In this document: positions 1 to 64,000 of the stretch, piece by piece
Position numbering within the stretch: the first letter of the stretch is position 1
Layout: every line of letters begins with the position of its first letter
NCBI RefSeq assembly: GCF_036711975.1
Contig: NC_091973.1
Coordinates: 4,774,001-4,838,000 of the forward strand
Length of the DNA stretch: 64,000 bases
Direction of reading: 5' to 3'
DNA from: Onthophagus taurus
Lineage: Eukaryota; Arthropoda; Insecta; Coleoptera; Scarabaeidae
The notes under the pieces: model-generated
Databases searched by the model: none
Seen by the model: only the letters and a program-made list of their open reading frames with translations
Told to the model about the DNA's origin: nothing
Position numbers and translations under genes: made by a program

Positions 1-3000
1 CACCATTAGATTCTTTGCCGGGTTTTAAATCGAGTACTTTCTCTGGGTTGTAAATAAATGGTGGGTAAAGTGGTGTTTCGATGAAATGCCCGTACCCTTG
101 TACGGCACGGAGTTGTTCTTCATCAACACAAACTCTCCCATTTACAATAACATATTCGGGAACGCCGTGACATTCCATGCCTTCGAATACATTGAAGTCG
201 ACTGCTTGATGGTGTGTTTTTGCAGATATCACCCTGGTTTTTGATGGGTTCCAAATGACGATATCTGCGTCAGATCCGATTGCGATACAACCTTTCCTCG
301 GGTATAAATTGAAAATTTTTGCCGCGTTGGAACTGGTTATTGCGACGAATCTGGTGGGGTCGATTAATCCCGAATGAACACCTTTCTCCCAAATCACAGA
401 CATTCTATCCTCAACTCCGTTAACTCCGTTCGGAATTTTCGAAAAATTTTCTTTCCCCATTTCTTTCTGGGACTTATTAAAAGTGCAATTATCGCTTGCA
501 GTTAATTGAAGAACATCCCTGTTTTAAAAATAACAAATACGTTAAATAATAACGAAATCGTTCAATTGTATAAAACCAGAGTATTGTTAAAATTTGTTAA
601 TGTGTTAAAAGGACTTACGATCTTAGATACCCGAGGAGTTGATTCGGGGTATCGTTGTCAGATCGTATCGGAGGCGTGGTAACGATCCTCGAATTATGGG
701 CATCACCACTAAGCGCAAAATTTGAAACGAAAACTGTCCCAAAAACAACTTGCCCAGACGATTGCTTTTCTTTAATCACCTCTGCAGTAGCACCGTTTGA
801 TACCGTATCGATGCATAAAGCCGTTGTCACCTGAATGTTTCAATGTTATTTAAGCCACAACAACAAAAAGCAACCCAAACCCACCACACAAAAAAAAAAA
901 CAGATTTTAGCAGTGTTAAAAAATTAAATTAAGCCAATTACACAGCAAATTTTTTTAAATTTTATTTCATACAAGAAAAAAACTATGATTTAAGAAAACA
1001 ACTTACTGCGAAAGAAAATTTAAGAGAAATTGTGGAGTGTTAGGGTCAGGTCTTAAAGGAGGACTTAAGACATGTCCCGCTGAGTGCCAGAAGCATTGGT
1101 GTCGATATTGAGAACCGTCACATGCTAGTGCACAAACCAAAGTTTCGCCAATTATATTCGTGCCCTTCTCGCGATATTGTTTTAATGTTGTTGCAGCCGA
1201 TTTACTCATTACGTGCACTATGTATAAAGGACTATTTACCTATAAGGATGTTGAAAAATCAAAAATAATAAGCAAACAAAATAGAACTAAGTAAACAGAT
1301 GAAAAGTTAATGATATAAGCGAATTTATTTATCAAAAATATATTCATTTTAGTAAATAAACGAAGTTTATATTGTATTTTAAAATATCTTTTAGCTTTTT
1401 CGCAGAGACAGTTTCCGCCGGAAATACGAACTCCGAAACGATTCCTTTTGCGGTATTAAAAAATCAGATTATGCGTACTCGATCGAAAAATCAACCAATA
1501 GGATTCGCTTTTACCCTTACATTTTATTATCAAAACTAGTTTTCCTACCACCGCTATCGAAAGGTGGCCACTTGTCTGCAAGCTACCGAATGGTGAACTG
1601 CTTTTTTAAAGTTGTCTTAAACGTAAATAAAAAAGTTAAATCATGTGGAATTTGGTCGAATTGGAAGAATATGAAGTCCCTTACCCGGATATTAAAATCG
1701 TAAGCAAAAAATTTCTTTCTTTCTCAAATCATTTCATTTTTTTTTTTATTTTAAAGTTTCCAGAACCGTATAATGTTAATAAATACAAAATCTCGCTGAA
1801 TGATACCGCCTATAAAATTGAACGAAAAACAAGTTACGCGATTTTCGAAATATTAGTACAACTGCAGCGACCATGCAAATTCTTTTTCCTTCGCCTTTAC
1901 CACATGTTAGCCGATTGTATCGATTTAAAATTGATGCCCGATGACGTCATGTTGATCCTCTTATTCCTCCGTGCGAAAACTCCTGATTTAAAAATTGATG
2001 TTAGAAGTAACACGACCGATAGTTGTGTTATTATTCTCGAAGATATAGAGAACCAAAAATCAATTGACACCCGCTTAAAACGACTGACCATTGCATAATA
2101 AGAATCACGAAAGTATGGAATATTTTCAATATTTCCGAGTAACTATCGTTTTATTTAAATTAACCTCAAATTTCGCGTTTTAAAGATATTTTGTAAAAAT
2201 TGTTTATTTCAAAGAGAAAAAAAATGATTGCCTTATAGTATTAGCTAGATAAATATTTGTATCCGTTTTTTGTAAAAATTAAAAAAAATTATTTTGTAAA
2301 CATCGTTTATTTACTTAACCCCCACCCCAAAAATAGAAATATTTTAATGAAAATAAACTAAAAATAAATTAATAGAAAAAAAAATACCTGTTGGGCAATT
2401 GTACAAGCTCTATTAACAGCTTCAGCTTCGACTTCTTCAGGTCTCGACATTTCGTGCCCTTCAGGACCGGTGATTCCCTTATTTAACAATCGTTCCACAT
2501 TTTTCTTAATAATATGGCCATTTTCTGCGTGGACCATGGGAACAGCACCGATATTTTTGCAATGTTCAAAGACGGAGTAAAGATCACCATCGTTCATCAT
2601 CATATCATAAGCCATAAACATTTTGAAGGAGTTGACTCCGTGCTGATGGCACAACGTGTTCATCTCTTCCTTGATGATATTATTCCAGCTGGTTACGATT
2701 ACGTGCAGGGCGTAATCACAACATACTTTGCTATCAGCTTTCTGACGATAATTTGCGTATGCATCCAAAAGGGATTCACCATTTTTTGGCATTACAAAAT
2801 CAACTAAAAAGTAAAAAAATAAAAATATAGAGAAAATATATCTCGATTATTGATGGAAATATGATAAAATGTTATTAAAGGAAAGTTGTTCCATACTTAA
2901 TATCCTATATGTGTTAGACACAATGATTAAATCGATTTTGAAGACGTTGGCCGCTCTAAGTCGAAGCCCAAAGTATTGTTTATGGTAGTTTGGGCGGCCG

Positions 3001-6000
3001 ACGTCTTCGAAGTCGGCCGAGATTATTTTTTATATCATAACAATGCTTGGGGCAGGCGTGGGGTGTCATAAATAATTTCTTATTTTAAAAATCTCGGCCG
3101 ACTTCGAAGACGTCGGCCGCCCTAAGTGCACTGTGTACGGGATTTGAGTATTGCAATATCAATACTGTGATATTGGTTGCATACTTGCAATGATGACGTC
3201 GGGTACGATAATTAATTAACACACTGTATTGTATGTGATACCCAAGTATAAGGAACAATACAATAAGTCTACCCTGCTTGAAATTTATGGAAGAAATAAT
3301 CTCGGCCGACTTCGAAGACGTCGGCCGCCCTAAGTATTGTTCATGGTACTTAGGGCGGCCGACGTCTTCGAAGTCGGCCGAGATTATTTTTTATATCATA
3401 ACAATGCTTGGGACAGTCGTGGGGTGCCATAAATAATTTCTTATTTTAAAAATCTCGGCCGACTTCGAAGACGTCGGCCGCCCTAAGTACACTGTGTACG
3501 GGATTTGAGTATTGCAATATCAATACTGTGATATTGGTTGCATACTTGCAATGATGACGTCGGGTACGATAATTAATTAACACACTGTATTGTAGGTGAT
3601 ACCCAAATATAAGGAACAATACAATAAGTCTACCCTGCTTGAAATTTATGGAAAAAATAATCTCGGCCGACTTCGAAGACGTCGGCCGACCCTAAGTATT
3701 GTTCATGGTACTTAGGGCGGCCGACGTCTTCGAAGTCGGCCCAGATTATTTTTTATATCATAACAATGCTTGGGGCGGGCGTGGGGTGCCATAAATAATT
3801 TCTTATTTTAAAAATCTCGGCCGACTTCGAAGACGTCGGCCGCCCTAAGTACAGTGTGTACGGGATTTGAGTATTGCAATACCAATACTGTGATATTGGT
3901 TGCATACTTGCAATGATGACGTCGGGTACGATAATTAATTAACACACTGTATTGTAGGTGATACCTGGTACGCCCAAGTATAACGAACAATACAATAAGT
4001 CTAGCCTGATTGAAATTTATGGAAGAAATAATCTCGGCCGACTTCGAAGACGTCGGCCGCCCTAAGTATTGTTCATGGTACTTAGGGCGGCCGACGTCTT
4101 CGAAGTCGGCCGAGATTATTTTTTATATCATAACAATGCTTGGGACAATCGTGGGGTGCCATAAATAATTTCTTATTTTAAAAATCTCGGCCGACTTCGA
4201 AGACGTCGGCCGCCCTAAGTACACTGTGTACGGGATTTGAGTATTGCAATATCAATACTGTGATATTGGTTGCATCCTTGCAATGATGACGTCGGGTATG
4301 ATAATTAATTAACACACTGTATTGTAGGTGATACCCAAATATAAGGAACAATACAATAAGTCTACCCTGCTTGAAATTTATGGAAGAAATAATCTCGGCC
4401 GACTTCGAAGACGTCGGCCGCCCTAAGTACCATGAACAATACTTAGGGCGGCCGACGTCTTCGAAGTCGGCAGAGATTATTTTTTATATCATAACAATGC
4501 TTGGGGCGGGCGTGGGGTATCATAAATAATTTCTTATTTTAAAAATCTCGGCCGACTTCGAAGACTTCGGCCGCCCTAAGTACAGTGTGTACGGGATTTG
4601 AGTATTGCAATACCAATACTGTGATATTGGTTGCATACTTGCAATGATGACGTCGGGTACGATAATTAATTAACACACTGTATTGTAATAAGTGTAGCCT
4701 GCTTGAAATTTATGGAAGAAATAATCTCGGCCGACTTCGAAGACGTCGGCCGCCCTAAGTACCATGAACAATACTTAGGGCGGCCGACGTCTTCGAAGTC
4801 GGCCGAGATTATTTTTTATATCATAACAATGCTTGGGACAATCGTGGGGTGCCATAAATAATTTCTTATTTTAAAAATCTCGGCCGACTTCGAAGACTTC
4901 GGCCGCCCTAAGTACAGTGTGTACGGGATTTGAGTATTGCAATACCAATACTGTGATATTGGTTGCATACTTGCAATGATGACGTCGGGTACGATAATTA
5001 ATTAACACACTGTATTGTAATAAGTGTAGCCTGCTTGAAATTTATGGAAGAAATAATCTCGGCCGACTTCGAAGACGTCGGCCGCCCTAAGTACCATGAA
5101 CAATACTTAGGGCGGCCGACGTCTTCGAAGTCGGCCGAGATTATTTTTTATATCATAACAATGCTTGGGACAATCGTGGGGTGCCATAAATAATTTCTTA
5201 TTTTAAAAATCTCGGCCGACTTCGAAGACGTCGGCCGCCCTAAGTACAGTGTGTACGGGATTTGAGTATTGCAATACCAATACTGTGATATCGGTTGCAT
5301 ACTTGCAATGATGACGTCGGGTACGATAATTAATTAACACTCTGTATTGTAGGTGATACTTGGGGCGGCCCAAGTATAACGAACAATACAATAAGTCTAG
5401 CCTGCTTGAAATTTATGGAAGAAATAATCTCGGCCGACTTCGAAGACGTCGGCCGCCCTAAGTATTGTTCCTGGTACTTGGAGCTGCCGAGATTATTTCT
5501 TATATATTAATTCTTATAAATTGGAATTAGTTAAGCACAAAAAAAAGTTTTTTTTAAGTTTCCAAGGTGATAACATTATTATATATAAAATTTTATTTTA
5601 TATAATATAATATTAATTGTTTTCATACTAATCATAGTGGTGCCTCCAGCAATAGCAGCTTTGGTCCCTTGATAAAAGTCGTCGACGGAGGTCGCCCCCA
5701 TAAATTCGAACTCGAAGTGGGTGTGAGGATCGATCCCTCCGGGCATTACGTACTTTCCCCTAGCGTCAATGACTCGAGTACCGCCCGGGATGATCAAATT
5801 CCTTCCTATTTGCTTTACACTCCCATCCTCAATGTAGATATCCTCTTCAAAAATTTCATCGTCATTCACAACTTGTCCATTTTTAATTAATAATCGATTT
5901 TGAGAACTCTAAAAAATATTAAAATCAAAAAAAAAAAAGAATTGAAACAAAAAAATCTTGATTGAAATTAATTTGAAAATGGGGGGAACGAATGTGACAC

Positions 6001-7274
6001 ATAAAGGAAGTATACAATTAACCACAATTGTCGTTATTAAACATTAGATATGGAATTCGTTAGTGTTTATTTGAAACAAACGGTAATTGAGGATTAGTAT
6101 TCATAGGTGTAAAGTGGCACATGATATCGTAGCTTTTTTTTCTTACGGGAGGAGTAACGCGTTGTACCCGTTGTATTTCCGGAAATAAGCTAACGGATCT
6201 ATTTTGCATACACTCGTGGAGTTGGGCGCGCCTAATCTTTCTGGGACGAACGTTATGTTATGTAAATGTTATATAATCAAGTTCACCTTTGAATTTTGTT
6301 AACCATTTTAGAGATCTATTTGTATTGGTTAACCTTGAATTGTCAAATATGGTATTGTCATTTGAATGTATAATTTATTTATCTTTTTATTTGTGAAATC
6401 TAGTGGAAATTATGTTTTAGCAATTAAGATTTAGAAATTTTATGCAATTATATATCATTTATGATGTAGAAATTTCCCCGAGATTTAAAATTATCCTCAT
6501 AAAACTTGTTCCACTTCAATTTATTGCCCATTATAAGATAACGTTTTATTTACTTTTTACTATTCACTCAAGATATTCAACAAATGTTATTTAGTTCACA
6601 ATTGTTGAATATTCAAATTAAAATTCTTTATCTTATCTAGTGTAGACGATCGATTTTTTTTTTGCAAATGCAAATGCAGGTTGTTTTCAGACGAAACAGC
6701 CTGGGGTAAAGTTTCATTATCTCTCACCCATTCCTCGTCTCGTTTTACGAGCCCCTATTTATGCGTGAAGTGGTTCTTTTATTGTAGAGGAGCATAAAAT
6801 TATTTTTGCTATAACCACACCCCTCAAAAATTTTAAATAAAACAAATTCATAAAATACATTTTAATTCAACATCACATTTTTATTAATACGCTATGATGT
6901 AAGAGATATCGTTTAGCATGTTTAACACATTGCCGGTCAAATAAACATAAACAAATTACGCAAAATGCGTAGTTTTGACCTTTATAAAAATTATCGTTTT
7001 TTTTCTTATCAAAAGTTTAATAATACATTGATGGAAATTGAAAAAAATCTGTGCAATTTCTGGATGCCAATGACCGGTTTTAGTGGAAATCAATAGTTTT
7101 CTAGTTGGCGAAACGCGCGTCGCTCTTAACTCCCGGCGTTTTTTTTTTCTCGTTACAAATAAAAACGTCTCAGCCGGTGTTTTAATTAAATCGTTACCAA
7201 AATGCACCTGCCGAGACGTCCCCTGAGCATCATACCTGCAAGTGAATGGGCACCTTCTTAACTGGAGTACTCAT
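1..7274 (-). CDS. CRMP: Dihydropyrimidinase / CRMP, 3' end cut by window edge
   Basis: Cyclic amidohydrolase family: dihydropyrimidinase opens dihydrouracil/dihydrothymine rings in cytosolic pyrimidine catabolism, while CRMP relatives are non-enzymatic regulators of the neuronal cytoskeleton. Coding exons on the minus strand: 7274-7236 (MSTPVKK start), 5908-5629, 2803-2388, then either 1239-1007 or 830-619, then 518-1, which runs off the window. Phases join cleanly at every junction. Metal-site residues visible: the H-T-H pair at residues 75 and 77, the lysine expected to be carboxylated (K167, in NSFKMFMAY), H198 (in MVHAENG) and H254, present only in the 1239-1007 form. The last exon encodes the conserved [11 protein letters not shown] and [12 protein letters not shown] segments. 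The 2.8-kb intron 2 is filled by palindromic repeats and a small gene sits in intron 3. Identity is secure; which isoform dominates is unknown. Confidence 0.95.
619..830 (-). CDS. CRMP: CRMP alternative exon 4b (lacks metal-ligand histidine)
   Basis: A 212-nt exon with the same entry phase (0) and exit phase (2) as exon 4a and an alignable C-terminal part ([16 protein letters not shown] against [15 protein letters not shown]). The segment equivalent to the histidine-bearing VHVMSKSAA reads [10 protein letters not shown], so the metal ligand is gone and the product should be catalytically dead. The acceptor (CATTCAG) and donor (TCGTAAGT) are good. By analogy with the Drosophila CRMP gene, where alternative exons give DHP and CRMP proteins, this would be the CRMP-type exon. 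Confidence 0.85.
1007..1239 (-). CDS. CRMP: CRMP alternative exon 4a (catalytic, dihydropyrimidinase type)
   Basis: This 233-nt exon begins in phase 0 after ...TIAQQ and ends in phase 2. It encodes [14 protein letters not shown], the family segment carrying a metal-ligand histidine (H254), then [15 protein letters not shown], which matches the conserved PPLRPDPxTP block of dihydropyrimidinases. Acceptor TTATAG and donor GTAAGT are visible. It should give the enzymatically active form. Confidence 0.9.
1643..2098 (+). CDS. Small unrecognised gene nested in CRMP intron
   Basis: A plus-strand reading frame lies inside the intron between CRMP exons 3 and 4a. It starts [13 protein letters not shown] short intron is likely at 1700-1756 (donor GTAAGC, pyrimidine tract, acceptor TTTAAAG): splicing it removes a low-complexity FFIFFFILK stretch and keeps the frame (exons 1643-1699 and 1757-2098), giving 132 residues. 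The unspliced frame is also open at 151 residues. The mature sequence is mixed alpha/beta in character, with hydrophobic runs around FLRLYHML and [10 protein letters not shown] and an acidic C-terminal third. I do not recognise a family. Its balanced composition in AT-rich surroundings and the well-formed intron argue for a real gene. Antisense frames here are shadows. Confidence 0.6.
   Translation: MWNLVELEEYEVPYPDIKIVSKKFLSFSNHFIFFFILKFPEPYNVNKYKISLNDTAYKIERKTSYAIFEILVQLQRPCKFFFLRLYHMLADCIDLKLMPDDVMLILLFLRAKTPDLKIDVRSNTTDSCVIILEDIENQKSIDTRLKRLTIA
2935..5490. repeat. Family-A palindromic repeat cluster 1 (tandem units of about 335-370 bp)
   Basis: Fills CRMP intron 2. The core motif GGCCGACTTCGAAGACGTC (followed by GGCCG) or its reverse complement occurs about 22 times. 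The region is a tandem array of about six to seven units starting near 3290, 3652, 4022, 4383, 4717, 5049 and 5420. Each unit holds motif, 24-nt loop, inverted motif, about 90 bp of AT-rich DNA, a third motif and about 170 bp of AT-rich DNA. Arms of the forward/inverted pair extend beyond the core into AATAATCT/AGATTATT, giving stems of about 40 bp or more. Small frames such as 3808-3990 and 5203-5391 are by-products of the repeat. Confidence 0.95.
5909..7235. other. CRMP intron 1, no further gene seen
   Basis: AT-rich sequence between CRMP exon 1 and exon 2. I see no conserved frame, RNA gene or repeat array. The 83-codon minus frame at 6956-7207 is lysine-rich low-complexity sequence interrupted by homopolymers and is not convincing. 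Confidence 0.6.
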
Positions 7275-9340
7275 GATCTCTCTTTTTATTATTTTCAATT
7301 GGATCGATTTCGCACTCTCCGGGAAATGACGGAAAACGTTTCGGATGTAACGTGTGGCTTATATTATCAATTTTTTCTCTTATTAGACGCTTTACTGCGT
7401 TAAGAGTTTATTTATAACGGGACGCACGGTATGTTTTTTTTGACGCCTACTCTGCTATCGACGCAATAGCTACCGTAACACTGAACGAACTACGCGCTAC
7501 GCCGCTTTGGGTACTCCACGGCATCGACCCAAAATACGGAGCCAGGAAACTTGGCTCCGTGCTCAATATACAGTGCCTCGCAAATGCCATTGCACAATTC
7601 TTTACCAAATATTACTGCGTTATTAAAAAATTATTAATTTCATATATTAATAACTCAACTATTTTTAGATCATGCTTTCGCGCTTCAATGAACACTTAAT
7701 GATAACAATTACGTCAATATTTTAACATATTTTATTTTTGCTCAACTACTATTTAAGATGCACAATATTTTGACGCTTTGCCCTCACGCGACCTCGGCTA
7801 ATCTCAGACCGGAGAATGTAGGATTTTGCCAAAATAACCCGAGTTGTTGCATTTGATACCATGTGAACCCAAAACTGCATCCTACATCCTTTATTGACCC
7901 GAGGTCGCTTGCGGGCGAGGCTCTACAATTAATATATCAACCAAAACATCACCTCGGCTATAAGTGATCTTGACTAAATTTAACGCAGAGGATCTGTCAA
8001 ATCGCCTAATTAAGCCGAGGTCGCTTGCGGGCGAGGCTCTACAATTAATATTATGTCAACTCAAATTAATCGGCACATAAACTCAGACCAGAGAATGTAG
8101 GATTTTGCCAAAATAACCCGAGTTGTTGCATTTGAACCCAAAATTGCTCCCAGATAATCTATCACAATTATTGAGACGAGGTCGCTTGCTCTACAATTAA
8201 TATCATGTCATCTAAAGCTGATTAACACATTGAATCGCCTGGGCTAAACTTGGAGCAAAGAATCTATGACCAATGTATTACATACGAAAAAAAAAAAGGA
8301 AAATTAGCTTACGTTGAGGATGCTTTGAATGTTGTTATCTTGTAAATGATTAATATAATACAATAACCAAGAGTTTTTTTGGAAAATGAATTCTGCGAGA
8401 TTCGATAATAAAATAATAACATTGCTATCAACTACTTAGAATTGAGAAATTCCAAAAACTAAAATAATTATAATTAATAATCAAATAATTATTTAAACCT
8501 AAGTTGATTATGTTAATACAATAATCTTTAAACGTTATTTTAAAACGATCTGTATAATACGCAGATGTTATTATTACAATAAAATAACCAGATGTTTTAG
8601 TTGTCGATGTTTGTTTCCAAAGTGTTAAAAAAAACTAAGGTTATTGGAGGGGGCCTAAAAATATATATGTTTCCTTTTAAAAGGCTGGTTTGTATTCGTT
8701 TCGTAGAAACATAAAAGGACCAAGCATTGCTGCTCTATGTTCGGGTTTGTAATGATCGCCAAAGAAAGACTATTTATAATTAAATAAATTTATGTATTTC
8801 AACGTTTTTGTTCTATTTTGAGGTTATAATAAAATTCTTTTGAAATTCAAAAATTAGTTGAATAATCATGTCATAGATGGCACTCTTAAACATTGTAATA
8901 CATATTATTCAACAAAATAGAAATATCAAATTAAATGTGAGAATTAAAATTATTGAAGTAATACAATAATAATTATTAATTAATTAATTAATTTTTGTAG
9001 TTCTAATTATTTCCGATAGATGTAGTGACTCATCACAGATCTTAACCTAACTTTTCGGAAACTACAAGAAAAAAAAAATTTTTTAAATCCACATTAAACG
9101 TCGGTGTATTAAAATTATTAATATCGCAATAATGATTAAAGAATAAACAAAGTGTTATATTCGTTATCTTATCTTTGTTCCATACGGTGGTGGTGAGTTA
9201 CCTCTTATAATTAACAAAAAACAGTCGGAATTGGTAGTGGTGGGTTATCATCATACAATACCATCCAAAAGTATTGACCTGTCAAACTCAAAACGTGCAG
9301 TTTGAGAAGATAAGAACGACACCTAAAGAGCGAGATTTTT
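7275..9340. promoter_or_regulatory. Divergent intergenic region, CRMP / TPP2
   Basis: CRMP (minus) starts at 7274 and the TPP2 transcript (plus) probably begins near 9290-9600, so the two genes diverge. The first about 300 bp next to CRMP (7290-7590) is noticeably less AT-rich than the rest and is the likely CRMP promoter and 5' leader. 7780-8270 holds degraded family-B repeats. 8280-9280 is AT-rich with no recognisable gene. Confidence 0.5.
7775..8275. repeat. Family-B relic repeats
   Basis: Three to four degraded units of about 120-150 bp carry the motif GAGGTCGCTTGCGGGCGAGG or shortened forms (near 7790 inverted, 7900, 8018, 8175), each followed by CTCTACAATTAATAT and a GTAGGATTTTGCCAAAATAACC segment. 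This is the same GC-rich core as the large array at 36.6-37.9 kb, here in a different AT-rich context. Confidence 0.8.
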
Positions 9341-9343
9341 GTA

Positions 9344-9695
9344 GTGTTTTTTCGGTATTCGTGGTCCTCGTATAAAACGTTAACGACCGGACGGTCAAAT
9401 TTAGAATCGAACGACCGACCCCTCCGACTTTTCCCCCCAGAACATTATTTTGCAAATTATGACTTGCAACTCGTCCCGTTAAAATCCCTGAGTTGTTATC
9501 AACTATCTCGCATTTATCGTGCAACCAAACCCGCCCGAAATCCACGTGTAATAACATAAGAAAACGCTGAAACAATCATTTTCATTGCACTGTACAGGTT
9601 ATATCAAAAAGTAAGTTGCAAAAAAAAAGTTGCATGTAATTTTTGGGTTTCTTCCATTGTTATTAGGTACTTGCTATATTTGGAGATTATTTAAA
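9344..9695 (+). other. TPP2 5' leader with possible alternative N-terminal extension
   Basis: A 5'-UTR intron is likely: donor GTAAGT at 9612 to acceptor TTATTAG at 9666, just upstream of the ATG at 9696. Separately, an open frame from ATG 9344 is basic and Ser/Arg-rich at its start. Using the weaker donor GTGTAA at 9546 with the same acceptor joins it in frame to TPP2 through CYIWRLFKM. That would give a longer isoform with a possible targeting peptide. The first model is simpler. Confidence 0.4.
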
Positions 9696-12600
9696 ATGAC
9701 GAGTGTTACGGAAGAAGATTACCCATTCGAGGGTTTAATGCCTAAGCGGGAAACTGGAGTCTCATCTTTTTTAACAAAATATCCCGAGTATGATGGAAGA
9801 GGTACTATTATAGCTATTTTCGATTCTGGTGTTGATCCAGGTGCACCAGGAATGCAAGTAAGTTATCATATATATAATATAAAAAATAATATAATAAAAA
9901 AAATAATATTTTTTCTGTGTTGGGTAAAAAAAAATGTATAAAAGTACAAACAGTGTTTATATATATTTGGGCTGCGAATAACAATATGCTTTTGGTTATT
10001 TACTCTCAATTTTGACAATTTATTATATGGCACTGTTGGATTAATAATATCTCCAAAGTGTGTATACAGGGTCAGACAAAGAATAGAAATGAATGAAAAT
10101 AAACATAACCAAGCCTTTGTGCTGAGATATTTCATGTTGTTTATCACATTTACTTCAAAATATCGTAAATTTGGATAATAACTAATAATAATTATGTAAT
10201 AATAATTAATGTTCGCAAAAATGTGTGATTTTGCAGATGTTAGCCTGAAGCTGGTGAAATTGAGACATTAAAATAATAAGTTCATTAACCCTCCCATGAC
10301 TGTGCTAATAGATCATATCATGACCAATATTTAGAGAGATTATTTCCCCCATAAACTTCAAGCAGCTCGGCCGACTTCGAAGATGTCGGCCGCCCCACGT
10401 ATCATGAACAATATTTTATTATTTATTATTACATCTTCGAAGTCGACCGAGATTATTTGCCCCATAAACTTGAAGCAGGGTAGACTTATTGTATTGTTCG
10501 TGATATTTGGGGCGGCCGACGTCTTCGAAGTCGGCCGAGATTATTTCTCTTAACCTGCTTGAAATTTATGAAAGAAATAATCTCGGCCGACTTCGAAGAC
10601 GTCGGCCGCACTAAATATCACGAAAAATTCATTAAATCTACCCTGCTTGAAGTTTATGGGGGAAATAATCTCGGCCGACTTCGAAGACGTCGGCCGCCTC
10701 AAGTACCATGAACAATATTTTGGGTTATTTCTTCCATAAATTTCAAGCAGAGTAGAGTTGGTTTCACGCTCCGAATCCCAAATGATACTATTATCAACTT
10801 ATAAAACTACGAATTCCGTAAATTTTCATATTTTTCTCGATATTCATGCATCAGAGAGTAAAACTGAAAGAAAGCAATATTGTTAAGAATTAAATTTGCT
10901 ATAACTTTTGTTCCAAAATTTTTTTTGTAGTATGCTCCGAGCCCTGAGTTTTTATAATGAAAAATTGATTAATTTGATTAATTATTACCTTTGCTTGCTT
11001 CGTAGACGTTGGCCGCCTCAAGTATTCTTGGTGATATAAGAAATAATCTCCCCAACCCAAGTATCATGAACAATATTTTGGGCGGCCGACGTCTTCGAAG
11101 TCGGCCGAGATTATTTCCCCCATAAATTTGAAGCAGGGTAGACTTATTATATTGTTCGTGATATTTGGGGCGGCCGACGTCTTCGAAGTCGGCCGAGATT
11201 ATTTCTTTTAACCTGCTTGAAATTTATGAAAGAAATAATCTCGGCCGACTTCGAAGACGTCGGCCGCTCCAAGTACCATGAACAATACTTTGGGCGGCCG
11301 ACATCTTCGAAATCGGCCGAGTTATTTCTTCCATAAATTTCAAGCAGGGTATATTTGGTTTCACGCTCCGAATCCCAAATGATACTATTATTAACTTATA
11401 AAACTACGAATTCCGCAAATTTTCATATTTTTCTCGCAGAGCAATATTGTTAAGAATTAAATTTGCTACATCTTTTGTTCTAAAAGTTTTTTTGTAGTAT
11501 GCTCCTAGCACCGAGTTTTTTGTAATGAAAAATTGATTAATTTGATTAATTATTTCTTACCTTTGCTTGCTTCTATTTCTTCAATAAACTTTTGACAAAA
11601 TTTGAAACAAATTATTTTTAAAATAATGCATTTTCCTCTATTTTTGAAAATTCTGTTAACAATTAAACATTTCGTGTAATTATTAACACTTATCGGGGTG
11701 AACACAATTGGTACTTATTTTCAAATATTTATGTTCATTTGTTTCTGAAATAATAGACCGATTCATTACACATTTATAATAGAGAATTAAAAGATTTTAT
11801 GTGGCACATTCCTTAAAATTTTTGGTTTAAATACGAGTGAAAAGGCATTGAAAGATTCAGTATTCAAGCAGCTGTGTTATAATATTGGTCAATTCTTACA
11901 GAAACACTTCTAAGTGTGAACGGATTTACAATAAGTTCATTAGAAGTGTAGCTATAAAAATAGATCACATATTATTCGTCCTTTCTCTTGTATTTGAATT
12001 TATTTTCTGGTCTGTTATCTCAGAAATAAAGGTTATTTGGACATTTGATGTATATCGTCCCTTACGTTAGTATTTTCTACAGTAATAGATCATATACATC
12101 AGATGTGTTAATAACTTACTCTACGATTCTTACATTATTAATATTATTTATAGAAAACTACCGAAGGCAAAACAAAAATACTTGAAAGATTCGACTGTAG
12201 TGGTTGCGGCGATGTAGATACTTCAATGATTGTCCAAGCCAAAGAAGGTCACATAATCGGTTTGTCCGGTAAAAAACTAAAAATTCCTGACACTTGGAAA
12301 AATCCCACCAACAATTACCGCGTGGGTATAAAACGTATATTTGACTTGTACCCCGAGCGATTGAGGGAACGCTACCAAGAAGAAAACAAAGAAAAAAATT
12401 GGGAGAATGAACACAAGATACATCTGGCGAAAGCAAACCGAACTTTATCAAAGTTTGATTCAACCGCTACTTTATCGGAATCAAAAAAATTGTTTAAGGA
12501 GGACTGCGAAAATACAGTTGAGATGTTAACCAACTTTGATAAAAAATACACTGATTATGGACCCATTTTGGATTGCGTTTTGTTCCATGATGGGGCGAAA

Positions 12601-15600
12601 TGGGTTGCTTGTGTTGATACGACCGAAAAAGGAGATCTTGGAAAGTGTGAATTACTCGGGGAGTACAGTGTCACTCACGAATACGCCACTTTAACAGATA
12701 CAGATATGTTAAATTATAGTATTAACGTTCATGATGGAGGAAATGTTCTAGAACTAGTCGGTTTATGCTGTATGTATTTATTATCAAATTAAATATTGTA
12801 TTTAAATTTTTGTTATGGATTTTATAGCTAGTCATGGGACGCATGTAGCATCAATTGCTTCCGCTTATTTTCCCGATCAACCAAAACTCAACGGTGTTGC
12901 GCCTGGTGCTCAAATAGTTTCATTAACAATAGGTGATGGACGGCTGGGTTCCATGGAAACTGGTACAGCTTTAGTTCGTGCTATGATTAAGGTTATGGAG
13001 TTACAAAAAACTTACCCTATTCATGTGATAAATATGAGTTATGGTGAACATGCACATTGGTCGAATGCTGGGTTAGTATTTTCAGAGCGATTTTAACCTT
13101 ATTTTTAATTTATTTTAATTTTTAAGCCGTATCGGTGAATTAATGAATGAGGTAGTAAACAAATACGGTGTGGTTTGGGTGGCATCGGCCGGAAATCACG
13201 GTCCTGCGTTAAGTACGGTTGGAACACCACCGGATATTAGCCAAGAAACGGTTATAGGTGTCGGGGCATACGTTTCCCCGGAAATGATGATAGCTGAATA
13301 TTCGATGATGCAAAAACTCCCTGGGATGCCATATACTTGGTCGTCGCGTGGTCCAACCATCGATGGTGGTTGTGGTGTTACAGTGTGCGCCCCAGGTGGC
13401 GCTATCACTTCAGTTCCAAACTTCACCTTACGTAATTGTCAATTGTTTAATGGTACCTCGATGGCTTCGCCTCATGTAGCTGGAGCGGTGGCCGTTTTAA
13501 TTTCCGGTTTGATTCAAAAAAATGTTCCTTATTCGCCGTATTGTGTGAAACGGGCTTTGGAAAATTCGGCGACTAAGTTGGATGATGTCGAACCGTTCGC
13601 GCAAGGCCATGGATTGTTGAACGTTGAGAAAGCTTTCGAATTATTACAGATGTTTAAAAATGCTCAAGAAAGAGACGTTCGATTTCATATAACATGTAGC
13701 GGCGTTGGTGCTAAAGGGATTTATATAAGAAATAAATTAAATACGAAGATTCATACGTGTGCTGTAAACGTTGAACCGAATTTTAAACACACAACAAATA
13801 CAGTTGAAAACGTTTCTTCCAAATTAACGTTTAATATGAGATTAAGTTTTGTTTGTGACGCATCCTACATCACATATCCGCCTCATTTAGATTTATCAAA
13901 CGGACCTAGAGGGTTCATTGTAAAAGTTGATACTTCCGGATTAGCACCTGGTGTTCATAGAACGATGATTGAAGCTTACGACGTTACGTGTGTACAAAAA
14001 GGTCCGATATTTCATATTCCCGTCACTATTATTCAACCGGTCGATATCCCGAAACCAAAGTATACGTTGGAATATAAAAAATTATTCAAACCAAACACGA
14101 TCCATCGACAATTTTTCACCGTTCCGGATTTAGCCACCTGGGCCGTTTTAAGATTGAGAACTTGCGAAACTGAAGCTATGGGGAGCTTCGTTATACATTG
14201 TATGCAAATCTTGCCAAAACAAAGCTGTAAAAGCTTAGAAATTAATCGACAATGCGTCGTCACGTGTACGAGCGATTGTGTTCATAGCTTTCCCGTTCGC
14301 GGCGGGATCATGCTCGAAGTTGTTGTCGCTAAATATTGGGCTAGTCTTGGCGAGGTGAACGTTGATTATTCCATTTCTTTTCATGGCATAAAACCATCCC
14401 AACCTTCCATTGTTATGCAAGCCGCCGATGGTATTCATATGCTTGATGTTACTACCATGCAAGGCGAAGAAGTTTTACCAACTATTACTTTAAAAAATTC
14501 CGTTCAAATATTAAGGTAAGATATACTGTTGGAAATAATTCACGGGCACACAATATATAATCTGAACGCGTGAAGATAAATCCATAATATTTGAATAAAG
14601 GGAGCATAAAGGTTTGCTATAGACGAGTTTATTCAGTGAGTTTCGAATTTTTCTGCCGCGGCATTGTTGAAGTGGGTGGAATATACCGGTCGTTTTTAGT
14701 GTGGGGTGAGGGATCAGTTTGTTGTCGTACTCTGTGCGCAATGGAAGGGCGATCGCGGTATTAAGTTGTGGGTATGCACATTGAGGGTGTATCCGTTCCT
14801 TGAAATTACGCGTCATCTCGATCGGTAGTTATCGGCAGTGCAACGGGCATTGCGAGAATGGTCTGAGCTAGGACATACGCACCTTCAGCGGCGTGCGCCG
14901 CTCTCCATGTGGGTATAAGTTACACTACTTTAGTACTACTTCCACACCAAATTTCATTGCGCTAGCACACGCGTTCAAATTATACAGGGTGTGCTCGTGA
15001 ATTATTTCCAAATTAATTTGTTTATTTTTATTTACAAATTGGTTTTTAGACCATCTGATTCTAAAATAGCACCATTAACAGACCGCGATATAATCCCACC
15101 AAGTAGACAAATTTACGAATTATGTTTAACTTATCCCTTTCACATAACAAAAGCAACCGAGGTATCTCCAAATAGTCCGTTATTAAGCGACGTTTTATAT
15201 GAATCGGAATTTGAGTCTCAACTTTGGATGCTATACGATAATAATAAACAATATTTGGGCTCCGGCGATGCGTATCCATCAAAAGTAAGTCTCTCCTTTA
15301 TTTTGACCCACACAAATCTTACAATTTCTTTCTTAGTACACCATAAAATTGTCCAAAGGCGATTACGTAATAAAAATGCACATTCGCCACGACAAAAAGG
15401 AGTATTTAGAAAAGTTATCAGAAACACCGTTGCTGTTAAATCAAAAACTTAGCGCGAATATTATTTTGGACGTTTACGGCAGCCACACTCAAGCGGTTAT
15501 TGGCGGAAAAAAAGCTGTTTCTGGGCACACGATGCAATCGTCGACTATACCGCTGTATATAGCACCCTTAGCGTCAGATAAATATGTCGCTAAAAGTAAT

Positions 15601-16539
15601 AATCCGGCGCAATATTTAACGGGAATTATAACGTACGCTAAAGATGAATTAGGCAAAAAAGCGGACACATATCCTTTCAAATATATTTTATTTGAAACGG
15701 GGAAAAGATCTTCGAATGATAAAAATGTCGATAAGGATAAATCGAAACAAGATGAATATCACGACGCGGAAAGAGATTTAAAAATATTATGGTTATCCAA
15801 ATTTGGTAAAAATTTTTTATATAGTATTATTTTAAATATTAATTATTTATTTTTAGAAACAAGCTCTGCAACCGACGAATTTTATTTGGATTTATGCAAA
15901 GAGTATCCGGATAGTTTAGAAGTACATTCATCGTATTTACAATGTATTGATCCATTTGAACCAAAGAAACAACTTCCGTTTGTGTATAAACCACAATCGC
16001 ATATGGTTAGCAAATCGAGTGTTCGTAAATATATTGAAGTGTGCAATAAAATTTTAAGTTCAGTTGATCAAGAGAAAATACTTGCTCATTTTGCGATAAA
16101 AATTGATCAACGACCGGACGCCGGTCAGATTCGACAACAAATGGAACGCCAAAAAAATATTTTAATAGAAGCGTTGTGTAGAAAAGGAATGTATTTGTGT
16201 TTATTTAGTGATTTGAAAGATTCAATGCAATCCGACGGTGACGACGTTTCTCCCGAAGAAATTGTTGATGTTTGGCAAAATTTACAAAAATTTGTTGATC
16301 CCACCGATAGTAAAATTACAAACATGTACGTTTTGTATTTTGGTTTATGGCATGCGTGTTATCACAAACATTATGGGCGAATGATAAAATACCTAACTCG
16401 AATTCAAGAAGAAAAATCTTTAGAAGAAATTGAAGAAAAAATTATTGAAGTTTGTCATGTGTTAGAGTGGAACCATGTAGTGTTATATCTTGAACGAGGA
16501 ATTTTATCAAAGTTCCCATTGGCGTATAAGCCATTTTAA
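9696..16539 (+). CDS. TPP2: Tripeptidyl-peptidase II
   Basis: Giant cytosolic subtilisin-family serine exopeptidase that releases tripeptides downstream of the proteasome. Coding exons: 9696-9857, 12154-12769, 12828-13071, 13127-14515, 15050-15284, 15337-15805, 15857-16539. These sum to 3,798 nt, 1,265 residues, close to the usual animal length of about 1,250. Catalytic set visible: D43 ([11 protein letters not shown]), H262 (SHGTHVASI), oxyanion N364 (ASAGNHGP) and S452 ([12 protein letters not shown]). The insert between D and H typical of TPP2 is present, as is the C-terminal half with [10 protein letters not shown] and [12 protein letters not shown]. The second residue of the first triad motif lies before the 2.3-kb intron 1, which is loaded with palindromic repeats; intron 5 holds a MITE. 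Complete with no breaks. Confidence 0.97.
10365..11345. repeat. Family-A palindromic repeat cluster 2 in TPP2 intron 1
   Basis: Eight to ten copies of the family-A core in both orientations, spaced 50-100 bp, with spacers containing CCTGCTTGAA/CTTCAAGCAG and AAGTATCATGAACAAT. Two copies of a segment related to the 175-bp repeat of the Lap1 intron follow (about 10,840-10,985 and 11,430-11,560), so the two repeat types travel together. Confidence 0.9.
14529..15011. mobile_element. MITE in TPP2 intron 5 (about 50-bp terminal inverted repeats)
   Basis: Termini TTGGAAATAATTCACG at the left and its inverse at the right, extending inward to matching GAACGCGTG blocks at about 50 bp (left arm 14529-14580, right arm 14961-15011). 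The 483-bp element has no coding capacity. The body is richer in GC than the intron around it. Target-site duplication is not clear. The frame 14511-14816 (minus) lies inside it and is not a gene. Confidence 0.75.
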
Positions 16540-17125
16540 AGAAAATTTAAAAAATAACTACGTACCTTAATGTACCTTAATTAACCACTGTGGATTTTGC
16601 GAATTACGAATCGTTTCGAAAATGTTCACTTTTTTTTTTGGCCGTTCTCGTGTTCAATAAAACTTAAATAAAAAAAATAAAATAATTATATATGAACCGT
16701 TTCCGTTCATATAATTCATTACGACGAGCATTTTTTACGTTAACATTTTTTAAAAGTGCCTTCATTCATTCACCTGCAAACAGTTCTCATTGCCAAATTG
16801 TTTCTCTTCTTGCAAATTTAAAAATGATAAATTAAAAAAATAAAAACAAAGCTTCGTTTTCAGTAAAGGTAGTTTTATTATAATCCTTAGAATTTGTATT
16901 TTAGGATACCACCAACAGACCAACAGTCAAATTTCTCCCTCCATATATATTTTTTTTTAATAATAATAGGTAAGTAATACATGATTTTAATCATAAATTA
17001 AATAAAATATAATTTATAAACAATTTCAAAAAAATATTTGCAGGATGGGTCAAAACATCTCCATGATAAAAGTTAAGGCCCCTCAATTTAGAAATCGATA
17101 TCTTCGCTCGATAAAAAATAGAACT
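16540..17125. other. TPP2 3' flank
   Basis: Contains AATAAA near 16657, a probable TPP2 polyadenylation signal, then AT-rich DNA with no gene I can support before palindromic cluster 3 starts. Confidence 0.5.
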
Positions 17126-17875
17126 ATGTTTAGGGCGGCCGATGTCTTCGAAGTCGACCGAGATTATTTCTCTTACTCTGCTTGAAATTTATGGAAGAAT
17201 AATCTCGGCCGACTTCGAAGACGTCGGCCGCCCAATGTATTGCTCATGATACTTGGGGCGGCCGACGTCTTCGAAGTCGGCCGAGATTGTTTCTTTCATG
17301 AATTTCAAGCAGGGTAGACTTATTGTATTGTTCGTGATACTTGCGGCGGCCGACGTCTTCGAAGTCGACCGAGATTATTTCTCTTAGCCTGTTTGAAATT
17401 TATGGATGAAATAATCTCGGCCGACTTCGAAGACGTCGGCCGCCCCAAGCATCATGAACAATACTTTGGGCGGCCGACGTCTTTGAAGTCGACCAAGATT
17501 GTTTCTTCCATAAATTTCAACCAGGGTTGGGTTGGGTTGCGTAGAAACACGGTAGACTTATTGTATTGTTCGTGATACTTGGGGCGGCCGACGTCTTCGA
17601 AGTCGGCCGAGATTATTTCTCTTAGCCTGTTTGAAATATATGGAAGAAATAATCTTGGCCGACTTCGAAGATGTCGGCCGCCCCAAGTATTGTTCCTGGT
17701 ATAAGAAATAATCTCGGCCGACTTCGAAGACGTCGGCCGCCCCAAGCATCATGACTAATACTTTGAGCGGCCGACGTCTTCGAAGTCGGCCGAGATTGTT
17801 TCTTCCATAAACTTCAAGCAGGTTATGAGAAATAATCTTGGCCGACTTCGAAGACGTCATAAATTTCAAGCTGGG
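17125..17875. repeat. Family-A palindromic repeat cluster 3
   Basis: About eleven family-A cores alternating in orientation at 50-80 bp spacing, with loops containing AAGTATTGTTC/GAACAATACTT and flanks CCTGCTTGAAATTTATG. The short frames rich in [13 protein letters not shown] and its antisense seen here are translations of the palindrome, not genes. Confidence 0.92.
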
Positions 17876-18845
17876 TAGACTTAGTTTCACATACCATTAA
17901 CAACTTGTAATGGATCGAATTCAGCAAATTTTCATATTTTTCTCGATATATATGCATCTTAGAGCAAAAGAGCTCTTTCACATTTGCTCTCAGATGTATA
18001 AGTATCTAGAAGTGTATTGACAATTTTTTCACTACATTGAGGGGCATCAAAAACACTTCTCATGTGTTTAATGTTATTGACTGCGCATCCTGTTACATCA
18101 AACCTTGAAAATATAAGCACACTCAAAAAATATTTATAAACAATTCATATTTTTGAGTTGATTGTAAAATACAATACAATGTATAAATAACGTCGTCTCA
18201 GGGAGGTCCTTCCTTTATTAATTAAATTAATAATTAATTAAAAAAAAGTAATAAAATAAGTAGAACATTAATTGGAAGCACTTGATGTTATATTATGAAG
18301 ATTTTCGTTTCGTAATAATTTTAAATAAGAACCACCCGAGGGTTGCATGCTGATTTGATGGTCTGGAGGTCGTAGACTCTCAGTAAAAAAACGGTTTCAG
18401 GTTACGATTCGACCGGGATCGTGTGTAAAAACTATTTAAAAATAAATCACATCATGTCGTATGCAATTTTCATAATAAATGCATTCTTTTTTAAGGCATA
18501 TTATTATTATTACTATTAGCGTTAGCGACCTACTGTCTTTTAGTCAAACGTCTACCATTATCTCGTCATCTTCTTTTTTTATATCCAAGTCGTTCATTAA
18601 AAATGTATGAGGTAGCGACGAAGGTACTTCCGTGTATGGGTCCAACACTAACAGTAAAAAAAAATCAAAAATTATTATGACAAAAAGAATAAAATATGAT
18701 GTAGGTAAAAGTAAAAGAATAATATATAATTGTTAATTAATAATGTACAATATAATGGAATAAAATTATGTTAGTAGGTGGAGTTCAGGAATATATCTAA
18801 ATCTCTTTTAACTTAATTTACAAATAAAAATTAAATTTAACAAAA
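17876..18845. other. Intergenic, TPP2 to msl-2
   Basis: Starts with a fragment of the 175-bp repeat family (17,925-17,990, ATTTTTCTCGATATATATGC) and continues as AT-rich DNA. A moderately GC-rich stretch at 18,325-18,430 vaguely resembles a tRNA-derived SINE. No gene is supported. Confidence 0.5.
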
Positions 18846-20226
18846 TTAAAAAAACTTCAATAATATAGATAAAATCTTGGAAGGTAACATATGGTGATAT
18901 TCCATTATATTGTATAATATTCTATGTACTGAAGATGAAACATGTCTGCTTTTTATTATATTAGAGAATTTCATCCCATTTATGACAAAAAGAATATTTA
19001 TGTAGTTACCATTTAATTTGAGGTGTTCATTTAATTGTTCAATTGTCAAATTAGCATCAAGTTCAATTTTGACTGTTTGAAGCATTGGTACATCTTGTTT
19101 TGGTTTCGGTAATTGATAAACAGGCCTTGGTTGAACTTGATACGCTTGTGGCTGTTCCTGAGGTTGTGTTACGTCTTGAAATTGCTTTAATATATGTGGC
19201 AGGTTAATTACCTAAAATTTTTTTTTTTTAATTTTATTTTTTTATGAATTAAATAACAAAAAGTTACTTTATTTCCATCGGGGGTGTGTGGATTTCGACA
19301 CCCTCGACATTTACAATCCATACATGCTTTACTTTCAACGTAACAAGGACATCTTTGCCCACAACATGTTAATTTACCAGGTGTTGCTGTTGCATTGCCA
19401 CAGCGGCAACCTCTTCGTTGTTTTGTTATTACTTTAACAGGGGGTTTTTTAAATATACCCTTTAAAAAAAAAATCATTAATAATTAATTATGTAATAATA
19501 ATGAAAAATTACCTTTTCAATATTATTATCACGTTTTGGTGCAGAAGTAATTGGTTTAGGTTTGTCTGGTGCATCTTTACCTTTCCTCTTAATTGTAATT
19601 TTACTACCCATACCAGTGTACAAGACGGAATATAAAGGTGGTCTATTATTGGTGTTGAACATGTTCTTGGTGTTATCATTCCCTGTGGGTTGTAGAGTTT
19701 GTGTAGATGAATTGGTGTATATACAAGGTAGGATATTAATTTCTGATTTTGATAGGCCAACATTGCAACGATACTCATCTTGAAATGAGGCGCCTTCTTT
19801 TATTAGAAACATTAGGTTGCTGGCGCCTCTTTCAACGCCTGATTGTGTGTGACTATTAGCAGCCAATTCCAAGCATTTATAAATATCAGATGCAAGCAAT
19901 CGCAGGCACATTTTCTTGTAACACTGCAGCAGTGTCCTTAGCTGCCTGTTATCGCTATAATCATCACAGTCTTTACACCATGAGCATGCTGGTTTTATTC
20001 TTTTTCTACCACCTTGACATTTTCGACAGAGATGATGTTGGCATCTACCAGGTGTTGGACTTAAAGGATCTACGAGGAGATTACCGCAAACGACGCAGGT
20101 AAGAGAGTTTCTCAAGTAAGGTACTAATCTGTATAAATCTTGCCAAGAACTTGAATTGGCCGCATCACATCTCAGTATTATTTGCGTTGTTGTCACGTAC
20201 AAGTTCGTAGAATTCATTTTAGCCAT
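18846..20226 (-). CDS. msl-2: MSL2, RING E3 ligase of the MSL complex
   Basis: Three coding exons on the minus strand, 20226-19513, 19459-19268 and 19211-18846, all junctions in phase 0, giving 423 residues from MAKMNSTN (the in-frame ATG at 20217 is an alternative start). The N-terminal segment has the MSL2 RING, C44-x2-C47 through C81-SW-C84, including RCQHHLCRKC. Exon 2 encodes the cysteine-rich CXC DNA-binding domain, starting RRGCRCGNATATPG and ending CRGCRNPH (about residues 254-292). In flies MSL2 nucleates the dosage-compensation complex on the male X; mammalian MSL2 is a nucleosomal H2B ubiquitin ligase and gene regulator. At 423 residues it is shorter than fly or human MSL2, mainly in the RING-CXC linker and tail. 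The tail (QPQAYQVQPRPVYQLP) is Pro/Gln-rich. Domain order makes the assignment strong. Confidence 0.94.
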
Positions 20227-20835
20227 TTTTTGTACTCGAAAACAATCACGGAAGATAAACAAATGTAAGAAATAAATGTAAATATTTTGGTTATACTTTG
20301 ACAGTTAGTATTATAACCACACAATTTGTTTGAAAATTATGTACACAAGCAGTTTTTCCACTACTTAAACTTTTCATTTCTTAAATTATTTTTGTTACTC
20401 AAATATAGATGTAATATAAGCCAAGAGTTCTGTAGTTCCCAGAATCATTAATTTACACTTTAATAATTAGATGGCGTATGGGTGTGAGAATCAAAGGTGT
20501 CAAATTTCCAGCGCCATCTAGTTTCTTCAGTTAGCTAACACATGTGCACCGTTTTTTGACAGTAAATTTGACAGTATTCTGACAGTTTCAGTTTGTTGTA
20601 AGAAACAAAGCCATTTATTTACAAATTTTACAAGTTACATTTGCAAAAGACACTTTTGTAACATATATACACACAAAAAACATTGATTACCGTGATTATT
20701 AGAGCCCGATCAATACGGAGATGTCAAGATACAAGTAAAAGGCGTGCTTTAAAGCTCTCATCCTGCGACAAACGGCAGCATCTTGCGTTTAAGTGAAAAT
20801 TAATCAAAAATGTTGGCTTCTACGAGGAGGACGCG
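20227..20835. promoter_or_regulatory. Head-to-head promoter interval, msl-2 / Lap1
   Basis: Only 609 bp separate the two start codons, so both 5' leaders and both promoters must lie here. Three close copies of TTTGACAG/TCTGACAG-type sequence occur at 20,555-20,590. No extra gene is visible. Confidence 0.6.
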
Positions 20836-23800
20836 ATGAATTGGTTCAATTGTTTCGCTTGCAAACAAAAAACGGTCGACAACGTAAAATCGTTGGATTT
20901 TAGCAGGACTTCGCTCAACGAAGTTCCTGGAGACATATTTCAATATGAACGAACGTTAGAAAATTTGTATTTGGATGGAAATAAGGTTTGTATATACAGG
21001 GTGGTTTAGTTTTTAATCGGGAAACTCGTTTGTTTTCAAGCTGAGCTGTCAAAATTGAGCCAAAAATTTACACTTTATCTTTTATTTTATTTAAGTAAAC
21101 CATAAAATTTCAAACTTTGTATGTATTTATTACTGATTAATACCTTATTTTCAACCATTCCTTAAACTTCCCTAGCGCTATCTAAGGGGATGAAATTCAC
21201 AGCCCCTTTGATTTTTTTATCACAACTTTTTACCCCCATGGAATAATAACATAAAAAAATATGCGCTGTAAAGCTCATTCTTTAGTGCTACTTTTTTGTC
21301 TCTTTAGTATTTTCCTTAAAGTTAATAGTTTCTCTGTAAAAAAATAAAGTATCATGGCATGTACCACTGTTTAACTAAATTAATTATAAAAGTTGGCTCT
21401 GAGAACTTGTGGTGAATCCTCATAATTGTTGATGATTATTAATCATTTTTGACTGTTATTAAGCAAGAGTATCAATTTTTTAATAATATAAAATTAAAAT
21501 TTTTGTTAATAAATTTTTTATCTTTAAGGAAAAAACTAAAAAGACCCATATTTTTTTATGTTAATATTCCATGGCGTTAAAAAGTTGTTATAAAAAAATC
21601 AAAGGGGTTGTAAATTTTTATGTTTATATAAAAAACTTGTATTATTTTGGCAAGTACTACATCCTAGTAAAGTTTCCTGATTAAAAATTGAACCACCCTG
21701 TATTTTATTTATTTATTTGTTAATTATATAATTAATTTTTTAGATTATTGATTTACCAAGAACGTTGTTTCAATGCGAAGAACTCCGTCACTTGGATATT
21801 AGCGACAATGAAATTCAAAATATACCGAATTTAATATCAAAATTGGTCAATTTACATACGTTGAATGTAAGCCGTAATTGTACGTAAGAACATCGCAGAA
21901 CATCGTAGAATATCTTCAAAAATTATTTTTATAGCAACTCATTTTTCTCATTTATTTTTATTTCTTATATTTATTACAGTATAATCCAATTATAATTTGT
22001 GGTCAATTTTTAATACACAACATTTTATTCAAATCACTTTTACTAAATCACTTTAGAGATTATCTTCGCAACCGCTTAATAAAAAAAATTGCGGCAAAGT
22101 TTGTTGTAAACACTGAACATTTCTACATAACATATGTTTATTCTTCTAATTTTCATATTTTCTCGACATTGATGCATCTGAGAGCAAAAGTGTTCAAGAG
22201 CAATGTGTAAAGGGTAAAATTTGCTACAACTTTTGTTCTAAAAGTTTTTCTGTATCATGCTTGGAATACAATTTTTTTCATCAATCAATTGTGAAATGAT
22301 GAATTCTTAAAATTTTCATTTTTTCGAATTTTTCTCGATATTGATGCAGTTGAGAGCAAAAGTGTCCAACAGCAATGTGTAAAGGGTAAAATTTGCTACA
22401 ACTTTTGTTCTAAAAGTTTTTCTGTATCATGCTCGGAATATAGTTTTTTTTTCATCAACCAATTGTGAAATGACGAATTCTTGTAATTTTCATATTTTCG
22501 AATTTTTCTCGACATTGATGTGACTGAGAGCAAAACTGTTACAGAACAATGTGTAAAGGGTAAAATTTGCTACAACTTTTATTCTAAAAGTTTTTTTGTA
22601 TCACGCTCGGAACACAGTTTTTTTTTCATCAAGCAGTTGTGAAATGACGAATTCTTTTAATTTTCATATTTTCGAATTTTTCTCGACATTGATGCAGTTG
22701 ACATCAAAAGTGTTAGAGAGCAATGTGTAAACGGTAAAATTTGCTACAACTTTTGTTCTAAAAGTTTTTCTGTATCATGCTCGGAATATAGTTTTTTTTT
22801 TCATCAACCAATTATGAAATGACGAATTCTTGTAATTTTCATATTTTCGAATTTTTCTCGACATTGATGTGACTGAGAGCAAAACTGTTAGAGAACAATG
22901 TGTAAAGGGTAAAATTTGCTACAACTTTTATTCTAAAAGTTTTTTTGTATCACGCTCGGAACACAGTTTTTTTTTCATCAAGCAGTTGTGAAATGACGAA
23001 TTCTTAAAATTTTCATATTTTCAAATTTTTCTCGACATTGATGCAGTTGATATCAAAAGTGTTAGAGAGCAATGTGTAAACGGTAAAATTTGCTACAACT
23101 TTTATTCTAAAAGTTTTTTTGTATCACGCTCGGAATAGTTTTTTTTTTCATCAACCAATTGTGAAACGACGAATTCTTTTAATTTTCATATTTTCAACTT
23201 TTTCTCGACATTGATGCAGCTGAGAGCAAAAGTGTTAGAGAGCAATGTGTAAAAGGTAAAATTTGCTACAACTTTTGTACAAAAAGTTTTTCTGCACCAT
23301 TCTTCTAATTTTAGAATTTTATATTTTTGCGATTTTTGAAAAAGTTTAAACGGATCGGTACTATTTACTTTACGGATATTTAGTCACCATAAAAGTTGCT
23401 TCATTATGGTGAAAACCTCATCTGGATATCTCCATCCATTCTCGAATTATAAAAGAAAATGTTAAAACGTTTCCTTAAAACCTTATCCAACATTCTTTCT
23501 TGGGTTGATTGACATTTGTAAATAAAACTATCCCTGCATAACATTCCTTAGACTTCAGTGCAAAACTTTTTTTATTATTATATTGAAATTAATTATAAAT
23601 GGATTATACTGTATCGATTAAACAACCCATAAATTTTTATTAATGATTTAGGTTTAAAATATACGGACGTTCCAAGCGCTATTCACAGATGTCAAAAATT
23701 AGCGATTTTCGATATAAGTACAAATACTTTGGAGAAAGTGCCGGAAGGTTTAACGAGTTTAATTAACCTTCGCGAGCTTTATTTGAACGATACTTATATA

Positions 23801-25720
23801 GAATTTTTGCCGGCGAATTTCGGGCGGCTTTGTAATTTGAAAATTTTGGAATTACGCGACAATAATCTGACAACTTTGCCGAAATCGCTGCGAAGGTTGT
23901 CTTCGTTGGTTCGACTTGATTTGAGCAACAATGATTTTGCTGAGATGGTGTGTTTTCAATTTAATTACTTAATTTATCTTAAATAAATAAATTGTAGCCG
24001 GAAGTAATTGTGAGCATGTTAAATTTAAAAGAGCTTTGGATAAATGGAAATTGTATATCATCGTTGTGTCCGGGTATTGGGAATTTGCAGAATCTGTTAG
24101 ATTTTGATGCCTCTAAAAATGATATTGAAAAGATACCGCAAGAAATTGGGCGTTGCGTGAAATTAACAAATCTTATACTTAGTAATAATTTATTGTCTGA
24201 AATACCGGAAGTCATTTCGAATTTGAAGTTAATTCAAACGTTGAAATTGGATTATAATTGTCTCGATTCGTTGCCGTATGGTTTGGGGGAATTGGTCAAT
24301 TTAGAAGAGTTGGACGTCCAAAATAATCGCTTAACATCTTTACCTAGCTCCATTGGATATCTAAGAAAACTTAATTATTTTGTAGCTTCGCATAACTTTT
24401 TAGTTTATCTACCTCCAGAAATAGGCAGTTGCGTCTCATTAACCGTACTCAATTTACACAACAACATGCTTAAGAAATTACCTGAAGAAATTGGCCATTT
24501 ACAAAATTTAACGTCTCTGGGTCTTATTGGGAACAAATTAGAATATTTACCAATACCAGTAGCTAATTTACCGCACTTACGAGCGTTATGGTTAACACAA
24601 AATCAAAGTCATCCTTTAGTAAGTTATAAAAGATTTAATTAAAATCAAATTAATTTCTTTTATGTTTAAAGATACCATTACAAACGGAAAAACTTGAAGG
24701 AACCAATCAACTAGTATTAACATGTTTCCTTTTGCCACAAATCCAACAAATTCGCGAAGAAAAATTCCTGCCACCACAAAATATTTCCGTACCAAAACGT
24801 CACATCGCATTCTCCGAGCCAGGTATACCGAAAGAACTTCCGGTGAGACTCACCCGCGCACCCACACCATATCCAAAAGATTTCCAACGTTTTCAACGTT
24901 CGCTCAATAATCAATTAAAACGTAACCGCGAAACCACCGGGAGTATACCACAAATTAAAGAGGCTAAAGTAACACCAATGAAAGAAACGGGTGACGTTTA
25001 CGACGAAGAAATTGATGACAATCATCATTTAAAACCAGTTTTGGACAATCAGAGGCACGGATTTAACACTGATATAACAAGCTTAGATGGTTCAGATCAA
25101 TCGAAAGGTTCTTTGGAGTTGCAAGAAAATTTAAGTTGTGTTGCCACCCAACCAAAACAACCACCACCATATCATATAGCAGCTGCATATTCGAAAAACG
25201 CGAAATTATTTAACAACTTAGAGGGTTTAAGTGGAGATAAACCAAAAAACTTTACACAAGAATTACCGCAGAATGTCAATGTAACGCAACCCACCCCGTA
25301 TAATAAAATTAAAGCGCATGTTGATGAAGGGTTTCTAAAAGAATTAAACACGAGATTAATGAACGCTGAAGTTCAAAAAAATAATATTAATTGTGAATCA
25401 CATCAGTGCAATATGAAACTATTACGTGTTAATTTAACACCTTGTTGTTATGTATTGGGATTTTCTATAACTTATAATGAAAAGGTAATTTATTATTATT
25501 ATCAATATATAATTACTAATTAATATTTTTAAAGGGTGTTTTTATAAATAAAGTGGATGAGAATGGGAATGCGTTTAAAAAGTTGTTCCCAGGTGATAAA
25601 ATATTAATGTTGGATAAACAAGATTTAACAAAAATGGAACCCTGGCAGGCTTATAAGACTGTATTGATACAAGGTCCTGAAACGGAATCGTTCTTCATAT
25701 CTCGATACGAAGGGCACTAA
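20836..25720 (+). CDS. Lap1: Lap1-type LRR and PDZ protein (LAP family)
   Basis: Exons 20836-20985, 21744-21879, 23652-23947, 23998-24618, 24672-25484, 25535-25720; 733 residues. The N-terminus MNWFNCFACKQ precedes a block of about sixteen 23-residue leucine-rich repeats (LxxLxLxxNxLxxLPxxIGxLxxL) to about residue 400. A charged linker of about 240 residues follows, then one C-terminal PDZ domain (about 645-733, VLGFSITYNEKGVFINKV...GDKILMLDKQDL). This is the LAP architecture (Lap1, Erbin, Densin, Scribble); one PDZ and this length fit Lap1. LAP proteins are cortical scaffolds in epithelial polarity and signalling. Intron 1 is almost wholly a MITE; intron 2 holds a 175-bp tandem array. Confidence 0.92.
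20997..21700. mobile_element. Hairpin MITE in Lap1 intron 1, TA target duplication
   Basis: Ends with CAGGGTGGTTTAGTTTTTAA at the left and the imperfect inverse at the right, flanked on both sides by TA. The inverted arms extend deep into the element: CCCCTTTGATTTTTTTATCA near 21,205 is matched by its inverse near 21,585, and ATAAAAAAATATG near 21,250 by its inverse near 21,550. The 704-bp sequence would fold into one long hairpin. No transposase. It shares the CAGGGTG end with the element at 44.8 kb. Confidence 0.85.
22130..23310. repeat. Tandem array of about 175-bp units in Lap1 intron 2
   Basis: About seven units, each with AAAATTTGCTACAACTTTTG, TCTAAAAGTTTTT, a CATGCTCGGAATA segment, a T-run, TGAAATGACGAATTCTT and TTTTTCTCGACATTGATG. 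Anchors lie at about 22,205, 22,380, 22,555, 22,730, 22,905, 23,080 and 23,250. Units 3 and 5, and units 4 and 6, share diagnostic changes (for example TTCTAAAAG after TTTAT), hinting at a dimeric higher-order pattern. Single degraded copies lie beside family-A clusters at 10.9, 11.5, 17.9 and 29.3 kb. Confidence 0.92.
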
Positions 25721-26270
25721 TCGTTTATATGTGTACAAATAAAAATTAAAAAAGTAAAATAAAAAAGTACGCTGTTTCGTGTGGCCAATATACAATTTAA
25801 AACTAACTACAAAAAAAAAGATAAATAAATCTCCTTGTCGATGTTTTACACGTTTTATGACACGTTTACTAATTATATGTAGAGTTACTACTTATTTCCC
25901 GAGGCTGTGAGTTTAACGTAAATTTAAATTAGTTTTTTGTAAAACGAGAAAACACGGAGGTAGCTTTGTATGTATATAGATGAGTTATTTATTGAACGTG
26001 AAACGTCTTTTTACAACTCGTTTTCTCTCTTTATTTCTTTTATCCTAAAAAGTATTAAAAATATTTCATTCTAATATTTTTGTAATCGTTTTTATTCTTC
26101 GTTTATTATGTAAACATGTTTTAAAAAAATTTTAAATCTTTTTTTTTAATGCCATTTAAACTTTTGTAATAAAAAATTCCTTCTTCTGTAATAAAGTCAA
26201 ATATGATCATTTAAATGTTTTTTTTTTTCTTATAATAAAAATATTAAATATTCGAAAACAGAAAAAAATA
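25721..26270. other. Lap1 3' untranslated region and flank
   Basis: AAATAAA motifs occur within 20 bp of the stop codon (near 25,738) and again further on. The rest is AT-rich with homopolymer runs and no gene. Confidence 0.5.
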
Positions 26271-26271
26271 C

Positions 26272-26945
26272 ATGGAAGAAATAATCTCGGCCGAATTCAA
26301 ACATGTCGACCGCCTCAAGTATCATGAACTATTCTTAGAGCGGCCGATGTCTTTGAAATCGGCCGAGGTTATTTCTTATATCACAAAGAGCATTTGGGGC
26401 GGCCGACGTCTTCGAAGTCGGCCGAGGTTATTTCTTATATCACAAAGAGCATTTGGGGCGGCCGACGTCTTCGAAGTCGGCCGAGGTTATTTCTTAAGTC
26501 ACGAAAATAGTTGGGGAAGCCGAATAATCTCGGCCGACTTCGAAGACGTCGGCCGCCCCAAGTATTCTTCATGATATAAGAAATAAACTCGGCCGACTTC
26601 GAAGACGTCAGCCGCTCTAAGCTGACTCAAGATAACTTGGGGCGGCCGATGTCTTCGAAGTCGGCCGAGGTTATTTCTTATATCACGAAGAGCACTTGAG
26701 GCGGCCGACGTCTTCGAAGTCGGCCGAGGTTATTTCTTATGTCACGAAGATAGTTGGGGAAGCCGAATAATCTCGGCCGACTTCGAAGACGTCGGCCGCC
26801 CCAAGTATTCTTCATGATATAAGAAATAAACTCGAGGACGTCGGCCGCCCTAAGTATTGTGCATGGGGTGGCCGACATCTTCGAAGTCGGCCAAGATTAT
26901 TTCTTTTATCACGAACAACACTAAGGGCGGTGGGCGTCGAAGTCA
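26272..26945. repeat. Family-A palindromic repeat cluster 4
   Basis: About ten family-A cores in alternating orientation between Lap1 and pygopus. A 61-bp unit (cluster core plus GGTTATTTCTTATATCACAA and AGAGCATTTGGGGC) is directly duplicated at 26,380-26,500. Frames 26272-26574 and 26678-27030 are repeat translations. Confidence 0.92.
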
Positions 26946-28005
26946 GATATCTACATTCAAGAATTAGAAAATGGTAGTTTACCCAATAAAAAAGTTTTAA
27001 ATAATAAATTTGATTTTTATTACACATCAAAAGAAACGTCGAAATTATTTAAAAGTACATATATAAGTACTGTAAAGATTATAAATAAAATTAAAAATTT
27101 ACATAGCCGAATATAAGAAAAAAAGGAAGTTCTAAAACAACATCATTAACAGTCACTAAACGAGACGAAAAAATTGGATGATTACAACGATCAGAGGGGA
27201 ATAAAGAATAAGTTACAATTACAATTATATCGATACAATAAAATTAAAAATTTACATGGCCGAATAAAAAATTCTACATCATTAATAGTCGCTAAATGAG
27301 ACGAAAATTGAATGATTATAACGATTAAGGATAAAATAATTTACAATTACGATTATATCGATACAATAAAATCAAAAATTTACATAGCCGAATATAAGAA
27401 AAAAATTTTAAATCATTAATAATGACTAAATCAGACCAAAAAATTGATTGATTATAACGATGGGGGAGAGAATAATCAATAAGTTACAATTACAATTATA
27501 TCGATATAATTAAAATTCATTTCGACCGAATTAAAATAATAAAAAACATTAAAAAAAAAAAAGACGGGGTACAAATAAGTTATAGCACAGTCCTTACTAC
27601 AAAAAAGTATTTTTCGTTCATTAAACGAACGCGGTTTTAAAGAAATTCCATACCTATTTACAAAAAGAAAATTGACATAACAATTAAAAAAAAAACACGA
27701 ACATCTTGGCAGTGTATATGTCGTACGGATGTCATGTTAATTAAACGATCGAGACAACAGAATCAAATCAATAAAAAGAAGAATCTCTTACGATTTCCGT
27801 ATGCACATTGCACATTGGATATGTACGTATTCTTAAAACCTATTTTGTAATTATGTAATATATATATTTTCTATATATATTTATATTTTATACATCACTA
27901 AAAATTCTTTTTTAATTTCGTTTTTTTTTTGCTTGCTTAATATTTTTTTTATAAATCATTTTTTTTGTAATTTTTTTTCGTTTTTTGTTAACATTTCGTC
28001 GCCTG
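26946..28005. repeat. Pygopus 3' flank with diverged AT-rich repeat
   Basis: From about 27,060 to 27,540 four diverged copies of a 120-140-bp AT-rich unit are recognisable by TTACAATTACAATTATATCG, AAAATTTACATAGCCGAAT and GACTAAA.GAGAC.AAAAATTG. From 27,540 to 28,005 the sequence is probably pygopus 3' UTR with long T-runs. Confidence 0.65.
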
Positions 28006-30659
28006 CTAAGGTTTAAACTTTACTAAAGGTATATTTTTGGAAGCCAGACATTTATCGCACACCCATTCCGCGTACACTTCCGCCGTTAAAAATTGAAATG
28101 CTGTTTCTGTTAAACCTGTACAACCCCTAAACAATAATTAATAAATTAACTATATAAAAAAATGAAATATTTTTATTTATTACCTGTGAAACCAGAAATT
28201 GCAACCACTTTCGCACAAAATCGCTTGATCATTGTCGTGCACCTCTTTATGACATATTCCGCATGGATAAATCGGCGGTGCGTTTGGATTTTGTGAATTA
28301 AAAACCATGGGTTGATCGGCGGGGTAAACTTTTCCCGCGCTAACTGGCATTGGTTTTGAGTACATGTTATTCATTGGAGTCATCATAAAATTATTATTCA
28401 TTGGTCCACCTAAATTTGAAGAAAATTTAGTTTATTAAAAGTGTGTTCGCATTCTCATTTTATTTTTATGTACCCATAGGTCCATTCGGAGCATTCATAC
28501 CCATCGGTCCAGGCATTGGACCATTCATTTGCGGATTCATTCCATTCATAGGTCCTGGCATTGAACCATTATTCATATTTCCCATAGGACTCGACATTGG
28601 ACCACTTATCGGACCATTTCCTACACCTGGACCAGGCATCATTTGACTCTGCATGCCAGAACCCATATTATTTATAGGACTATGCATCGGACCTATAATT
28701 AATAAATAAATTTTTAAATCAAATTTTATTAGATTTACGTAGTTCGTATAAGGCAGAGTGGGGGGTGTCGAAATCGAATATTACAGCGATATAGTCTTAG
28801 GTTGCGCTTCGTCATTTTAATTCTTATTTGTCAGTGTTAAGTGGTGAAAAAGATTGTTTTTTAATATACGACAAGAAAGATAGAGCTTTATTAGATGAAA
28901 ACAACCCAATTATTAATTATCAAGGAAAATCCACGCAATTGATGAGATTTTGAAAATCTCAAATAAATTCTCTGATCATCAGTTTGGAGAACTAATTAAA
29001 AGGTAAGATCCTTTCAAATTATTTAAAAATATAAATTAATAGAAAAATGTATATTATAACATGTAAATTAATAATTCAAAACTTGATGTATTTAATTTGA
29101 GAACCCAGTTATTGTTTTCACGGGAACACGTGTTCACTAAAATCGCGAAATCGAAACTCATAGATAAGATGGAATTTCAATTCATAATTGCGATAAAGAA
29201 TTATGAATAATAAAATTTTTTTAAATTTATTAACCATATAATTGTTTCTATTATAACCATTATTTCTTATAATTAGTTGTTAACAAAAGTTGCAGCAAAT
29301 TTCATTCTTAACAAAATTGCTCTCAAATGCATGAAAAAATATGAAAATTTGATGAATACAAGCTGTTAATGGTAAGCTTGAAATTTATGGAAGAAATAAT
29401 CTCGGCCGACTTCGAAGACGTCGGCCGCCCCAAGTTATCTTGAGTCCACTTAGTCGACCGAGATTATTTCTTATATGACGAAGATAACTTGGGGCGGCCG
29501 ACGTCTTCGAAGTCGGCCGAGATTATTTATTCCATAAAGTTGGATTGGCAGAATATCTATAATATGAAAGCTCAGAATATTCTACAACTACCAGCTTATT
29601 GCCATTTACGCAAATCTTTTTAATGAATTATTATACTGATTTTGATGAGTTATGGTCCAAATTAAGATTGATTTTGTTATGAGTTAAAAAGTTAGAGAGA
29701 AGCTCAGAATATTCTACAACTCCCAGCTTATTTTCATTTAAGCAAACCTTTTTAATGAATCATTATACTGATTTTGATGACTTATGGCCCAAATTAAGAT
29801 TGATTTTGGGATGAGTTAAAAAGTTAGAGATTCACTTGAAACATGAGGACCCAAGATAACTAATCAAAAAATCATTATAGAGTATTTATGATACATTACT
29901 TTTAAAGTAAAACTACATATTTGTTGCTTCATTTAAATAATTTGATGAACACATTATTATAGTAGAAGTTGTGTTATGATTCCTTCTATCCCATTCCATT
30001 AGTAATGGTGTTTGTGTGTATTAAGTTATTGCCCACATTAATTAATTAATTTATTTTTCATCTATTATGTGCCAAATCAAAAATTATATACAAAATAGGT
30101 AAATAAATAAAATTTAATATAATGTTCTTTTAACCAAAATTACCTGCAATTTGATGCATTGGACCGTTTGGACTATTCATCATATGTGGAGCTATATGAT
30201 TACCCATAGGTCCATTTAATCTTGGTCCGTTCATTACCATTGGATTAGACATCATGTGAGGATTCTGATGTGCATTAGGACTTGATAATATTGGGGAACC
30301 CATTTGTGGACCTAAAAGTAATGTTTATGGTTTATTTAATTTTTTATTAACATTTCTTGTTACTTACCCATAGGTCTACACATCATATTAGGCATCATAC
30401 CCATTCCCATTGCCATACTTGGTGAATTTCTAACAACATTGGAGGAATTAACAGTGCTGGGACAATCATCAAATGGATTTGATGCAACAATAGTGTCGCC
30501 GTAACCAGATAAAGGTGGAGGTAAGAGATCTTGAACGTTTGGAGGAGTCTGTATAGATGGTTGAACATTTTTCCTTCGTTTCTTAGGGTTCGGTGGACCA
30601 GCAGATAATTCGCCCCCCAAATTGGGGACGTTCATACGGAACGGCGTGAGATGGCTCAT
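28006..30659 (-). CDS. pygo: Pygopus, PHD-finger Wnt co-activator
   Basis: Exons on the minus strand: 30659-30368, 30311-30144, 28692-28474, 28409-28184, 28126-28006; 341 residues. The N-terminal homology domain has a basic KKRRK signal (26-30) and the NPF motif (61-63) known to be needed for activation. The middle is a Met/Pro/Gly/Asn-rich low-complexity region (repeats of GPMG/NGPM, exons 2-3). The C-terminal PHD finger (about 274-328) has C-x2-C (CGIC), C-x4-C (CESGC), the FWFH segment and a final WVCDKC; the tail ends LVKFKP. Pygopus binds Legless/BCL9 and H3K4-methylated tails to support beta-catenin/TCF transcription. The 1.45-kb intron 2 carries family-A repeats. Complete. Confidence 0.95.
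29355..29545. repeat. Family-A palindromic repeat cluster 5 in pygopus intron 2
   Basis: Two intact cores in opposite orientation (about 29,402 and 29,498) with a half core between them at about 29,452. A degraded copy of the 175-bp Lap1-intron unit precedes it, in inverse orientation, at about 29,285-29,350. Confidence 0.85.
29556..29835. repeat. Two-copy tandem duplication in pygopus intron 2
   Basis: A unit of about 139 bp beginning AAGCTCAGAATATTCTACAA and ending GAGTTAAAAAGTTAGAGA is present twice in tandem at roughly 90% identity by eye. Confidence 0.85.
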
Positions 30660-31190
30660 TTTCGTTTTACTTTATCACAGACATTGCTAAACGAACTATC
30701 TTTTTTTAACTAATTTTTACATGTGTTCGTTTACGTAGGTAATAGTATTATATGTACAAGTAGGTATTGAATATATATAAATAAAGTCACTATCGCCACG
30801 CCGTAAAATGAATGTTTTACATACCGATTAATAAGTGTGGTATTTAATGCCCTTCTAGGCGTTTAATACTTGCCGTTGTTTACATGTGATGCGGCAGTAA
30901 ACATCTTAGTGCAATAATAAACAAACTGTGTACCATAATATACGACAGCGACATGAAGTTAGTTATCGTTAGTTTTATTACATTTTAGGGCAAATATTTT
31001 TATTTAGGGATTTTTAACTTTTACGGTTTCATCCTCGGATATACTTATATGTAAGTATTTACTTCTACAATAGATGGCACTATATTATTTAAATGTATTT
31101 TTCATTTTTTTTAGAGTTTCAACATAATAATACTACTTATCTAAAGAGAAGATTCATTTAGCTTAGTTGTTCAGCAGTTGAGTCAGTAAG
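30660..31190. promoter_or_regulatory. Pygopus upstream region
   Basis: Immediately upstream of the pygopus start codon on the minus strand and therefore likely to hold its promoter and leader. I see no second gene. Confidence 0.45.
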
Positions 31191-33945
31191 TAACAATAAA
31201 ATTTGAGGTCAAATATATTCTTTACTGTTTCTTTTGTGAGTACTTGAGCTACTGCCTCGGCAGCAAAGCTGCTTCTAAACTAACTAACATTCAAGTTTAA
31301 ACGACTCATTTGAGCTCACATATACGTTTTATTGTTTGTTTTTTAAGTCCTAAAATGTATAAATGAGTCATTTAATATCAAATATACTCTTTATTATTTA
31401 TTTTATGAGTATTTGAGCTACTGCTTTAGCAGCAAAGCTGCTTCGGCAACTAAATAACACAATCAAGTTTAAATAAAACGTATAAACGACTCATTTGAGG
31501 TCACGTATACGTTTTACTGTTTGTTTTTTAAGTCCTTCATCCACTGCCATATACACTGCTAAATAACACAGTCAAGTTTAAACCAAATGTATAAATGACT
31601 CATTTAAGGTCAAATATACTTTTTACTGTTTGTTTTATGAGTATATGAGCCACTGCCTCAGTAGCAAAGCTGCCTCGGCAACTAAATAACACAATTAAGT
31701 TTAAATAGAACGTATAAACGACCCATTTGAGGTCATGTATACGTTTTACTGCTTGTTTTTAACTCCTTGATCTACTGCCTCAGCAGCAAAGCTGCTTCGG
31801 CAACTAAATAACACAGTCAAGTGTAAACAAAACGTATAAATGACTTATTTGAGGTCACATATACGTTTTACTGTTTGTTTTTTAAGTCCTTGATCCACTG
31901 CCTCAGCAGCAAAGCTGTCTCGGCAACTAAATAACATAATCAAGTTTAAATAAAATGTATAAATGACTCATTTAAGGTCAAATATACTTTTTACTACTTG
32001 TTTATTGAGTAGTTGAGCAAGTGCCTCGGCAGCAAAGCTGCCTCGGCAACTAAGTAACACAGTCGAGTTTAAACAAAATACTTAAATTTCTTATTTAAGG
32101 TTAGATATACTCTTTACTGTTTGTTTTATGACTATTTAAGCTACTAAATAACAATCAAGTTTAAACAAAACGTATAAACGACTTATTTGAGGTCACGTAT
32201 ATGCTTTACTGTTTGTTTTTTAAGTCCTCGATTCACTGCCTCAGCAGCAAAGCTGCTTCGGCAACTAAATAACACAGTCAAGTGTAAACAAAATGTATAA
32301 ATGATTCATTTAATGTGAAATATACTCTTTACTGTTTGTTTTATGAGTATTTGAGCCACTGCCTCAGCAGCAAAGCTGCTTCGGCAACTAAATAAGACAG
32401 TCAAGTGTAAACAAAATGTATAAATGACTCATTTAATGTGAAATATACTCTTTACTGTTTGTTTTATGAGTATTTGAGCCACTGTCTCAGCAGCAAAGCT
32501 GCCTCGGCAACTAAATAACACAATCAAGTTTAAATAGAACGTATAAATGACTTATTTGAGGTCACGTATATACTTTACTGTATGTTTTTTAAGTCCTTGA
32601 TCCACTGCTTCAGCAGCAAAGCTGCTTCGGCAACTAAATAACACAGTCAAGTTTAAACAAAATGTATAAATGACTCATTTAAGGCCAAATACACTCTTTA
32701 CTGTTTGTTTTATGAGTATTTGAGCCACTGCCTCAGCAGCAAAGCTGCTTCGGCAGCTAAATAACACAATCAAGTTTCAATAAAATGTATAAATAACTCA
32801 TTTAAGGTCATGTATACTTTTTACTACTTGTTTATTGTGTATTTGAGCCACTGCCTCAGCAGCAAAGCTGCTTCGGCAACTAAATAACACAGTCAAGTGT
32901 AAACAAAATGTATAAATGATTCATTTAATGTGAAATATACTCTTTACTGTTTGTTTTATGAGTATTTGAGCCACTGCCTCAGCAGCAAAGCTGCCTCGGC
33001 AACTAAATAACACAATCAAGTTTAAATAGAACGTATAAACGACTTATTTGAGGTCACGTATATGCTTTACTGTATGTTTTTTAAGTCCTTGATCCACTGC
33101 CTCAGCAGCAAAGCTGCTTCGGCAACTAAATAATACAGTCAAGTTTAAACAAAATGTATAAATGACTCATTTAAGGTCAAATACACTCTTTACTGTTTGT
33201 TTTATGAGTATTTGAGCCACTGCCTCAGCAGCAAAGCTGCTTCGGCAGCTAAATAACACAGTCAAGTTTAAACAAAATGTATAAATGACTCATTTAAGGG
33301 CAAATATATTCTTTACTGTTTATTTTATGAGGATTTGAGCCACTGCCTCAGCAGCAAAGCTGCCTCGGCAACTATATAACGCAATCAAGTTTAAATAGAA
33401 CGTATAAACGACTTATTTGAGGTCACGTATATGCTTTACTGTATGTTTTTTAAGTCCTTGATCCACTGCCTCAGCAGCAAAGCTGCTTCGGCAACTAAAT
33501 AACACAGTCAAGTGTAAACAAAATGTATAAATGACTCATTTAAGGTCAAATACACTCTTTACTGTTTGTTTTATGAGTATTTGAGCCACTGCCTCAGCAG
33601 CAAAGCTGCTTCGGCAGCTAAATAACACAATCAAGTTTCAATAAAATGTATAAATAACTCATTTAAGGTCAAGTATACTTTTTACTACTTGTTTATTGAG
33701 TAGTTGAGCAAGTGCCTCGGCATCAAAGCTGCCTCGACAACTAAATAACACAGTCGAGTTTAAACAAAATATTTAAATTTGTTATTTATGGTTAGATATA
33801 CTCTTTACTGTTTGTTTTATGAGTATTTGAGCTACTAAATAACAATCAAGTTTAAGCAAAACGTATAATCGACTCATTTGAGGTCATCTATACGTTTTAC
33901 TGTTTATTTTTTAAGTCCGTGATCCTTGATTTAATAATTTAATTT
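31190..33945. repeat. Tandem array of about 123-bp units with CAGCAGCAAAGCTGC core
   Basis: About twenty-one units between pygopus and RNF220. Each has a GC-richer dyad CAGCAGCAAAGCTGC followed by TTCGGCAACTAAATAACACA, then TCAAGTTTAAACAAAATGTA and a TTTACTGTTTGTTTT segment. Two versions alternate: one ends TTTTAAGTCCTTGATCC, the other TTATGAGTATTTGAGCC, so a dimer of about 246 bp is the higher-order unit over much of the array. Ends of the array are more diverged. No frame runs through it. Confidence 0.95.
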
Positions 33946-34736
33946 AATAATGATTTAATAATTGATTAAATAACTCAAATAAGGTCTTTTTAAGAAGATT
34001 TAAATAGCGTAGTGCCATCTACCGTGCAATATTCTTTGCTTAAGTAACCGTGGAGTTCTCCTAATCATTATTTAAAAGTTATAGTTTTAAAATCTAGGGA
34101 TTTTTTCTTTATTACTTAATTTTAATACATATCTTAATTAATTAATATATATCAATAAATTTTCAATAAAAAGATATATAATTAAATTAATTAGGGGAAT
34201 TACTTTGTATTTAACATTACATTGCCATCTTAAGCTGCTTTAATAATCACAATTATTTATATTTTGTGCATTAATTTATTAACATTTTCCATTAATTCGA
34301 GTTAATAATTAAATGCTAAGTAAGAATCTTTAAGAAAAATCAATATTTAGAAATAAATGAATTTCTTGTGTTGCTATCATCTCATTCCTTGTCTAATACA
34401 ACAAAGTCTGTGGTTACTATTCCATTTAATACACTGTTTAGTGTTTTTATTGACTGTTTACATGAAATGGAAAGTGTGTTATAGAATAAACATTAATCTC
34501 GTTAAAATATGTTGAAAGATTCGCCAAATAAACTATAGTAAATAACAAGTTATCTTAAGAAATTAACCGGCAAATGACGTAAACACATCAGGTAACATTT
34601 TATAACCTCGAAGATGTATCAAACAGAAACAAATCCAAAAGCATCGCTTAAAGACGTTGATGTTTCAACCTTTTCGCGTTTAATTTATAAGTTTCATTTC
34701 CCCTTCGAAGTGTACTAATTAAAATTTTTCGTTAAG
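33946..34736. other. RNF220 upstream region
   Basis: AT-rich; from 34,560 to 34,736 less so, and probably the promoter and leader of the RING gene. No other gene visible. Confidence 0.45.
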
Positions 34737-35732
34737 ATGGAAAATGAGGAAGAACTGGCATCAACAAGTAATGGTATCGAGGAAAGTGGTAGAGGATGTC
34801 GAAACAAGAAGAAACAAGTGGACCCCACAATTTGCCCAGTTTGTTGTGTTACTCTTCGTACAACAGAAGTTGATCAACATTTGTCCTGTGAGATCGATAA
34901 ATTATATAAAATCTCTGTTAAATCGAAGCAAGTCAATGGAAAATGTAGTCACTCATCACCTTCAGACGCCAACGGTACAGAGAATGGTGTTGATAAATGT
35001 TGGGAAACTTATCAAAAAGTTCGCTCCAATCGACAGTGTCGCCAGAAGGTGAAATCACGTAAACGTAAATGTGAAGAAGTTATTTGCCCCATTTGTAATA
35101 AAGAAACATCTGAAGATATCACTATTCATGTTGAAAAATGTTTGAGACAATCCAGCGAAGAATCAGATGAAAACATCGATGTCGAAGGTTACGAAGAATA
35201 CGAATGGGCTGGACAATCCCGTGTTAGAGCTACAAGCATGCTACAAGGTGGGGTGAGTTCTTTAGGAACGCCTATAACAACTACCGACGAAGATGAAGAT
35301 CTTGTGGTTGACGGCGATGATAGTCAAATATACGGTGTTCCTCAGTACTCAGAAAAAGACATTATATTACCAGGGTCGGACCGTGAAAGTGAAGCTTTAC
35401 GCAAAGCCGTTATTGGTGACAATGAAAACATTGAAAAAGAAGATAAGTGTCAGAAAAACGCTAGTGATAAAGAAGACGTTGAGACGACGGATGATCCAAT
35501 TTTGGCAGCATTAAAAACGCGTATACGAGAATTAGAAAGTAGGGACAGTTACAAAAACGACGCTTACAAGTGTTTGATTTGTATGGAAAAATACAAGACA
35601 CCCGTTATTTCAGTTTGTTGCTGGCATGTGCACTGTGAAATCTGTTGGCTACAAACGTTGGGTGCAAAAAAATTATGTCCACAGTGTAATATGATTACAT
35701 CACCTTCTGATTTAAGACGTATATATATGTGA
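34737..35732 (+). CDS. RNF220: RNF220-type RING E3 ubiquitin ligase, single exon
   Basis: An uninterrupted 331-residue frame. The C-terminus has a RING, C279-x2-C282 (CLIC) to C314-x2-C317 (CPQC), with CCWHVHCEICW in the middle and the ending DLRRIYM, which is the RNF220 signature. Two small Cys/His zinc modules precede it: CPVC...HLSC near the N-terminus and CPIC...HVEKC about 60 residues further on. An acidic stretch (TTDEDEDLVVDGDD) and a predicted coiled coil (AALKTRIRELESRDS) lie before the RING. Vertebrate RNF220 ubiquitylates transcription factors and stabilises beta-catenin. The coding region has no intron, unlike every other gene here. Assignment strong. Confidence 0.9.
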   Translation: MENEEELASTSNGIEESGRGCRNKKKQVDPTICPVCCVTLRTTEVDQHLSCEIDKLYKISVKSKQVNGKCSHSSPSDANGTENGVDKCWETYQKVRSNRQCRQKVKSRKRKCEEVICPICNKETSEDITIHVEKCLRQSSEESDENIDVEGYEEYEWAGQSRVRATSMLQGGVSSLGTPITTTDEDEDLVVDGDDSQIYGVPQYSEKDIILPGSDRESEALRKAVIGDNENIEKEDKCQKNASDKEDVETTDDPILAALKTRIRELESRDSYKNDAYKCLICMEKYKTPVISVCCWHVHCEICWLQTLGAKKLCPQCNMITSPSDLRRIYM

Positions 35733-36605
35733 ATAGAACTCAACAGATTTACTATGGTATTAATTTATTACTATTAATTTTTTTTGTTATTGTATTAATT
35801 AAAAAAATTAATTGATTTGTATGTTTTAAGCTTCATAAGGTTTTTATTTGAAAATATTTAACATAACAGAATTTGTTATATTATAAGTCATTTGGAGAAT
35901 TTGTGGATCTAAATGGTCTCATTAAGGATTAAGATAAAATTTTTTTACTAAGAAAGAATTTTATTTCTTGCAAGGTTAAATTCCATTCTAATTAAGTAGT
36001 TTCGATTTGATTTCTTTGTCGAACAAATCACATTAAAAAAACAATAGGTAATATCTTTTACGAATTTGGAACAATTGCGGATAATTACTCGGCGATATTA
36101 CGATATTTCATCAAAAATTTCTAAAAAGAGATTTAATTTTTAGACACAAATCATTTATTTAGGAGATATCTCATCAAAGATATAATCAAAATGATTGTAT
36201 CTCTACCCAGAACATTTTCAACCCAAGTTTTGGTTTTTGTATCTTGTCCTTTCCATTTTGTTCATTTGAGTTGACCAACTCGTTTTTCGTATTTTTATCA
36301 CAATTAAGTTCTAGTATTTATTTTATTGTACAGGCTAAAAATTTGCAGTCTTTGTCCATAAATTCTTACAAATACATTAAAATTTCCATTTTTTATGTTA
36401 TGTAAATCTTAAACTATTCTTCAGTAATCTTATTTATTACTTCATCTTCCTCATTCATTCTCATATTTGAACCCTATACCTCGAATTATAATTCTTCATC
36501 GTCATCTCTATGAACTTTCAATTATCTTCTATCCATAAGTATGATTGTGTTGATGACAATGATTTGATACATACCGGATTTGATACATTAACATGAAATC
36601 GTCCA
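35733..36605. other. RNF220 3' flank
   Basis: AT-rich, no recognisable gene or repeat array before the family-B array. Confidence 0.45.
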
Positions 36606-36609
36606 CTTT

Positions 36610-37950
36610 GTAATATTCTAGCGCCTCGCCCGCAAGCGACCTCGGCGGAATGAGGGTGAAAGTCTTCTTATAAAAGACTTTGTACTTTCATCAAGGTGTA
36701 TAAGAGAACAATTTTACTTCAAATCGCCGAGGTCGCTTGCGGGCGAGGCGATAGATTTGATATATCAATACAAACTCATTTTTCGAGAATTATACCGCCT
36801 CGCCCGCAAGCGACCTCGACGGAATTAAGGTTAATTTCTTTTTATAAGAGACTTTGTACCCCTAATAAGATATATAACAAACGATTTTGCCTCAAATCGC
36901 CGAGGTCGCTTGCGGGCGAGGCGCTAGATTTGATATATTAATACAAAATCATCATTTTTCGAGAATTCTACCGCCTCGCCCGCAAGCGACCTCGGCGGAG
37001 TGTGTTTATGTCTTTTTTTAAGAGACTTTGTACCCCTAATAAGAAATATAAGAAACGATTTTGTCTCAAATCGCCGAGGTCGCTTGCGGGCGAGGCGCTA
37101 GATTTGATATATTAATACTAAATCATCATTTTTCGAGAATTCTACCGCCTCGCCCGCAAGCGACCTCGGCGGAGTGTGTTTATGTCTTTTTTTAAGAGAC
37201 TTTGTACCCCTAATAAGAAATATAAGAAATGATTTGGCCTCAAATCGCCAAGGTCGCTTGCGGGCGAGGCGCTGGATTTTATATATCAATACGAATCATT
37301 TTTAATCATTTTTCGAAAATTCTACCGCCTCGCCCGCAAGCGACCTCGGCGTAATGAGGGTAAATGTCTTTTTATAAGACACTTTGTACCAATAATAAGA
37401 TATATAACAAACGATTTTGCCTCAAATCGCCGAGGTCGCTTGCGGGCGAGGCGCTAGATTTGATATATTAATACAAAATCATCATTTTTCGAGAATTCTA
37501 CCGCCTCGCCCGCAAGCGACCTCGGCGGAGTGTGTTTATGTCTTTTTTTAAGAGACTTTGTACCCCTAATAAGAAATATAAGAAACGATTTGGCCTCAAA
37601 TCGCCAAGGTCGCTTGCGGGCGAGGCGCTGGATTTTATATATCAATACGAATCATTTTTAATCATTTTTCGAAAATTCTACCGCCTCGCCCGCAAGCGAC
37701 CTCGGCGTAATGAGGGTAAATGTCTTCTTATAAGACACTTTGTACCAATAATAAGATATATAACAAACGATTTTGTCTCAAATCGCCGAGGTCGCTTGCG
37801 GGCGAGGCGCTGGATTTGATATATCAATACAAAATCATCATTTTTCGAGAATTCTACCGCCTCGCCCGCATGCGATTCGGCGGAATGCTTCTCATAAGAC
37901 ACTTTGTACACCTAATAAGGTCGCTTACGGGCGTGACGCTACAATCTAAC
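36610..37950. repeat. Family-B tandem array (about 177-bp units with inverted GC-rich cores)
   Basis: About seven and a half units. Each has CCTCGCCCGCAAGCGACCTC and, about 100 bp on, its inverse GAGGTCGCTTGCGGGCGAGG; between the two lie a TTTATAAGAGACTTTGTACC segment and, next to the inverse core, CTCAAATCGCC. Inverse cores are separated from the next forward core by about 70 bp of AT-rich DNA with TTTTCGAGAATTCTACCG. Forward cores at about 36,625, 36,798, 36,973, 37,147, 37,326, 37,503, 37,683 and 37,858 (degraded). Units at 37,147-37,325 and 37,503-37,682 share variants, suggesting higher-order duplication. Frames here are repeat artefacts. Confidence 0.95.
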
Positions 37951-39656
37951 CACAACATTGTTAATAATGCCATTAAACAACATATATAAGCAGAATCTCG
38001 ACACCTAGAACACCAAAGCGATTAAATATGTTTGATATGGCACATATAATATTGTCTTTTATCTTGATTTCTTGTTGAAGAAAAAAATCGACCGTTTTTA
38101 TATAATTTTTTGTTTCAATATAAATATATTTTTGTTATAAATATTTTCAAATGAAAACCTTTTTACAACTACACCGGTGTTTCTTTTTAATTAATAAAAG
38201 ATTTTGAGCATTCCATTTGTAAAGAATTAATTTAAACTGTTTAAGAGTTTTAAGATAGGATTATTTATTTCTAAGAAGATAAATTATGAAATTTTTCGTC
38301 GTGTAGTTGTATTTAGTGATCTGAAATATTGTTTTAAACAATTTATACTGTTCAGGGATAAAAAAAACCACTTGTATAATAAATAAAATGGAATGTGATA
38401 ATTATAATAAAAATTTTCAATTTATTATTTTGGTTTATTATTTTCTTTTCTTATCGTAAAAGTGAACAATCATCACCTAAACCTAAACAAATCGCCAACA
38501 CAATCCGATTGGTTTCCTTATTCTTCCGCTGCACTTCGTGAACGTTTGACGCCGTTTACTCCGGCAATAATGGTAAGCTCTTAGCTTATAATTATCCCAA
38601 ATTAATTACAAAAATTATTATTCTTTTTATTTTATAAAGTAAATTATTTTAAATTCGTTTTATATATTTTCATTTGTTTTATTAGCTTCACTTAATTTTG
38701 ATATTTGAATTATATATCAAAAATTTTTTTTTCCTCTAATTAATTAATTATCGATTATGACAAAAAATATTATTAACTCATTTTTTATGATCCATACATC
38801 GATCAAAACGTCAAAATTTTTGTGCTGATTCTAATTTTCATACTATATAGAAAAATAGTCAATAATTATTGAATTTTTTTTGTTGGAAAGTCAACCGGAG
38901 TTGACCCGATATAATTTATTTTTATTGAACCGGAACGATAAGCAAATCGATAAGGTAAACGGTTTGAAGCCCTGTTTGCAACCATAAAACTTCTCGCCCG
39001 ACGAGTTTATAAAGCTCTCAATAGTCGGGATGCAGAATTCTCCATGTAGCTGTTTGTACAAACTAAGGAGTGACCACATCCTTACAATTTTCTTTTGAAC
39101 TCAACATATTTTCCATAAATTTTCATTCAAAAACAACCCCAATTAGCTCAGATCAAAATGATACTCATCAATTTAAAAATGTGTATTAATTAATTTTTTG
39201 TTGACTTATTATTTAACGTGTTAAGGTAACAAGTAATAAAAAAAGGTAATAATAAAGTGAATTTATGAACTTAGTAGACGTAAATTTGGCGATTAAAAAT
39301 TTCAATGCTGTTTTTCAAGTCGTGAAACCATTCCCATTTAATGTGTTACCAACTTCATTGTATTCATAAATTTAATTTCAAAAAATATTTTCATGAACGT
39401 ACCCCAACACAACGTTGGTACGCATACAATTTGACGTTCTATATATATATACGAAATATTTCAACACTCATTTCTCACACTATTTCTATTCTTTTCTATT
39501 AGCGTTGTTATTAAATTCCACCCTTTATCTCAAGAATGTTTAGGTATCCCCTCCAACGAACCAGTTATCGCTTTTGCTCGCAAATTTTAATCGAACCATT
39601 GTAAAGTTCATTCTCATTTTAACGTTTTGACTTTAAACTTCCTTTCCGAAATCGAA
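37951..39656. other. Upstream region of the micro-exon gene
   Basis: AT-rich, no gene on its own. Two possible upstream exons: an open stretch ending in ATG directly before a GTAAGC donor (ATG 38570-38572), which would splice in phase 0 to the downstream micro-exons as an alternative start; and 39,945-39,977 (acceptor TTTTTTAG, donor GTAAGT), whose phase-0 frame is closed, so it could only be untranslated. The minus frame 38891-39079 is not convincing. Confidence 0.35.
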
Positions 39657-42600
39657 ATGTGCGATAATGATGTATTTCAAGGTGATATTCATCAATTCAA
39701 TTTTGTAAGTCTAATTAAATCTATTTATTTCATGAACGTACTCTAAAATATGATGGTTGCGATTTGATAACATCATTTCTGTTTTTACTTTTCTAATTTT
39801 GTCAAACATTTAAACTCAAAAATCGTGTAAGTTTTTAATATTTTTTTACTAAAATGTTGTATATAACGATAAATTTAATAAATACATTCATTAAAACAAT
39901 ATGGCGGCGAATCTGTTTCAATTTGACATTTGCAATTTTTTTTAGATTGTTTAAGCGAATTATTGCTGTAATATTGAGTAAGTTTTAATATTTTTCGTCG
40001 TTATTTTGATTTTTTTAATGTTTTAAATGAATATACAACGTTTTATGGAATTAATTCCACTTTATTTCTCGTTTCACGAATTCTAACCTATAAAAATGTA
40101 TCCATCTGTCAAATTTTCTACTTTTTCTTGCAGGTTTTTTCCGAGGAAATTCAACAAACTGTAAGTTTATATTTTTTGTTATCTTTTAAATGATTTTAAA
40201 TCATTTCTTTTTGTTTAGGCGAGTGTTGATAACAAGATTGACGTGGATCGAAGTGTAAGTTAATTTTTTTTTAGTTAAATCTTTTTGGTGTTATATCTTT
40301 CTTTTTTTATAGTTAAGCGTTTTCCACGAAAGCTATCCACTACGTAACGTAAGTTTTCCTTAGTAGTTTATTCATATGCGTAGTTTTTTAATCGGTTAAG
40401 AGCTAGAATGTGGCCCCTCTAACCGTTAGAGGGAGCACATTCCGTTCTTTGGTTGTAAGATATAAAGTGTTTCTTATTTCTTGAAAATAAAAAATATATT
40501 TGAGTTATTATTTAATTAATTTGGTGGTATTTCCGCTATCTAGATCGACGAAGATGGTGCTTCCAGAGGTGTGCCTTTTTAACTTCTGAAAGACTATCTT
40601 TGTCAATCTGGATAGCATTTTCTATGTTATATTAGAGGCTATCTAGATTGACCAAGCTGGAATCTTATACATTTGGTTTTTCTAATATATGTTTTTCAAA
40701 TTTTGTTCCACTTATAATTATTTAGATTGACAGTAATGGTGATTTGCAGATACTATCCGTTTTTGTATCTGTGCCACTATTTCTGTTAATCTGGATGGCA
40801 TTTTTCTCTACCATTATGGTTTGGTTCTATTTTTGTTCAATTTTATTAGTTTAATGTTTGAGATAAATTCTCCATCAATTTAGACGATGTTCTAGATTGA
40901 TTGAGATAGCTATTTCCAGATATGTACTTTTGCAATATCTCGAAATTGGCATCTCTACTGATCTGAACAACATTCTTTTAGAATTTTTCGTGAATTTTCA
41001 GAAATTAAACAAACTAACAATCCAGACGGTGTTCTTGATTGATAGAGGTAGCTTTTTCCAGATATGTACATTTTGTTTATCTGGAACTTGGCATCTCTAT
41101 TGATCTGAATGCATGCTTACACTTCTTCCAGATAATAAACGCTATCCAGATGGACTAAGATTGTAACCTACAGATGTGTACATATTAATCAGTAGTTGCC
41201 GTCTTTGTCAATCTGGGCAGCATATTGCAGATTTGCACCTACCATATAGATGTTTCGTTCCAGATAACACTATCTAGAACGACAGAGAGGGTGATTTGCA
41301 GATGTATATTTCTCTATCTGTAATTGCCATCTTTGTCAATCTGGATAGTATATGTTATAGGTCCTAGATGCTATCTAGATCGGCAGAGATAGTGAGTTAC
41401 CGATGAGTTCTTTTCTATCTGTACTTGCTATCTTTGCCAATCTGGATAGTATATTCTACAGCATAAATATTTCCAGATACGAAACGCTACCTAGATTGAC
41501 AGAGATAGGGAGTTATCGATGAGTAGCTATCTATCTGTACTTCCCATCTTTGTCAATTTGGACAGTATCTTCCACATTTACATTAATTATTAAAAATTAA
41601 TATCTAACAAATCACTAAAAAAACAAAAATTTCAAAAATATCTTTATTTTTGAGGATTAGAATGCGTTTTATATCTCAAATTCGACCTCAAACAATCTAG
41701 TTTATGTTAAGATATAGAAATAATAGAGTTTGATTGTCAGAATTGTCAGAATTAACCACCTTTATGTATATGCAACCAAATTAGCTGTTCTGATGATTAT
41801 GTTGCCTGTATATACAAATTATTTTAAATACAAACATTATTTAAAATTGAAAATTTTTATTTTTTGTTGTAGGATTATCGGAATTGGATTGAAGATGTAA
41901 GTTTGTGCTTTAATTTATTCGAATTTTCCGTAACATTTCCTTTTTTTGTAATAGTTAGAAAAGCAGCTAATTTCTAATGTAAGTCTTGAATTTTTTAAAT
42001 TTATGTTTTTTTAATTATGCCCATTTTTAGACGGAAATTATGAGCGATAATCAACCCAATACCCCCGAAGAAATCGTAAGTAAAGGAACACTCAAAAATT
42101 AATATCTTAATTGTATTATTTTTTTTTAATTAGATGGATGATAAAAAATCCGAACCCGCAATGGAAGAAGTAAGTTCTTTATAATTCTTTTCGTCACTTA
42201 TTTACGAAAATTTCTTTACGTATTTAGGACCCAGCTTTAAATTTCGCGACGAAAATCGTCAGCTCAATCATGACTCAAAATAATTTATCGTCTGAATTTC
42301 AAATTGCCGGAATTTGCAAAGCCGTTGAAATTGCCAAGAAAGGATTTTACGAATTGAAAACCACCGAAACAATTCTACAAGACATTTACAACGCGGAAAT
42401 TGCAATTTTCCCTAAACCAAATTCTCAGGATGAGCCTTACAGTCCCAGTGATACCATAGAGACTATTGATCTTACAATATCCGACGATGAAGGTCCGTTA
42501 GATTTATCTCACACCATGCCAAAGTTGTCTTTGTTATCACCAGACACATCAAACACATCTCTCCCAGCCGAAGAAAATAATAAAACTGAAACGAACAATA

Positions 42601-45600
42601 TTAATAACCAAAACATATATGAAGACATAAGCGATTTTGAATCAAACCATGAAGAAGAAATCACCGAAAAAGTTGAAGATATAAAAAAAGACGATGAAAA
42701 TGAAAACACTAAGTTCGAAAGACGCATTGTTGATGTAACCCACTTCAAAAACTTTAATACTAGGTTGGTGAATCATTTGCTTGATCAAACTGTTTACGGA
42801 TCATACACTGAAGCAAGTGCAGCAATGCGTAGGTTGCAACAAATTACAAATACCCCTTCGAACGCAATAACAGTAATCCACGTTGGCACTAACTGCATGA
42901 ATTGTGATTATTATAATTATCAAAATCAAGCATACCACAACGACTATACCGATTATTCTAATCATTACAATCAAAATTATTCATTCCATGGTGAATATAA
43001 CGCAAACATGAATTATCCAGATACGATGAGAAATGATAGTAACGGACAATACTTTTATACAAATTATGATGAGCACACAAGAAGGGCGAATGAAGAGAAT
43101 TTACCTCAACCTGACTACAACAATCAATTTGATAACAACGAAGAGGAAGGAAATATCGAAAGTGTATCGAAATTTCCTGAAGACCACGGCGAAAAGGATT
43201 TTAAAATAGAGGAAGACAAAATTGAAGGTAAATATATTATTATTAAACATAAAAAATCATCCCTTTTTTATTTTTCTACCATTCTAGTTTATGATAAGAT
43301 ATAGAAATAATAAATCATAAATAAAAAATTGGGTTATACAACTTGTTAAGAAAAGTAACAATTTCAAAAAAATCATGTTTTCTTTATTTTTGGGAGTTAG
43401 AATGTGTTTTATGTTTCAAATTAAAGCTGAAACATTCTAGTTTATGATAAAGTATAGAAATATTAGGGTTTGATTATAAGAATTTTGAGAAATAAAATCA
43501 TAACTAAAAAATTAGGTTATATACCTTGTTAGGAAAAGTAAAAATTTCAAAAAAATCATAATTTCTTTATTTTTGGGAGTTAGAATGTGTTTTATGTCTC
43601 AAATTAAAGCTGAAATATTCTAGTTTATGATAAAGTATAGAAATATTATTGTTTGATTGTAAGAATTTTCAGAAATAAAATCATAACTAAAAAATTAGAT
43701 TATATAACTTGTTAAGAAAAGTAAAAGTTTCAAAAAAATCATCTTTTCTTTATTTTTGGGAGTTAGAATGTGTTTTATGTCTCAAATTAAAGCTGAAACA
43801 TTCTAGTTTATGATAAAGTATAAAAATATTAGGGTTTGATTGAAAGAATTTTCAGAAATAAAATTATAACTAAAAAATTAGGTTATATAACTTGTTAAGA
43901 AAAGTAAAAATTTCAAAAAAATCATCCTTTCTTTATTTTTGGGAGTTAGAATGTGTTTTATGTCTCAAATTAAAGCTGAAACATTCTAGTTTATGATAAA
44001 GTATAGAAATATTAGGGTTTGATTGTAAGAATTTTCAGAAATAAAATCATAACTAAAAAATTAGGTTATATAACTTGTTAAGAAAAGTAACAATTTCAAA
44101 GAAATCATAATTTCTTTATTTTTGGGAGTTAGAATGTGTTTTATGTCTCAAATTAAAACTGAAACATTCTAGTTTATGATAAAGTATAGAAATATTAGGG
44201 TTTGATTGAAAGAATTATCAGAAATCAAATCATAACTAAAAAATTAGGTTATATAACTTGTTAAGAAAAGTAACAATTTCAAAAAAATCATCCTTTCTTT
44301 ATTTTTGGGAGTTAGAATGTGTTTTATGTCTCAAATTAAAGCTGAAACATTCTAGTTTATGATAAAGTATAGAAATATTAGGGTTTGATTGTAAGAATTT
44401 TCAGAAATCAAATCATAATTAAAAAATTAGGTTATATAACTTGTTAAGAAAAGTAAAAGTTTCAAAAAAATCATACTTTCTTTATTTTTGGGAGTTAGAA
44501 TGTGTTTTATGTCTCAAATTAAAGCTGAAACATTCTAGTTTATGATAAAGTATAGAAATATTAGAGTTTGATTGTAAGAATTTTCAGAAATAAAATCATA
44601 AATAAAAAATTGGGTTATACAACTTGTTAAGAAAAGTAAAGATTTCAAAAAAATCATAATTTCTTTATTTTTGGGAGTTAGAATGTGTTTTATGTCTCAA
44701 ATTAAAGCTGAAACATTCTAGTTTATGATAAAGTATAGAAATATTAGGGTTTGATTGCAAAAATTTTCAGAAATAAAATCATAAGTAACAAATTAGGTTA
44801 TACAGGGTGTCACACAAAAAACGCCCCAAGCTGTAACTCTGTCATTTATATTCCGATTTTCATGACCGAGGCATCAAATGAAATGGTTTGATGAATACTA
44901 TGGTTCATGCTACAAATAAATTTTTTTCAAGGCCATCTTCAATTTTAAGCGATTATTAACTTTTGTTTTTCAAATTGCTCCATATATTTTTCTTCACGTC
45001 ATTAGATAGAGATTGTTTTTCTGAATCCACTGATGTGCAATACATCCACTTTGAATGTAATTTTAGCAGAAAAAAGACACCTGTATATACAGGTTGTCGC
45101 ACAAGAACGCCGTAAGCTGTAACTCTGTCATTTAACTTCCGATTTTTATGAACGAGGTATCAAATGAAATGGTTTGATGAATGCTATGATTCATACTACA
45201 AATAAACTTTTTCCAACGCCATCTTCGATTTCAAGCGATTATCAACTTTTGATTTTCAAATTGCTCGGTATGTTTTTCTTCACGTTATGGGATAGAAATT
45301 GTTTTCTGAGCCCATTGATGTGCAATACATTAACATTAATTGTAATTTTAGCAGAGAAAAACAATTAAAACATTTTCCGAACCTTGTCTTAGTCACTTCT
45401 GTAATACTGCAGTGTGCCATGGAAAAAAATAACACGCAAAACTGATAACACTCATTAAATGCTATTTCAATGCCCAAGCAGTTGTAAATGATACTTATAA
45501 GTTGGTTTTTCATTTATCCCATGGCACACTACAGTATAACACAAGTGACTTTAAGAGAATGTTCAGAAACTATTTTATTGTTTTTCTATGCTACAATTAC

Positions 45601-48600
45601 AATTAATGTTGATGTATTGTACATTAATGGATTCAGAAAAAAAAACTCTATCCAATAGCGTGAAGAAAAACATACCGAGTAATTTGAAAATCAATGTTGA
45701 TAATCGCTAGAAATTGAAGATGGCGTTGGAAAAAGTTTATTTGTAGCATGAATCATAGTATTCATCAAACCATTTCATTTGATAGCTAGGTCATGAAAAT
45801 TGGAAGGTAAATGACAGAGATACAGCTAGCGGCGTTGTTGTGTGGCAACCTGTATATACAGGTGTCTTTTCTCTACTAAAATTATATTCAAAATGGATGT
45901 ATTGTACATCAGTGGATTCAGAAAAACAATCTCTATCCAATGACGTGAAGAAAAATATATAGAGCAATTTGAAAAGCAAAAGTTAATAATCGCTTAAAAT
46001 TGAAGACGGCCTTGGAAAAAATTTATTTGTAGTATGAATCATAGTATTCATGAAACCATTTCATTTGATAACCCGCTCATGAAAATCGGAATGTAAATGA
46101 CAGAGTTACAGCTTGGGGCGTTTTTTGTGTGACACCCTGTATAACTTGTTAGGAAAAGTAAAAATTTCAAAAAAATCATCTTTTCTTTATTTTTGGGAGT
46201 TAGAATGTGTTTTATGTCTCAAATTAAAGCTGAAACATTCTAGTTTATGATAAAGTATAGAAATATAAGGGTTTGATTATAAGAATTTTGAGAAATCAAA
46301 TCATAACTAAAAAATTAGGTTATATAACTTGTTAAGAAAAGTAAAAGTTTCAAAAAAACCATCTTTTCTTTATTTTTGAGAGTTAGAATGTGTTTTATGT
46401 CTCAAATTAAAGCTGAAACATTCTAGTTTATGATAAAGTATAAAAATATTATGGTTTGATTGTAAGAATTTTGAGAAATAAAATCATATCTAAAAAATTA
46501 GGTTATATAACTTGTTAAGAAAAGTAACAATTTCAAAAAAATCATCTTTTCTTTATTTTTGAGAGTTAGAATGTGTTTTATGTCTCAAATTAAAGCTGAA
46601 ACATTCTAGTTTATGATAAAGTATAGAAATATTAGGGTTTGATTGAAAGAATTTTCAGAAATAAAATTATAACTAAAAAATTAGGTTATATAACTTGTTA
46701 AGAAAAGTAAAAATTTCAAAAAAATCATCTTTTCTTTATTTTTGAGAGTTAGAATGTGTTTTATGTCTCAAATTAAAGCTGAAACATTCTAGTTTATGAT
46801 AAAGTATAGAAATATTAGGGTTTGATTGAAAGAATTTTCAGAAATAAAATTATAACTAAAAAATTAGGTTATATAACTTGTTAAGAAAAGTAAAAATTTC
46901 AAAAAAATCATCTTTTCTTTATTTTTGGGAGTTAGAATGTGTTTTATGTCTCAAATTAAAGCTGAAACATTCTAGTTTATGATAAAGTATAGAAATATTA
47001 GGGTTTGATTATAAGAATTTTGAGAAATCAAATCATAACTAAAAAATTAGGTTATATAACTTGTTAAGAAAAGTAAAAATTTCAAAAAAATCATCTTTTC
47101 TTTATTTTTGGGAGTTAGAATGTGTTTTATGTCTCAAATTAAAGCTGAAACATTCTAATTTATGATAAAGTATAGAAATATTAGGGTTTGATTATAAGAA
47201 TTTTCAGAAATAAACACATAACTAAAAAATTAGGTTATATAACTTGTTAAGAAAAGTAACAATTTCAAAAAAATCATCCTTTCTTTATTTTTGGGAGTTA
47301 GAATGTGTTTTATGTCTCAAATTAAAGCTGAAACAGTCTAGTTTATGATAAAGTATAGAAATATTAGGGTTTGATTGTAAGAATTGTCAGAAATAAATTA
47401 ATAATTAAAAAAATAATCTTATATAACTTGTTAAGAAAAGTAAAAATTTAAAAAAAATCATCCTTTCTTTATTTTTGGGAGTTAGAATGTGTTTTATGTC
47501 TTAAATTAAAGCTGAAACATTCTAGTTTATGATAAACTATAAAAATATTAGGTTTTTATTGTAAAAATTTTCAGAAATAAAATCATAAATAAAACATTGC
47601 ATTATGCAGAAACTTATTATTTCTTGAAATTTATATGATATATGATATAATATATGTTTCTGTTTTAGAAGATGAATTGAAGGAACAGGAATTGCAAGAA
47701 GAAAGTCACGAAGAAGAAACTCCCAAATATCATATTTTATGCAATGATGAAACAAATGTAAATGAAAACAAAGATGAAAGTGGAAGCGAAAATCCTGGAG
47801 AAACTAGCAGTTTGAGAATGGAAGAGGATGATGAGATGGATGAAGAAGATGAAATGGAAGGCAAAGATGAGATGGATGAAGAAGATGAAATGGAAGGCAA
47901 AGATGAGATGGATGAAGAAGATGAGCTAGAAGAAAAAGATGAAATGGATGAAGAAGATGAGGTAGAAGAAAAGGATGTGATGGAAGAAGAAGATGGGTCA
48001 GAAAAAGAAGGTAAAATGGAAGGTGAAGAACATAATACCATCGAAATCGAAAATCCTCAAGATGAGATGAAAAGTCTAAGCCCATATAATTATACACTAG
48101 AAATCGAAGATAAATATAATGACGACTGGAATGATAACAAAGAAAGTGCAAAACAGGAACATCCAGAAAGTGATCGGTGGGGAGAACAAGGAGAACAAGG
48201 ATGGACTACTTGGGATATTGAAGAACCAAGCTTAGATGATAACGCAATCGAATGTGAAACCGAAAATCTTGGAGAAAGTACCAATTTACCAGTAGAAGAA
48301 AAAAATGAAGTGGATAATGATGAAAAAGAGCTAGAAGAAGAAAATCCGCAATCAAAAAATTATAGTATGGATGAAGAAAATACATATAATGAAGTCGAAG
48401 AAGCTACTAATGTTAATAACGATTGTAACGAAGAAAATCCATCATCTGAAGTGGATGAGAAACCTGAAAAAAACTACAATAATGCTGAAATATGTGATGA
48501 TCGTGGTCGTAGTCGAAGACGTAGTCGCGGACGTGGTCGAGGTAGAGGATTTGGACGTAAAAATAATAATACAAGCAACAATGATGAAATGAAAAGTGCT

Positions 48601-48849
48601 GAACCACCGCAGAAAAAGAAGAAATCAAAGAAACCACAGCAGATGACACGTCGTGAAATAACTGTAGCTGTTGAAGTCCCAGAAACAACCTATATAACAT
48701 TAGGGTTACGACCGCGTGGTATTCCGTTATGTTTTGTGCATTCGGGAGAGTTTAGAATTCCAATTTACGATTATGATGAACTTCAAAAAGTTGATAACTT
48801 AATTAATAATTATTTAAAACGTATCGCGATTGACATAAATAAACGTTAA
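39657..48849 (+). CDS. Unrecognised micro-exon gene, acidic/RG-rich nuclear-type protein
   Basis: Ten coding exons: 39657-39704, 40134-40160, 40219-40254, 40313-40348, 41873-41896, 41955-41978, 42031-42075, 42134-42169, 42228-43227, 47669-48849. Total 2,457 nt, 818 residues. Exons 2-8 are 27, 36, 36, 24, 24, 45 and 36 nt, all phase 0, each with a clear AG acceptor and GTAAGT donor. Exon 9 carries TIDLTISDDE, a SUMO-interaction motif, directly followed by the CtBP-type motif PLDLS (residues about 172-186), then an Asn/Tyr-rich stretch. Exon 10 has an acidic 12-residue repeat (DEMDEEDEMEGK, 47,821-48,000), an RSRRRSRGRGRGRG block, a KKKKSKK nuclear signal and a conserved-looking C-terminal 70 residues (VPETTYITLGLRPRG...). 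No family recognised; nuclear function is inferred. The start at 39657 is my choice; upstream exons may exist. Confidence 0.7.
40134..42169 (+). other. Run of seven symmetric micro-exons (24-45 nt)
   Basis: Each exon encodes 8-15 residues: VFSEEIQQT, ASVDNKIDVDRS, LSVFHESYPLRN, DYRNWIED, LEKQLISN, TEIMSDNQPNTPEEI and MDDKKSEPAMEE. All begin and end between codons, so any subset can be skipped without shifting the frame. Five of the intervening introns are only 58-134 nt; the one between exons 4 and 5 is 1.5 kb and repeat-filled. Confidence 0.7.
40540..41590. repeat. Tandem hairpin-forming repeats in micro-exon gene intron 4
   Basis: Six to eight diverged units of about 120-150 bp. Each has a CTATCTAGATTGACAGAGAT-like arm and its inverse CATCTTTGTCAATCTGGATAG about 60 bp later, the loop holding CAGATGTGTA or similar. 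Best-preserved units are at 41,270-41,580. A diverged copy of the 183-bp unit found in the later intron follows at about 41,635-41,760. Confidence 0.8.
44803..46139. mobile_element. Palindromic MITE inserted in the 183-bp array (TA target duplication)
   Basis: Left end CAGGGTGTCACACAAAAAAC, right end its inverse GTTTTTTGTGTGACACCCTG. Comparison with uninterrupted array units (AGGTTATATAACTTG) shows a duplicated TA, so the boundaries are exact. The arms (44803-45089 and 45853-46139) are near-complete inverted repeats of each other, about 287 bp each. No transposase; non-autonomous Tc1/mariner-like by target site. Confidence 0.92.
45090..45852. mobile_element. Second, related MITE nested at the centre of the first
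   Basis: Ends CAGGTTGTCGCACAAGAACG and CAACCTG (inverse), flanked by TATA on both sides. Removing it leaves GACACCTGTATACAGGTGTC, the perfectly palindromic centre of the outer element, so this copy inserted at the central TA. Terminal 100 bp resemble the outer element (CTGTAACTCTGTCATTTA in both), showing the same family. Frames 45174-45368 and 45280-45513 are not coding. Confidence 0.85.
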
Positions 48850-51000
48850 ATTAGATTTAAGAAAATTTATTACCAAAATGTATTAATGTATACGATATTA
48901 TTATTTAAGTTTTGTTTAAAGAGTTTGACGTCCTTGCAATGATTTAAAATGTAAGATGAAACGGCGCCGAGAGAAATTGAATAAGTTTAAAGTAATAATT
49001 GTCTTGACGTCGCGTTACGCACTCGTTGACATTGAGTCGGTCTGAAGGCCAAACCTGCAGATCTTCCTGGATGTGCACTACATACCAATCTATATTTAAT
49101 CAATTCTCTCCCGGCCGAAAATAGACGCAAATCAATCTGCTCTTAAAACGATCTGCAGTTAATCCTATTCTGGACGTTTTTATTATTGCTTCCTCAATCT
49201 TGTTGACGTCACACTACTTACTATTGTGTTTCAATTTTCGTATTTTTATATAAGAGTTGTTGAATAAAAAGAAAAAAAAAACAGTAACGAGTTTTTGTAT
49301 TAAATAATCACTGATATCCATCGTTTGAGGAAATAATACTCATTTTTTAGATATTAATCAAAATTTATTGTTGATCGTAAATTAATGGGGATTTTCCATG
49401 GACTGGTGCTCAATTGTATTAACTGATTTTTTTAATCGATTTATTGCCACAAATCGATTTGATTTAAAGGAGTTTGAAAAAAATTAAAATTATTATAAAA
49501 TGAAACTCGGAACTTGCAACCTTGGCATTGATAGACCGCATGGCAACGTTGTAATCTCAATAACAACGATCGTAGTATAGGTTTTTGTATTTAATTTGCG
49601 CGACCAATCGCTATCTTTACAACAAACAATTATATCCACGATCACGCATCATATGCCTGACACACACACACACATATATGTATATATAAATATACATATA
49701 TATATAGGAAGGATAAAGTTTGCCAAATTAATGTTTATTGTTTAGTGCCAGATATTTAAAACTACTAAATTTAAATCACCTTAAATACAATATTTTTTAA
49801 TTACAATGATTTAATTTTCAACAAAAATATTTCATACAAAACAACCTAATAAATAAATTAAGATTAAAATCTCAAATTATACAACAACCTTGATTTGTCT
49901 TCAAAACAAAAAAAAAATAAGATGAAAGAAAAATAGGTTAATTTTTTCTCTTGAGAATTAGATTGGACATTGCTCCTTTGAGTCCAAGGATTTTTTTTTG
50001 AAATGAATATTTGCAAATCATTAAAAATAGAGGTAAAAACGGAGGCGACAGCCTGTCTAGCAACCGGAGGCGAAAATATAACAGCAACCACGATAGACGG
50101 ACGGTCTCTCTGCCATAGTGTATCTGACGTCATGATTATTTTTAGACTCAGTTTTGCATTTCGAGTTGAGAGCTTAACATCAACATACAATTAGCCAAAA
50201 ACATTTCGAAATATTGAGTTCGTATGGCCCCGTTTATTAAACAAGGGGCCGGACCAGTTTTTATAAAAAAAACTTTTTTGCGAGACGCAATAATACATCA
50301 AACTTATATTTACACGGCGTATGATAAGATACCGATGTTTTGTGTACTTAAGTTTGTTTTTTTACGTGATAACAATTTTTTTTACTATTACCTTTTTAAA
50401 TATAGTCTATAAATAAATATTACATAAGCAATTTGAAATTTATTAGGGTCATTTATTGACGTAAATCAGCCAAAAAAACTCTTTCTATTTTTTGGCTTTT
50501 TCCGAATTTTCTTTTTTTGTATTATTTAGGTCAATTTTTTAGTAATTAGCGAAAAAAACATTCGAGGTCCGGCCAAGGAAACTCAAACAACGACAAAAAA
50601 ATCGTATGAACCTCGACCGATCGATATTGTAGAATTATTTCGACCTTAACGTTTCCGGTAAATTGTGGGACGTTTCTTGGTCGTATGAAAATGTCGTTAA
50701 TATTTCACACCTATAAAAAGAGAGTATTGTAATCGTGCAAAAATTTAAATTCCACATTTTTTGTAATTACGGTCATATATATTCATAAAAATAGTTTTAT
50801 TTATATTTTTAATTTGATTAATAGTTGATTTTTCTAAATATTATACGAAATATCTAAAATCACGTCATTAAGATTGATTAAGATCTAAAAAATTATATTG
50901 GTACACCTGAAGATGCAGAAATTTAACAGAAATCGGTCAATTGAAAATGAATCTGATGGATCAAGATTGATTCTTGAAAGTATATCTTAATAAAGTAAGT
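48850..51000. other. Intergenic region after the micro-exon gene
   Basis: Starts with the probable 3' UTR of the micro-exon gene. A less AT-rich patch lies at 48,950-49,160. A (CA)n/(TA)n microsatellite is at 49,663-49,710. Frames at 49864-50190 (minus) and 50003-50412 (plus) overlap each other, resemble no family and are not supported as genes. Confidence 0.5.
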
Positions 51001-52755
51001 ATTATTTGAGATATTTAGGGCGAGATTATTTCTTCCATAAATTTCTCTCTTCCATAAATCTCGGCCGACTTCGAAGACGTCGGCCATCACAAGTATCATG
51101 AACAATACAATAAGTCTACCCTGCTGGAAGTTTTGGGAGAAATGATCTCGGCCGACTTCGAAGACGTCGGCCGCAATAAGTATTGTTCCTGATACTTGGG
51201 AAGAGAAGTATCATTTGAGATATTTAGGGCGGCCGACGTCTTCGAAGTCGGCCGAGATTATTTTTTCCATAAATTTCCAGCAGATAAGAGAAATAATCTC
51301 GGCCGACTTCGAATACGTCGGCCACCACAAGTATCATGAACAATACAATAAGTCTACCCTGCTGGAAGTTTTGGGAGAAATGATCTCGGCCGACTTCGAA
51401 GACGTCGGCCGCCCTAAGTATTGTTCCTAATACTCAAGGCGGCCGACATCTTCGAAGTCGGCCGAGATTATTTCTTCCATAAATTTCCAGCAGATAAGAG
51501 AAATAATCTCGGCCGACTTTGAAGACGTCGGCCGCCACAAGTATCATGAACAATACAATAAGTCCACCCTGCTGGAAGTTTTGGGAGAAATAATCTCGGC
51601 CGACTTCGAAGACGTCGGCCGCTCTAAGTATTATTCCTAATACTCAAGGCGGCCGACATCTTCGAAGTCGGCCGAGATTATTTCTTCCACAAATTTTAAG
51701 CAGGTTAAGAGAAATAATCTCGGCCGACTTCGAAGACATCGGCCGCCACAAGTATCATGAACAATACAATAAGTCTACTAAGTATTATTTGAGATATTTG
51801 GGGCGGCCGACATCTTCGAAGTCGGCCGAGATTATTTTTTCCATAAATTTCCAGCAGATAAGAGAAATAATCTCGGCCGACTTCGAAGACATCGGCCGCC
51901 CTAAGTATTGTTCCTGATACTCAAGGCGGCCGACATCTTCGAAGTCGGCCGAGATTATTTCTTCCATAAATTTCAAGCAGATTAAGAGAAATAATCTCGG
52001 CCGACTTCGAAGACGGCGGCCGCCACAAGTATCATGAACAATATAATAAGTCTACCCTGCTGGAAGTTTTGGGAGAAATGATCTCGGCCGACTTCGAAGA
52101 CGTCGGCCGCCCAAAGTATTGGTGGTCATGATGCTTGGGACGGCCGACGTCTTCGAAGTCGGCCGAGATTATTTCTTCCACAAATTTCAAGCAGGTTAAG
52201 AGAAATAATCTCGGCCGACTTCGAAGACGTCGGCCGACCTAAGTATTGTTCCTGATACTCAAGGCGGCCGACGTCTTCGAAGTCGGCCGAGATTATTTCT
52301 TCCACAAATTTCAAGCAGGTTAAGAGAAATAATCTCGGCCGACTTCGAAGACGTCGGCCGACCTAAGTATTGTTCCTGATACTCAAGGCGGCCGACGTCT
52401 TCGAAGTCGGCCGAGATTGTTTCTCCACAAATTTTAAGCAGGTTAAGAGAAATAATCTCGGCCGACTTCGAAGACGTCGGCCGCCACAAGTATCATGAAC
52501 AGTACAATAAGTCTACCTTTCTGGAAGTTTTGGGAAAAATAATCTCGGCCGACTTCGAAGACGTCGGCCGCCCTAAGTATTGTTCCTAATACTCAAGACG
52601 GCCGACATCTTCGAAGTCGGCCGACATTATTTCTTCCATAAATTTTAAGCAGGTTAAGAGAAATAATCTCGGCCGACTTCGAAGACGTCGGCCATCCTAA
52701 GTATTGTTCCTGATACTTGTGGCGGCCGACGTCTTCGAAGTCGGCCGAGACCTGT
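51000..52755. repeat. Family-A palindromic repeat cluster 6
   Basis: The densest cluster: about 25 cores in alternating orientation over 1.7 kb. Two paired forms recur: cores separated by AAGTATTGTTCCTGATACTCAAG-type loops (about 25-35 bp) and cores separated by TTTCTTCCACAAATTTCAAG-type spacers (about 40-45 bp). A block at 52,190-52,330 is repeated almost exactly at 52,310-52,450. The all-frame-open peptides [14 protein letters not shown] and [13 protein letters not shown] come from this motif. Confidence 0.95.
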
Positions 52756-54544
52756 CAAAGTAAGTTGGAGATCCTGAGATTAAAAAACCTCTCGATTAAT
52801 CTTTGCAAAAAGTGGTTCCAACAAGATTTTGGCAAAAAAAATGACGTGGGTAAAATTGTAAAAAGTTGTTGAACTTGGAGACTATGTCCTCAATAAATTA
52901 TTTCTATTAAACAAGTTTTCCAATAAACCAATGAGAATGAGTGAAAAATCATTTTTAAATGTATTATCAACGAAAATATTTGGATATCTGGTATTTAGAT
53001 AGTAAACACCGAAACATACGACGTAAAAAGGTTAAATTCAACGAATCAAGCATGTTTTGAAAATGTTGACGGTTGTTTTTCTTAACGATTATTTTTTTGT
53101 GATCAATTTACTGTAATGGTCAGCGAAATAAGAGGTGCTTTGTTTGTGCGATTTACGCGCAAATAAAATTTTATACTAAAAAAGTTCTTTTATTTCATTT
53201 TAACCTACGACAATTTTACTGTTATTTTTAATGAGTCATTTCGAATGAACTATTTTCAAGTGCCTTATGTTAGCAAAATTTCAAAATGCTTTCTTTGTTA
53301 AAAAAGATTCTGGAACATTGTGTGTATTTGTTAAAAGAAGTAATTTCTATTTAAATTTATCAATGACTCACTATTGCCAGGTGAAAGTATAGAGGCGGCC
53401 ACAAACATCCTCAACAAAAAAAGCGAGGAGATACTTTTTTTTTTTAATAACTTTTTTTTTTTAATACTATTTTTTATTAAAGACCTTTTTCGAGTTTACA
53501 TCACCTATTTAAACGGCGATGATTAAGGTGGACGATAACGGCCCGTTTCGTAATAACAAGCAAACAAGTCGTGATATCATGCTCTAAATAAACGGTTGTT
53601 TTTGTTAAAAAAGCTACCCACACAGTTTTGTTTAATTACTATGTTTCTTTATGGTATGTTCGCATATTTTTAAGGTGTCATAAAAATGAAATTTAACATA
53701 AATTTGAAAAGCTATAATTTGACCAATTGATTTCCTGTCGTAATATGGTGAAAAGCTATTAGGGTAGGTTTTTCTTGGAAGCAATTAGCTCGGAAAACCG
53801 CGTCCAGGCGTAGGGCTTAGGCGTTTTGCGCATAGCATTTTCCCGTGAAAATCAATAACGGCAAAGCGGGTTTCGTTTCCAACGTCCGTTCAGTTAGTAA
53901 CATCCCAGCCACAGTGTCGTCATGGTATAGTGAATCTTCCCCCTGAGCTGACTATGGCTACTGCCCGGCGGCCATCACATCTCCAATCCCAAGGAGACAT
54001 TCTGGGCAACCTACCGTTCCACCTTCCACCATTGCTCAACTTTGAATTTAATGACAACACCTTTTTTGCCGTTTATTGTTTTATCAAAAATTTTATCGGG
54101 TAAGACACTTATTTTCTATAAACAACATCCTTGTAAAAATAAAAACTATCAGAAACAGTTTTTTTAATGGAGAAGTGTGTGTTTGTTTACTTAAATTGAG
54201 AGACATTTTGTCTCGATTGACGTCGTGAGGTTCAAAGATCAGAAACATAACGTGAAATAGATAAATAAGCACTTCGGGCGTTTTTGCTGTTTGTTTCCAA
54301 GTGAAGGTCACGAACGCGGATTACGATTGCACAAACTCGATCTCTTATCGAATCATTTTCCAAAAGTCAAAAAAAATAATATTCATTAATACAATTAATT
54401 ATTTGAATAATAATTAAATATCATTAAAATTATTATTAACACATTATTTTATATGATCTTTAGCTAGATCTTTACTTGTTAATTTTTTACTTGAATTAAA
54501 AAGTTATATCCGCCATCTTTGAGCTCTCCAAAATCTTGTATTTC
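52756..54544. other. Intergenic region before the LINE
   Basis: Mostly AT-rich, no repeat array. A less AT-rich stretch at 53,770-54,020 contains a short open frame (see the candidate exon at 53,954). Confidence 0.4.
53954..54099 (+). other. Candidate orphan first exon
   Basis: An ATG (MATARRPSHLQ) opens a frame in a locally GC-richer stretch, ending in phase 2 at a GTAAGA donor. The phase matches exon 2 of the TSC22 gene at 62,217, so it could be an alternative distal first exon of that gene; this is one-in-three by chance. No protein similarity recognised. Low confidence. Confidence 0.2.
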
Positions 54545-54551
54545 TAGTACA

Positions 54552-56651
54552 AAAAACGTTTACAAAAAAAAAACCACCTTGGCTAACAGATAATGTGAAA
54601 CTTTTGATGGATTTAAGGGACAAAGCACTTCATAAATTTAAACACACAAACAGTTTACATGACTGGGACTATTACAAAATGTTGCCGAATTATACTACAG
54701 GTGCAATAAAAAGAGAGAAAAGAGTTTATGTGGAGTTCTCGGCAAGGAGTAAAAATAAAAAGCAATTATGGTCAAGTTTAAAGAAATGCGGTGTCCATTA
54801 TAACAAAAATAGAGAGATTCCTCTTTCACTTTCTGATGCTGATGAAATTAACAACTATTTTTGTTCAGTACAAAGTGACAGGTTGCCAGATGTAGACCTT
54901 TTAAATTTTTATAGTAACAATGTTAAAGATTCTGTGGATGTGTTTGAGTTTACTGCGGTGACGGAGGAGGAGGTAGGAGATGCCTTAAGTGCTATTTCTT
55001 CCAATGCTCAGGGAGCTGACCAGCTTTCTATATCTATGATAAACATATGTTCTCCCTTGATCATACATTTCATCAGACACATTTTTAATTTTTGTATAAC
55101 TGAACATGTTTTTCCATCTTGCTGGAAAGAGTCGATCATTTTACCCATCGCTAAAGCAAGTAATCCTAATGCGGTGTCGGATTTAAGACCGATTAGTATT
55201 TTGCCGGTGCTTTCGAAGGCATTTGAAAAAATTTTAGCAAAATAACTTAGACATTATCTGAATGCGTGTAATATTTTGCCTGAATTCCAATCTGGGTTTA
55301 GACCTCATCATGGCTGCTGTGGAGCGCTTTTGAATATCACTGACGACTTGTTGTCTGCGGTTGATCAGGGGAAGATGTCGGCGCTTGTTATGTTGGACTA
55401 CTCCAAGGCCTTTGATACTATTAATCATTCATTGTTGTTGAGTATTTTGCACTACATAGGCCTTGGGTGTGGTGCGATATCGTTGTTCGCTGACTATCTG
55501 GCGGGTAGGTCACAAAGTGTCATGATACATGGAAACAGATCTAGACCCACTGAAGTCGTATCCGGTGTACCTCAGGGCTCTGTGTTGGGTCCCATTTTGT
55601 ATACGGTGTATACATGCCGGTTATACGACTGTCTGCGTCATTGTAAGTATCATGCTTATGCTGATGACACTCAGATTTATTCCTCTTTTAATGAAAAAGA
55701 TCTTGCTGTTGCGCAAAGACATATTAACCAGGACCTGGATGCACTAGTTAGCCTTTCAGAAAGGCATAATTTGGTTATTAACCCCGATAAGAGTAAGTTA
55801 TTATTGTTCGGGAGTAAAGCGTGCAGAATAAAAAATAATATACAGATTTTTGTTAAAAATAGTCCATTGAATATTTCAAGTGAAGCAAAAAATTTGTTTT
55901 ACGCAGCATGTTAGTTCGATGATGCGGAGGTCGTACTGTGCTCTTAAATCTCTTTATGAACACCGTTTCCTACTTAATAAACGAATAAAAATATTGCTCT
56001 GTGAAACACTTGTTTTGTCTAATCTTAATTATTGTGATGTCGTTTACGGACCTTGTCGCAAGGGTCGTGACAAATACCGTATCCAGAAACTACAAAACTC
56101 TTGTATTAGATTCATTTCTGGTTTGAGAAATCGCGATCGAATATCTCATGTTTATGAGGATATCGGTTGGCTGCGTATGTCCATTCTGTTCCTCCTGAAT
56201 TCCAGCACCTTGGTGGTATCTCCTTCAAGAAGAAAATCAAAGGGCTCTTTCTGACCTGTAATAAATGACTAGGTCGCGCAATTGTTTTTTTTTTTTTTCT
56301 TTCTCCGAGACTCCATACACACTATGTTATGATTGCTGGTTTTTCGTAATGCTTGCACTGTAATAGTTGATTCGTGGCCCTTTCGTTTCTTTTCTTTTTT
56401 TTTTTTAAGTTTATTATTTTTAGCATTAGTTAGTAGTTAGTTAGTTTAGTTAGTTGATAGATTTTTTTTTATGGGGTGCCGGAAGAACAGATCAGTGTTC
56501 TTCACTGTTCTGAGGTATCTCCATTTGGCGCACATTTTTTTCTTTTTTCTTGTTGTTTGTTTGTTTTTTTTAATATGTATACAAATTTTCTTCTGTTATA
56601 TTATGGATATACTTATATTATATTATGCGTCAATAAATAAAAAATAAAAAA
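54552..56651 (+). mobile_element. 5'-truncated non-LTR retrotransposon (LINE), inactive
   Basis: Begins inside the second reading frame (PPWLTDNVKLLMDLRDKA), so the endonuclease is missing. The reverse transcriptase region follows: DLRPISILPVLSKAFEKI, FQSGFRPHHGC, LDYSKAFDTINH, GVPQGSVLGPILY and the catalytic YADD (HAYADDTQIY). A stop interrupts the frame at 55,243-55,245; a frameshift with apparent loss of some residues occurs near 55,900; a second shift lies near 56,185, after which the frame ends FKKKIKGLFLTCNK in another register. The downstream piece has LSNLNYCDVVYGP and RIQKLQNSCIRF, typical of CR1/Jockey-group elements. The tail is (AATAAA)-like. The 7-nt TAGTACA flanks both ends (54545-54551 and 56652-56658), a likely target-site duplication. 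Confidence 0.9.
54595..56275 (+). pseudogene. Broken LINE reverse-transcriptase ORF
   Basis: Three fragments of one former frame: 54595-55245, 55276-55914 and 55880-56254, separated by a premature stop and frameshifts. The catalytic YADD box is intact, but the endonuclease is absent, so the copy cannot be autonomous. Confidence 0.85.
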
Positions 56652-56658
56652 TAGTACA

Positions 56659-58260
56659 TTTCTTATCTCATCAATTTAGTTTGTCCTTTTTACCTCAAAA
56701 TGTTTGAATTTAAAATTAATTTTTTAGACCACACTCCCATTACAATTAATTATTTCAATTACCAACAGCTGGGTATATCATCTGATATAAACAAGGCTTA
56801 AACTTTACTGAAGGTTGCAGAGGGATTAACTTAGTTCAACTTTGGTCTAGATGGATTGATACTTAATAATAGCTTTCCTGGAGATGTTTGGCCATTATGA
56901 TATAACTTAAGATGTTAAAGGCAGGATTGGCTAATCTTTTGGTTAAATGTCAAATATGGTGAAAGATAACTCGTACGAAATTTTTCAATTATTGCACTTC
57001 TTATAACATTCACCTACGATTTTTGTAATTTTACAGAAAGTTGACCTTGGGTAAAATTTAGGAATTAAATTACAGCATATAGCAATGAATCATCAATTGT
57101 AAAATAGTCATTTCTTTTTTTTTTTTTCGTGATAAGAATATATTTTTCGATTTCGTTTTTACCTTTTAAAATTAAACTTCCTTAACTTTTTTTATTAAAA
57201 GAAACTGAGAAATTGTGTGAAAGTTTAAGATTATTAAGATAAGAAGATGAAAAAAAAATATATATATATATATAAAAAAAATAGAAATGTTGATTGAAAT
57301 TGGTATTCTTGAAACCATAAAGAATCAATTATAATAAAAGATTGCAAAAATCAATTAATTTTTTGTAATGTGAATAACGATTTAATTCTTACTTCATGTT
57401 TATTAGGACATATCTTAACAACAAAAAATAAATAATAACTAAAAGAAAACCACAATTATTTATGAAATGAAAAATAAATCAATTAAATCAAAGGTTACTA
57501 AAATTCATTACGATGTTAATATTTATTTATGACGAAATTTTCGAATTTAAAACCGAAGAGAATCAAATTTTAATCAAAACATTACTGTCTGTAATTACTT
57601 TATTAATCATTAATGCTCTATTGTTTGAATGTTATATCACACTTATTGTAGGGTTCTTGATAAAAATTCGAACATGCAATGTGTTGCGATTGCGTATTAA
57701 AATGACACCGTCTAATTACGCTTATTCGCGGTAGCCAATATCTTATATTCGAAACTAATGCGCAATTGTTCGATTATCTGAGCAATGTGAGTGCATAATG
57801 GTTTTTCTATTTCAATCCTTTTTCTCTTTTTAAACACATTTCCCGTTCCTGATATATTTATATATTATACTTAAACGTTTCCAAACCAAAAATAATAATT
57901 TTTTGAGAATAAAATTGTTAATGAATCACGTACTAAGTGTACACATTATTTTTTTTGAACACAAGACGTGAAAATTTTTCGTATTATGAATAAATAAAGT
58001 TTGCTTACAATATTATTTATTAAGTTTGTTTATAAATGAGGTGATAAACTTCCGTTTGAATAGTTGATGTTTGTTACTAAATGGTTACAATTAGAATCGA
58101 ATACGTTTTGCGCAATACGCGCTAGAATTAAATTATGCACTTTAATGCTTTATTTGTTAACCAAATATTTAAGAGCGAAAATTAAGTTAATAATTTTTTT
58201 GCGTAGGTACAAAAAATTTTTTATTTATTTAACCTTAATTTTTGATGATTTATTTTATTA
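56659..58260. other. AT-rich intergenic region
   Basis: No gene recognised. An (AT)n run is at about 57,259-57,275. The 73-codon frame at 57513-57734 is hydrophobic, AT-driven and unsupported. Confidence 0.5.
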
Positions 58261-58261
58261 A

Positions 58262-61010
58262 TTTCATCCTTGTTAAGTTTCATAAGGTAGTTTTTAATCG
58301 TTTTGATTCACACTTATTAATAGTTCTTATTTTTGCGAATTTTTTAAATTTCTGGAAATCATCACAATCAATTTTTTTTAATATCTTTCGTCTTAATTAA
58401 GTAAATAAAAATAATTTGAAGAGATTTGAACCATTTTGACACACACCAATCAACATTTTTTCACTCTTTTCAACAAATTTTTTTTTACTCTTTTAACCTC
58501 GTTAAGTATCTTAGAGATGTTTTTAATCGATTTTGACCACAATCAATTTTTTTAAATATCTTCCATCTTAATTAAGTGACCCAAGACAATTTTTTGCAAT
58601 GTTAAAATGTTTAAATATAAATTAATTTTTAACATTTCGATTAATTTTATCAAATTTTTTAGTTATCAATTAATGAATAATTCCTTTTTGGCAAATAACT
58701 TTTAGTTTTAGAAATAATCATTTTTAATCGTTATCAAAATATTTATATCTAATTTTTATTGAGGTTACCAATTTATTCGATAATTTTAAACATTCTTGCG
58801 AATATGAAGCGTGGGGTTTTTAAATAATTTAAATTACTTTAAAAAATTAAGTTAATACTTTTTTATTGAATGCTTTCAAAAGTTTATTTAAAAAAAAATT
58901 TTATTTATTTAACGTAACTGATAAAATTGTGATAAGGAATTTTACGGTAAATGTATATAGAATTCGGATGATTTATTTTATTAATTTCATCCTTGTTAAG
59001 TTTGTTAAGGTGGTTTTTAATCATTTTGATTCACACTTATTAATAGTTCTTATTTTTGCGAATTTTTGAATTTTCTGGAAATCATCCCAATCAATTTTTT
59101 TTAATATCTTTCATCTTAATTAAGTAAATAAAAATAATTTTAAGAGATTTGAACCATTTTAACACACACCAATCAACATTTTCGCAAAAATCGCAAAATT
59201 TATTTTTTTTTTTGGCTCTTTTAACCTCGTTAAGTATCTTAGAGATGTTTTTAATCGATTTTGACCACAATCAATTTTTTTAAATATCTTCCATCTTAAT
59301 TAAGTGACCCAAGTCAATTTTTTGCAATGTTAAAATGTTTAAATATTAAAAATTCGTTTATAAATAGAAATTAATTTTTAACATTTCGATTAATGTTATC
59401 AAATTTTTTAGTTATTAATCAATGAATAATAACTTTTAGTTTTAGAAATAATCATTTTTAATCGTTATCAAAATATTTATATCTAATTTTTATTGGGGTT
59501 ACCAATTTAATCGATAATTTTAAACATTCCTGCGAATATGAAGCATGGGGTTTTTAAATAATTTAAATTACTTTGAAAAATTAAGTTAATACTTTTTTAT
59601 TGAATGCTTTCAATAGTTTATTTAAAAAAAATTTTTATTTATTTAACGTAACTGATAAAATTGTGATAAGGAAATTTACGGTAAATGTATATAGAATTCG
59701 GATGATTTATTTTATTAATTTCATCCTTGTTAGGTTTGTTAAGGTGGTTTTTAATCATTTTGATTCACACTTATTAATAGTTCTTATTTATGCGAATTTT
59801 TGAAATTTCTGGAAATCATCACAATCAATTTTTTTTAATATCTTTCGTCTTAATTAAGTAAATAAAAATAATTTTAAGAGATTTGAACCGTTTTGACACA
59901 CACCAATCAACATTTTCTTAAAAATCGCCAAATTAATTTTTTTTGACTTAACCTCGTTAAGTATCTTAGAGATGTTTTTAATCGATTTTGACCACAATCA
60001 ATTTTTTTAAATATCTTTCATCTTAATTAAGTGACCCAAGTCAATTTTTTGCAATGTTAAAATGTTTAAATATTAGAAATTCGTTTATAAATAGAAATTA
60101 ATTTTTAACATTTCGATTAATTTTATCAATTTTTTTAGTTATCAATCAATGAATAATTCCTTTTTGGCAAATAACTTTTAGTTTTAGAAATAATCATTTT
60201 TAATCGTTATCAAAATATTTATATCTAATTTTTATTGAGGTTACCAATTTATTCGATAATTTTAAACATTCTTGCGAATATGAAGCATGGGGTTTTTAAA
60301 TAATTTAAATTACTTTGAAAAATTAAGTTAATACTTTTTTATTGAATGCTTTCAATAGTTTATTTAAAAAAAATTTTTATTTACTTAACGTAACTGATAA
60401 AATTGTGATAAGGAAATTTACGGTAAATGTATATAGAATTCGGATGATTTATTTTATTAATTTCATCCTTGTTAAGTTTGTTAAGGTGGTTTTTAATCAT
60501 TTTGATTCACACTTATTAATAGTTCTTATTTTTGCGAATTTTTGAAATTTCTGGAAATCATCACATTCAATTTTTTTTAATATCTTTTATCCTAATTAAG
60601 TAAATAAAAATAATTTTAAGAGATTTGAACCATTTTGACACACACCAATCAACATTTTCTCAAAAATCGCAAAATTTATTTTTTTTTGGCTCTTTTAACC
60701 TCGTTAAGTATCTTAGAGATGTTTTTAATCGATTTTGACCACAATCAATTTTTTTAAATATCTTCCATCTTAATTAAGTGTCCCAAGACAATTTTTTGCA
60801 ATGTTCAAATGTTTAAATATAAATTAATTTTTAACATTTCGATTAATTTTATCAAATTTTTTAGTTATCAATCAATGAATAATAACTTTTAGTTTTAGAA
60901 ATAATCATTTTTAATCGTTATCAAAATATTTATATCTAATTTGTAGTGAGGTTGTCAATTTGTTCGATAATTTTAAAAATTCCATGGGTTTTTAAATAAT
61001 TTAAATTACT
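58262..61010. repeat. Macrosatellite of about 740-bp units, nearly four copies
   Basis: Anchors such as TTTCATCCTTGTTA (58,262; 58,985; 59,719; 60,461) and the ATG of a spurious 67-codon frame (58,866; 59,600; 60,342) give spacings of 734 and 742 bp. The first copy lacks its front part and the last fades out at about 61,010. The unit contains CCATCTTAATTAAGTGACCC and TTAACCTCGTTAAGTATCTT. The repeated small frame ends FDSHLLIVLI.ANF in each copy; it is AT-rich low-complexity sequence and I do not consider it a gene. Confidence 0.93.
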
Positions 61011-61643
61011 TTATAATAATAACATCAGAATAGAGGGAGTAAATTCTTAGAACAACAATAACAAGCAGGAAACTCGAAGAAAATTTATTTTTCGGTTTCC
61101 TTGAAAAGATCCAGGAAAACTTGTTTAAGTAACCCGGTCGAAAATAAAGTTATTATGAGCTACATCAAAATAAACAAAAAGATAGGTCATGATAACCAAT
61201 TTTAAAGAATAGTCGTAATGGAAAATCCTATACGTCTAAGAGAATTGAATTCTGTGAAGACATCTAACAGTTTGGCTAAGTAATCTAATCAAAAATAAAT
61301 TTATTGAGAATTAAGAAGTACCCTCACGATGTTTTTCATGGAATCGTGATTTCAAAACTTCTCGTTGAAAATAATAGCAGTACAAATCGCACTTTTCGAT
61401 TGGGAATTGTAGTGGGTAAAACGCTAGAGGCAACAGCTCATGCGTAGTACGTTTCAGCTAAAACCAGCAATATAACGCGTCCACCGGGCGGTTTTGCCAG
61501 TTCTGTCGTGGTTTTAGCCAATGTACGATCGATTATAAAACCTCTACAACACAAGTTCTGACTGTTTTTCAAAGTTACAAACTTGCGATTCAATAATTTT
61601 TTTAAATTATTTTTGTTCGTTAAATTTTTTTGCATCAATCAAG
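61011..61643. promoter_or_regulatory. Upstream region of the TSC22 gene
   Basis: A less AT-rich 200 bp (61,400-61,600) lies just upstream of the start codon and is the probable promoter and leader for this short isoform. The minus frame 61438-61638 overlaps it and is not supported. Confidence 0.5.
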
Positions 61644-63852
61644 ATGTCAAGCGTACTTCTCGAACAAATTCATCAAAGTTACACTCAACTCATGCAACCT
61701 GAAGTTCTTAGAAAGATCATAATTAAATATCTTAAGTAAGTTTTAATTAATTTTAAGTTCGCTTAAAAAAACTTCATTTTATTGGTGTCAAGTTTGAAAA
61801 TTTTGCCTGAAAAACAAAATCGTCGCGATAAAGTTTCCAAAGGTTCGAAAGTGAGATGGCCTTGTGGAAAAAAAAACTGTGACTCGTTTATGTTTGTTCG
61901 TTCGCTATTTTTTTTTTAGTACGTAAGAAGACGTCGCGACGCTATCATCTCCATTTATTTATTTTTTCTCGCAAAAAATATTTTCTTGCTATTAAAACTA
62001 GGTAAGCTATTTCCTTTTCGGTCACATGAAAAACAGCGACCTTAAACTGTTCAAGTATTTAGGTCCGGGCTTCGAAATTTGGTCTCCGAAAATAACCGCT
62101 TTCTCAATATTTTGCCAAACTCGATAATTTCACTCAACGCGACATCAATTCCAACAAAAAATTAAATCATTCAAATGATTTATATTCTTATTTATTTTTT
62201 TTTCTTTTATTTATAGTGTCACTACTTGCTCCAGTCCAATTATTGATCACAAAATTGAACAAGCAATGGTAAGTTAGCAAAAAATGTTTATTATATTTAA
62301 TCTTAAGTGTATTAAATAATGAAGTCCATGTAATTTTTGGCTCTAATATCCAATAATTTAATTTCTGTCCTTGCTGATAACGCCAATAAAAAGAAGATAG
62401 TGAGTTTCATTGAGGATTTAGTTTGGTTGTGTGGGAATTTGTTGTGTTTGGGTTTTGGAAATTATTGGAATAGGTCCAGAACCAATACTAACAAAGTTTA
62501 TCAATTTCCAAAATATTTAAACTTTGTCATCAACCCGAACAAACCTAATTTATTAAGTTATCACAATCACCTAAGACTTTAAATTTGCCAAATTCTCCAA
62601 CTTAATAGTCTCCTAATTGATGATGATTTTTGACATTCCAGAACTTGCTTATTTCAATTTCTATGAGTTAATTAAGTTCCACCATCTTCAAAAGTCTTTT
62701 AACAAATCTCCTAAATGTAATGATTTGGTAATATTTTGCCATTATTTAGTGAGATTAAAACTCAGATTCTTCCAAAATAGTTTTATGGTTAATTAATTGT
62801 GTAGTGAGAAATTTCCATTCGAAAACTACGCAAAACAGATATCAGAAAAAAGTATATAGTTACATTGACTACATTTTGCTCCGATTTCTATGTACAAAAC
62901 TCGGTGTTGTGACATCATTTAATTTAGGTATATCAAAGTATTATTAAAGTATATAAAAACGTAGTCTCAGCATGATAATTTTATGTGCATAATTACATAA
63001 AGTATAGTCATAGATAAAAAAAAAATGAATTTAATTTTTTATTGTTATTCATATATATAAAAAAAATTTATCTCAAGAACAAAATAATATTTTCAAAAAC
63101 GGTTTTTTTCATTAAAAAGCTGATACTTTTCTACATAAAACCCAAAAATTTGCATAACGATATCTTTAAAATCAATTTTTTGCGATTTTTTGAAAAATTT
63201 AAAATTTTAAAAAAAATTTTACAAATCGGTCTTTTTGGTTGAATTCCTTATGGATTTCTGTACAATCAGTGATAATTTTAAAACGATTTATTTAAAAACC
63301 GATTTTATTCATTAATATATAAAAAAAAATGATTTTATCTTGTAAATATTTCATTATAATTTTTAGAAAGTAATAAAATTAGTACCCAAATTATTTAAAT
63401 TAACATCGACCTTGGTCGTTAAATATTTAAGAATTACGTAAATCCCGTTTATTCGGTCATAATTTTAAAATCGACACCATGAGTAATTGTTTGAGGATTC
63501 CATTTTCAGTGTGAATTATTATTATTGAACCACTTAATTTTTTATAGTATTTGCTCATTGTTAAATATAAATCTGACTTAATCATAAAAAAACGTTTTGC
63601 TTTATTTAGTAATTTTTGTTTTAGGATCTTGTTAAGAACCACCTGATGAACACGTGGAGGGCGGAAGTGGAGATCCTGCGTTCCCGTATCGTTGAGTTGA
63701 CGGAGCGCATCCAACAATTAGAGCTGGAGAACAATTTCCTGCGGGCAAACGCTACACCGGAAGTGCTAAACGCACTTTATGAGCAACAACAGCAACAACA
63801 ACAATTGATTTTGCAAAAAACAAAGGACGAAATCGCCTCCGACGAGGATTGA
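61644..63852 (+). CDS. bun: TSC22-domain leucine-zipper protein (bunched type, short isoform)
   Basis: Exons 61644-61735, 62217-62268, 63625-63852; 123 residues. The unique N-terminus (MSSVLLEQIHQSYTQLMQPE) is joined in phase 2 to VTTCSSPIIDHKIEQAM and then DLVKNHLM, the TSC box. A leucine zipper follows (VEILRSRIVELTERIQQLELENNFLRANATPEVLNAL, heptad hydrophobics visible). A short polyglutamine (QQQQQQQ) and an acidic end (IASDED) complete it. TSC22/bunched proteins dimerise and act in growth control (with Madm/NRBP) and TGF-beta-related transcription. Short isoforms from internal promoters are usual for this family; long isoforms would start upstream, possibly outside this window. AATAAA follows the stop codon by about 25 bp. 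Strong assignment. Confidence 0.93.
62269..63624. other. TSC22 intron 2
   Basis: AT-rich, with homopolymer runs. The 81-codon frame at 62337-62582 lies entirely inside the intron, resembles nothing and is not supported. Confidence 0.55.
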
Positions 63853-64000
63853 GCCCTTTTCTATTTTAAAAATAATTAATAAAAAAGAAAATAACCGCGA
63901 TAATCTTATTAACGATTACGTTAACGAATATTTAAATTGCTTAGACTGATTATTTATGTGTAGGTGACGTTTTTGTGTAATTTCAAAAAAAAATCACCTA

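Follow-up and report, generated by a model that had tools for sequence, protein, structure and literature searches.

Gene structure and surroundings

A 64,000-nucleotide window of the Onthophagus taurus genome (GCF_036711975.1, contig NC_091973.1, positions 4,774,001 to 4,838,000; the contig is called C8 below) raises the question of whether seven very short open segments in a row are exons of one coding gene, and of how exons of this size would be spliced. Positions without a contig name are those of the window. In the splice model built from the sequence, ten spliced exons on the + strand give a CDS of 2457 nt and a predicted protein of 818 amino acids. The first coding exon (39657..39704, 48 nt, encoding MCDNDVFQGDIHQFNF) opens with the first ATG downstream of an in-frame stop, and between it and exon 9 lie seven micro-exons, all in phase 0: exon 2 (40134..40160, 27 nt, VFSEEIQQT), exon 3 (40219..40254, 36 nt, ASVDNKIDVDRS), exon 4 (40313..40348, 36 nt, LSVFHESYPLRN), exon 5 (41873..41896, 24 nt, DYRNWIED), exon 6 (41955..41978, 24 nt, LEKQLISN), exon 7 (42031..42075, 45 nt, TEIMSDNQPNTPEEI, with an in-frame ATG inside), and exon 8 (42134..42169, 36 nt, MDDKKSEPAMEE, with ATG as its first codon). 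Exon 9 (42228..43227, 1000 nt) starts in phase 0, and exon 10 (47669..48849, 1181 nt) starts in phase 1 and ends with TAA. Residues 1–92 of the protein are encoded by the 48-nt coding exon and the seven micro-exons. The initial annotation had described seven consecutive phase-0 exons of 24–45 nt with good splice sites, and the lengths, phase, and coordinates were all confirmed.

The introns of the array, numbered 1 to 8, measure 429, 58, 58, 1524, 58, 52, 58, and 58 nt. Intron 4 (40349..41872) contains a repeat array of ~101-nt units at 41270-41454. Intron 9 (43228..47668, phase 1) consists mostly of a 183-bp satellite with ~23 copies (43303-47598), in which an inverted-repeat element of ~1.3 kb is nested at ~44800-46140, as judged by eye. 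Intron 1 carries a further candidate micro-exon (39946..39977, 32 nt) whose acceptor is rich in pyrimidines and whose donor reads GTAAGT; its in-frame TAA rules it out as a part of the open gene model. Judged from its sequence, this segment may be a decayed or cryptic micro-exon, a poison exon, or a product of chance, and it may point to unproductive splicing.

Neighboring open frames in the window match TPP II, an MSL2-type RING, leucine-rich repeats, and RNF220 in Pfam. GC-rich palindromic repeats of the GGCGGCCGACGTCTTCGAAGTCGGCC type occur in the AT-rich window at 2966-5351, 17134-17527, 26340-26834, and 51228-52483, and a reverse-transcriptase element split over several frames lies at 54523-56254, ~5.7 kb downstream of the gene.

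Splice signals and chance controls

All eight introns that follow exons 1–8 have the donor GTAAGT, a count that is partly ascertained, as good sites were the means by which the exons were found, and the donor of exon 9 is GTAAAT. The same donor is present in only one of 11 hand-picked introns of neighboring genes and paralogs (Fisher ~1e-4); a twelfth comparison intron (TPP2, 13055) was dropped because no frame stays open across it, and its inclusion gives 7e-5. Upstream of the array acceptors, 10–13 of 15 positions are pyrimidines, and two of the eight introns have a TGC at 30 nt or less from the 3' splice site. Between 39600 and 42300, GTAAGT occurs ten times on the + strand and never on the - strand. 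Phase 0 is open in 7/7 micro-exons, and the two other frames are both closed in three of them, one of the two is closed in another three, and neither is closed in exon 2. The GC content of the pooled micro-exons is 0.38 (0.25–0.44 singly), that of the short array introns is 0.12–0.24, and that of the two long ones is 0.23 and 0.32.

The array is well beyond chance. Under the rule applied, a micro-exon has a YAG acceptor with at least ten pyrimidines in the 15 upstream positions and no AG just upstream, a length of 18–60 nt that is a multiple of three, an open phase 0, and a GTAAGT donor. Seven candidates passed in the 2701 bases of the array and none in 465,299 strand bases of control, made up of the rest of the window on the + strand, the whole window on the - strand, and 170 kb of C8 on both strands. 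When the donor was relaxed to GTRAG, the counts were seven in the array versus six in the control (0.035 expected per 2.7 kb). With the frame condition removed, they were eight versus eight for GTAAGT and nine versus 48 for GTRAG, and one control stretch, the ~173-bp satellite beside the 2.14-Mb paralog on C8, then equals the nine in 2.7 kb. First-order Markov simulations (500 runs each) yielded at most one candidate with GTAAGT and two with GTRAG.

Within the array, exon–exon comparison found no similarity, as the best score of 19 lies below the maximum of 22 among 50 shuffles. Introns 2 and 3 resemble each other with a score reached by 4/1000 constrained shuffles, a weak hint in the sequence of a duplication that is unmatched by the exons.

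Searches for further copies

When both halves of the array were compared as DNA with the 291-Mb genome of the beetle, the best first-look candidates that were scored contained only self matches. An unspliced copy or retrocopy was likewise rejected, as the joined N-terminal protein matched only the gene itself, at three places, among the best first-look candidates scored. Spaced GTAAGT triplets were also sought across the genome, with the reversed pattern as a control, and were found at 81 places (48 + 33) versus 50 (13 + 37) for the control. Three of the 81 are the array itself, and most of the others are repeat-like by their first 80 bases. Two further places were read and rejected as second arrays, since C7:3176333 reads as a small gene with a secreted-looking start and C8:3447416 holds scattered candidates that form no in-frame chain. 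No second micro-exon array was thus found among the places read and the other non-repeat places, which were judged by 80 bases. A piece of exon 9 gave one weak non-self match in the genome, on C3 (E 4.5). The matched sequence is reminiscent, in our estimation, of BESS-like proteins, an identity for which Pfam gives no support.

Features of the predicted protein

The predicted protein is acidic, with a pI of 4.2 overall, and residues 740–818 are basic (pI 9.8). Helices are predicted where exon 9 begins, in a low-confidence model, and the exon 9 product continues with IDLTISDDE at residue 172 and an N/Y-rich tail. Exon 10 encodes acidic repeats, RGRGRGRG at 712, KKKK at 741, and the C-terminal domain. 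We take IDLTISDDE to be similar to a SUMO-interacting motif (SIM-like), RGRGRGRG to be an RG tract, and KKKK to resemble a nuclear localization signal. A similarity of the IDLTISDDE stretch to 18 ubiquitin residues (E 0.022 and 0.14) is taken as chance. AlphaFold models were poor (mean pLDDT 59 and 49), and the protein would be largely disordered, with a conserved basic C-terminal domain.

The N-terminus holds no hydrophobic stretch, as the best 12-residue Kyte–Doolittle mean in residues 1–60 is 0.31; the GRAVY of residues 1–92 is -0.92. The suggestion that the protein lacks a signal peptide is supported by this hydropathy profile, a simpler measure than a dedicated predictor. The acidic composition and the basic tracts near the C-terminal end agree equally with the earlier impression of a C-terminal part that looks nuclear rather than secreted, and the location of the protein is probably nuclear. 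The SIM-like, RG, and KKKK motifs would fit a role as a nuclear adaptor.

No Pfam family matched at its curated cut-off in a search that covered all exons. The nearest were Transformer (E 0.011, 16.3 bits against a cut-off of 26.7) and DUF5320 (E 0.045). The below-cut-off match to fruit fly Transformer sits on a basic, RS/RG-rich stretch of exon 10 (48504-48704), and it probably reflects shared RS/RG composition.

A small gene family on one contig

The initial annotation recognized no family for the protein and proposed a profile search of its C-terminal part. The statement holds at the level of Pfam, where no family reached the cut-off, but six relatives of the C-terminal ~55 residues came to light in the genome search, each of them found on C8, the contig of the gene itself, so the gene is not an orphan. 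The part aligned with these relatives, by genome search and alignment, is encoded at 48625..48846 on the + strand. With the C-terminal 81 residues as query, five other places were recovered, all on C8, with E-values of 2.4e-5 to 0.098; the best (E 2.4e-5) is 41% identical over 72 residues, and the last two are weak (E 0.03 and 0.10). In turn, the member at 2.14 Mb as query recovered seven places, again all on C8 and five of them in 8.27–8.38 Mb, with the present gene last (E 0.033). An alignment of the seven family sequences has 11 invariant columns out of 77, and a lysine-rich run precedes the C-terminal domain in several members. The dN/dS values of two paralog pairs were 0.45 (395 codons) and 0.76 (345 codons), both as point estimates. 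On these similarities, the gene appears to be a divergent member of a small seven-copy family found on one chromosome-scale contig, through a link that is weak from some sides.

The members at 2.14 Mb and 8.38 Mb also have a phase-1 intron ahead of the last large exon, and both have phase-1 symmetric exons. In the 170 kb of sequence scanned around the other six members, both strands contained zero phase-0 open GTAAGT candidates; the paralogs on C8 thus share the C-terminal domain, whereas the phase-0 GTAAGT micro-exon array was found only in this gene. A helix motif (ICKAFE-like) upstream was considered as a further element in common with the paralogs; its profile score of 3.0, exceeded by at least 12 of 1000 shuffles, was not significant, and Pfam gives no support.

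Several other observations were made around the family members. In a single long open frame, the paralog at C8:8327044-8329695 repeats a unit of ~35 residues (EGDIKFESKKPPQEPQPSTSK...) many times in tandem. The inverted paralogs at C8:8295828-8297018 (+) and 8304411-8305598 (-) encode proteins that are 87% identical, and the pair is a recent inverted duplication. A family-like fragment at C8:8294531-8295090 contains the motif CTPSTSATPKQ and ends without the C-terminal domain. Directly downstream of the 2.14-Mb paralog lies a satellite with a spacing of ~173 bp (C8:2136121-2138398), nine places of which show a splice-like 28–29-nt pattern.

Comparison with known micro-exon systems

A likeness to schistosome micro-exon genes (MEGs) or aphid bicycle genes, suggested earlier, did not survive comparison of intron size, exon phase, and secretion, and the possession of many tiny exons is what all of them have in common. 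MEGs (PMC10526429) contain a number of short exons whose lengths are for the most part divisible by three, as are 7/7 here; however, their introns are long (0.1–5 kb), whereas six of the eight array introns measure 52–58 nt, and they encode proteins of at most 189 residues with a signal peptide, in contrast to 818 residues without a hydrophobic start. In bicycle genes (PMC9168663), the internal exons are unusually small, nearly all in one phase, and the sequence is fast-evolving, traits that the present gene shares. That phase is phase 2, whereas exons 2–9 start here in phase 0 and exon 10 in phase 1, and bicycle genes have ~17 exons and encode putative effectors, unlike the ten exons and the acidic, nuclear-type protein predicted here. 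A loose C-Y-C pattern of our own (gaps up to 6), used as a stand-in for the CYC motifs of bicycle genes, is absent from the protein.

Closer in intron size are the C. elegans micro-exons of the tcer-1 type, which lie beside ~58-nt introns and are PRP-40-independent, although that study (PMC8378409) concerns two isolated exons rather than seven arrayed in one gene. The eMIC-dependent micro-exons of insects also have short flanking introns, but have weak 3' and 5' splice sites (PMC8797185), in contrast to the uniform GTAAGT donors and pyrimidine-rich acceptors of the array. A UGC close to the 3' splice site is a further mark of the eMIC-dependent exons, and a TGC stands there in two of the eight array introns. 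Among open-access titles and abstract openings, an insect array of this kind was not described, which does not imply its absence from print. Taken from the sequence, the array appears real and unusual: the gene combines micro-exons with introns of minimal size and a protein of nuclear type, and its exons would be joined in RNA.

How the array may be spliced

The reading we favor, and consider likely, is that the locus is a real coding gene of the C8 family with a micro-exon N-terminus that is joined constitutively by intron definition. Each micro-exon would be recognized by spliceosome pairing across the short introns, and all of them would be joined constitutively into one N-terminus of 92 residues. 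The product would be acidic, largely disordered, and probably nuclear, and would carry the conserved basic domain at its C-terminus. Among the 11 comparison introns, hand-picked from neighbors and paralogs with the frame kept open, eight measure 49–58 nt (the others 65, 255, and 337), so the short introns of the array would be ordinary minimal introns. In C. elegans, the two micro-exons that do not depend on PRP-40 lie beside very short introns, down to 49 nt, and a swapped-in upstream intron of 58 nt releases another micro-exon from its need for PRP-40 (PMC8378409). In flies, eMIC exons are regulated and have short introns, strong upstream donors, and weak 3' and 5' splice sites (PMC8797185). 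Short introns alone are therefore no proof of constitutive use, because these regulated exons share them; it is the combination of mostly minimal introns with strong sites, unlike those of the fly eMIC exons, that favors constitutive joining here. Exons 2, 4, and 5 would be less well defined because introns 1 and 4 are long.

Rival readings were weighed against the same evidence. As the initial annotation pointed out, any skipping of the seven exons keeps the frame, and skipping in varied sets could in arithmetic generate up to 128 N-termini, with the long introns beside exons 2, 4, and 5 as places where it might occur and the ATGs of exons 7 and 8 as possible starts of shorter forms. The preservation of frame stands, but the production of many variants is not favored and seems rather unlikely to us, given the GTAAGT at all array donors, the pyrimidine-rich acceptors, the minimal size of most introns, the presence of a TGC near the 3' site in two of the eight introns, and the weak 3' and 5' sites of regulated fly micro-exons (PMC8797185). 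An extension of this idea, which we hold to be unlikely, is that the micro-exons encode cassette peptides of short-linear-motif size whose variable joining would give a nuclear adaptor with many binding faces; the array may then have grown by exon–intron duplication, proposed because introns 2 and 3 keep a trace of similarity.

The array might also act as a regulated block, used in one tissue and replaced elsewhere by a short form starting at the in-frame ATG within exon 7 or the one that opens exon 8, and the stop-bearing 32-nt candidate in intron 1 could turn the long form off. We regard this as quite improbable, as the ATG at 39657 is the first one after an in-frame stop. Lastly, AG and GT words are abundant in AT-rich DNA and one candidate within the array bears a stop, so the segments could be splice-like words that are never spliced, or parts of a pseudogene; the control counts and simulations, the 818 codons open over ten exons, and the GC contrast between exons and introns make this extremely improbable.

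Implications

Gene predictors may miss an N-terminus built of micro-exons. If the exons are joined in RNA, the locus would represent a micro-exon gene that does not encode a secreted effector, has minimal introns, and keeps one common phase, and would offer a natural test of how insect splicing handles exons too small for exon definition. It would equally serve to test how a gene can gain protein length through many tiny exons when its relatives in the family seem to be without them.
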